The notes under the pieces were generated by a model. That model was not told where the DNA came from. It saw nothing but the letters and a program-made list of their open reading frames with translations, and did no database searches. Source: Gammaproteobacteria bacterium (GTDB lineage Bacteria > Pseudomonadota > Gammaproteobacteria > Magnimaribacterales > D2472). Taken from it: a stretch of 46,878 nt of DNA. Position 1 is the first letter of the stretch; the number at the start of each line of letters is the position of its first letter. This document shows positions 1-46,878 of the stretch, in pieces. The DNA lies in NCBI GenBank assembly GCA_008080945.1, contig VMDH01000039.1, positions 1 to 46,878 on the forward strand, in the 5' to 3' direction. The translations under genes and the position numbers were made by a program.

Positions 1-770
1 TTACTGGTACTGAAAATATTATGATGGCAGCAACCTTAGCTGAGGGCACTACAAACATAAGAAATGTTGCCAAGGAACCAGAAATAGTCGACCTAGCAGA
101 TTTCTTAAATTCTATGGGTGCTAAAGTTTATGGCGCAGGAACAGATCTTATTTCCATAGAGGGAGTAAGAACATTGAATCAATCTCAGCACTTTATTCCT
201 GCAGATAGAATCGAGGCGGGAACCTACTTAGTTGCAGCTGCATTATCAAGGGGGGAGATAGAGATTAAAAAAGCGCAACCAGAAAGGATGGCAAATATAC
301 TTGAGTCACTTCGACAATGCGGCTTCAATGTAAGAGTATCTGATGATTCAATTCACCTTAAATCTGATATTGAAAATATTATACCTATTGATATTACAAC
401 AGCCCCTTATCCAGGATTTCCAACAGATATGCAAGCTCAATTCACGGTCCTTAATTCTCTTGCTGCTGGATCATCTGTAGTCACAGAAAATGTATTTGAA
501 AATAGATTTATGCATGTTCAAGAATTAAATAGAATGGGATGCGATATTACTGTTAAAGGAGCAAATGCTTTCATCAAAGGTGTTAAGCAAATTTCGGGTG
601 CGGAAGTTATGGCAACAGATTTAAGAGCCTCTGCAAGTCTTATATTGGCCGGTTTATGCGCAAAGGGAGAAACCATTGTGGATCGAATTTATCATATCGA
701 TAGAGGATATGAGAGGATTGAAGAAAAGCTATCTTACTTAGGCGCTAATATTGAAAGATTGCCGAGATAA
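1..770 (+). CDS. murA: UDP-N-acetylglucosamine 1-carboxyvinyltransferase, C-terminal part (5' truncated by window)
   Basis: Reading frame open from the window edge ([17 protein letters not shown]...[18 protein letters not shown]...; [12 protein letters not shown]) matches MurA. Confidence 0.95.
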
Positions 771-776
771 TATATC

Positions 777-1748
777 TCAACCGGCTTCTGTTTTTACAAA
801 AATTTTATTAATTTTTTCTTCTGAGAAAATATCTAACTCTAAAGTGTCTCCTGGAAAGGCACTGTTTAAATAAAATACAAAATTTTCCCAGGTTGCTGGT
901 TTGTTATTGATAGCAACAATCATGTCTCCCACTTTTATATCCGAATCCCTAAATAATGGGCCATCATCAGAACTAATGATTTCAAGAATACTGGTAGGGC
1001 TGTTATTTAATAAGATCCTTTTAGGCTTGACTCTAAAATTACCTATCCAAGCCCTTTTTGCAGAGCCATTTTGAATAATTTCTGAGGAGATTTTAATGAT
1101 CTTGTCTACAGGAATTGCAAAACTAATTCCTTGGAATCCTCCTGTTTGAGAGAATATCTTTGTATTTATTCCAATTAAGTGCCCAAAACTATTAAGCAAA
1201 GCTCCGCCCGAATTACCAGGATTAATTGCTGCATCCGTTTGAATTAATTCTAAGTAGGGATTTCCATAATCTCTACCAGTTGCGCTTACAATCCCCTTTG
1301 AGAGTGTCACTCCCAAGCCATAGGGGTTTCCAGCTGCATATATTTCATCTCCCAGCTTTATCAAGCTTGTATCTCCTATGATTGCTGGAAAGAATTCTTT
1401 ATCTGATTCAATCTTTAGAACTGCCAAATCAAGTCTTTCGTCTACTCCTAATACCCTTGCAGAAAAGGTCATGCCCTCGTTTGTTTCTGTAAAGATTTCT
1501 CTTAAATTGTTCTTTATTACATGATAGTTTGTTACAGCAATGCCATCTTTAGAAATAATAACTCCTGAACCAATGGTTGAATTCCTATAATTGGAAGAAA
1601 GGGGGAGTTTGCTTGTTTTGACAGTTATTACTGAGGATAATGCTTTTTCTATATCTATTGAATTTGTGCAGGAAAATAATAAAAAAACCAATACTCCAAA
1701 AAGACTCATTTTAGAGACTTTATGAAAAGATAAATTATCGAAAGCCAT
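777..1748 (-). CDS. degS: DegS/AlgW-like S1C serine protease with C-terminal PDZ; probable lipoprotein (likely real start at 1709)
   Basis: Catalytic motifs TNYHVI, LDLAVLKI, QTDAAINPGNSGGAL; C-terminal PDZ-like region; second Met gives MSLFGVLVFLLFSC signal. Syntenic with degS/algW near murA and zapE. Confidence 0.85.
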   Translation of the reverse strand: MAFDNLSFHKVSKMSLFGVLVFLLFSCTNSIDIEKALSSVITVKTSKLPLSSNYRNSTIGSGVIISKDGIAVTNYHVIKNNLREIFTETNEGMTFSARVLGVDERLDLAVLKIESDKEFFPAIIGDTSLIKLGDEIYAAGNPYGLGVTLSKGIVSATGRDYGNPYLELIQTDAAINPGNSGGALLNSFGHLIGINTKIFSQTGGFQGISFAIPVDKIIKISSEIIQNGSAKRAWIGNFRVKPKRILLNNSPTSILEIISSDDGPLFRDSDIKVGDMIVAINNKPATWENFVFYLNSAFPGDTLELDIFSEEKINKIFVKTEAG

Positions 1749-2769
1749 GTTTAAAAAATTATATGATGTTCTTGCCGAAGAAGGTATACATCTTGATAGC
1801 TACCAACAAGAATTTTTAAAGGCTTACTCAGCATTTCAAGATAAAAGACAAAGCAAACTCAAATTTCTTAGCAAGAATCAAGTAATAAAATCAGTCTATG
1901 TATGGGGCAAGGTTGGCAGAGGGAAGACTCTTCTGCTCAAGGCTTTAAGCAAGGAGTTATCTAACAATGTATTAACTACTCACTTTAGTGAATTCATGCT
2001 TCAAGTTCACTCATTCTTAAAATCACACCAAGGAAAAAAAGATCCCTTAACTTTGTTTTGCAAAGAGGTTCTTCAAAAAGTAGACATACTGCTTTTAGAT
2101 GAATTTCAGATAGAAGATATTGGTGATGCCATGATTATTGGTAAAGTTTTTAATGAACTTAAAAAGCATAATACTGCAATATTTTTATCTTCGAATTATC
2201 CAGTTCAAGAACTTTATAAAAATGGGTTACAAAGAGATAAATTTATTAAATCTATTACATTTATAGAAAATGAGTTTCTTTATTTCAATTTAGAGGGCTC
2301 AGAAGATTATAGGTCTAAAAATATAGATAATTTCTTAAATTTAAGCCAAGAAGAAATAAATGATAGGGCTATTAAAAAATTTCTAAAGAGTAATTTTGAT
2401 ATGAATGCATGCTTTGGTGACCCATTAATTTTGTCAAAACGTGAATTTTCTGCGAAGGGTTATGGAGAGCAGTTTGTTTGGTTAGATTTTCAAGTTTTCT
2501 TCTCTGAAGCAAATATGGCTAAAGATTATTTAGAGCTTTGTGAAACATACAATTGGGTGTTTATTAATAATTTTAGAAAACTCAGTGATTTAGATATCAA
2601 TATAGTGAGGAGATTTATTTCTTTTCTGGATGTCACTTATACTAAGGGTTCAAAGATTTGTGCTCTTGAGAAGCAACATTTTATTTCTAATCTCTACGAG
2701 GGTGAAACATTACAGTATTTGTGGCATCGGGCACAAAGCAGGCTTCAGGAAGCCCTGTTTATTAAGTAA
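1747..2769 (+). CDS. zapE: Cell division protein ZapE (AFG1-like ATPase)
   Basis: Walker A GKVGRGKT, LLLDEFQIEDIGDAMI; located upstream of rplM as in gammaproteobacteria. Confidence 0.93.
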   Translation: MFKKLYDVLAEEGIHLDSYQQEFLKAYSAFQDKRQSKLKFLSKNQVIKSVYVWGKVGRGKTLLLKALSKELSNNVLTTHFSEFMLQVHSFLKSHQGKKDPLTLFCKEVLQKVDILLLDEFQIEDIGDAMIIGKVFNELKKHNTAIFLSSNYPVQELYKNGLQRDKFIKSITFIENEFLYFNLEGSEDYRSKNIDNFLNLSQEEINDRAIKKFLKSNFDMNACFGDPLILSKREFSAKGYGEQFVWLDFQVFFSEANMAKDYLELCETYNWVFINNFRKLSDLDINIVRRFISFLDVTYTKGSKICALEKQHFISNLYEGETLQYLWHRAQSRLQEALFIK

Positions 2770-2799
2770 CAGAACTACTAATAATTTTTATGAAAATCA

Positions 2800-2828
2800 T
2801 TGATTAAGTTAGCCCTTAGTTTTAATAT
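2800..2828 (+). promoter_or_regulatory. Candidate sigma70 promoter for rplM-rpsI
   Basis: TTGATT (2800-2805), 17-bp spacer, TAATAT (2823-2828). Confidence 0.4.
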
Positions 2829-2851
2829 GCGCATCTGATTTAAGTTCTGCT

Positions 2852-3280
2852 ATGAAAACACAATCATTTAAAAAAGAAGAGACGCAACATAACTGGGTTA
2901 TTGTTGATGCATCCGATAAAGTTTTAGGTCGTCTTGCGTCTAAAATCGCTGATAAATTAAGAGGTAAGGACAAGCCTATTTTTACTCCTCATGTTGATTG
3001 TGGAGATTTTGTTGTAGTTGTAAATGCAGAAAAAATTAAGGTTACAGGTAATAAATTTGAGGACAAAAAATACTATACTCATTCTTTGTACCCAGGTGGC
3101 TTAAAGACTAAAACTTTTAAAGATATGAATGCTACCAAGCCTGAAAAGGTTATAGAGCTTGCTGTGAAGGGCATGTTACCTAAAAACAAGCTAAGCAATC
3201 AGATAATCAAGAAACTTAAAATTTATGCTGGTTCCGAGCATCCTCACGAAGCTCAGCAACCTGTAAATTGGGATATATAA
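2852..3280 (+). CDS. rplM: 50S ribosomal protein L13
   Basis: [55 protein letters not shown]. Confidence 0.98.
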
Positions 3281-3286
3281 ACTTTT

Positions 3287-3679
3287 ATGGCATCAAATAC
3301 ATTTTATGCAACAGGAAGAAGAAAAACTTCTTCAGCTAGGGTTTATCTTACCAAGGGTAAGGGCAACATTTCTGTAAATGATCGATCTCTTGAAGAATAC
3401 TTTGGAAGAGAAGTTGCGCAAATGCTTGTAAAGCAACCCTTAAAGTTATTAGACCTTGATGAAAAAGTTGATCTTAAAATTATGGTTAAGGGTGGAGGAA
3501 GTTTTGGTCAAGCAGGAGCTATAAGGCACGGTATTTCAAGAGCTTTATTGGAGTTTGACGAGGAATTGAGACCCCAGTTAAAACAAGCTGGTTTCTTGAC
3601 TAGAGATCCTAGAAAAGTTGAAAGGAAAAAGCCTGGCTTGAAGAAAGCTAGAAAGAGAGAACAATATTCAAAACGTTAG
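3287..3679 (+). CDS. rpsI: 30S ribosomal protein S9
   Basis: [15 protein letters not shown]...[19 protein letters not shown]...[25 protein letters not shown]. Confidence 0.98.
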
Positions 3680-3719
3680 TGGTTTATCAGATTTCTTTGC
3701 ATTAGAATATAAGCCCTAA

Positions 3720-4304
3720 ATGAGCAACCCCAACACTACAAGAAGAAAAGTTTTAATAGGAATGACTGCTGCCGTTGGAGCAGCTGGAATTCCCTTCGCT
3801 GCAACACCTTTTATTTCCGCTTGGAACCCAAGCGCCAAAGCTAAAGCATTGGGCGCTGCGGTTAAAGTTGATGTATCTAAAATACAGCCTGGTCAGAAAA
3901 TACAGGTATCATGGCGTAAGCAGCCTGTTTTTGTTATTCGTCATACAGCCAAGTCTTTAGAGAGTCTTGGGCAAGTTGTTGCTAAGTTAGATGATCCTGA
4001 GTCTTTGAATATAGAAGAGCCATACAGAGGCATAAATAATACTCGCTCTAAGAGTAACGAGTTTTCCGTCTTAGCTGGTGTATGTACTCATTTAGGTTGC
4101 TCTCCAAAATACTACCCTGAAATGGAATCCAAACCATGGGATAGTTCTTGGTCGGGAGGCTTTTTTTGTCCCTGTCATGGATCGATGTTTGATTTAGTTG
4201 GTCGAGTTTATAAAGGAGTCCCAGCGCCAACAAATCTAAAAGTTCCACCACATTTTTTTGAAGGAACTATTCTTACTATTGGAGAAGACGAGGGCGTTGC
4301 TTAA
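3720..4304 (+). CDS. petA: Ubiquinol-cytochrome c reductase Rieske iron-sulfur subunit
   Basis: CTHLGC and CPCHGS Rieske motifs; N-terminal TTRRKVLIG Tat-like signal. Confidence 0.97.
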   Translation: MSNPNTTRRKVLIGMTAAVGAAGIPFAATPFISAWNPSAKAKALGAAVKVDVSKIQPGQKIQVSWRKQPVFVIRHTAKSLESLGQVVAKLDDPESLNIEEPYRGINNTRSKSNEFSVLAGVCTHLGCSPKYYPEMESKPWDSSWSGGFFCPCHGSMFDLVGRVYKGVPAPTNLKVPPHFFEGTILTIGEDEGVA

Positions 4305-5521
4305 TGAGCAGTATGTTTTTAAAAGTTTTTGACTGGGTTAATCATAGGTTACCAATTGTAAATACCTTTGAGAGACACCTCTCTAAGCATCCTGTGCCCA
4401 AGAAAGTTAACTTTTGGTATCTTTTTGGTGCGCTTGCCTCAGTGGTCCTAATAATTCAAATTGTTTCAGGTATTTGGTTAATGATGCCTTATGAAAATAC
4501 TGAAGAGGGCGCATTTGCATCAGTAGAGTTCATCATGCGAGATGTTGATTATGGCTGGGTAATTAGATACATGCATACAACTGGAGCATCTATGTTTTTT
4601 GCAGTTGTATACCTTCATATGTTTAGAGGATTACTTTATGGCTCTTACCAAAGACCAAGAGAATTAGTTTGGATTTTTGGCATGACTATATATCTGGTTA
4701 TGATGGCAGAAGGCTTCTTAGGGTACGTATTACCTTACGGACAAATGTCATATTGGGGTGCTCAAGTCATCATCTCTTTATTTGGTGCAATTCCTTATAT
4801 AGGAGAGTCATTGGAAGTTTGGGTCAGAGGAGATTACTATATATCTGGTGCCACAATATCAAGATTTTTTGCATTGCATGTTGTTGCATTGCCTTTAATA
4901 TTAATTGCTTTAGTATTCATGCATCTTGTAGCACTGCATGAAGTAGGAGCAGGAAATCCAGAGGGCATTGACATAGAAAAACATGTTGATGAAGATGGCG
5001 TTCCTTTAGATAGCGTTCCGTTTTTTCCATATAAAGTACTCAATGCACTCGTTGGCATTGGAGTTTTCATGATTGTTTTTTCAATAATCATGTTTTTCTT
5101 CCCTGAAATGGGAGGATATTTCCTTGAAAAAGCTAACTTTGAAGAAGCCAACCCCTTATCTACTCCTGAACACATTGCTCCCGTTTGGTACTATTCTCCA
5201 TATTATGCAATGTTAAGAGCTGTGCCAGACAAGCTAGGAGGGCTCATTGTTATGGCTGGAGCTATTGCAATTTTATTTGTAGTCCCTTGGTTAGACAGAA
5301 GCAAAGTTGCTTCCATTCGCTACAAGGGAATTTTTAGCAAAATTGCATTGGTATTATTTGCAACTAGTTTTATAACACTTGGGTACCTTGGAACTGTCCC
5401 TGTTACAGAATCTAGAAAACTTATGAGTGTTATTGGGACAGTTATTTACTTTGGTTTCTTCTTTTTGATGCCATTTTATACATCTCTAGAAAAGACTTCT
5501 GTTCCACCTGAGAGATTGTGA
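4304..5521 (+). CDS. petB: Cytochrome b
   Basis: MHTTGASMFFAVVYLHMFRGLLYGSYQRPRELVW; multiple TM segments; follows petA. Confidence 0.97.
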   Translation: MSSMFLKVFDWVNHRLPIVNTFERHLSKHPVPKKVNFWYLFGALASVVLIIQIVSGIWLMMPYENTEEGAFASVEFIMRDVDYGWVIRYMHTTGASMFFAVVYLHMFRGLLYGSYQRPRELVWIFGMTIYLVMMAEGFLGYVLPYGQMSYWGAQVIISLFGAIPYIGESLEVWVRGDYYISGATISRFFALHVVALPLILIALVFMHLVALHEVGAGNPEGIDIEKHVDEDGVPLDSVPFFPYKVLNALVGIGVFMIVFSIIMFFFPEMGGYFLEKANFEEANPLSTPEHIAPVWYYSPYYAMLRAVPDKLGGLIVMAGAIAILFVVPWLDRSKVASIRYKGIFSKIALVLFATSFITLGYLGTVPVTESRKLMSVIGTVIYFGFFFLMPFYTSLEKTSVPPERL

Positions 5522-6318
5522 CCATGAGATTAGTTTCACTTTTATTGCTTATAACTTTCTCCAGTTTAGGCTATGCAGCAGGCGGAGCTGAGTGTGGTGA
5601 TTACGGAGACTGCGATGAGTTTGATGCCCGACTCCTCGACAATAGCTCCCTTCAAAGAGGTCTTAATACTTTCATAAACAACTGTTATGGTTGCCATTCA
5701 TTGCAATATTCAAGATGGGGAAGAGTAGCTAAAGACCTTGATATACCTGAATCAATATTATTTGAAAAATTAGTATTTGATCCAAATGCTAAATCTGGTG
5801 ATTTGATGAAAGGCTCTCTTGATAAAAAAGCTTCAGAAGAATGGTTTGGAGTAGCACCTCCTGATTTAACTCTTGTTGCCAGGTCAAGAGGGAGTAATTG
5901 GATTTATACATACTTACGAACCTATTACGAGGATGGCTCTAAACAATACGGTGTAAACAATCTTGTTTATCCAAATACCGCAATGCCAAATGTTCTAGAG
6001 TATTATCAAGGTAAGCAGATATTAGGTTGTAAGCAAGTTCCTTCTTATGCTTCAAACGGAGGGGTAAGAAGAGATGCAGATAGAAATATCATTACTGAAG
6101 AGGAATGTGGTCATCTTTTGCTAGCAGAGGGTTCAGGAAAGTATACCGCTGCTGAATTCGATACCATAATTTTTGATCTAACTAATTTTTTAACCTATGT
6201 TGCAGAACCTGTCAGAGCTGATCGTGAAAGAATAGGCTGGTTTGTAATATTATTTTTTGTTGTTTTCACGGCGCTTTCCTATCTGCTATTTAGAGAGTAC
6301 CAAAAAGATTACCACTAG
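5518..6318 (+). CDS. petC: Cytochrome c1 (GTG at 5518 or ATG at 5524)
   Basis: Signal peptide, heme motif CYGCHS, C-terminal TM anchor; follows petB. Confidence 0.95.
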   Translation: MTMRLVSLLLLITFSSLGYAAGGAECGDYGDCDEFDARLLDNSSLQRGLNTFINNCYGCHSLQYSRWGRVAKDLDIPESILFEKLVFDPNAKSGDLMKGSLDKKASEEWFGVAPPDLTLVARSRGSNWIYTYLRTYYEDGSKQYGVNNLVYPNTAMPNVLEYYQGKQILGCKQVPSYASNGGVRRDADRNIITEEECGHLLLAEGSGKYTAAEFDTIIFDLTNFLTYVAEPVRADRERIGWFVILFFVVFTALSYLLFREYQKDYH

Positions 6319-6329
6319 GGATTAATTTT

Positions 6330-6944
6330 ATGATTCTATATTCTGATAAAGATGATCATTACAGCCACAGAGTACGAATTGTGCTTGCTGAAAAAGATGT
6401 TGCTTGTGAAATAAAAGAAACAACTAATGAGGAAGCACCCGAGGAGGTCCTCTCAATTAACCCAGAGCATTGTCTCCCAATTCTAGTAGATAGAGAGCTA
6501 GGCTTATACAATGCTGCGGTAATGCTTGAATATCTTGATGAAAGATTTCCTCATCCTCCATTATTACCAGTGTATCCAGTTAATAGAGCCAATTGCAGAA
6601 CTTTAATGCTGAGAATTGATAAAGAAATTTCACCCTTAGTAGATACATTAATCTCTGGCGCGGGGACTGAAAAAGAGATTCTTGCTACCAAACAAGACCT
6701 TTTACATGAAATTACTTCTCTTGCTCCCACCTTTAAAGAGTTTAAGTATTTCATGAATGAAGAGTTTTCTTTGTGCGATTGTTATTTGGCACCAATCCTA
6801 TGGAGACTTCCTTCGCTTGGAATCAATCTTCCATTAAATAGACATACCAAGGCATTAATAGACTATCAGAAAAGGATCTTTGATAGACCAGGTTTTCAAG
6901 ACAGCCTGTCATTAGTTGAAAGAAATTTAACTAGCGCAATCTAG
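6330..6944 (+). CDS. sspA: Stringent starvation protein A (GST-like)
   Basis: N-terminal thioredoxin/GST fold sequence SHRVRIVLAEKDV...NPEHCLPILVDRELGLYNAAVMLEYLDERFPHPPLLP; canonical position after petABC. Confidence 0.93.
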   Translation: MILYSDKDDHYSHRVRIVLAEKDVACEIKETTNEEAPEEVLSINPEHCLPILVDRELGLYNAAVMLEYLDERFPHPPLLPVYPVNRANCRTLMLRIDKEISPLVDTLISGAGTEKEILATKQDLLHEITSLAPTFKEFKYFMNEEFSLCDCYLAPILWRLPSLGINLPLNRHTKALIDYQKRIFDRPGFQDSLSLVERNLTSAI

Positions 6945-8056
6945 GCCTCAAGTTTCGAAAGACTAAGCAGTCTTTCAGCGCAAGTATTTCCCATCATCAG
7001 TAATCCAGTATTACCATTAATTATTTTAGTAGAGCTATTTAGTTCATAAATAGCCTTCAACACCATCCAGTCCATAACAATTCCACTTATCAGAGCTTCT
7101 TCCTTATAAAGCAAGGTTGGGTCTTGAAGATAAAACTGAGGAGCAGCAAAATTCACTCCTTCATAATCTATTAAATCTCCTTTATTTAAATTTGATTTCA
7201 GGGCATTAATGCTTGAGTAATATAAGAGCTTATTAGCGTAGTTATATTTAAATGCAGGGATTAGTTTTTTTTGAACCTCATGATCAGCATCAAATACCAA
7301 TACCTCAAGATCCTTCCTAATTCTTGGAGTAAATTCAATATTGATTGGAACAGCTAGCCTTTCAATCTTTTTAAATCTTTCATTGCTTTTTGTAACCTCT
7401 AAAATTGAGGCAGCAAACTCTTGAGGATCTTGATTCTCATAAACGAAAATATAGTTTGGATTTATATCAAGATATCTTGTTATTACATCTCCAGGAAAGT
7501 TTGTTATTACAGTAATATTTTGATCTTCTGAGGATCGAGATTTTGCTATAGTTTTGAGGCTATCCAATTCTAGAGAGTTACAAAATAATTCATTGCTCCT
7601 TAAAAATTGAACAGCCTGGGTATCATTGAATGAAAGTTCAAAATTATAAGGGAGCTTAAAAACCGACTCAATGAAGGTTTGTTTTAATTCATTAGGAGCA
7701 GTAATTGCAATCTTGCGGTTTAAATTACTTTTTATTTGTAAGAGATCATTTCTTAAGCTATTTAGTGTAGATTTATCCTTATTAGAAAGATCATTTCTAT
7801 CAATAATCTTATCAAGTTCATTAAAATTTTCTTCAGAGAAGCTTCTAAAGGCAAACATTCTCTCAATCAATTTATATTCAGATTCTGAATATTTACTAGA
7901 TAGAATGACTGAGCCTATATCAATATTATAGGAATCATTATTTTGAGCTTGGCGAGCTTGAGTATTCTTTAACTGATTAGCAGAGCACCCTATCAAAACC
8001 AATAAAATTAGGGCATTTAAAGTAATTTTAATAGTATGATATTTTTTTAAGTCCAT
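6941..8056 (-). CDS. lpoA: LppC/LpoA-like lipoprotein (PBP activator family), shortened N-terminal region
   Basis: Lipobox LIGC; C-terminal RIRKDLEVLVFDADHEVQKKLIPAFKYNYANKLLYYSS resembles LpoA C-terminal domain; canonical position next to rsmI. Confidence 0.75.
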   Translation of the reverse strand: MDLKKYHTIKITLNALILLVLIGCSANQLKNTQARQAQNNDSYNIDIGSVILSSKYSESEYKLIERMFAFRSFSEENFNELDKIIDRNDLSNKDKSTLNSLRNDLLQIKSNLNRKIAITAPNELKQTFIESVFKLPYNFELSFNDTQAVQFLRSNELFCNSLELDSLKTIAKSRSSEDQNITVITNFPGDVITRYLDINPNYIFVYENQDPQEFAASILEVTKSNERFKKIERLAVPINIEFTPRIRKDLEVLVFDADHEVQKKLIPAFKYNYANKLLYYSSINALKSNLNKGDLIDYEGVNFAAPQFYLQDPTLLYKEEALISGIVMDWMVLKAIYELNSSTKIINGNTGLLMMGNTCAERLLSLSKLEA

Positions 8057-8060
8057 AACT

Positions 8061-8864
8061 ATGTTTTATATAGTAGCAACTCCTATTGGTAATTCTAAAG
8101 ATATTTCATTTAGGGCAGTAGAAATTCTTAAGAAAGTTGATTTTATATTATGTGAGGATACAAGGATAACTGGTAAGTTGATTGCAGAGCTAAATATCAC
8201 ATCTCATTTATTAAAACTAAATGATCATAACGAAGATAGCATGATCAAAAAAGTGGTGTCCCTCCTTGAAGAGGGCAAAGACATTGCTCTCGTGAGTGAT
8301 GCAGGTATGCCTCTAATAAATGATCCTGGATTTGCCCTTGTCAGAGATATTATTAAAAGCAAGCATCATGTTACCTCAATACCTGGCCCAAGTTCTATTT
8401 TAACTGCGCTTCAACTATCTGGAATCTCAACAAATGAATTTTGTTTCTTGGGATACTTTCCTAGAAAAGCAAATAAACAAATTGAGTTTATTAAGAAAAT
8501 TAAAAAAATTGGAATGACAGCAATATTTTTTGAGTCGCCTAAAAGAATTATTAACACTTTGAATGTTTTAAAAGAGAGCATCAATGAAAATAATGAGATT
8601 GCCATAGCAAGAGAGCTGACCAAAAAACATGAATCACTGTACCGAGGGACTTTAAACCAAATTGATAATTTAATTACAATTCCTAAAAATGAAATTAAGG
8701 GAGAATTTACAATAACTATCAAAATCTTAGAAATACCAGAGGAAATTGATCTGGGTCTGCAAAAAGACTTATTAAGCTTCTTAAACAAGGGAGATGCAGC
8801 AAAAGTCCTTTCAAAGTTATATAAATTACCAAAGAGAGAAATCTATAAAAAATTCCCTAAATAG
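8061..8864 (+). CDS. rsmI: 16S rRNA (cytidine1402-2'-O)-methyltransferase
   Basis: YIVATPIGNSKDISFRAVEILKKVDFILCEDTR...LVSDAGMPLINDPG...PGPSS. Confidence 0.96.
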   Translation: MFYIVATPIGNSKDISFRAVEILKKVDFILCEDTRITGKLIAELNITSHLLKLNDHNEDSMIKKVVSLLEEGKDIALVSDAGMPLINDPGFALVRDIIKSKHHVTSIPGPSSILTALQLSGISTNEFCFLGYFPRKANKQIEFIKKIKKIGMTAIFFESPKRIINTLNVLKESINENNEIAIARELTKKHESLYRGTLNQIDNLITIPKNEIKGEFTITIKILEIPEEIDLGLQKDLLSFLNKGDAAKVLSKLYKLPKREIYKKFPK

Positions 8865-8888
8865 AACTAGTTGTTTAAAATGCTTTTC

Positions 8889-9210
8889 GAGTTGATCGGA
8901 TGATTGCTGAGTTATCAGAGGAAAGTCCGGACTTCAAAGAGCAAAGTGCCAGGTAACTCCTGGAGGGTGTGAACCCATGGAAAGTGCAACAGAAAATAAC
9001 CGCCTAATTGGGTAAGGGTGAAAAGGTGAGGTAAGAGCTCACCGCTTGCTTGGTAACAAGCAAGGCTGTGTAAACCCCACTTGAAGCAAGACCAAATAGG
9101 GATTCTATACAGCTGCTCGTTGTGAATTCGGGTAGGTCGCTAGAGCAATGTGGTGACATATTGTCGAGATAGATAATCATCAAGACAGAATCCGGCTTAC
9201 AGATCAACTC
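8889..9210 (+). ncRNA. rnpB: RNase P RNA, bacterial class A
   Basis: P1 pairing GAGTTGATC (8889-8897) with GATCAACTC (9202-9210); conserved GAGGAAAGTCCGGACTTC, GTGCCAGGTAACTCCTGG, AGTGCAACAGAAA, GGTAAGGGTGAAA, GGTAAGAGCTCACCGC, GTAAACCCCACTTGAAGCAAGACCAAATAGG, GACAGAATCCGGCTTA. Confidence 0.97.
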
Positions 9211-9233
9211 ACATACTTTTAAAAATCTAAAAA

Positions 9234-9281
9234 AAAGTGTGTAAAAGTGTACAAAAAGTGGTATAAAGTGTGTAATAAGTG
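9234..9281 (+). promoter_or_regulatory. Array of five MraZ-box-like AAAGTG direct repeats upstream of mraZ
   Basis: AAAGTG at 9234, 9244, 9255, 9265 and TAAGTG at 9276 (steps 10, 11, 10, 11 bp). Confidence 0.8.
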
Positions 9282-9299
9282 CAATATAAATATCACTAA

Positions 9300-9767
9300 A
9301 TGTTTGGATATAACGAAATTTCAATAGATGCAAAGGGAAGAATCTCAACTCCTGCGCGTTACAGAGAAAATTTTACGAATTCAAATACATCTAAGTTAAT
9401 CATTACAAGAGATCCACAATATCCTTGTTTAAAAATTTATCCGGAAGCCTCTTGGCAGAATTTATCAATAACTTTGCAAAAGATGCAAAGCTTGGATCCT
9501 GTAATTAGAAAATTGCAATGGACTATCCTAGGCCATGCTTCAGAATTAGATCTGGATCCAACTGGGAGAATGTTGCTTCTTATACCAGCAGATTTAAGAA
9601 CTTATGCGGGTATAAATGTTTCTGAAAAAGTTGCATTTATAGGAATGGGCGACAAATTTGAAATGTGGAATTTAGATAGCTGGCAAGCTAGGCAGGATGC
9701 AGCTCAATTGTCAACAGAGATTTTAGAAATTGTTTTACCAGAGAGCGTAAAAGCTCTTTCTTTGTAA
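9300..9767 (+). CDS. mraZ: Transcriptional regulator MraZ
   Basis: GYNEISIDAKGRISTPARYR...LDPTGRMLLLIPADLRTYAGI duplicated MraZ/AbrB-like domains; first gene of dcw cluster. Confidence 0.96.
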   Translation: MFGYNEISIDAKGRISTPARYRENFTNSNTSKLIITRDPQYPCLKIYPEASWQNLSITLQKMQSLDPVIRKLQWTILGHASELDLDPTGRMLLLIPADLRTYAGINVSEKVAFIGMGDKFEMWNLDSWQARQDAAQLSTEILEIVLPESVKALSL

Positions 9768-9777
9768 AGGGGATTGT

Positions 9778-10899
9778 ATGAATTGGGAAATTATCGACGA
9801 ATTTGCTGAACAAGCAAAAATTAAAGTTATCGGGGTGGGTGGTGCCGGAGGCAATGCCGTGATTCACATGATGAATCAAAATATTCAAGGAGTTGAATTT
9901 ATTTGTGCAAATACTGATGCTCAGGCATTAGAAAGAGCTAATGGTGCCACCATTTTAAAACTAGGCAACGGTGTAACTAAAGGGTTGGGAGCGGGAGCCA
10001 ATCCAGAAGTCGGTAGACAAGCTGCTGAAAGAGACAGAGAGGCAATAGAGGAGCTTCTCAGCGGTGCAGATATGATTTTTATCACCGCTGGCATGGGTGG
10101 AGGTACTGGAACAGGTGCTGCGCCAGTAGTAGCATCTATTGCTAAAGAGCTTGGTGCATTAACTGTGGCGGTGGTAACTAAGCCATTTAAATTTGAAGGT
10201 CCAAAAAGAACTGGGTCAGCAGAAAAAGGAATTGCTAGTCTAGTAGATGAAGTTGATAGCTTGATCACAATTCCTAATCAAAAACTTATTGATGTATTAG
10301 GCGAGAATACCTCAATGATGGATGCTTTTGCTAAAGCAGATGATGTTTTAAAAGGAGCTGTACAAGGTATTTCAGATATTATTATGAAGCCAGGTTACAT
10401 CAATGTTGACTTTGCCGATGTAAAAACTGTTATGTCAGAGAAAGGTATTGCGATGATGGGAACAGGTAGGTCCGGAGCTAAAGACAGAGGTATTGAAGCA
10501 GCATCTCAAGCAGTTGGCAGTGAGTTATTAGAGGATATTGATCTCAAAAATGCTAGAGGTGTTTTAGTTAATATTACAGCTAAAGAGCCAACCTTGGGAG
10601 ATTACAATGAAGTCAGCTCTGTTGTTGAAAAATTCATTGCAGAAGATGCCACAATAATCTACGGAACCGTCGTTGATGACACTTTTGCCGATGAGGACCT
10701 TATGGTTACCGTTGTAGCAACAGGCGTCTCACAAAAATCCCCAAAACTAGCTGTAGATAATGTAAGACCAACTATAAAGCTTAATCCGGTTGGTTTAGAT
10801 AGTGACAAAACAAAACAAGTTGCAAACGTTGGCGCATCGTCTGCAGAGGATATTGATTTCCTCGATGTGCCAACATTTATGAGAAAACAAGTAGATTAA
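9778..10899 (+). CDS. ftsZ: Cell division protein FtsZ
   Basis: IKVIGVGGAGGNAV, tubulin signature GMGGGTGTGAAPV, C-terminal peptide DIDFLDVPTFMRKQVD. Confidence 0.99.
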   Translation: MNWEIIDEFAEQAKIKVIGVGGAGGNAVIHMMNQNIQGVEFICANTDAQALERANGATILKLGNGVTKGLGAGANPEVGRQAAERDREAIEELLSGADMIFITAGMGGGTGTGAAPVVASIAKELGALTVAVVTKPFKFEGPKRTGSAEKGIASLVDEVDSLITIPNQKLIDVLGENTSMMDAFAKADDVLKGAVQGISDIIMKPGYINVDFADVKTVMSEKGIAMMGTGRSGAKDRGIEAASQAVGSELLEDIDLKNARGVLVNITAKEPTLGDYNEVSSVVEKFIAEDATIIYGTVVDDTFADEDLMVTVVATGVSQKSPKLAVDNVRPTIKLNPVGLDSDKTKQVANVGASSAEDIDFLDVPTFMRKQVD

Positions 10900-11795
10900 T
10901 GACTCATATTCCAGTTTTACTGGAAGAGTCAGTTGATTTACTTGTCCATAATCCAAATGGCGTATACATCGATGGAACCTTTGGAAGGGGAGGCCATTCT
11001 AAAAAGATTCTTTCAAAATTAAGCAGCAAGGGTAGCCTCATAGCTTTTGATAAGGATCTAGAGGCAGTAAATTTTGCTAAATCTACAATATCTGATAAAA
11101 GGTTCTCTATTTTTCACGGAACTTTAAACTCTAAATCGATTAAACATCTTACATATGGTGTGGACGGAATACTTTTTGATTTTGGTCTTTGCTCCACTCA
11201 ATTAGATGACGCTGAAAGAGGATTTAGCTTTGGTAAAGCTGGTCCACTAGATATGCGTATGAACCAAGAGAGTGGGATTTCGGCAATGGAATGGCTATCT
11301 AAAGCCACTGAAAAAGAGATTGCCGACGTATTATGGAAATATGGTGAGGAGAAACATTCTAAGTCAATTGCAAGATTAATCACTAATACTCAACAACGGC
11401 AACCTATTACTTCAACTGCGAAGCTAGCTGGGTTGATCGAGGAAAAATTTCCCAGAGTTGGAAGAAAACATCCCGCTACTAAGACTTTTCAAGCTATAAG
11501 AATTTATATAAATGATGAGATTGAAGATTTAAAAATTAACTTATTAACTGCTGATCATTTGCTTAGCTCAGGCGGAATTATTGTAACCATAGCTTTCCAT
11601 TCGCTTGAGGACAGAGAAATAAAAGAGTTTTTTAAGCCCTCTAGGACAGAAGTTCATAAAGATATTCCATTAAACCCAATCATTGAAAAAAAATATAATA
11701 GTATTACTAACAAGTTAAAGCCAACTCCTGAAGAAATTTTAAACAATCAAAGATCAAGAAGCGCTATTCTGAGGGCATATCAGAAAAATGAATAA
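10899..11795 (+). CDS. rsmH: 16S rRNA (cytosine1402-N4)-methyltransferase
   Basis: HIPVLLEESVDLL...YIDGTFGRGGHSKKIL...FDFGLCSTQLDDAERGFSF. Confidence 0.98.
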   Translation: MTHIPVLLEESVDLLVHNPNGVYIDGTFGRGGHSKKILSKLSSKGSLIAFDKDLEAVNFAKSTISDKRFSIFHGTLNSKSIKHLTYGVDGILFDFGLCSTQLDDAERGFSFGKAGPLDMRMNQESGISAMEWLSKATEKEIADVLWKYGEEKHSKSIARLITNTQQRQPITSTAKLAGLIEEKFPRVGRKHPATKTFQAIRIYINDEIEDLKINLLTADHLLSSGGIIVTIAFHSLEDREIKEFFKPSRTEVHKDIPLNPIIEKKYNSITNKLKPTPEEILNNQRSRSAILRAYQKNE

Positions 11796-12033
11796 ACTAA
11801 CTTTTATTTTAGTGTGCTCAGTATTTATTAATGTCTTATTAGCACTTTATTTAGTAAAGGTTCGCTGGGAAAATGTCCAACTAACCGAAAATATCGAAGC
11901 ATTAACAATTCAAAATAATAAAGTTTTGGAATTGCATACAAAATTAATAACTGAACTCAATATTCTCAATTCAAATGCTAAGAATGAGAATATTGCTAAA
12001 GAGAAACTTCAGATGATAGATCCTGATGGGTAG
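11788..12033 (+). CDS. ftsL: Cell division protein FtsL
   Basis: Small bitopic protein (N-terminal TM plus coiled coil) between rsmH and ftsI. Confidence 0.82.
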   Translation: MNKLTFILVCSVFINVLLALYLVKVRWENVQLTENIEALTIQNNKVLELHTKLITELNILNSNAKNENIAKEKLQMIDPDG

Positions 12034-13633
12034 CACGCTAGGATTAAAAAACTGGCGCGCAATATTGATTTTTCTATTCTTTGGAATTTTCTTTTTATGC
12101 ATCATTTTCAAGATGTCCCATCTTGCCCTTATACAAGACGAATACCTCAGTAACAAAGGAAAAGACTTAAGCGAGGGATTGAGACCCATTAAGGTGTTAA
12201 GAGCATCAATTTATGATCGCAATAATGTCCCTTTAGCAACAACTATTAAAAGATATGATCTTTATGGGCTTAAAGGCTTGAAAGAGGGTGATGTACCCAA
12301 TTTTTTTAATAACAATTTGTCACATTTTAAGGACAATATACTTACCAAGAAGAGTCTCATAAAAAAGGATTTATCTCTTGAAGATTTAGAATTCGTAAAG
12401 AAATTAAGGAATAATTTACTTGAAATAGAGGAGCACCAAACAAGAATATATCCATTTGCTGAACAATTTTCTAATATTATTGGTTTTTCAGGAAAAGATG
12501 GAAAAGGTTTAGAAGGAATTGAGTTAATTTATGATGAGTTACTCAGTGGAACTGATGGCTCAAAAAAAATTTTTAAGAATCGAAATCAGCAACCCTTTAA
12601 AAAACCTTTAATTATTCAAGAACCAAAAAATGGACTCGATATAACTCTTACCCTAGATAAGGATTATCAATTTATTGCCTTCAAAAACTTAATTGAGGGA
12701 GCAAAAAAATTCCAAGCCTCTGGTGGGAGTGTTGTCATACTGGATAACAAACTTGGTGAAGTCTTGGCTGCTGCTAGTTTTCCATCCTATAACCCAAATA
12801 ATCCAAGCAGAAAGATTCAGCGCAACAGAGTTTTTCTCGATGCTTATGAGCCAGGATCGATTATGAAGCCTTTTGCGTACGCCCTTGCCTTAAAAAATAA
12901 TACTCTTGAAGCTAATGCTATTATTGATACAAATCCTGGATCATTAACACTAAATGGCCAAAAAATTGTTGACCCAAGAAACTATCAAGAAATTACAGCA
13001 AGAGAGGTCATTGCTAAATCGAGCCAAGTTGGAGCATCTTTAATTTCAATTTCAATACCAAGCAATGAATTTATTGAAGGCATGAAGAGTTTTGGGTTTT
13101 CAAAACCTATATCTATAGACTTCCCATCTATAAATTTTGGAATAATAAATCAAAGAGAAAATATTTCACAACATGAAATAGCAAGCTTAGGATTTGGATA
13201 TGGTTTAACTGCTTCTCCTATACAAATTGCAAGAGCATTTTCTATTTTTGCAAACGATGGAGTTTTGAAAGATTTTGTAATGATTAAAGGTGATTATGTA
13301 TACGAAGATAAAGTTTTAGATGAAACAATTAGTAATGAAATTATTCAGGCACTTGAGTTGGTTGTGCAAGATGGAACTGGAACATTAGCCAGATCAGATT
13401 TTGCTAAAGTTGTTGGAAAAACAGGAACCACCCATAAAGTAAGCTCTTCAGGGGGATATGATAAATCAAGCTACACAGCCTCATTTGCTGGCATCGCAGA
13501 AATGGGAGATAAGTCCCTTACTATTTTTGTATCTATGGATGAGCCAGGTCTTAACAGATACAGTGGAGGGACGGTAGCTGCACCTGTATTTGCAAGTATT
13601 ATCCAAGACTTACACCAATTATCACTGCAATGA
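12026..13633 (+). CDS. ftsI: Peptidoglycan transpeptidase PBP3/FtsI
   Basis: Transpeptidase motifs: EPGSIMKPFAY, SSQ, VGKTGTTHK. Confidence 0.96.
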   Translation: MGSTLGLKNWRAILIFLFFGIFFLCIIFKMSHLALIQDEYLSNKGKDLSEGLRPIKVLRASIYDRNNVPLATTIKRYDLYGLKGLKEGDVPNFFNNNLSHFKDNILTKKSLIKKDLSLEDLEFVKKLRNNLLEIEEHQTRIYPFAEQFSNIIGFSGKDGKGLEGIELIYDELLSGTDGSKKIFKNRNQQPFKKPLIIQEPKNGLDITLTLDKDYQFIAFKNLIEGAKKFQASGGSVVILDNKLGEVLAAASFPSYNPNNPSRKIQRNRVFLDAYEPGSIMKPFAYALALKNNTLEANAIIDTNPGSLTLNGQKIVDPRNYQEITAREVIAKSSQVGASLISISIPSNEFIEGMKSFGFSKPISIDFPSINFGIINQRENISQHEIASLGFGYGLTASPIQIARAFSIFANDGVLKDFVMIKGDYVYEDKVLDETISNEIIQALELVVQDGTGTLARSDFAKVVGKTGTTHKVSSSGGYDKSSYTASFAGIAEMGDKSLTIFVSMDEPGLNRYSGGTVAAPVFASIIQDLHQLSLQ

Positions 13634-15045
13634 GAGCCAATATTTTTCAACAATATTTTGGCGACAAAATTAAGATAAAAAAAGATTTTCATATTACCGA
13701 CCACTCAAAAAAATTAACTACTAATAGTATTTTTTTTGCTAGGCAGGGCGTTTACTCTCACGGAAATGATTTTATTAATGACAATCTTATTCAGAAGGCT
13801 AAATTTATATTTAGCTCAAAAAGAGCCAAGGTCAAAAGCGATAATTTTATTTATGTTCCAAATTTAGAATCCAAGCTTTTAAATTTCTTGTTTGCATATT
13901 GGGATATTCCAAAGACCACAAAGTTTTATGGAATTACAGGAACCAATGGTAAAACTACAACTGCATTTATCTTGTATCAATTACTAAAGAAACTTAACAA
14001 GAATGTTGTCTACATTGGCACTATCGGGGCACATATTAATTCTAAGTGGTATAAGGTTTCCAATACAACACCAGGATTATTTAATTTATTTCAGTTAATA
14101 GGAAGGCAAAAAGATAAGGATGAGCTTTGCGTAGTGCTCGAGGTTTCATCGCATGCCTTGGATCAGGAGAGACTGGGAAAATTAAGGTTTGACTCATCGT
14201 TGATTACCAACATTGCATCTGATCATTTGGATTATCACAAATCTCAAGAGAATTATGAGAACGCTAAGCTAAAAATTATTTCCAAAACCAAGGGACCAGT
14301 TTTTTGTGCAGGTAATTCATACAAAATACTTGAAAACAAATCAGCTTTCTTAAATTCAACTAAGCCTATTAAAATTGAATACCACAGGAATAATAAAGAC
14401 CCAAAGGCAATAAGCTATGAGCTTAATAAATCACTGCTTAAATTTAACTTGGATTCCGCAACTAGATTAAGTTTTGCAAGTCCATTTCAAGACAGCTTAA
14501 ATAATTTAAACTTTGTATCAGCTTTATCAATGTTATCTGCCATAGATAAGCGCTATCTTAATAACCTAAGTACATCAAATTTAAAATTACCTAAAGGGCG
14601 CTTTGAGTTAATTCCATTAAAGCAAAATAAAACCATCATTGTAGATTTTGCTCATGATCATAACTCTATGAAAGCCCTTCTGAAGGAAACCAGCAAGGAT
14701 TTCAAACATAAGGTAGTGGTTTTTGGTTGTGGAGGTAACAGAGATCGAGCAAAAAGACCAAAAATGATGAAGATTGCCATCAAATATGCTGATGAAATTA
14801 TTTTTACTTCCGATAATTCTAGAAATGAAACTTTTCAATCTATTGCTGAAGATGCACTCTCAGGAAGAAAAGAATCAAAAGTAAAGCTCATTGAAAATAG
14901 AGGAGATGCCATAATAGAGGGCATCTCCAGAATGCAAACCAATGGCGTATTATATGTATTGGGGAGAGGCCATGAAACAATTCTTGAGATTGGTAACAAG
15001 AAGACCTTTTTCAATGATGCAAATTTTATAAGGAAGAGTATTTGA
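13630..15045 (+). CDS. murE: UDP-N-acetylmuramoyl-tripeptide synthetase MurE
   Basis: YGITGTNGKTTTAF, EVSSHALDQERLG, TNIASDHLDYH; order in dcw cluster. Confidence 0.95.
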   Translation: MRANIFQQYFGDKIKIKKDFHITDHSKKLTTNSIFFARQGVYSHGNDFINDNLIQKAKFIFSSKRAKVKSDNFIYVPNLESKLLNFLFAYWDIPKTTKFYGITGTNGKTTTAFILYQLLKKLNKNVVYIGTIGAHINSKWYKVSNTTPGLFNLFQLIGRQKDKDELCVVLEVSSHALDQERLGKLRFDSSLITNIASDHLDYHKSQENYENAKLKIISKTKGPVFCAGNSYKILENKSAFLNSTKPIKIEYHRNNKDPKAISYELNKSLLKFNLDSATRLSFASPFQDSLNNLNFVSALSMLSAIDKRYLNNLSTSNLKLPKGRFELIPLKQNKTIIVDFAHDHNSMKALLKETSKDFKHKVVVFGCGGNRDRAKRPKMMKIAIKYADEIIFTSDNSRNETFQSIAEDALSGRKESKVKLIENRGDAIIEGISRMQTNGVLYVLGRGHETILEIGNKKTFFNDANFIRKSI

Positions 15046-16385
15046 GGATTCTACATAACGTCAATCAAGTCTATAGCTTCTTAAATATATCCAAGACTTC
15101 AGATCCTTTGCCTATTAAGTCAATCTGTATAAATTCAAAACAGGCATCTAAGCATTCACTCTTCTTTGGATTGCCTGGAGAAAATACCGATGGAAGTAAA
15201 TATTTTGAGGAAGCCTTAGCAAAAGAAGCAGCTCTATGCATTATCAAGCACGGCTTTACTGATCAGAAAAATCATACTGCTCTTTTAGAGTGTGAGGATG
15301 TTTTATTTACCATGACTGAGCTCAGCAAGGCTTGTAGACAAATCTTTAAGGGTAAAGTTATTGGAATCACGGGTAGCAATGGCAAAACCACAACCAAAGA
15401 AATTATAAAGCAAGCTTTGCCAAATATTTTTGCAACAGAAGGCAATCTTAATAATGAAATAGGGGTACCTATCAATATCCTTAATCTAGAAGATTCTCAT
15501 CATTATGCTGCTATTGAAATGGGAGCAGCTAAGATGGGAGATATAAAATATTTATCATCTATTGCTCTTCAGGATATTGGAGTTATCACATCTATAGGTA
15601 GGTCTCATATTTCAGGGTTTGGATCAGTAGAAGCTATTCTTGAAGAAAAATCAGAAATTATTAAAAACCTTCCTGCCGATGGCTTGGCTGTAGTACCTTT
15701 TGGACAACATGTCGACTTTTGGAATTCTGTAAAAACATCAGAAAAGCTAGTTACCTTTGGTTTAGACCGAAGAGCTGATTATTGTTTCGAGATAGTAAGT
15801 AATGATTTAGACAACAGCCAACAAAAAATTGAGGTATTTATTAAACAAAAAAGCATTGGATTTTTTTACTCAAATTTACTGGGTGCCCATAATGCTCTCA
15901 ATCTAGGAGCAGCCTTTGCAGTTTGTCATAACTTGGGTTTGCAGCTTGAAGAGTTTAGTAATAGATTAAAAGAGCTTTCAAATATTCACAATCGTCTTGG
16001 GTTGGCAAAATGGATTAAAAATTCAACAATAATTGATGATACTTACAATGCTAACCCAGATTCGACAATTGCTGCATTAAAATACCTTGCAAGCTTCAGC
16101 GGCAAAGAGAAAATTGCTGTTTTGGGTGATATGTTAGAACTGGGCAACGACTCCAAGGAGTATCACTCAAATATTGGAGAGATGGCAAAGGCTTTGGATA
16201 TCGATATACTGCTTGGATTTGGCGAATTCATGCAATATGCTGTAGAAAGCTTCGGGAGCAATGGAATTTTCTTTACAAGGGAAGCAGAGCTAAAAGAATA
16301 TTTGAAAGAATATGCTGCAGTCGATAAGGTATTTCTTTTAAAGGGATCCCGTGGCATGAAGATGGAGCGATTTAAAATAATATGA
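15042..16385 (+). CDS. murF: UDP-MurNAc-tripeptide:D-Ala-D-Ala ligase MurF (TTG start)
   Basis: [34 protein letters not shown]. Confidence 0.96.
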
Positions 16386-17461
16386 TTGAATATTTAAGTA
16401 ATTATCTTATTGAATATAATCAGAATTTTGCTGTTCTAAATTATCTGACTCTTAGAACTGTGGCAGGAACTATCACTGCTTTACTTATTGCAATATTTTT
16501 TGGGCAGTTTCTAATTGATACTCTTTCTAAATTTCAATTTTCTCAGACTATAAGAGAAGATGGGCCAAAGACACATTTATCAAAATCTGGAACCCCCACC
16601 ATGGGGGGCATTCTAATCATTATCAGTCTTTTGATTTCAAACCTACTCTGGAGTGACTTAAGTAACCCTTTTATTTGGATTTTACTTTGGGCCACGATTT
16701 CTTTTGGATTCATTGGATTTATGGATGATTTTTTAAAGATTAAATATAAAAACTCAATAGGACTAACTAGTTTCCAAAAGATTTTTTTTCAAAGCTTGGC
16801 AGCTTTAATTGCTATCAGCTTATACATCTTCAACTTTGGGACAGAAACTTATCTAATGCTTCCTTTTTATAAGGATTTTATTTTTGAGATCGGGATCTTG
16901 TTTTTTATTGTTTTTAGTTGGTTTGTGATTGTGGGTTCCTCAAATGCAGTAAATTTAACGGATGGGTTAGATGGGTTAGCTATTTTGCCGGTAATTTTGA
17001 TTGCAGGAGCACTTGGAATAATTGCTTATGCATCTGGTAACACCATCATTGCTGATTATCTCTACATACCCTACATTCCAAACTCAGGTGAGCTGATAGT
17101 CTTTTGCGGGTCTGTGATTGGAGCAGGCATTGGTTTTCTTTGGTTTAACTCTTATCCAGCACAAGTATTCATGGGCGATGTGGGCTCTTTAACCTTGGGA
17201 GCAATTCTAGGTTGTATGGCAGTCTTATTAAGGCATGAAGTCGTCTTTGCAATCATGGCAGGTGTATTTGTCATGGAAGCCATGAGCGTGATCATTCAGG
17301 TTACATCTTACAAAACTCGCAGAAAAAGAGTGTTCTTAATGGCGCCCATTCACCATCATTTCGAACTAAAAGGCTGGCCTGAACCTAAGATCATTGTTAG
17401 GTTCTGGATCATTACTTTGCTCTTGATACTAGTAGCTTTAGCATCTCTAAAGATTAGGTAA
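16382..17461 (+). CDS. mraY: Phospho-N-acetylmuramoyl-pentapeptide-transferase MraY
   Basis: [53 protein letters not shown]. Confidence 0.98.
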
Positions 17462-17465
17462 TACC

Positions 17466-18794
17466 TTGAAAAGGGTGGTCATAGTTGGCGCAACCAAAAC
17501 AGGAAAATCTATTCATAACTTTCTTAAATTAAGAGATATCCCTCATTCCATAGTTGACACTAGAGATAACGCAAGTTTTATTGAAGACGATAGCGAAGAA
17601 TTTCTTTCAATAGTCAAATTTGGGAAAGAGAAAGTAAAGGAAGCTATTGCAAACGCCGACGAGGTATATTTTTCACCAAGTATCGATCAGACGGAGTTTG
17701 AGATTCCTAAAGAAAAGATTAAAAGCGAACTCAATCTTTTTTTAACTTTCTCTAAACATTTTACTATAGGTATTACTGGCACTAATGGTAAAAGCACTGT
17801 CTGTTATTTCATCAGTCAATTGCTGGATTCATTAGAAGTTCCTAATGAAATTATTGGTAACTTTGGCTTGCCAATGATAAATGGATTATCTGGAGATCTT
17901 AACAAGGTTCTAATTGTTGAGCTCTCAAGCTTTCAGCTTGAGGATGCATCTAATTCTTCTTTACCTAATTTAAGCGGTCTTAATATTGCAGGATTTATAA
18001 ATTTCTCTGATGATCATTTAGATCGTCATGCATCAGAAGAAACCTACTTAAATGCAAAAAAGTGCATTGAAAAGAAAATTAAACCTAATGGGGTCTTTCT
18101 ATATAACCAAGCATATATAGCTACTCACCCATCTTATTCTCAGAAAGGAATTCCAGTAGGAAAAGAGAATCTTGGTTACAACTATAGACAATTAGCTGAG
18201 TGCTTAGCTTTTGAATTTAATGATCAAGAGATTGCTAGAACTACTCAGAAATTATCAGCCATAAATGCAGAGAATTTATTGTTTGCAATTGGTGTAGTTC
18301 ATCAATTATTCATTCAAAAGAACGTATTGCTACCTCAACCATTTAATTTAGATAATCTAGATTTATTAAGATTTAGAATGGAGGTGATAAAAGATACAGA
18401 TAAAGTAACTATAATCAACGATTCGAAATCAACCAATCCACACTCTACATGTGCAGCCATAAATCAGCTTGCACCTCTTAATAAGAGACTAATTCTTATT
18501 TTAGGAGGTGATACTAAGGGATTAATTTTCTCAAAAAATTTACTTAATCTGCCTCCTGATGCTACTTGCTATATTTATGGCAAAGACAAAGATAAAATCT
18601 ATCAAGAAATATCTTTTAAGAACTCTTTTATTTTTGAGACTCTCAAAGAAGTCATAGATCATCTAGATACTCAGAGTAACAATAATGTGCTCATCCTTTT
18701 CAGTCCTGGATGCTCAAGTAAAGATCAATATAGGGATTATATTCATCGGGGAGATGAATTTACCCAATATTTAAAAGATTGTTCCTTTTTATAA
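17466..18794 (+). CDS. murD: UDP-N-acetylmuramoylalanine-D-glutamate ligase MurD
   Basis: GITGTNGKSTVCYF, VELSSFQLED, FSDDHLDRH, NDSKSTNPHST. Confidence 0.96.
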   Translation: MKRVVIVGATKTGKSIHNFLKLRDIPHSIVDTRDNASFIEDDSEEFLSIVKFGKEKVKEAIANADEVYFSPSIDQTEFEIPKEKIKSELNLFLTFSKHFTIGITGTNGKSTVCYFISQLLDSLEVPNEIIGNFGLPMINGLSGDLNKVLIVELSSFQLEDASNSSLPNLSGLNIAGFINFSDDHLDRHASEETYLNAKKCIEKKIKPNGVFLYNQAYIATHPSYSQKGIPVGKENLGYNYRQLAECLAFEFNDQEIARTTQKLSAINAENLLFAIGVVHQLFIQKNVLLPQPFNLDNLDLLRFRMEVIKDTDKVTIINDSKSTNPHSTCAAINQLAPLNKRLILILGGDTKGLIFSKNLLNLPPDATCYIYGKDKDKIYQEISFKNSFIFETLKEVIDHLDTQSNNNVLILFSPGCSSKDQYRDYIHRGDEFTQYLKDCSFL

Positions 18795-19900
18795 TGCAAA
18801 AACTTAATTTCTCAATTCTTTTGCCATTTCTAACATTATTAGTATTTGGGCTAGTGATGGTATTTTCAGCAAGTGTATTTGTAGAGGAATCTTTAGGAAG
18901 AACACCGGATCCATTCGCCTATGGATACAAACATCTTATATTTATATTGATAGGATGCGGAGCCATGCTAATTTCTTTTTTTATAGATAGCAATTTTTAT
19001 AAAACTTATGATTGGTTGATATTAACATTTTCAATTTTTCTCTTAGCAATAATTTTTATTCCAGGCATAGGACATGAGGTAAATGGGGCAAGGCGGTGGA
19101 TTGATTTAACCTACATAAAGGTGCAACCATCTGAGCTAATTAAATTTTCTTTAATTATTTACATATCTGCATACTCATTAAGAAGAAAACATGAGCTTTC
19201 TAGTGTTATTGGTTTTTTAAGACCGATGTTAGTTTTATTTCTAATAGCATCTTTGATTATGGCTCAACCTGATCTAGGCACAACCTTAATATTGTGTCTA
19301 TTAGCTGTAATTATTTTATTTTTTGCAGGCATCTCTATAGGACAATTTTTTATTCTTGTTATTACAATTTTTTGCTTGGGAACCATGGCAATATTTTTTG
19401 CACCATGGAGGCTTGCAAGACTTACAAGCTTTATTGATCCTTTTGAACAGTTTTTGGATTCTGGATGGCAGCTTGCAAATGCCTTGATTGGTTCAGGGAG
19501 AGGCGAGATTTTTGGAATCGGATTAGGTGCTAGCATCCAAAAAAACCTTTATTTACCCGAGCCGCATACAGATTTTATATTCTCCATTATTGTTGAGGAG
19601 CTCGGGATGTTAGGAGGCCTAGGATTAATTGCAATTTTTACAATGCTAGTACTCTCTATATTGAAAGAATCAAATAAATGCTTCAGTCTTGGAAAAACTT
19701 TTCAAGGACTAATCTGTTACGGAATAGCTATTTTGATCTCTATTCAAAGCATGTTTAATATTGGTGTAAATATTGGACTACTTCCCACAAAAGGATTAAC
19801 TCTTCCTTTTATAAGTTATGGTGGAGCAAGTCTAATCACTTTTATGACTATGATAGGGGTTACTCTAAGAATAAGTTTTGAAAATAATACAAAAATATAG
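18794..19900 (+). CDS. ftsW: Lipid II polymerase FtsW (ORF track starts 18779; ATG at 18794 overlaps murD stop)
   Basis: SEDS family: NGARRWIDL, QPSELIKF, QPDLGTTLIL, PEPHTDFIFSIIVEELG, LPFISYGGASL. Confidence 0.96.
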   Translation: MQKLNFSILLPFLTLLVFGLVMVFSASVFVEESLGRTPDPFAYGYKHLIFILIGCGAMLISFFIDSNFYKTYDWLILTFSIFLLAIIFIPGIGHEVNGARRWIDLTYIKVQPSELIKFSLIIYISAYSLRRKHELSSVIGFLRPMLVLFLIASLIMAQPDLGTTLILCLLAVIILFFAGISIGQFFILVITIFCLGTMAIFFAPWRLARLTSFIDPFEQFLDSGWQLANALIGSGRGEIFGIGLGASIQKNLYLPEPHTDFIFSIIVEELGMLGGLGLIAIFTMLVLSILKESNKCFSLGKTFQGLICYGIAILISIQSMFNIGVNIGLLPTKGLTLPFISYGGASLITFMTMIGVTLRISFENNTKI

Positions 19901-20935
19901 ATGAATAATATTCTTGTTGCCGCAGCTGGAACTGGTGGACATGTCCTTCCAGCTTATAGATTTGCTAAGCATGCGAAAACTTCTGGAAATAAAATTATTT
20001 GGATTGGAGGCAGGAGAGAGATTGAAAGGAAATATGCTGCAAAAGTGAATGCCGATTTTTATTCACTAGGTGCAACTGGAGTTAGAGGAAAAAATATCTT
20101 TGAGAGCTCAAGAGCAATTTTTAATTTAGGTTTTTCTACAGTTGCATGCATATTTAATTTTATAAAAACCAAGCCAGATATAATTGTTGTTTTTGGGGGA
20201 TACATATCGATTCCTGTTGGAATAGCTGCAATCATTTTAAGAAAGAAATTATTTACTCATGAACAAAATACAGTCTTAGGAACCGCCAACAAATTCTTAA
20301 GTAAATTTGCAAAAATTAATTTCCTTGGGTTACCCCTTCATCATGAATCAGTCTCAAGGGCTAAACTAGTTGGAAATCCCGTTGATGTTTTAACTCAAAA
20401 AGATAAACCCAAGGATACAAATAAGTTGAATATCTACGTCACTGGAGGAAGCTTGGGCTCAGAATTTATTAATACCAATATTCCATCGTTACTATGTCAG
20501 TACTCTGAAAAAATTCAAATTATCCATCAATCAGGAACAGGGAATAGCGATATAGTTAGAGAAAATTACAAGCCATTTAAAAATGTTGAAATCAGCGAGT
20601 ATATAGAAGACCCTCTTACAACAATGCAAAATTCAGATTTTGTTATTTCTAGAGCAGGAGCATTAACACTTTCTGAGCTTTTGATGATTGGGCGAGGAGG
20701 TATAATCATTCCCTTGCCTTCAGCAATTGATAATCATCAATTTTTTAATGCAGAGTACTTTTGTGGAATTGGAATGGGTTTTATCTTTCAAGAACATGAA
20801 GACATTAATAAGCTTAAGAATATTTTAGATGAATTGATTCTCAATGAGGGTTTCAGAAAATTTAATGTGGATGCAGAGGACAAAAATCCTGCTGAGAAAA
20901 AAATGCTTGAGAGTATTCTAGATTATGGGAAGTAA
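19901..20935 (+). CDS. murG: UDP-GlcNAc:lipid I GlcNAc transferase MurG
   Basis: AAAGTGGHVLPA, VVFGGYISIP, HEQNTVLGTANK, ISRAGALTLSEL. Confidence 0.97.
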   Translation: MNNILVAAAGTGGHVLPAYRFAKHAKTSGNKIIWIGGRREIERKYAAKVNADFYSLGATGVRGKNIFESSRAIFNLGFSTVACIFNFIKTKPDIIVVFGGYISIPVGIAAIILRKKLFTHEQNTVLGTANKFLSKFAKINFLGLPLHHESVSRAKLVGNPVDVLTQKDKPKDTNKLNIYVTGGSLGSEFINTNIPSLLCQYSEKIQIIHQSGTGNSDIVRENYKPFKNVEISEYIEDPLTTMQNSDFVISRAGALTLSELLMIGRGGIIIPLPSAIDNHQFFNAEYFCGIGMGFIFQEHEDINKLKNILDELILNEGFRKFNVDAEDKNPAEKKMLESILDYGK

Positions 20936-22316
20936 CAGAAAGCTAGGAGCAACAAATAGAGTTCACATGATTGGTATTGGGGGCTCTGGAATGCTTGGAA
21001 TTGCCTCCATTTTGCTCAAAAAAGGATTTTTTGTATCAGGGAGTGATGTAAGCATAACCAAGGATTTACTTCTCTTGCAGAAGGAGGGTGCGTTAATACA
21101 AGAAGGTCACAAACCTGATTTGATTAAGCGTGCTCAAATCGTGGTTTTCTCTTCTGCCATAAAAAAAAGTAATCCAGAGCTAAAAGAGGCAAAAGCAAGG
21201 AATTTAATCATTGTGCCAAGAGCTCAGATGTTAAGTAGCATCATAACCGGATACAGAAATATTGCTGTTGCAGGCAGTCATGGTAAAACTACAACCACAA
21301 GTCTGTTAGCAGAGATCTTTATCAAAGCTAAAAAAGATCCGACTTATGTAGTTGGTGGAAAGATTTTAAGTGGAGGTAAAAGCTCAAATTTAGGAAAAGG
21401 TGACACAATGATTTTTGAGGCAGATGAAAGTGATGGGTCATTTTCACATTTTCATCCTGATGTTGCCCTTGTTACAAATGTTGATAATGATCATCTGGCA
21501 TTTTATAAAAATGATTTAAATAATTTACATAAGGCTTTCAAGCATTTTCTAAGAAATATACCTTTTTATGGGCATGCAGTTATTAACGGAGATGATGCCA
21601 ATCTAAAAAAAATCTTAAAGTTTGTAAAACGAAGATTTATAACTGTAGGTTTTAATAAAAAAAATGATTTTATAATTTCTAACCTTGCGGTAAAAAATAA
21701 ATTTCAAACTTTTCAAATAAGGTCCTCCACCAATCAAAGATTTATAACCTTAAGAACCCCATTATTCGGTAAGCACAATGTTTTAAATTCATCGCTTGCA
21801 GCAATTACTGCCCTAGAAGAGGGAATTAATAAAGCATCAATCAAGGCAGCAATTAAGGAATTCAAAGGTACCTCAAGACGTTTTGAGGAGCATATAGTAA
21901 GAATTAATAATAAGAATACAATTATGGTTGATGATTATGGCCATCATCCAGCTGAAATAAATGCAACTATTGAGGCTGTGTATCAAAAATTTGGTTCAAA
22001 GAATATTTGTATGTTTTTTGAGCCACATAGATTTTCTAGAACGAAGCAATTATTTAGTGATTTCGTTAAAGTCCTTTCAAAAATTTCAGAGGTACATATC
22101 TTTCCTATTTATCCAGCCTCGGAAAAACCTGTTAGAGGCATTACTTCAAAAAAACTTGTAAGCGAGATTAATAAGATAAATGGAAATGCATATTTAATTG
22201 ACAAGCAGTCTGTTAAGGAAGTGCTTTATGAGAGAAATTCAGTGCCTGATGTGATTTTGGTGCAAGGTGCAGGAACTATTGCAGAAATAGCTTCATTAAT
22301 AAAAGAATATGAGTGA
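20925..22316 (+). CDS. murC: UDP-N-acetylmuramate-L-alanine ligase MurC
   Basis: VHMIGIGGSGMLGIA, GSHGKTTTTSL, EADESDGSFSHFHPDVALVTNVDNDHL, MVDDYGHHPAEI. Confidence 0.97.
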   Translation: MGSNRKLGATNRVHMIGIGGSGMLGIASILLKKGFFVSGSDVSITKDLLLLQKEGALIQEGHKPDLIKRAQIVVFSSAIKKSNPELKEAKARNLIIVPRAQMLSSIITGYRNIAVAGSHGKTTTTSLLAEIFIKAKKDPTYVVGGKILSGGKSSNLGKGDTMIFEADESDGSFSHFHPDVALVTNVDNDHLAFYKNDLNNLHKAFKHFLRNIPFYGHAVINGDDANLKKILKFVKRRFITVGFNKKNDFIISNLAVKNKFQTFQIRSSTNQRFITLRTPLFGKHNVLNSSLAAITALEEGINKASIKAAIKEFKGTSRRFEEHIVRINNKNTIMVDDYGHHPAEINATIEAVYQKFGSKNICMFFEPHRFSRTKQLFSDFVKVLSKISEVHIFPIYPASEKPVRGITSKKLVSEINKINGNAYLIDKQSVKEVLYERNSVPDVILVQGAGTIAEIASLIKEYE

Positions 22317-23202
22317 TAAAAAAATTGCGATTCTGACAGGTGGCTCATCATCAGAAAGAGAAATCTCTTTAGAGTCTGGTCAAAATATTCATAATGTTTT
22401 GCTAAATAAAGGCTTCAATTGTGAATTGATTGATTATCTTAATCTTGAAGATCTAAAAAATTTAGAATCCTTTGATAATGTATTCATAGCAATGCATGGA
22501 TATGAAGGAGAATCTGGCAGCTTGCAAAAAGAACTCACTAGGCTTGGAATAAAATTCACCGGATCAAATGCAGAAGGTTGCAGAAATACATGGAATAAAG
22601 ATATTTTTAAACAATTGCTGATAGAAAATGATCTTCCAACTCCTAAAAGTTTGGTTACTACAGATATCTTAAATTATGAGTTTCCCTCAGGTTTTTTTAA
22701 GGATAACTATTTTTTTGTAAAGCCAGTGGCTGATGGCTCTAGTTTAGATACTTTTGAAATTTCTTCTGAGCAAGACTTTGAATCTGCAAAAATGTTGATA
22801 AAGAATTCTTCCCAAGGATTTCTTCTTGAGGAGAGTATTAAATATAAAGAATTTACCGTAGCTATCTTACAAGATCAGGTCTTACCTGTGCTTGAAATAA
22901 AAACTCCGAATGCTTTTTACGATTATGATGCCAAATACATCAGTGATAAAACCATTATCACTGAGTCTGAGTTAGGCTCTACAGAAATGAAGGCAATACA
23001 AGATCTTGCTATGGATGCTTTTATGATTAGTGGTTGTAGTGGATGGGGAAGGGTAGATATTTTACAAGCAGAGGATGGATCTTTTTACGCAATCGAAATT
23101 AATACTGTGCCTGGAATGACTAGCCATAGCCTTTTCCCTAAAGCTGCTTCATTAGCAGGAATTAGCTCAGATGTGCTTTTAGAGAAAATAATGAAAAAAT
23201 GA
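22309..23202 (+). CDS. ddl: D-alanine-D-alanine ligase
   Basis: ILTGGSSSEREISLESG, AMHGYEGESG, FVKPVADGSSLDTF, INTVPGMTSHSLFP. Confidence 0.96.
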   Translation: MSDKKIAILTGGSSSEREISLESGQNIHNVLLNKGFNCELIDYLNLEDLKNLESFDNVFIAMHGYEGESGSLQKELTRLGIKFTGSNAEGCRNTWNKDIFKQLLIENDLPTPKSLVTTDILNYEFPSGFFKDNYFFVKPVADGSSLDTFEISSEQDFESAKMLIKNSSQGFLLEESIKYKEFTVAILQDQVLPVLEIKTPNAFYDYDAKYISDKTIITESELGSTEMKAIQDLAMDAFMISGCSGWGRVDILQAEDGSFYAIEINTVPGMTSHSLFPKAASLAGISSDVLLEKIMKK

Positions 23203-23825
23203 GATTAGTTTATTGGTTTTTATTATTAACTTTCCTTGCGGCTTGCTCTAAAGAACAAAATATTTCAATTCATTTTAATGATGAAGTCTTTCTTGATGCT
23301 CAAATTAATTTCGTGAGACAGCTAGAAAATCTTGATAGCCTTAGCGTTACTTCAATAAAAACAATCTTAGCTGAGCAAGACTGGATTGAAAGCTTTTCTT
23401 TAAAACATGAAAGTTCCCAGAGTACAAAATTAATTCTCAACAGCAGGTTGCCATTACTAAATTGGGAGAAAGCCTATCACGTAGACAAAAACCTTAACAT
23501 TTTTAGTTCCCTGGGGAAGACACTAGATATTCCAATGATTTCGGCCCCTTATGACAAGTTAGCTGATTGGGTTTTTTGGCATGATTTATTTAAAACTGTT
23601 CTTGAGGATCATGGCTTAACAATGAAAGAAATAAGATTTATTTACGGAGCAGGGTGGGAAATTGAAACTGATGATTTAATCATAAAAATCGGAAGCATAA
23701 TCAACCAAGAAATATATGAAAAATATCTAGAAGCTTTAAATTATGTATTCAGAAAGAACTTAAATCCTAGTATCATGGATTTAAGAAATTTGAATGGAAT
23801 TGCCCTAAGTTATGCCAAAAAATAA
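23199..23825 (+). CDS. ftsQ: FtsQ-like division protein with predicted lipoprotein signal
   Basis: Position ddl-X-ftsA; QDWIESFSLKHESSQSTKLILNSRLPLLNW fits the POTRA/beta-domain transition of FtsQ; N-terminus MRLVYWFLLLTFLAAC. Confidence 0.82.
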   Translation: MRLVYWFLLLTFLAACSKEQNISIHFNDEVFLDAQINFVRQLENLDSLSVTSIKTILAEQDWIESFSLKHESSQSTKLILNSRLPLLNWEKAYHVDKNLNIFSSLGKTLDIPMISAPYDKLADWVFWHDLFKTVLEDHGLTMKEIRFIYGAGWEIETDDLIIKIGSIINQEIYEKYLEALNYVFRKNLNPSIMDLRNLNGIALSYAKK

Positions 23826-25044
23826 TTCAAAAAATGAAACTGACTTTCTAGTAGCCCTTGATGTGGGTACATCTAAAATTGTTTGTTTAATCGGTCAAGT
23901 TATAGATTCTCATTCTATTGAGGTAATCTCAATGGGAAGTTATCCCTCTAGCGGATTAAAAAAAGGGGTGGTGGTTAATATAGATGCAACTACTGATGCC
24001 ATTCAAAAATCAGTTGACCAAGCAGTTTCATCTTTTGATGGAAAGATTAAGAATGTTTATGTTGGTATAGCAGGCCAACATATCAAAAGCCTAAATTCCC
24101 ATGGCATTGTTCGTATTGAAAATAAGGAAGTTACATCAAAAGACATAGATGGGGTAATTGATATGGCTCAGGATGTTTCTATTCCTTCTGATCAAATGCT
24201 ATTACATGTTTTACCAAAAGAATTTTATATTGATGATCTAGACTCTATTAGAGAGCCTTTGGGCATGTCTGGTGCAAAATTAGGAGCACATGTTCATTTA
24301 GTTACTTGTGCTGTTACAGCCATGCAGAATATTGAAAAATGTGTAAGAAGAAGTGGCTTAAATATCGATGGCTTCGTATTGGAGCAATTAGCAAGTTCAT
24401 ATTCTGTTTTATCTGATGATGAAAAAGAGCTTGGTGTCTGTCTTGTAGATATTGGTGGTGGAACCACAGATATTGCTATTTTTAATAATGGCTCTATAAC
24501 TTTTACAGGGGTTATTCCAATTGCTGGAGATCAGGTTACGAGCGATATTGCGGTAGCGCTTAGAACTCCTACTCCGCAAGCAGAAGATATCAAGCAAAAG
24601 TATGGATGTGCAGTCTCTGATTTTACTCAGGATGATGAAGTAATTGCAGTACCAGGTGTTGGAGGGAGGCCCCCAAGAGATCTTTCAAGGCGATCACTTG
24701 CTGATATTATTGAACCCAGATATGTTGAACTTTTTGAGCTCGTAAAAGCAGAAATTGAGAGAAATGGATTTGAAAGCAAAATTCCTGCTGGAATTGTACT
24801 AACAGGCGGCACCTCTCAAATAGAAGGAGCCGTCGAGCTTGCTGAATCAATATTTCAAACCAGTGTACGATTGGGCTCCCCTGAGAACTTTACTGGTATG
24901 GAATCAATATTGAAGAATCCTATCTATGCAACTTCTCTTGGCTTGTTGGGATATGGTTTTGATCGTTTGAAGCAAGGGTATTCTCTTGAACAAAACACTA
25001 CTCTTTTTCAAAGAGCATTCGGTTGGTTGAGAAACAACTATTGA
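23812..25044 (+). CDS. ftsA: Cell division protein FtsA
   Basis: ALDVGTSKIVCLIG, VDIGGGTTDIAIF, GIVLTGGTSQIEG; C-terminal amphipathic FQRAFGWLRNNY. Confidence 0.98.
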   Translation: MPKNNSKNETDFLVALDVGTSKIVCLIGQVIDSHSIEVISMGSYPSSGLKKGVVVNIDATTDAIQKSVDQAVSSFDGKIKNVYVGIAGQHIKSLNSHGIVRIENKEVTSKDIDGVIDMAQDVSIPSDQMLLHVLPKEFYIDDLDSIREPLGMSGAKLGAHVHLVTCAVTAMQNIEKCVRRSGLNIDGFVLEQLASSYSVLSDDEKELGVCLVDIGGGTTDIAIFNNGSITFTGVIPIAGDQVTSDIAVALRTPTPQAEDIKQKYGCAVSDFTQDDEVIAVPGVGGRPPRDLSRRSLADIIEPRYVELFELVKAEIERNGFESKIPAGIVLTGGTSQIEGAVELAESIFQTSVRLGSPENFTGMESILKNPIYATSLGLLGYGFDRLKQGYSLEQNTTLFQRAFGWLRNNY

Positions 25045-25068
25045 TAGAAAATAAATATTGTTTATAAT
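25041..25068 (+). promoter_or_regulatory. Strong sigma70-like promoter for rpsF operon
   Basis: TTGATA (25041-25046), 16-bp spacer, TATAAT (25063-25068); -35 overlaps ftsA stop codon. Confidence 0.7.
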
Positions 25069-25116
25069 TCGCGTTCCTTGGCTGTAATGGCAGCCTGCTA
25101 AACCATAAGGAAAAGC

Positions 25117-25677
25117 ATGAATAATTACGAATTAACACTTATAGTGAACCAAGACTTAGAATCTAGGTTCGATATTTTCAAAGAAAGTTTTGACAAGTCT
25201 TTATCTGAGATGGGATTTGATATTGCTTTTACTGAAATCATTGGGAAAAGGTTTCTTGCTTATCCCATTCAAAAAAATACCAAGGGTCTATATATAATTT
25301 ATCAACTCACCGGCTCTCCTGCTGCAGTCAGTGATCTAGAAAATAAGCTCAAATACGATAACTCTTTGTTGAGATACTTCTTACAGAGAGTGGAAACCCA
25401 TACCCTTGCAAATTCTTTTTTAACTGAAGATACCATTGAAGCTAACAAAAAAGCTGAAGCAAAACTTGCTCATAAAGCTAAACAAGACGCACTTGAAGCT
25501 CAAGCTAAAAAATCTAATGAGCAATCTGAGGCTTCAAAGGACGCTAAAGTCACAGAACCCGAGCAAGAGTCAGAATCTATCAAAGAAGAGAATGAAATTT
25601 CTGATAAAGATACAGAAATTGATAATTCAGGATCTGATGATAATTCAGAAACCAACGAAGACGAAGTAAAGGAGTAA
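25117..25677 (+). CDS. rpsF: 30S ribosomal protein S6 with long acidic C-terminal extension
   Basis: MNNYELTLIVNQDLE...KRFLAYPIQKNTKGLYIIYQL...LLRYFLQRVE; upstream of rpsR, rplI. Confidence 0.95.
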   Translation: MNNYELTLIVNQDLESRFDIFKESFDKSLSEMGFDIAFTEIIGKRFLAYPIQKNTKGLYIIYQLTGSPAAVSDLENKLKYDNSLLRYFLQRVETHTLANSFLTEDTIEANKKAEAKLAHKAKQDALEAQAKKSNEQSEASKDAKVTEPEQESESIKEENEISDKDTEIDNSGSDDNSETNEDEVKE

Positions 25678-25680
25678 TTT

Positions 25681-25875
25681 ATGAAATCTGTTAAATTACC
25701 AAATAAATTCAACCATACTAATTTAGATGTTCTAAAGCAGTTTATAACTGAAACAGGAAAGATTATTCCAGCAAGAGTTTCAGGAGTTAATGCTGCTCAA
25801 CAGCGTAAGATTACACAATCCATTAAGGTTGCAAGGTTTTTAGCTTTACTCCCTTATACTGACCAACATAAATAG
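25681..25875 (+). CDS. rpsR: 30S ribosomal protein S18, short N-terminus
   Basis: LKQFITETGKIIPARVSGVNAAQQRKITQSIKVARFLALLPYTDQHK. Confidence 0.95.
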   Translation: MKSVKLPNKFNHTNLDVLKQFITETGKIIPARVSGVNAAQQRKITQSIKVARFLALLPYTDQHK

Positions 25876-25879
25876 TCCT

Positions 25880-26326
25880 ATGAAAATTATATTACTTGAT
25901 AAAGTCATTCATTTAGGTGAAATTGGTGATGTTGTTGATGTTAAGTCTGGCTATGCTAGAAACTTTTTAATTCCACAAAAGAAAGCAATGTTTGCCTCAA
26001 AATCAAATTTAGAATTTGTTGAGAGCAAGAAAGTAGAATTAGCAGCTGCTTCTGCTGATGAGGTTACTAAAGCTCAAGCAGTTGCAGACTCAATTTCAGG
26101 AACCAAAGTTACTATTGCTGCCCAAGTTACCGAGGAAGGAAGCTTGTATGGGTCCATTGGTACTAGAGAAATAGCCTTGGCTTTAGAAGAATCTGGTCAC
26201 CAGATTGAAAAAAGTTGGGTGCAACTTCCCGATGGAGCTCTCAAGGAAGTAGGAGAATTTTTGGTAACGCTTGCAGTGCATCCAGAAGTTACTGCTGAAA
26301 TAACTGTAATTGTATCCTCAGAATAG
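25880..26326 (+). CDS. rplI: 50S ribosomal protein L9
   Basis: MKIILLDKVIHLGEIGDVVDVKSGYARNFLIPQKKA. Confidence 0.98.
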   Translation: MKIILLDKVIHLGEIGDVVDVKSGYARNFLIPQKKAMFASKSNLEFVESKKVELAAASADEVTKAQAVADSISGTKVTIAAQVTEEGSLYGSIGTREIALALEESGHQIEKSWVQLPDGALKEVGEFLVTLAVHPEVTAEITVIVSSE

Positions 26327-26355
26327 TTGTCAACTTTTGGATATGGTGTAAAAAT
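26327..26355 (+). promoter_or_regulatory. Candidate promoter upstream of dnaB
   Basis: TTGTCA (26327-26332) about 16 bp from TAAAAA(T) (26349-26355). Confidence 0.3.
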
Positions 26356-26363
26356 CGTATCCT

Positions 26364-27731
26364 ATGCCTGAATCTATAGAATTATCTAATCAAGCACGAA
26401 ACTTAGAACAAGCAGTTTTAGGTGGATTGATGCTTGAGACAGAGCGTTACGATTCAGTTAGTCTCATAATATCCCATGCTGACTTTGAAGGAAGAGATCA
26501 CCAGCATATATTTGAATCGATGGGAGAATTGGTTAATTCCAATAAACCTCTTGATCCAATAACAGTTTCTGAGCGACTAAACAGCAAAAATCTTTTAGGG
26601 AGATCAGGCGGTAGAGATTATTTAATAGAGTTAGCTGCTTCCTCACCCTCTGCTGCAAACTTAGAAGCTTACGCAGAACTGATAAGGCAGAAATCTATTT
26701 CACGTAAACTTTTGCATATCAACTCAGAAATAGCTGAACTTATTAAAAATCCTCAAGGAAAAGATGCAGCAGGATTGCTCGATGAAGCTGAAACTAAAAT
26801 CTTCTCTTTAAACGATGAAGCAAGCAGGACAGCATCATCAATTATGCCCTTAAAAGAGCTTATTCGTTCCTCAATGGATAAGCTAAATGAGCTATCTAAG
26901 AAAGGATCATCTCTACTTGGCTCATCAACTGGATACAAAGATTTAGATAAAAAAACACAAGGCCTTCAAAAAGGCGATCTTATTGTGGTTGCAGGGCGAC
27001 CTAGTATGGGTAAAACGTCTTTTGCCATGAATATTGCTGAAAACATGCTGATTGATAAGGAAGTCAAAGGTTCAGTATTAGTTTTTAGTTTAGAGATGCC
27101 GGCTGAATCACTCACGACAAGACTGTTGGCGAGTCATGCAAAAATTGATCAACAAGATGTAAGAGCTGCTCGTTTATCCAATGATCAATTACAAAAATTT
27201 ATGGAATCATCTGCTGAGCTAAGAGATTTACCATTATTGATAGACGATAGCTCAATGTTATCTCCTATGGAATTAAGGGCTAGAGCGCGAAGAGTTTACA
27301 GACAAAGCGAAGACGGCTTGGCTTTAATTATTGTTGATTATCTGCAGCTTATGCAGTTACCTGGCTCAACAGAAAGTAGGGTTAATCAAATTTCAGAAAT
27401 TTCGCGGTCATTAAAATCTCTTGCAAAAGAGCTAGAAGTTCCAGTGATTGCCTTATCTCAGCTTAATCGTGCGGTTGAGCAAAGACCTAACAAAAGACCA
27501 ATGATGGCAGATTTAAGAGACTCAGGTGCTATTGAGCAGGATGCCGACGTAATTTTCTTTATTTACAGAGATGAAGTTTACAATGAAGATTCTGAAGAAG
27601 GTAACAAGGCTGAGATCATTATTGGCAAGCAAAGAAATGGCCCTATAGGAACAGTCGATCTTACTTTCCTTAAAGAATTCACTCGTTTTGAGAACTTTGC
27701 AGTAGATAGCTTTTACGATCCTTATCAATGA
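26364..27731 (+). CDS. dnaB: Replicative DNA helicase DnaB
   Basis: EQAVLGGLML, VVAGRPSMGKTSFAMNIAE, IIVDYLQLMQ, LSQLNRAVEQRPNKRPMMADLRDSGAIEQDADVI. Confidence 0.98.
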   Translation: MPESIELSNQARNLEQAVLGGLMLETERYDSVSLIISHADFEGRDHQHIFESMGELVNSNKPLDPITVSERLNSKNLLGRSGGRDYLIELAASSPSAANLEAYAELIRQKSISRKLLHINSEIAELIKNPQGKDAAGLLDEAETKIFSLNDEASRTASSIMPLKELIRSSMDKLNELSKKGSSLLGSSTGYKDLDKKTQGLQKGDLIVVAGRPSMGKTSFAMNIAENMLIDKEVKGSVLVFSLEMPAESLTTRLLASHAKIDQQDVRAARLSNDQLQKFMESSAELRDLPLLIDDSSMLSPMELRARARRVYRQSEDGLALIIVDYLQLMQLPGSTESRVNQISEISRSLKSLAKELEVPVIALSQLNRAVEQRPNKRPMMADLRDSGAIEQDADVIFFIYRDEVYNEDSEEGNKAEIIIGKQRNGPIGTVDLTFLKEFTRFENFAVDSFYDPYQ

Positions 27732-28762
27732 TTGAGCCCAAGGCCGAGCTCTCAGTCGATTTTGAAATTATCCAATCCAATATAAGCTATTTAAAATCTC
27801 TTCTTCGAGAGGGCGCCTTCATGGCCATTATTAAAGCAAATGCTTATGGTCATTCCTTAGAAGATTTTGTTAAAAACCTTGATGATATCGTAGATGGTTA
27901 TGGGGTAGTCAGGTTAGAAGAGGCACTTGCTATTAGGAAGAACTCTGTAAAGCCAATCTTATTAATGCAGGGTCTATACAATGAAGAAGGTTTTCAAATC
28001 GCAAGCAAAAATAATCTTTCAATTACGATACATCATCCTTCGCAGCTAAATTTAGCCAAAGAGTTTAATTCGAAGTTAAATTTATGGATAAAATTCAACA
28101 CTGGTATGAATAGATTGGGGTTTGAAGTAGATGATTCAAAAAAACTCATAGATTTTAACCAAGAAGAAAATTGCCTTATGAGCCATCTTGCTTGTGCAGA
28201 TAACCCCGCTGATGAAATGAACCGTAATCAGTTTGCTTTATTTGAAAAAATATCAGAAAGCTTTAATAAGACTTCAAAGAGCATATTAAATTCTGCTGGC
28301 ATTATTCATTTTCCTGAATATAGCTTTGATTGGGTTAGGTGTGGCATCGCAATGTATGGAGGAGTTCCTAATGAATATCTTAAGACTGCTATGACCTTTA
28401 GAAGCAAAGTAATTTCAATTCGGAATCTCAGAAAAGGAGAAAGAATAGGTTATGGTGGGAGATATATTGCTTCAGAGGATAAGAAAATAGCTGTGATTTA
28501 TTGTGGCTACGCAGATGGATATCCTCAAAATGCTCTGGATGGCACAAAGATTTTAATAAACTCGCACGAATGTTCAATTTTAGGAAGAGTGTCCATGGAT
28601 TTAATTACCGCAGATATCACAGAATTGCCTAACATCAAGGAAGGGGATTGGGCCACACTTTGGTCTCCTGAAAATAGCATAAATCTTGTATCTAATTATA
28701 ATGATTTAATATCTTATGAATTAATGACTAAAATAACTAATAGAGTTATTAAGAGCACATAA
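27728..28762 (+). CDS. alr: Alanine racemase
   Basis: AIIKANAYGHSLEDF PLP-lysine motif; LWIKFNTGMNRLGF; WVRCGIAMYG. Confidence 0.95.
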   Translation: MIEPKAELSVDFEIIQSNISYLKSLLREGAFMAIIKANAYGHSLEDFVKNLDDIVDGYGVVRLEEALAIRKNSVKPILLMQGLYNEEGFQIASKNNLSITIHHPSQLNLAKEFNSKLNLWIKFNTGMNRLGFEVDDSKKLIDFNQEENCLMSHLACADNPADEMNRNQFALFEKISESFNKTSKSILNSAGIIHFPEYSFDWVRCGIAMYGGVPNEYLKTAMTFRSKVISIRNLRKGERIGYGGRYIASEDKKIAVIYCGYADGYPQNALDGTKILINSHECSILGRVSMDLITADITELPNIKEGDWATLWSPENSINLVSNYNDLISYELMTKITNRVIKST

Positions 28763-28763
28763 T

Positions 28764-29837
28764 ATGGAAGTAGTAAAACTAAAAGAAGCTCCAAGACAAG
28801 TTCGTTTTCACGATGATCTTGAGCCCTATCTGAATAGAGATCACGTAAAGGATATTGCTGAAATATTTAACACACCATTAACTGGATCATACAATTGGGA
28901 TTACACTGATCAAGATAACAGAATAAAGAAGCTATACGAGCTCGGTAAAGAGCTAAATTGGAATTCTGAGCTTGACGTAAACTGGGACAGACCAGTTGAC
29001 CCATTAACCGAACCTATCCCGATCTTTTGGGATGATTTTCCTGCTTATCAAAAAATGTCAGATGACAAGAAAGTTGAATTTCTTAGGCATAGAAATTGCT
29101 GGAGCATGAGTCAGTTTTTACATGGTGAACAGGGCGCCTTATTGGTTGCCTCTCAGTTGGCAACATGCGCTCCTACCTATCAATCAAAATTGTATGCTTC
29201 ATCCCAAACTTTTGATGAAGCTAGGCATGTTGAGGCATTCAATAAATATATTCAAACAAGAATTGGCTTCATGTACCCCATTGGGAATGCCCTCAAGTCA
29301 ATTCTTGATAAGATACTTACCGATCATAGATGGGATCTAAAATTTATTGGGATGCAACTTATTATAGAAGGTCTTGCATTAGCGGCTTTTCAATCCTCTC
29401 GAAATTTAGCAAGGGATCCTGTTCTTTACGATATGTTGGGGCTTATTATCAGGGATGAAGCAAGACATGTTACGTTTGGAGTTAATTATCTAGAAGAATT
29501 TGTGCAAACGCTTTCAGAAAAAGAAAAAGAGGAAAGGGCTCAATTTGCTTATGAAGCATGTTATCTCAGCAAAGAAAGAATGCTATCGGTTGATGTATAT
29601 GAATATTTTGGCTGGGATGTTAACGAAGCAAGGGCTTTCCAGATGGAATCTGAAATATTTAAAACATTCCAAAAGCTCCTTTTTCAAAGGGTAATGCCAA
29701 ACCTTGCAAGGATTGGTCTGCTCACCGACAGTGTAAGAGAAAAATTTGACGAGCTAGGAATTTTGCAATTTGAAGATAGCCCCTCTGATGGAGATATTGA
29801 TTGGGCAGATCTATCTAGGCCATTATTTGCAGACTAA
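28764..29837 (+). CDS. Ferritin-like diiron-carboxylate protein (putative oxygenase/oxidase)
   Basis: Two E-X29-E-X2-H motifs: GEQGA...DEARHVEAF and IIEGLA...RDEARHVTFG. Confidence 0.75.
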   Translation: MEVVKLKEAPRQVRFHDDLEPYLNRDHVKDIAEIFNTPLTGSYNWDYTDQDNRIKKLYELGKELNWNSELDVNWDRPVDPLTEPIPIFWDDFPAYQKMSDDKKVEFLRHRNCWSMSQFLHGEQGALLVASQLATCAPTYQSKLYASSQTFDEARHVEAFNKYIQTRIGFMYPIGNALKSILDKILTDHRWDLKFIGMQLIIEGLALAAFQSSRNLARDPVLYDMLGLIIRDEARHVTFGVNYLEEFVQTLSEKEKEERAQFAYEACYLSKERMLSVDVYEYFGWDVNEARAFQMESEIFKTFQKLLFQRVMPNLARIGLLTDSVREKFDELGILQFEDSPSDGDIDWADLSRPLFAD

Positions 29838-29900
29838 CTCAAAATTTGTTTTTATTCATATCATAATCTGTTATTCTGTATTCCCATCTAGACATTAAAG

Positions 29901-31535
29901 ATGGCTCATAAAAAATTCGTTTTTGTTACTGGCGGCGTGGTCTCTTCTCTTGGGAAAGGTATTGCTGCTGCTTCACTTGGCACCCTCTTAGAATCACGAG
30001 GATACAAGGTAACTCTTATTAAAGTAGATCCTTACATCAATGTAGATCCTGGCACTATGAGTCCTTTTCAGCATGGTGAAGTTTTTGTAACTAATGATGG
30101 AACTGAGACAGATCTTGATCTCGGTCATTATGAGAGATTTGTTAGGTTTCAAGCATCTTCAAAAAATAATTTCACAGCCGGCAAAGTGTATGAGCAGGTC
30201 ATCAAGAACGAGAGAAAGGGCAAGTATCTTGGCGGAACTGTCCAGGTCATTCCTCATATCACTGATGAAATCAAAAGAAGAATTAAAGAAGGCGCTAAGG
30301 ATTCAGACATAGCAATCGTTGAAATTGGTGGAACAGTTGGGGATATAGAAAGCCAGCCCTTTATCGAAGCCATACGACAAATGACACTTGAACTACCAAC
30401 TAATGCAACAGCTATTGCGCATTTAACACTGGTTCCTTTTATAAAAGTTTCTGGAGAGCTTAAAACTAAACCAACCCAGCATTCTGTAAAAGAACTCAGA
30501 TCATTGGGATTGCAGCCCGATTGTTTGATTTGTAGATTAGAAGAGGAAATTCCCAGGGAAGAAAAGAAAAAGATTGCACTATTTTGTTCAGTAGATCCCA
30601 AGAATGTAATTTCTATGCATGATGTAAAAACTGTTTACAGCATTCCTCTGCTACTTCATGAGCAGGGTGTTGATAGCATTCTGCTAGATAAACTAGGGCT
30701 ATCTAAAAAAAGAAGACCGCAGTTAGGCGACTGGCAAAAAGTTGTTAAGGCTAAACTTAATCCAAAAAGCCAAGTCACTATTTCAGTAGTTGGTAAATAT
30801 GTAGATTTGCATGATTCCTATAAATCATTGAATGAGGCACTTGATCATGCAGGCATCATTAATAATGCAGCAGTAAATATAAACTTTGTAGATGCCTCTA
30901 AGATAACTAAAAAATCTATTAATGCTCTTCTAAAAGACTCAGATGGAATCTTGGTTCCAGGTGGATTTGGCGAGAGAGGTATAGAAGGGATGATCATGGC
31001 TTGTAATTTTGCCAGAGAAAAGAGTATTCCTTATTTCGGGATTTGCCTTGGAATGCAGATTGCTATCATTGAGTATTCAAGAAATGTTCTTAAGCTTAAA
31101 GGTGCTAATAGCACAGAATTTGATCTTGAAACCAAGCATCCAGTAATTGCTATGGTAACTGAATGGAAAGATGCGTCAGGCAAAAAAGAGAAGCGCTCTC
31201 AGGATTCTGATTTAGGCGGGACTATGCGCTTGGGTGGTCAAGAATGCAAGCTTAACAAAAAATCTTTGTCTTATAAGCTCTATAAAAAAGACAGTATTGT
31301 TGAAAGACATCGCCATAGATATGAGGTTAATCCAAATTATCATGATGCCTTTTCTGATCAGGGATTAAGCGTTGTTGGAACATCAATTGATGAGAAGCTT
31401 GTTGAAATGATTGAAATTAATAGCCACCCTTGGTTCATTGCTTGCCAATTTCATCCTGAATTTACCTCCAATCCAAGAGATGGACACCCTTTATTTAATG
31501 ACTTTATAAAAAAATCTATTAAGCTTAAAAGATGA
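29901..31535 (+). CDS. pyrG: CTP synthase
   Basis: [23 protein letters not shown]; GATase [26 protein letters not shown]. Confidence 0.99.
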
Positions 31536-32356
31536 ATTCTATAGAATTATCCGATTTTCAGATCAGCAATCATCAACCTTTATGCATTATTGGAGGAGTG
31601 AATGTTCTAGAGTCTGAAGATTTGGCTATGAGAGTTGCAGAGAAATTCAAAGCAACCACTGAGCAGCTCAATATGCCTTGGGTTTTTAAGGGATCATTTG
31701 ATAAAGCAAACAGAAGTTCATTAGATTCATATAGGGGTCCAGGGATTGATAAGGGCTTAGAAATATTAACAAAAGTAAAAGATTCTTTTGATGTTCCCCT
31801 CATAACAGATATTCATGAGCCTTCTCAAGCTGCTGCTGTGGCAGAAGTGTGTGAAATTATTCAAATTCCTGCCTTTTTATGCCGCCAAACTGATTTGGTT
31901 ACTGCTGCTGCTAAGACCAATCAAATTATTCAATTTAAAAAACCTCAGTTCCTTGCAGCTCATGAGATGAAAAATGTAATTAATAAATCTATTGCTGCAG
32001 GTAATAATAAGAATATTCTTTGCGAGAGAGGAAATTCATTTGGCTATAACAATCTGGTCGTAGATATGCTCAATTTTCAAGTCATGAAAGAGCTTGATGT
32101 CCCAGTTATTTTTGATGTAACCCATTCTTTACAACTTCCAGGTGGCCTTGGTTTTGCTGCCGGAGGAAGAAGAGATCTGATGTTGCCTTTAGCTAAATCT
32201 GGCGTTGCACAGAAAATTGCTGGCATCTTTCTAGAAACGCACCCAAACCCAGATGAGGCTAAATGCGATGGTCCTTGTGCTACACCCTTAGACCAACTAC
32301 CAAAAGTTTTAGAGGAATTAAAAGCCTTAGACGATTTAATTAAGAGCCAATCGTAA
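31532..32356 (+). CDS. kdsA: 3-deoxy-D-manno-octulosonate 8-phosphate synthase
   Basis: [49 protein letters not shown]. Confidence 0.98.
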
Positions 32357-32357
32357 A

Positions 32358-33647
32358 GTGTCAAAGATCTCAAAAATTGATGCTATTCAAATTCTTGATT
32401 CTAGGGGCGTACCTACTGTTTCCGCTAGAGTTTCTTTGGATTCAGAAATTACCGCTTATTCCATGGTTCCAAGTGGTGCTTCCACTGGAAGCAGGGAGGC
32501 AGTTGAGCTGAGAGATAAAGCACAACCCTTCAAAGGAAATGCTGTCTCCAAAGCGGTAAATAATATTAACTCAACTATCAATCAATCCCTTGCAGGCGAG
32601 AGCATCTATAATCAGCAAGCAATTGATCTGCTTATGAATAAGCTTGATGGCACTCCTAACAAAGCTAATCTAGGTGCAAATGCTATTCTTGCAGTTTCAC
32701 TGGGCGTATTAAAAGCTGCTGCAAATGATCAAAAATTACAAATGTTTCAGTATGTTAATGCGCTTTACAGAGAAATATTTTCTACAGAGCTAACTATGAA
32801 TTTGCCCATACCCATGATGAATATCATTAATGGCGGAGAGCATGCAAATAACAATATCGATATTCAAGAATTTATGATTATGCCAATAGGAGCCAGTTCC
32901 TTTGCTGAGGCTGTAATGTGGTGTGCTGAGATTTATCAGGCATTAAAATCTGAACTTAATTCAAGTAAGCATTCAACTGCTGTTGGCGATGAGGGAGGTT
33001 TCGCACCAAACTTACGCTCTAACAGGGAAGCTTTAGATTTAATAGAACGATCAGTAAAAATAGCTGGCTATAATTTTGGAACTGATATTGCCTTAAGTCT
33101 AGATTGCGCTGCCTCAGAATTTTATAGGGATGGAAAATATATATTACAAGGAGATAACTCCTCTCTAAGCTCTATTGAATTTGCAGCATATTTAGATGAA
33201 TTGGTAGGAATGTACCCTATAGTTTCTATTGAAGATGGTATGGATGAAAACGATCGAGAGGGTTGGAAAATACTAACCGATTTAATGGGATCACGTTGCA
33301 AACTTGTTGGAGATGATCTTTTTGTAACAAATGTAGATGAGTTGCAAAAAGGCATTGACGATAATATTGGAAATGCAATTTTGGTTAAAATTAATCAAAT
33401 AGGAACCATAACTGAGACCTTAGAAACTATTAAATTAGCTAATGCAAATAATTACTCAGCTATCATGTCTCATCGTTCAGGTGAAACCGAAGATAACTCT
33501 ATTTCTGATTTAGCCGTCGGCTTGGGTGTAGGGCAGATCAAAACAGGCGCGCCCTGCAGATCTGATAGAAATGCCAAATACAATAGGTTGCTTTGGATTG
33601 AAAATGATTTCCCAGAAATAAAATATGCAGAGTTCAATCTGGATTAG
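32358..33647 (+). CDS. eno: Enolase (GTG start)
   Basis: ILDSRGVPTVSARV, PSGASTGSREAVELRD, SIEDGMDENDREGW, KINQIGTITET, MSHRSGETED. Confidence 0.98.
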   Translation: MSKISKIDAIQILDSRGVPTVSARVSLDSEITAYSMVPSGASTGSREAVELRDKAQPFKGNAVSKAVNNINSTINQSLAGESIYNQQAIDLLMNKLDGTPNKANLGANAILAVSLGVLKAAANDQKLQMFQYVNALYREIFSTELTMNLPIPMMNIINGGEHANNNIDIQEFMIMPIGASSFAEAVMWCAEIYQALKSELNSSKHSTAVGDEGGFAPNLRSNREALDLIERSVKIAGYNFGTDIALSLDCAASEFYRDGKYILQGDNSSLSSIEFAAYLDELVGMYPIVSIEDGMDENDREGWKILTDLMGSRCKLVGDDLFVTNVDELQKGIDDNIGNAILVKINQIGTITETLETIKLANANNYSAIMSHRSGETEDNSISDLAVGLGVGQIKTGAPCRSDRNAKYNRLLWIENDFPEIKYAEFNLD

Positions 33648-33933
33648 TATTCATACTGCTATATCCATCTTTATTTTGTTGGGTTTATTTTGGGCACTCT
33701 ATATAGGAAATGAAGGAGTAGCGCTCAATAATGAACTGCGAAGTGAACAAGCTGCTTTACAAGTCCAATTAGAAAATCTCATGGATCAAAATAGAAACCT
33801 TGAAAATCAAATCAGAGAAATGCAAAACTCAGATCTTTACATTGAAGCATTTGCAAGAAGTAAGCTTGGATTGGTGAAGCAGGGAGAGGAGTTTATTCCA
33901 AACAAGGACCTTCAATCCAATGAGCCAAACTAA
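33625..33933 (+). CDS. ftsB: Cell division protein FtsB
   Basis: Short TM followed by coiled coil and EAFARSKLGLVKQGEEF; between eno and ispD; overlaps eno by 23 nt. Confidence 0.9.
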   Translation: MQSSIWISIHTAISIFILLGLFWALYIGNEGVALNNELRSEQAALQVQLENLMDQNRNLENQIREMQNSDLYIEAFARSKLGLVKQGEEFIPNKDLQSNEPN

Positions 33934-35050
33934 ATTTTCAGTTATTGTTCCTGCGGCAGGAACTGGCACACGCTTTAAATCAAACATGCCAAAACAATAT
34001 TCTGGATTAGGCGGCACCACTGTTTTAGAGCAGACTGTAAATTCTTTTACTTCTCATGAAGCAGTTACAGAGGTGATCTTAGCAATTTCCGAATCTGATA
34101 GTTTTTTTCAGAATCTTATTTTTGAGAATCATGAAAAAATTAAAGTTGTGTCTGGCGGTCAATCCAGACAAGATTCAGTAAATAATTGTCTTGTAGCAGT
34201 TGACCAAGACATTGATTATGTAATTGTTCACGATGCTGTGAGACCATTTTTTTCTATTGAAACAGCCCTTAATCAAATTCAGCACCTCAAAGAATTTGAT
34301 GGAGCAGTGCCAGTAATTGGAATTCCTGATAGTCTTAGGTCTGGTGAAGGAATGAAGCCAGTTGATAGGTCAAGCATTTTTGCAGTTCAAACTCCACAAA
34401 TCTTTAAAAAAAGCTCTCTACAAGATGCTTTTTCAAAAAAAATTGAGGATAGCCTTGATTTTACGGATGAATCTCAATTACTTGAAGCGTATGGATACAA
34501 GATTAAATTTTTTGAAGGCGAGCCTGCTAATAAAAAAATTACATACCCAAGCGACCTTTATTCAATGCCATCTATGGATCATAGGTTTGGGCGCGGGATA
34601 GACTATCATTTGTATAAGCCTGGCAGTGGATTTTTCTTAGGAGGAGTTCAAATTGATTCAAATTATGAAATTGTTTCTCACTCCGATGGAGATGTATTAC
34701 TTCACGCTTTAGCTGATTCTATTTTTGGTGCAATAGGATTAAGGGATATTGGATTTTATTTTCCTGATTCAGACCCATTAAACAAAAACCTCGATAGCAA
34801 AATTATTTTAAATAAAGCCTTAGAGTTATTAAAAAACAAAAATGTTAAATTGAATCAAATTGATATAACTATAGTTTGCGGCGTTCCTAAAATAAGTCCC
34901 TATGTGGATGCAATCAAAGAATCGTTGAGTATTTTGTGTAATGTTGCCTCCGAAAACATATCCATAAAGTCCACTACCACAGAAGGGCTTGGAGGAATTG
35001 GACATGATAAAGGAATTGCAGTTTTTGCATTAGTATCAGTTTTTAAATAA
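33920..35050 (+). CDS. ispDF: Bifunctional IspD/IspF (MEP cytidylyltransferase / MECDP synthase)
   Basis: N-terminal IspD: VIVPAAGTGTRFKSNMPKQY, VHDAVRPF; C-terminal IspF: LGGVQIDSNYEIVSHSDGDVLLHALADSIFGAIGLRDIG, STTTEGLGGIG; uninterrupted ORF. Confidence 0.95.
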   Translation: MSQTKFSVIVPAAGTGTRFKSNMPKQYSGLGGTTVLEQTVNSFTSHEAVTEVILAISESDSFFQNLIFENHEKIKVVSGGQSRQDSVNNCLVAVDQDIDYVIVHDAVRPFFSIETALNQIQHLKEFDGAVPVIGIPDSLRSGEGMKPVDRSSIFAVQTPQIFKKSSLQDAFSKKIEDSLDFTDESQLLEAYGYKIKFFEGEPANKKITYPSDLYSMPSMDHRFGRGIDYHLYKPGSGFFLGGVQIDSNYEIVSHSDGDVLLHALADSIFGAIGLRDIGFYFPDSDPLNKNLDSKIILNKALELLKNKNVKLNQIDITIVCGVPKISPYVDAIKESLSILCNVASENISIKSTTTEGLGGIGHDKGIAVFALVSVFK

Positions 35051-35799
35051 TGGCTATTTTGCTTACCAACGATGATGGATTTAATGCATTAGGCATTCAA
35101 GAAATTTATAAGAAACTCAAATTAGAGGATGATATTAAGATAGTTGCTCCTAAAGACAACTGTAGCGGGATGAGCGCCTCAATAACCTTAAAGAAAGATA
35201 TTCATTTAGAAAAAGTTGATAATTCAAGCTACATAGTAGATGGAACACCTGCAGATTGCAGTTATTTAGGCTTAACTTCACTTTTTCTAGGCGAGATTTC
35301 TCAAGTAATTTCTGGGATTAATCTTGGTGCAAACTTAGGTAACGATGTTCTCTATTCAGGAACCGTTGGAGCAGCCCTTGCGGGAAGGGGGCTAGAGCAT
35401 CCTCCAATTGCAATATCGGTTGCCTCTTATACTCCATTAGACATAGATTTTATATCCGAACTTAGTAGCAGGCTGATTCACAACATCAGATCTAAGAATT
35501 TAAGTTCAAATATTCTTGTGAACATAAATATTCCAGACATAACAGAAAATCAATATAAGGGCATAAAAGTAACAAAGTTAAATCATGTAAGACCTATATC
35601 CTTTCCTAAGCTGATTGATGAATCTAATAGAAATCCCATTTTTCAAATAGGCCCTTCAAGCATTCCCTCACACGTTCCTGATAATACCGATGTTCATGCA
35701 GTAAATTCAGGTTATGTCTCTGTATCTTTTCTTGATTACACATTGTCAATCGATTCTTCGGAACTTCCACAAAATCTAGAGATAGAATTAAATGAATAA
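35050..35799 (+). CDS. surE: 5'/3'-nucleotidase SurE
   Basis: ILLTNDDGFNALGIQ, VAPKDNCSGMSASIT, SGINLGANLGNDVLYSGTVGAALAG. Confidence 0.97.
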   Translation: MAILLTNDDGFNALGIQEIYKKLKLEDDIKIVAPKDNCSGMSASITLKKDIHLEKVDNSSYIVDGTPADCSYLGLTSLFLGEISQVISGINLGANLGNDVLYSGTVGAALAGRGLEHPPIAISVASYTPLDIDFISELSSRLIHNIRSKNLSSNILVNINIPDITENQYKGIKVTKLNHVRPISFPKLIDESNRNPIFQIGPSSIPSHVPDNTDVHAVNSGYVSVSFLDYTLSIDSSELPQNLEIELNE

Positions 35800-36463
35800 C
35801 TCTGGATTTACCTTCTCAAGAGTAAGAGAAAAGATGCTCGAAGAGATGCTTAATTTAGGTGTTCAAGACTTTAGAGTCCTAGATGCCATGAATAAAGTAA
35901 AAAGACATATTTTTGTAGATGAGGCACTTCATTCAAGAGCATATGAAAATATAGCTTTAACTATTGGCTATAAACAAACAATTTCTCAACCATTTACTGT
36001 AGCAAGAATGACAGAAGAGCTAATAAGGGATCACAGGGGTTCAAAAAAATTTAGTCGATTGCTTGAAATAGGCTCTGGCTGCGGTTATCAGAGCGCAATA
36101 CTTTCCTTTTTTGCAGACGAAGTAGTAGGTTTAGAAAGAATTCAACCCTTGGTAATAAAAAGTAGAGAAAACTTAAGAACACTTGGCATCAGAAATGTTT
36201 TGATCAAGCATGCCGACGGTATGGCTGATATTTCAGATCTGGGGAAATTTGATGGCATTATCTGTGCAGCAGCTCCGATTGTTTTTCAAGATCATTTGTT
36301 GGAAATGATAGGGATTGGAGCAAAGGTAATAATCCCTGTAGGAATTGCGGGCCAACAAAAATTACATGTATATACAAAATTAGAAAATGATGAATTCTCA
36401 AGTCAGGAATTAGATGCTGTATCATTTGTACCTATGCTTAATGGAGTTTCGGCTGGCGATTAA
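35792..36463 (+). CDS. pcm: Protein-L-isoaspartate O-methyltransferase
   Basis: ISQPFTVARMTE, LLEIGSGCGYQSAILSFFADEVVGLER. Confidence 0.95.
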   Translation: MNNSGFTFSRVREKMLEEMLNLGVQDFRVLDAMNKVKRHIFVDEALHSRAYENIALTIGYKQTISQPFTVARMTEELIRDHRGSKKFSRLLEIGSGCGYQSAILSFFADEVVGLERIQPLVIKSRENLRTLGIRNVLIKHADGMADISDLGKFDGIICAAAPIVFQDHLLEMIGIGAKVIIPVGIAGQQKLHVYTKLENDEFSSQELDAVSFVPMLNGVSAGD

Positions 36464-36465
36464 GG

Positions 36466-37185
36466 ATGAGTAAGTTGCGCTACTTGATGGCTGGTGTATT
36501 TATGGGGTTTGCGGAGCTAATACCTGGAGTATCTGGCTCAACTATCGCCTTATTATTCAGAGTATATGAGCATATCATTATCTCTGCTAAGGCCCTAACT
36601 AGCTTTGGATTTTGGCTAAATCCCATTCATGAATTCAAGAAATATGATTTGCTGAGTATTTGCGTGCTAATGCTATCAATGGCATTAGGAGTTTTACTAT
36701 TCTCTAATGCTATTGTTTATATATTTGAAAATTATACAGAGGTTTTTAATACCGTAATTGGTGTAACCATGCTGGTTATTTCTGCATATATTGTCTATAG
36801 AGCAACTAACAGGGAACTTTCATTAAATTTACTAGTTACTTTGGTTGTGGGTTTGCTCTTTGGCTATATCTTAGGAAATTTTAATTTTAGTTCTTCTGAG
36901 ATATCTATCATTACTCTAATTTTAGCGGGAGTCATAGCCTTCAGCTTTTTTATTGTTCCAGGCATTTCTGGGAGCGCAATCTTAGTCGCACTTGGCTTTT
37001 ATGAACTAATTATTAAAGCCATATCAGAACTTAATTTAGAGATATTAATACCCTTTGGATTTGGCTGTTTAATATCCTTAATAGTTCTGCCAAGAGTAAT
37101 CTTGAATATCTATTCAAATTACAAATCATCTCTTGATATGTTTTTTGCTGGCTTAATTCTGATTTCAGGAATCCTATTGTTTTGA
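36466..37185 (+). CDS. DUF368 family membrane protein (PopT-type polyprenyl-phosphate transporter)
   Basis: Repeated signature GFAELIPGVSGSTIALLF and FFIVPGISGSAILVALGFYE in a polytopic membrane protein. Confidence 0.85.
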   Translation: MSKLRYLMAGVFMGFAELIPGVSGSTIALLFRVYEHIIISAKALTSFGFWLNPIHEFKKYDLLSICVLMLSMALGVLLFSNAIVYIFENYTEVFNTVIGVTMLVISAYIVYRATNRELSLNLLVTLVVGLLFGYILGNFNFSSSEISIITLILAGVIAFSFFIVPGISGSAILVALGFYELIIKAISELNLEILIPFGFGCLISLIVLPRVILNIYSNYKSSLDMFFAGLILISGILLF

Positions 37186-37805
37186 AGCCAATCTTTTTTT
37201 TATCGGCATTATTTTTGATTGGAGGCTGCCAACTAATTAGCAAATCAGACGAAATTAATCCGAACCTTTTTCAAACATTAGCTTCCTCAGATTACATTTA
37301 TGAGGTAAAAGAGGGCGATAGTCTTTGGAGCATTGCCAAAGAAAATAATCTTTCCATTAAAGAGCTACTTCAAAGTAATCCAAAAATAAGATCAAGCTCC
37401 ATTTATCCTGGAGATAAGATCTTTATTAGCGCTGCTTCTGAATTAATACAATCTAATGTTTGGAGATCGCCTCTAGAATCAAATCAGAAAATGCAAACTT
37501 CAGATAGTTGGATTTTTTTTTATGGGGCAATTGGAGAACCTATCAGAAGCACAAAAGCTGGCAAGGTTGTAGCAGCAGGATCTGTCATTCCAGGATATGG
37601 AAATATTGTTCTTATGGAGCACGAGAATCAATTTCTAAGTTTCTATGGGCATTTAAAAGAAATATTGGTTAACGAGGGTGATAATATTTCTGAAGGAGAG
37701 GCTATTGCCACGTTAGGCCAAACTGAAGCAGCCAGACCAATGCTAAGGTTTCAAATCAGATATCAAGGAAAGCCAGTAGATCCAAAAAAAATAAAATTTA
37801 AGTAG
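37182..37805 (+). CDS. nlpD: NlpD-like lipoprotein: LysM plus degenerate M23/LytM domain (TTG start)
   Basis: Lipobox LIGGC; LysM YEVKEGDSLWSIAKENNLSIKELLQSNP; GYGNIVLMEHENQFLSFYGHL; no HxGxD/HxH metal ligands; follows pcm region. Confidence 0.88.
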   Translation: MKPIFFLSALFLIGGCQLISKSDEINPNLFQTLASSDYIYEVKEGDSLWSIAKENNLSIKELLQSNPKIRSSSIYPGDKIFISAASELIQSNVWRSPLESNQKMQTSDSWIFFYGAIGEPIRSTKAGKVVAAGSVIPGYGNIVLMEHENQFLSFYGHLKEILVNEGDNISEGEAIATLGQTEAARPMLRFQIRYQGKPVDPKKIKFK

Positions 37806-37808
37806 ATT

Positions 37809-38132
37809 CTATCTTTCTAAGAGATGCTTTTTGGGCAATATGTCTTTGTATTCTTCTGCCTCAGGGAGCGGAGGAATTTGTTCTGTAATATTTGGCCAGA
37901 TTTCAGCTAGTTCTGCATTAATTTCAATAAACTCAATTTGATCTTTTGGTAATTCATCTTCTGAAAAAATTGCATCAACAGGACACTCTGGCTCGCATAA
38001 AGCACAATCAATGCATTCGTCTGGATGAATCACTAAGAAATTTGGACCTTCATAAAAGCAATCTACAGGACATACTTCAACACAGTCTGTGTGTTTGCAT
38101 TTAATGCATGATTCAGTTACTACAAAGGTCAT
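37809..38132 (-). CDS. fdxA: 7Fe ferredoxin FdxA
   Basis: [18 protein letters not shown] and [16 protein letters not shown]. Confidence 0.96.
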
Positions 38133-38202
38133 CTGGCTATCTTTTGATGTATGATTTTACCAATGATTTATTTTTTAGCTAGCAGAAAAAAATAAAAAAT
38201 AA

Positions 38203-38230
38203 TTGCAAAACAGAACGATTTTATTATACT
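38203..38230 (+). promoter_or_regulatory. recA promoter
   Basis: TTGCAA (38203-38208), 16 bp, TATACT (38225-38230), overlapping the SOS box. Confidence 0.65.
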
Positions 38231-38246
38231 GTATAAATATACAGTA
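38227..38246 (+). promoter_or_regulatory. LexA/SOS box of recA
   Basis: TACTGTATAAATATACAGTA; palindromic except for the central base pair, matches TACTGTATATATATACAGTA-type consensus. Confidence 0.95.
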
Positions 38247-38256
38247 GGAGTTCACT

Positions 38257-39276
38257 ATGAATGATAAAACTAAAGAAAATAGATCCAAACAGTTAACCGA
38301 AACCCTATCTCAAATCGAAAAGCAATTTGGAAAAGGTACTGTTATGAAGATGGGTGAGCGGGAATTCGTTGACATCCCTGCAGTGTCTACTGGTTCTTTG
38401 GGATTGGATATTGCTTTGGGTATTGGTGGGCTCCCTAAAGGAAGAGTAATAGAAATCTTTGGTCCAGAGTCATCTGGAAAGACTACCTTGACTCTTCAAG
38501 CCATTGCAGAGTGTCAAAAAGAAGGAGGCACAGCTGCATTTATTGATGCCGAGCATGCGCTGGATCCTTCTTATGCTGAAAAATTAGGCGTCAATGTTGA
38601 TGAATTGCTTCTCTCACAACCAGACACGGGTGAGCAAGCTCTTGAAGTTACAGACATGCTTGTAAAATCAAATTCAGTTGACCTAATAGTTGTAGATTCT
38701 GTTGCTGCCCTTACACCCAGAGCAGAGATTGAGGGTGAGATGGGTGATCATCATGTAGGCCTTCAAGCAAGGTTAATGTCCCAGGCCTTAAGAAAGATTA
38801 CCGGTAACATCCAAAGATCAAACGCAATGGTTATTTTTATTAATCAAATAAGAATGAAAATAGGGGTAATGTTTGGAAATCCCGAAACTACAACAGGGGG
38901 TAATGCTCTTAAATTTTATTCATCTGTGAGACTTGATATTAGAAGAATTGGATCAGTTAAAGATGGAGATGAGGTTATTGGTAATGAAACTAGAGTAAAG
39001 GTAGTAAAAAACAAGGTTTCTCCTCCCTTTAAGTCTGCTGAATTCCAAATTATGTATGGAGAAGGAATCAATGTTGAGGGCGAGATACTTGAATTTGGTC
39101 AAAAACTTGGACTTATTGAAAAGGCTGGTGCTTGGTACTCATACAACGGCGAAAAGATTGGCCAAGGAAAGAATAACGCGAGTATCTTCTTAAAGGAAAA
39201 TGCAAAAATAAGAAATGCTCTCTTGAAGGAAATAAGAACTTCGTATATCGCCCCTAAGAATAAAACCAAAAAATAG
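38257..39276 (+). CDS. recA: Recombinase RecA
   Basis: [84 protein letters not shown]. Confidence 0.99.
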
Positions 39277-39297
39277 ATTTTTCTTACTAAGAAAAAT
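39277..39297. repeat. Perfect AT-rich hairpin after recA (possible terminator)
   Basis: ATTTTTCTT-ACT-AAGAAAAAT: 9-bp stem, 3-nt loop, starting immediately after recA stop. Confidence 0.5.
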
Positions 39298-39328
39298 TAT
39301 GTAGTATATCTGTTCTTTGGAGTGATAT

Positions 39329-40507
39329 ATGGCAGATACAGCATATCTTGTAGCAGCAGTTAGAACTGCTGGCGGTAAAAGGGACGGAAGTCTTTCTAAA
39401 TGGCATCCAGCAGATCTCGGAGCTAAAGTTCTTGATGAATTGGTGGCAAGAACGGGAATTAATCCCGCCGATGTTGATGATGTTATATTTGGTTGTGTAG
39501 ATCAAGTTGGCGCTCAATCTGGAAACATAGCAAGGAATTCTATTCTATCTTCGTCTCTTCCTGAATCTGTGCCTGGAACATCAGTTGATAGACAATGTGG
39601 ATCCTCTCAGCAAGCAATTCATTTTGCTGTGCAAGCAGTTATGTCTGGAACACAAGATGTTGTCATTGCAGGGGGTGTTGAGGTTATGTCCATGGTTCCT
39701 ATTGGAGCTAGTATTAAAGATGGATACGAAGCAGGGCATGGCTTACCATTTGACTCAGACGGAATTAAGCAAAGGTATCCAGGTGTCTTTTTCTCTCAAT
39801 TTACTGGTGCGGAATTAGTTGCTGAAAAGTGGAAGTTATCTAGAGAAACATTAGATGCCTTTGCTCTTTCAAGTCATCAAAAAGCAGCTAATGCTACGAA
39901 TGAAGGCTATTTTGACAAAGAAATTTTACCTATTGCTGGGAAAAATTTAGAAGGGATGACAGACCTAGTTCTGAAAGATGAAGGAATTCGCTATGATGCT
40001 TCATTAGAAGCTCTTGCTGGATTAAGAACTGTTACTGAAGGCGGGGTAATTACTGCAGGTAATGCCAGCCAGATTACAGACGGCGCTGCAGCAATTATGG
40101 TATGTAATGAAGCAGGACTAAAGAAAATCTCTTCTGATCCTATGGCTAGGTTTGTAGCTATTAGTGTTGTTGGAGATGATCCTGTGTTTATGCTCACTGG
40201 ACCAATACCAGCCACTCATAAAGTATTAAAAGTTGCTGGACTTTCAATTAATGATATTGATATCTATGAAGTGAATGAAGCTTTTGCTCCTGTTCCGCTT
40301 GCTTGGGAAATTGAAGTCGGTGCACACAGGGATAAATTAAATGTAAATGGTGGAGCAATGGCTCTTGGCCATCCTCTTGGAGCTACCGGAGCAAAACTGA
40401 TGACTACACTAGTCCATGAACTTCACAGGCGTGAGGGCAAGTATGGTCTACAAGCTATATGCGAGGGCGGCGGTACAGCCAATGCAACAATTATTGAAAA
40501 GCTTTAA
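39329..40507 (+). CDS. Thiolase / acetyl-CoA C-acyltransferase
   Basis: VDRQCGSSQQAIHFA active-site Cys; NVNGGAMALGHPLGATGAKL; CEGGGTANATIIE. Confidence 0.95.
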   Translation: MADTAYLVAAVRTAGGKRDGSLSKWHPADLGAKVLDELVARTGINPADVDDVIFGCVDQVGAQSGNIARNSILSSSLPESVPGTSVDRQCGSSQQAIHFAVQAVMSGTQDVVIAGGVEVMSMVPIGASIKDGYEAGHGLPFDSDGIKQRYPGVFFSQFTGAELVAEKWKLSRETLDAFALSSHQKAANATNEGYFDKEILPIAGKNLEGMTDLVLKDEGIRYDASLEALAGLRTVTEGGVITAGNASQITDGAAAIMVCNEAGLKKISSDPMARFVAISVVGDDPVFMLTGPIPATHKVLKVAGLSINDIDIYEVNEAFAPVPLAWEIEVGAHRDKLNVNGGAMALGHPLGATGAKLMTTLVHELHRREGKYGLQAICEGGGTANATIIEKL

Positions 40508-41768
40508 TTAAGAATTTCTCTATTTCAGAATCCTTTAGCTCAGTTTTATCCCCATTTCTAGAAATGAGCTCTATTGTTTTATTTTCGGTATAGCTTTTAC
40601 CAATAACAACTGCGTAAGAGGATCCTACTAACTCAGACTCTGTAATTTTTTTACCAAATCTTTCTTGACGATCATCCAACATTACTCTGAGCCCTAATTT
40701 TGAGAGATCTTTGTAAAGCTTCTCAGCAAAAATGAAAGTTTTATCAGATGATTCTTTAAAAATAGGCAAAATAGATATTTGTATTGGAGCTATATTCTTA
40801 GGCCAAATAATCCCTTTATCATCATGGTTTTGCTCAATAGCTGCAGCCACTATTCTTGAAACTCCAATTCCATAGCATCCCATTTGCAGGGCTTGACGAT
40901 TTCCATTTTCATCTAATACCGTTGCATTCATTGCGCTTGAATAAACATTGCCTAGTTGGAAAATATGTCCAACTTCTATTCCTTTAGCTAGCTTGATTTC
41001 TTCTTGTGAATCTGGGAATGTTTTGCCTTGCAATGAATCGATACTTTCCTTCTCATTGATTAATAATTCAGCATTAATAGCAATTTCTGATTCTTCGCTA
41101 AAGGCTAGGGTGTCTTCTCCACTTTCAGCCAATACATGAAACTCTTCTGAGATTTCTCCTCCTATTGCTCCGGAATCGGCTTTAACAATTTTATACTCTA
41201 GACCCAGTCTATTAAATATAGCTTTATAAGCCTCTCTTATTGTTTGATAAGTATTATTTAGACACTCTTGATTGAGATGAAAACTGTATGCATCCTTCAT
41301 CAAGAACTCCCTTCCTCTCATGATTCCATATCGTGGTCTTATTTCATCACGAAATTTTGTTTGGATTTGAAACAAGCTTAAAGGCAGCTCTTTGTAACTA
41401 CTTAAATTATTTCTTATCAGGTCTGTAATTATTTCTTCGTGAGTAGGTCCTAGGCAAAAATCTCTTTCATGCCTATCTTTAAACCTTAATAATTCTGGAC
41501 CAAATTTATCCCATCTTTTGGAATCCTCCCACAGATCTCTTGGCTGAACCATAGGCATAAAGATTTCTTGAGAGCCTGTACTTGCCATCTCCTCACGAAC
41601 AATATTCTCTACCAGTTTTAATGTTTTAAAGCCTAACGGTAGCCAATTATAAATTCCAGAAGCAACCTTTCTTATCATTCCAGACCTTAATAGCAACTGG
41701 TGGCTGATTACTTCAGCTTCAGCAGGAGTATCTTTAATAAGAGGAGCAAAATTTTTGGAGGCAAGCAT
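40491..41768 (-). CDS. proS: Prolyl-tRNA synthetase lacking the INS editing domain
   Basis: Class II motifs: LGPTHEEIITDLIRN, KFRDEIRPRYGIMRGREFLMKDAYSFH, KGIEVGHIFQLG, MGCYGIGVSRIVAAAIEQ; 425 aa. Confidence 0.96.
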   Translation of the reverse strand: MLASKNFAPLIKDTPAEAEVISHQLLLRSGMIRKVASGIYNWLPLGFKTLKLVENIVREEMASTGSQEIFMPMVQPRDLWEDSKRWDKFGPELLRFKDRHERDFCLGPTHEEIITDLIRNNLSSYKELPLSLFQIQTKFRDEIRPRYGIMRGREFLMKDAYSFHLNQECLNNTYQTIREAYKAIFNRLGLEYKIVKADSGAIGGEISEEFHVLAESGEDTLAFSEESEIAINAELLINEKESIDSLQGKTFPDSQEEIKLAKGIEVGHIFQLGNVYSSAMNATVLDENGNRQALQMGCYGIGVSRIVAAAIEQNHDDKGIIWPKNIAPIQISILPIFKESSDKTFIFAEKLYKDLSKLGLRVMLDDRQERFGKKITESELVGSSYAVVIGKSYTENKTIELISRNGDKTELKDSEIEKFLIKAFQ

Positions 41769-41772
41769 AGTA

Positions 41773-41799
41773 TTGAGGTTACACCATTTAGTTTATAAT
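41773..41799 (+). promoter_or_regulatory. Candidate promoter for fmdB-aspS-yebC operon
   Basis: TATAAT at 41794-41799; weak -35 TTGAGG at 41773 (15-bp spacer). Confidence 0.5.
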
Positions 41800-41821
41800 T
41801 CTATATTTTTTTAGAGGACTT

Positions 41822-42115
41822 ATGCCTATTTATGAGTATAAATGCTTAAAATGCAGCCAACAATTTGAAATATTACAAAAGATCTCTGATGAACCGCTTA
41901 AAAAGTGCGAAGATTGTGGAGGTGAAGTAAAAAAACAAATATCTGCTCCTGCCTTCAGATTAAAGGGATCAGGATGGTATGAGACTGATTTTAAGACAGG
42001 AAGTAAGAAAAATTTATCAAGCGCAGATGATTCATCCAGTGGAGCAGCTAACAAGAAAGATTCAGGAAATGATAAAGTAGACAAGTCATCTAAAGAGAAG
42101 AAGCAGGCAAATTAA
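41822..42115 (+). CDS. FmdB family zinc-ribbon regulatory protein
   Basis: [20 protein letters not shown]...[30 protein letters not shown]. Confidence 0.93.
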
Positions 42116-42116
42116 A

Positions 42117-43883
42117 ATGAGAACAAATTATTGCGGTGAAATAAGAACTGATGATATTGGATCGAGCATTACAATTTGTGGTTGGCTCCATAGAAGACGT
42201 GACCATGGAGGAGTAATCTTTCTTGATATAAGAGATAAAACAGGGATAGTGCAAGCTGTTTTCAATCCTGATCATGAAGGGGCATTCAAAATTGCTGATG
42301 GTTGCAGAAGTGAATATGTATTGAGCATAACAGGAAAAGTACATGCAAGATCTGAGGATACAGTGAATGCTAAAATGAAGACTGGAGAGGTAGAAATTCT
42401 TGCTGAGAAAATACATATTTTTAGTAAAGCAGTGACTCCTCAATTCCCATTAGACGAGCACCAAGAAGTCAATGAAGATGTTCGCTTAAAGTACCGTTTT
42501 CTAGATTTAAGAAGACCGGAATCACAGCAAAGAATTATTAAGCGTTCTAAAATTGTTTCAGAAATAAGGCATTATCTTGAGGAGAATGAATTCTTAGAGT
42601 TTGAGACTCCGATTTTAACCAAAGCTACCCCTGAAGGAGCAAGAGATTACTTGGTTCCAAGTAGAGTCAATCCAAGCAAATTCTATGCTCTCCCTCAGTC
42701 GCCACAATTATTTAAACAACTCTTAATGATGTCTGGGTTTGATAAATATTATCAAATTGCTCGATGTTTCAGGGACGAAGATCTCAGGGCAGATAGACAG
42801 CCAGAATTTACGCAAATTGATATAGAGGCTTCCTTTGTTTCTGTTGAAGATATTATTGCTTTAGCAAGCGGCATGATTAATTCCCTCCTTGAAAAATTTA
42901 CAAATTATCAATTACAGGAAATTCCCAGATTATCTTATGCAGATGCCATTGAAAGATACGGCTCTGACAAACCGGACCTTAGAATACCGCTTGAGCTAGT
43001 AGGTATTGAAGATTTAGTTAAAAATGAGGAATTTAAAGTATTTTCTGATCCTGCCAAGGACCCTAATAGCAGAGTTGTAGCTTTGAAAGTTCCAGAAGGG
43101 AATAATTTCACTAGAGGGCAAATTGATGAATACACAAATTTTGTTGCTAAGTTAGGCGCTAAAGGTTTGGCTTATATCAAGGTTAATGATGTGCAATCTT
43201 TTGAAGGCCTCCAGTCTCCCATACTGAAATTTCTTTCAAAAGAATGCGTGGAAGCTTTGCTTGAGAATTTAAGCGTAAAAACGGGAGATTTAATATTTTT
43301 TGGAGCAGGCGCTTCAAGCGTGGTTAACTTAACAATGAGCAGTTTAATAAGAAAGATTGGATCAGATTTAAATATGTACACCCGAGAGTGGGCTCCTCTT
43401 TGGATAACAGATTTTCCAATGTTTGAGCGAGATAAAGAAGGGAACTTAACTTCTCTTCATCATCCATTTACCCTGCCTGTAAATGGTATTTCTGACTTAT
43501 CTTCTCATCCAGATACTGCGCTTGCATGCGCATACGATGTTGTTTTGAATGGTTATGAGATTGGAGGTGGTTCTTTACGAGTTTACGATGCTGAAACACA
43601 AATGGAAATTTTTAAGATTTTAAATATTAGCAATGAAGAAGCGAAAGAAAAATTTGGTTTCTTATTAAGTGCTCTTGAATCAGGTTGCCCGCCTCATGGT
43701 GGTATTGCGTTTGGTTTGGACAGAATAGCAATGCTGTTGACAGGTACTCAAAATATTAGAGACGTCATTGCATTTCCTAAAACACAAAGTGCTACTTGTT
43801 TATTAACTGACGCACCTGGCACTGTATCTAATGAACAATTGGATGAGTTGCATATTGAGTCTACTTTCAACGAGGATCAATAA
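42117..43883 (+). CDS. aspS: Aspartyl-tRNA synthetase
   Basis: [82 protein letters not shown]. Confidence 0.98.
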
Positions 43884-44620
43884 TGGCTGGTCACTCCAAA
43901 TGGGCTAATATCAAACACAGGAAAGCTCGACAAGATGCAAAGAAGGGGAAGGTTTATACCAAATTAATAAGAGAAATTACTATTGCTGCTAAAAGTGGCG
44001 GTCCTTTACCAGAGGATAATCCTAGACTGCGATTAGCTTTAGATAAAGCAAATGCTGAGAACATGCCAAAAGATACCATCAATAGAGCTATTCAGCGAGG
44101 TGCTGGCAATGATGATAATGCAAATCTTGAGGAAGTAGTTTATGAAGGCTATGGACCAAGTGGAGTAGCTATTTTAGTTGAGACCATGACAGATAATAGA
44201 AATAGAACCGTTGCTGAAGTAAGACACGCTTTTACAAAGCATGGAGGAAATCTAGGAACAGATGGCTCTGTTGCCTACCTCTTTGAAAAAATTGGTTCAA
44301 TTCAAGTTAAGACATCACTGCCCGAAGAGGAACTACTTGAACATGTTATCGATGCAGGGGGAGATGACCTAATTTATTCTGATTCTGAAGCTGAAATCTA
44401 TTGCTCCTCAAACCTATTGCACGAAGTCAATGATTCTTTGAAAGAAAAAGGATTAGACATCGATTCGACGCAAATTATTATGAAACCTACAACTACCGTG
44501 GAAGCAGATAACGAGCTTGCTGAAAAAGTTATTAAATTAATAGACTTCATTGAGGACTTAGATGATGTTCAGGAAGTTTATTCAAATGTAGAATTTCCAG
44601 ATAATTTTTTTGAAGAATAG
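43883..44620 (+). CDS. yebC: YebC/PmpR family regulator / translation factor
   Basis: [46 protein letters not shown]. Confidence 0.97.
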
Positions 44621-45039
44621 TGGCCATTAATTCAAGGACCAAAGGTGCAAATTTTGAAAGGGAAATCGGCAACCTCTTACAAGAGGCATTAAGCCTTAAG
44701 AACCCAGTAAGAAGAATCTTAGAGCAAACCAGAACAAAAGAACTACCAGATCTAAAACTCGGAAGATGGTGCCTTGAGTGCAAGAGATATGGCGCAGGCT
44801 CCGAGCCTTTAGATGATTGGTGGGAGCAGGTAGTCAATGCTACCGGAGAGAATGAATTTTCTGCATTGATTTATAAATTTAATCGACGCCCCATTAAGGT
44901 TAGGATTTTAGCCTCTACTTTAAACTCCCAACTTCCTGCAAATATTAAGGTAGATTTGCTTTGGGATGATTTTTTAGTGGTTCTTAAAGAGCGTTTTCAA
45001 GAAGATATCTTGATTCATGAAAGCAGTCCAACAAATTAA
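44620..45039 (+). CDS. Small PDDEXK-fold nuclease (phage-type Holliday junction resolvase/endonuclease-like; GTG start)
   Basis: SRTKGANFEREIGNLL...RRILEQTRTKELPDLKLGRWCLECKRYG: candidate E...PD-X(n)-ECK active-site motif; position between yebC and ybgC. Confidence 0.65.
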   Translation: MAINSRTKGANFEREIGNLLQEALSLKNPVRRILEQTRTKELPDLKLGRWCLECKRYGAGSEPLDDWWEQVVNATGENEFSALIYKFNRRPIKVRILASTLNSQLPANIKVDLLWDDFLVVLKERFQEDILIHESSPTN

Positions 45040-45418
45040 ACCTTTTGCCGTTAAGGTTTTTGTAGAAGATACTGATTTCCAGGGGTTTGTTTATCATGCG
45101 AACTATCTAAAATTTTTTGAAAGAGCTAGAAGTCAGTTTCTTAATGATCTTGGTTTTTTTCAAAGCGAAGACAAAGAAGGGTTTTTCGTAGTGAGAGATA
45201 TTTCTATCACATTTATGCAGCCTGCAAAACTTGAGGACAGGCTTTTGATAGAGTCAAAAGTAGAAAAAGCATCAAAAGTAAGGTGTTTTTTTTATCAAAA
45301 TATATTGAGGGAAGAAACTATAATTGCTAAAGCCAAAGTTGAGGTTTGTTATGTAAATCGCGAGCATGGAAAGCCAATCCAATTTCCAAAGGCATTTCTT
45401 GATAGGATAGAGTTATGA
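45017..45418 (+). CDS. ybgC: Acyl-CoA thioesterase YbgC
   Basis: VFVEDTDFQGFVYHANYLKFFERARSQFL hotdog thioesterase motif; upstream of tolQ. Confidence 0.94.
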   Translation: MKAVQQIKPFAVKVFVEDTDFQGFVYHANYLKFFERARSQFLNDLGFFQSEDKEGFFVVRDISITFMQPAKLEDRLLIESKVEKASKVRCFFYQNILREETIIAKAKVEVCYVNREHGKPIQFPKAFLDRIEL

Positions 45419-46083
45419 ATGAATTGAATTTAATACAAATGTTTTTAGATGCGACTTTGATTGTTCAGTTAGTAATGATCATTTTGCTAGCTGCTTCAGT
45501 TGTCTCTTGGCTTGTTATTTTTGAGAGATGGCAGTTTTTTAATAATCTTAGTAAGTTGAATAAATCCTTTGATGAGATCTTCTGGGATAGTAAAGATTTA
45601 GAGGCTTTACATAAAATCAGCGAAAGCAGGAAAGAAAATGGCAGCACGCAAAGAGTTTTTCAAGATGCCTTGCTTGAATATTCAAGGCTTAAGCAAGACT
45701 CTGTAATTTCAGTGGAAGATTTAGTAAGCGTCCAAAGATCTGTAAAGGTAAGAGTAGCCAAAGAGGACGAAAATTTAAATAAACACTTGCAACTCCTTGC
45801 TAACATTGGATCAGTTAGCCCATACGTTGGATTATTTGGAACGGTTCTTGGGATAGTAAATTCTTTTGTTGGTTTATCCGATGCTACTCAAGCAACTATC
45901 AACGCAGTTGCTCCTGGTATCTCTGAGGCATTGATTGCTACCGCCTTAGGTTTATTTGCTGCAATACCTGCGTTGATTGCATACAACAGGTTTGTATCAC
46001 TTGCAGATCAGCATATTAAGTCGCTACTTATTTTTGGTGAAGAATTAGTAAGTATTTTGTACCGTGAAGTAACTAGAAAATAG
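45415..46083 (+). CDS. tolQ: Tol-Pal system protein TolQ
   Basis: MotA/ExbB-type: LLANIGSVSPYVGLFGTVLGIVNSF...VAPGISEALIATALGLFAAIPALIAYNRF. Confidence 0.96.
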   Translation: MNELNLIQMFLDATLIVQLVMIILLAASVVSWLVIFERWQFFNNLSKLNKSFDEIFWDSKDLEALHKISESRKENGSTQRVFQDALLEYSRLKQDSVISVEDLVSVQRSVKVRVAKEDENLNKHLQLLANIGSVSPYVGLFGTVLGIVNSFVGLSDATQATINAVAPGISEALIATALGLFAAIPALIAYNRFVSLADQHIKSLLIFGEELVSILYREVTRK

Positions 46084-46090
46084 TAACTCA

Positions 46091-46513
46091 ATGCTAGAAC
46101 AAGAATTAAATAAAAGAAGACTGCATTCAGAAATTAATGTTGTTCCATATATTGATGTAATGCTTGTTTTATTAATTATATTTATGATTCTCTCTCCGTT
46201 ACTCATTCAAGGAGTGGATGTTGATCTTCCGCAAACCGACACTACCAAAATGACTATTGAAAATGAGCCTTTGGTAGTTTCTATTGATAAATCGGGAGAG
46301 TATTTTTTAAATCTTGGAGAAGAATTGCTTCCGATGCCTCTTGTAGAATTACGCTCTAAGGTTTCATTAATTTTTGATGCAAATCCCGAAATTGAGATTG
46401 TTATCAAAAGTGATAGATCTGTTCCATTTGAAAAAGTGGCACAAGCTTTAGCATCTATTCAAAGTGTTGGCGTACAAAATGTCGGAATTGTTACCACGGG
46501 CTATGATTCATAA
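46091..46513 (+). CDS. tolR: Tol-Pal system protein TolR
   Basis: INVVPYIDVMLVLLIIFMILSPLLIQGVDVDLP. Confidence 0.96.
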   Translation: MLEQELNKRRLHSEINVVPYIDVMLVLLIIFMILSPLLIQGVDVDLPQTDTTKMTIENEPLVVSIDKSGEYFLNLGEELLPMPLVELRSKVSLIFDANPEIEIVIKSDRSVPFEKVAQALASIQSVGVQNVGIVTTGYDS

Positions 46514-46878
46514 TCCTGCTTACCTAAAAAGTGGCGTTTTCTCATTTTTAATTCATGCATCTATTTTTTTATATGCTTATCTTCAGTTTGATAACTTTGG
46601 AAACAGCAAGGCCCTTATTCATACGCCTATCAATGTATCATTGATTCAAGAGCAAACTAAGAAACCTTCCCAAAAGTCTCCTTTATCAAAACCAGCAGCA
46701 CAAATAGAAAATGCAGATACCTCAATTAATGAATTCAAATCAGCGCTGCCAATTCTATCGTCAACAATAACAGATGTAACAAAGGTTGAAATATCGCAAG
46801 AAGAGGAAGTATTTAATGTCAATGAGGAACTAACTCTTCAATATTTTGTCAATATGATTATAGGTTCAGTTGAAGCAG
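46503..46878 (+). CDS. tolA: TolA/TonB-like protein, N-terminal part (truncated by window)
   Basis: In-frame ATG at 46503: MIHNPAYLKSGVFSFLIHASIFLYAYLQF..., one TM then P/K/S-rich linker; follows tolR; open to window end. Confidence 0.75.
   Translation, partial: MIHNPAYLKSGVFSFLIHASIFLYAYLQFDNFGNSKALIHTPINVSLIQEQTKKPSQKSPLSKPAAQIENADTSINEFKSALPILSSTITDVTKVEISQEEEVFNVNEELTLQYFVNMIIGSVEA

Follow-up and report, generated by a model that had tools for sequence, protein, structure and literature searches.

The mraZ locus of the window

The DNA analysed here, called the window throughout, is a stretch of 46,878 nucleotides from a gammaproteobacterial assembly, in which rnpB, the gene for RNase P RNA, is followed on the same strand by mraZ, ftsZ, rsmH and the remainder of the dcw cluster (Table 1). 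Within that remainder murE was called by sequence and gene order, and ftsQ, which has no Pfam match, by position. A single copy of ftsZ was found in the assembly (one genome match). Only 84 nt separate the RNase P RNA model, which ends at 9215, from the mraZ ATG at 9300; they hold an array of five direct repeats, which starts 18 nt past the model and ends 18 nt ahead of the ATG. Upstream of rnpB, on the reverse strand, a 371-amino acid lipoprotein-like protein without a Pfam match is encoded at 6944-8056, divergent from rsmI, in a spot that often holds LpoA-like proteins.

Table 1. Features of the window at and around the repeat array
Feature	Position	Strand	Evidence and remarks
rnpB (class A RNase P RNA), preceding gene	8888..9215	+	Rfam RF00010, 323 bits, E 3.5e-105
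MraZ box 1, AAAGTGT	9234..9240	+	Sequence; kept in relatives
MraZ box 2, AAAGTGT	9244..9250	+	Sequence; kept in relatives
MraZ box 3, AAAGTGG	9255..9261	+	Sequence; degenerate in many of the family's other genomes (AAAATGT, AATGTGT, AAAGTAT)
Possible weak -35, GTATAA	9261..9266	+	18 nt ahead of the -10; suggested by relatives with TTGCAA there
MraZ box 4, AAAGTGT	9265..9271	+	Sequence; kept in relatives; overlaps the putative -35 position
MraZ box 5, TAAGTGC	9276..9282	+	Sequence; confined to the genus of the window (TAAGTGT in L027)
-10-like element, TATAAA	9285..9290	+	9 nt ahead of the ATG; predicted start site on the ATG or a few nt away from it
mraZ, 155 amino acids	9300..9767	+	PF02381, both MraZ half-domains over the Pfam cut-off
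ftsZ	9778..10899	+	PF00091 and PF12327; 10 nt past mraZ; SD-like AAAGGGG
rsmH (mraW)	10899..11795	+	PF01795
ftsL, ftsI, murE, murF, mraY, murD, ftsW, murG, murC, ddl, probable ftsQ, ftsA	11788..25044	+	Pfam

Sequence and chance expectation of the array

On the forward strand AAAGTG can be read at 9234-9239, 9244-9249, 9255-9260 and 9265-9270, and TAAGTG at 9276-9281, with steps of 10, 11, 10 and 11 (mean 10.5). These coordinates and steps reproduce those of the initial annotation; of its distances, that to the mraZ ATG, about 20 nt, needs only a small correction, but the gap to rnpB is 18 and not about 24 nt. Boxes 1-4 are exact copies of the Mollicute consensus AAAGTGK, from which box 5 deviates. 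Dinucleotide shuffling of the whole window, repeated 1,500 times, never placed four AAAGTG within 48 bp of a single strand, the most being three (reached twice), and in 100,000 shuffles of the intergenic 84 bp four at 10/11 spacing did not arise. Across the 0.89-Mb assembly, the pattern AAGTGK-N3-4-WAAGTGK has three overlapping matches, all of them at the array, and its reversed control has none. AAAGTG overall is not enriched in the window (33 observed, 34.3 expected): the array is remarkable for clustering of the hexamer, not for its count.

An array that begins so close behind the RNase P RNA model, in A+T-rich DNA, might be taken for the 3' end of rnpB or its terminator, or for a chance low-complexity stretch, but no terminator-like hairpin was found at the array, the shuffles never recreate it, and homologous arrays precede mraZ where rnpB does not adjoin, for example in E. 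coli. We regard this explanation as extremely improbable, and the conservation described below rules it out.

Conservation of the boxes with mraZ

The mraZ gene and its upstream DNA were gathered from other members of the order. In all 89 of those read, mraZ is preceded by boxes at a pitch of about 10 bp, usually four of them. The script used to chain boxes also took weak boxes and some steps of 9 or 12 near the degenerate box 3, and our conclusions about boxes rest only on those with a clear GTG core. Comparison of the region before mraZ in relatives, proposed as a check in the initial annotation, bears out the boxes themselves, which are kept in the mraZ-carrying members of the order that were read; the repeat number and the 10/11 alternation, named in the same check, turn out to be restricted to one genus. 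The window and its single genus mate are the only two genomes with five boxes at 10/11/10/11; between them the 52-bp array is identical and the flanks have diverged. The commonest pitch in the order is 10,10,10, followed by 10,11,10. In a gammaproteobacterial sample, pairs of GTG cores numbered 106 at a distance of 10 versus 7 at 11, and in most of the sampled gammaproteobacteria the boxes keep this pitch in a looser GTGG form. A set of three perfect boxes is rare in the phylum, being present in one of 299 sampled genomes, that of the window.

A pattern scan that is blind to genes (AAAGTGKN3-4AAAGTGKN3-4AAAGTGK; GTDB release 220, one genome per species, about 85,000 genomes) returned at least 118 sites, and a MraZ gene lies directly downstream on the same strand in 101 of the 118 listed; several of the other 17 listed sites stop at the edge of the stored stretch. 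The matches before mraZ come from Bacteroidota, Bacillota, spirochaetes, fusobacteria, actinomycetes and Proteobacteria. The motif had initially been described as Mollicute-like, but since AAAGTG[G/T] arrays precede mraZ in so many phyla, these boxes are better viewed as a general MraZ site than as a Mollicute one.

One family of the order, f4, has no MraZ match in any of its 16 genomes. Neither mraZ nor boxes lie between rnpB and ftsZ in the f4 loci read, and a two-box pattern search of the f4 genomes found two scattered matches only, about the level of a control pattern. With neither the mraZ gene nor the boxes in f4, operator and regulator are therefore missing together. An MraZ operator is recognised by three or more direct GTG-core repeats at about 10-bp pitch, immediately ahead of a co-oriented mraZ, conserved with the gene and missing where the gene is missing; the array has five such repeats in that position and follows the presence and absence of mraZ. 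Conservation, the genome scan and the joint loss lend strong backing to the core of the initial reading, tandem MraZ boxes before mraZ, and the array is a well-supported candidate member of a known operator type with an unusual number of boxes.

Could the repeats instead serve another regulator, or DNA curvature through phased A-tracts, with MraZ a bystander? Helically phased A-runs can bend DNA, and the boxes do hold A-runs in helical phase. However, the conserved core is GTG and not the A-run, and the pattern follows mraZ across phyla and is gone where mraZ is gone, so that we consider such a role very unlikely.

The regulator itself has the features of its family. Its two half-domains carry DxKGR-type loops, residues D10, K12, R14, D86 and R90 are retained, and the AF2 monomer model (pLDDT 89.6) has the MraZ fold, with a match to M. 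genitalium MraZ (9qlg_A, E 6e-11, TM 0.76/0.85) and another to the solved M. pneumoniae MraZ. Throughout the order, MraZ has W at position 74, where the outgroups have R, and two extra residues (91-92) after R90 of the second DNA-loop motif, both coded within 9519-9575 of the window, and because of this replacement and insertion details of binding may differ. That MraZ binds the array DNA is nevertheless a prediction that we make with near certainty.

A proposed promoter position and a putative leaderless mRNA

The initial annotation had packed all of the regulatory DNA into the boxes, a claim that the -10-like element between box 5 and the ATG contradicts. In the family, 41 of 61 loci have a -10-like hexamer ahead of the mraZ ATG at a distance of 4-10 nt; shuffles gave 11.4 on average and at most 22. 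Most of the signal is due to genera 2-7; it is missing from genera 9 and 10 and so does not hold for the whole family. Only 4/61 loci of the family have an SD-like motif ahead of mraZ, compared with 61/62 ahead of ftsZ. From these observations we infer that mraZ mRNA would seem to be leaderless in part of the family, in several genera. No good sigma-70 site turned up at the array in a generic promoter scan, which, like the weakness of the putative -35, counts against the proposed reading.

At the level of the class, 24 of 51 loci have a TTGACA-like -35 located 15-19 nt before a -10 that is fused to the first box (TAnnGTG), an arrangement seen in none of the 61 loci of the window's family, several genera of which have the -10-like element past the boxes. 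By this comparison, the ancestral promoter layout is lost in the family.

Would MraZ repress or activate?

We propose that neighbouring subunits of one ring-shaped MraZ oligomer would each read one AAAGTGK box, all from one side of the DNA helix. Box 4 would lie over the -35 position and box 5 over the spacer up to the -10, and because these two boxes would cover promoter elements, bound MraZ could block RNA polymerase. Transcription of mraZ would be lowered by negative feedback, and with it that of ftsZ, which comes second in the unit, and mraZ-ftsZ would form a self-limiting pair.

The Mollicute system offers the closest parallel. The Mollicute MraZ site is (AAAGTGKN3)3 (PMC5282649), and structures of M. 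genitalium MraZ have been solved in complex with its promoter and with one that has four boxes (9r4j, 9sz7). As in M. gallisepticum and M. genitalium (PMC5282649, PDB 9sz7), the AAAGTGK direct repeats of the window lie upstream of mraZ at a single genomic site and ftsZ belongs to the controlled cluster, but the window has five boxes at 10/11/10/11 where Mollicutes have three or four at 10, ftsZ is second rather than fourth, and the host is an unrelated, walled bacterium. The E. coli MraZ operator, AGTGGGAAAT TGTGGGGCAA AGTGGGAATA AGGGGTG (L093), shares the GTG core, the 10-bp pitch, and the location just ahead of mraZ at the head of the dcw cluster, and differs in having GTGG where the window has GTGT. 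A further relative is the HsdC operator of Mollicutes, also built of GTG-core direct repeats and bound by M. gallisepticum MraZ in vitro (PMC5282649); its repeat spacing is 1 nt off that of MraZ boxes, and it controls restriction-modification genes, none of which adjoins the array of the window.

MraZ of E. coli and of M. genitalium represses, and M. genitalium mraZ mutants overexpress ftsZ (PMC8475190). We favour repression because of this behaviour of the two proteins and the rise of FtsZ upon loss of M. genitalium mraZ, and repression by occlusion is, on the arrangement of the boxes, what we would expect as the likely mode. MraZ can also act as an activator, since in Neisseria elongata deletion of mraZ lowers dcw expression, and overexpression raises the dcw genes (PMC9395523). 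An activating MraZ, sitting on the same operator beside or over the -35, would recruit RNA polymerase and drive ftsZ. Overexpression of M. gallisepticum MraZ was accompanied by more FtsZ, as cited at second hand in PMC8475190, and most of the boxes in the window's family are upstream of the putative -10. Against activation stand the E. coli and M. genitalium precedents and the placement of boxes 4 and 5 on the -35 and spacer, a typical repressor location, and we consider activation unlikely. For the locus as a whole, the five-box array is best explained as an MraZ operator heading the dcw cluster and acting by occlusion-type repression, a reading that we consider highly probable.

Position of ftsZ and absence of mraZ within the order

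The window's order, which comprises four families with genomes of 0.7-1.8 Mb and 36% G+C, in line with PMC11582366, is probably SAR86, a group of small-genomed marine bacteria. The array extends the known operator to streamlined marine gammaproteobacteria. It is of a known type and a less interesting result than the rearranged ftsZ and the three forms that the locus takes in the order.

In E. coli-like clusters ftsZ is found near the cluster end, behind ftsA. Counted per genome, the order mraZ-ftsZ-rsmH is present in 62 of 62 genomes of the window's family (f1), whereas rsmH is next after mraZ in all 28 of families f2 and f3, where ftsZ follows ftsA in two annotated loci. Outgroup loci have rsmH after mraZ in 141 cases and ftsZ in none, two more being without a call. 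On the gene orders read, the dcw cluster is rearranged differently in each family. A comparison of L068 and L067 gave a compact mraZ-rsmH-ftsL-ftsQ-ftsA-ftsZ order with no intervening mur genes for f2, and mraZ-rsmH-ftsA-ftsZ-ftsI for f3.

The f4 rsmH loci have the order rnpB, ftsZ, rsmH. In all seven f4 genomes read for this spacing (L265, L266, L268, L269, L271, L272, L274), the end of the rnpB model is 19 nt from the ftsZ ATG, and a TA-N3-T hexamer stands exactly 6 nt ahead of that ATG. Because of this hexamer, a leaderless promoter of its own would be at least as likely for f4 ftsZ as read-through from rnpB. In an RsmH tree each of the four families forms one clade, and f1 and f4 are joined with moderate support (85/88), which makes f4 the likely sister of the window's family; since the tree joins the two, a single relocation of ftsZ before the loss of mraZ in f4 fits.

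How might these arrangements have arisen? We give an even chance to the following history: in one SAR86 family ftsZ left its place at the dcw cluster end for one directly behind the MraZ operator, where a new downstream promoter and, in several genera, a leaderless mraZ left a minimal mraZ-ftsZ feedback switch, and its sister then lost mraZ together with the operator, leaving a leaderless ftsZ 19 nt behind rnpB. If this is true, division control in these abundant ocean bacteria would exist in three natural states. No report of the rearranged ftsZ or of the three locus states was found in the literature searched, outside which most subscription journals lie, and a 2024 SAR86 comparison does not mention ftsZ. 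One family has ftsZ under an MraZ operator and the likely sister has ftsZ without one, so that the order could provide a natural comparison of division with and without MraZ.

The arrangement may also bear on measurements in the ocean. A 2026 study used the ratio of ftsZ transcript to RNase P RNA, with Rfam references, as an in situ growth index, and described day-night change in SAR86 (PMC13349992). Because rnpB and ftsZ are close together in this order, with 19 nt between them in f4, the two markers may not be independent.
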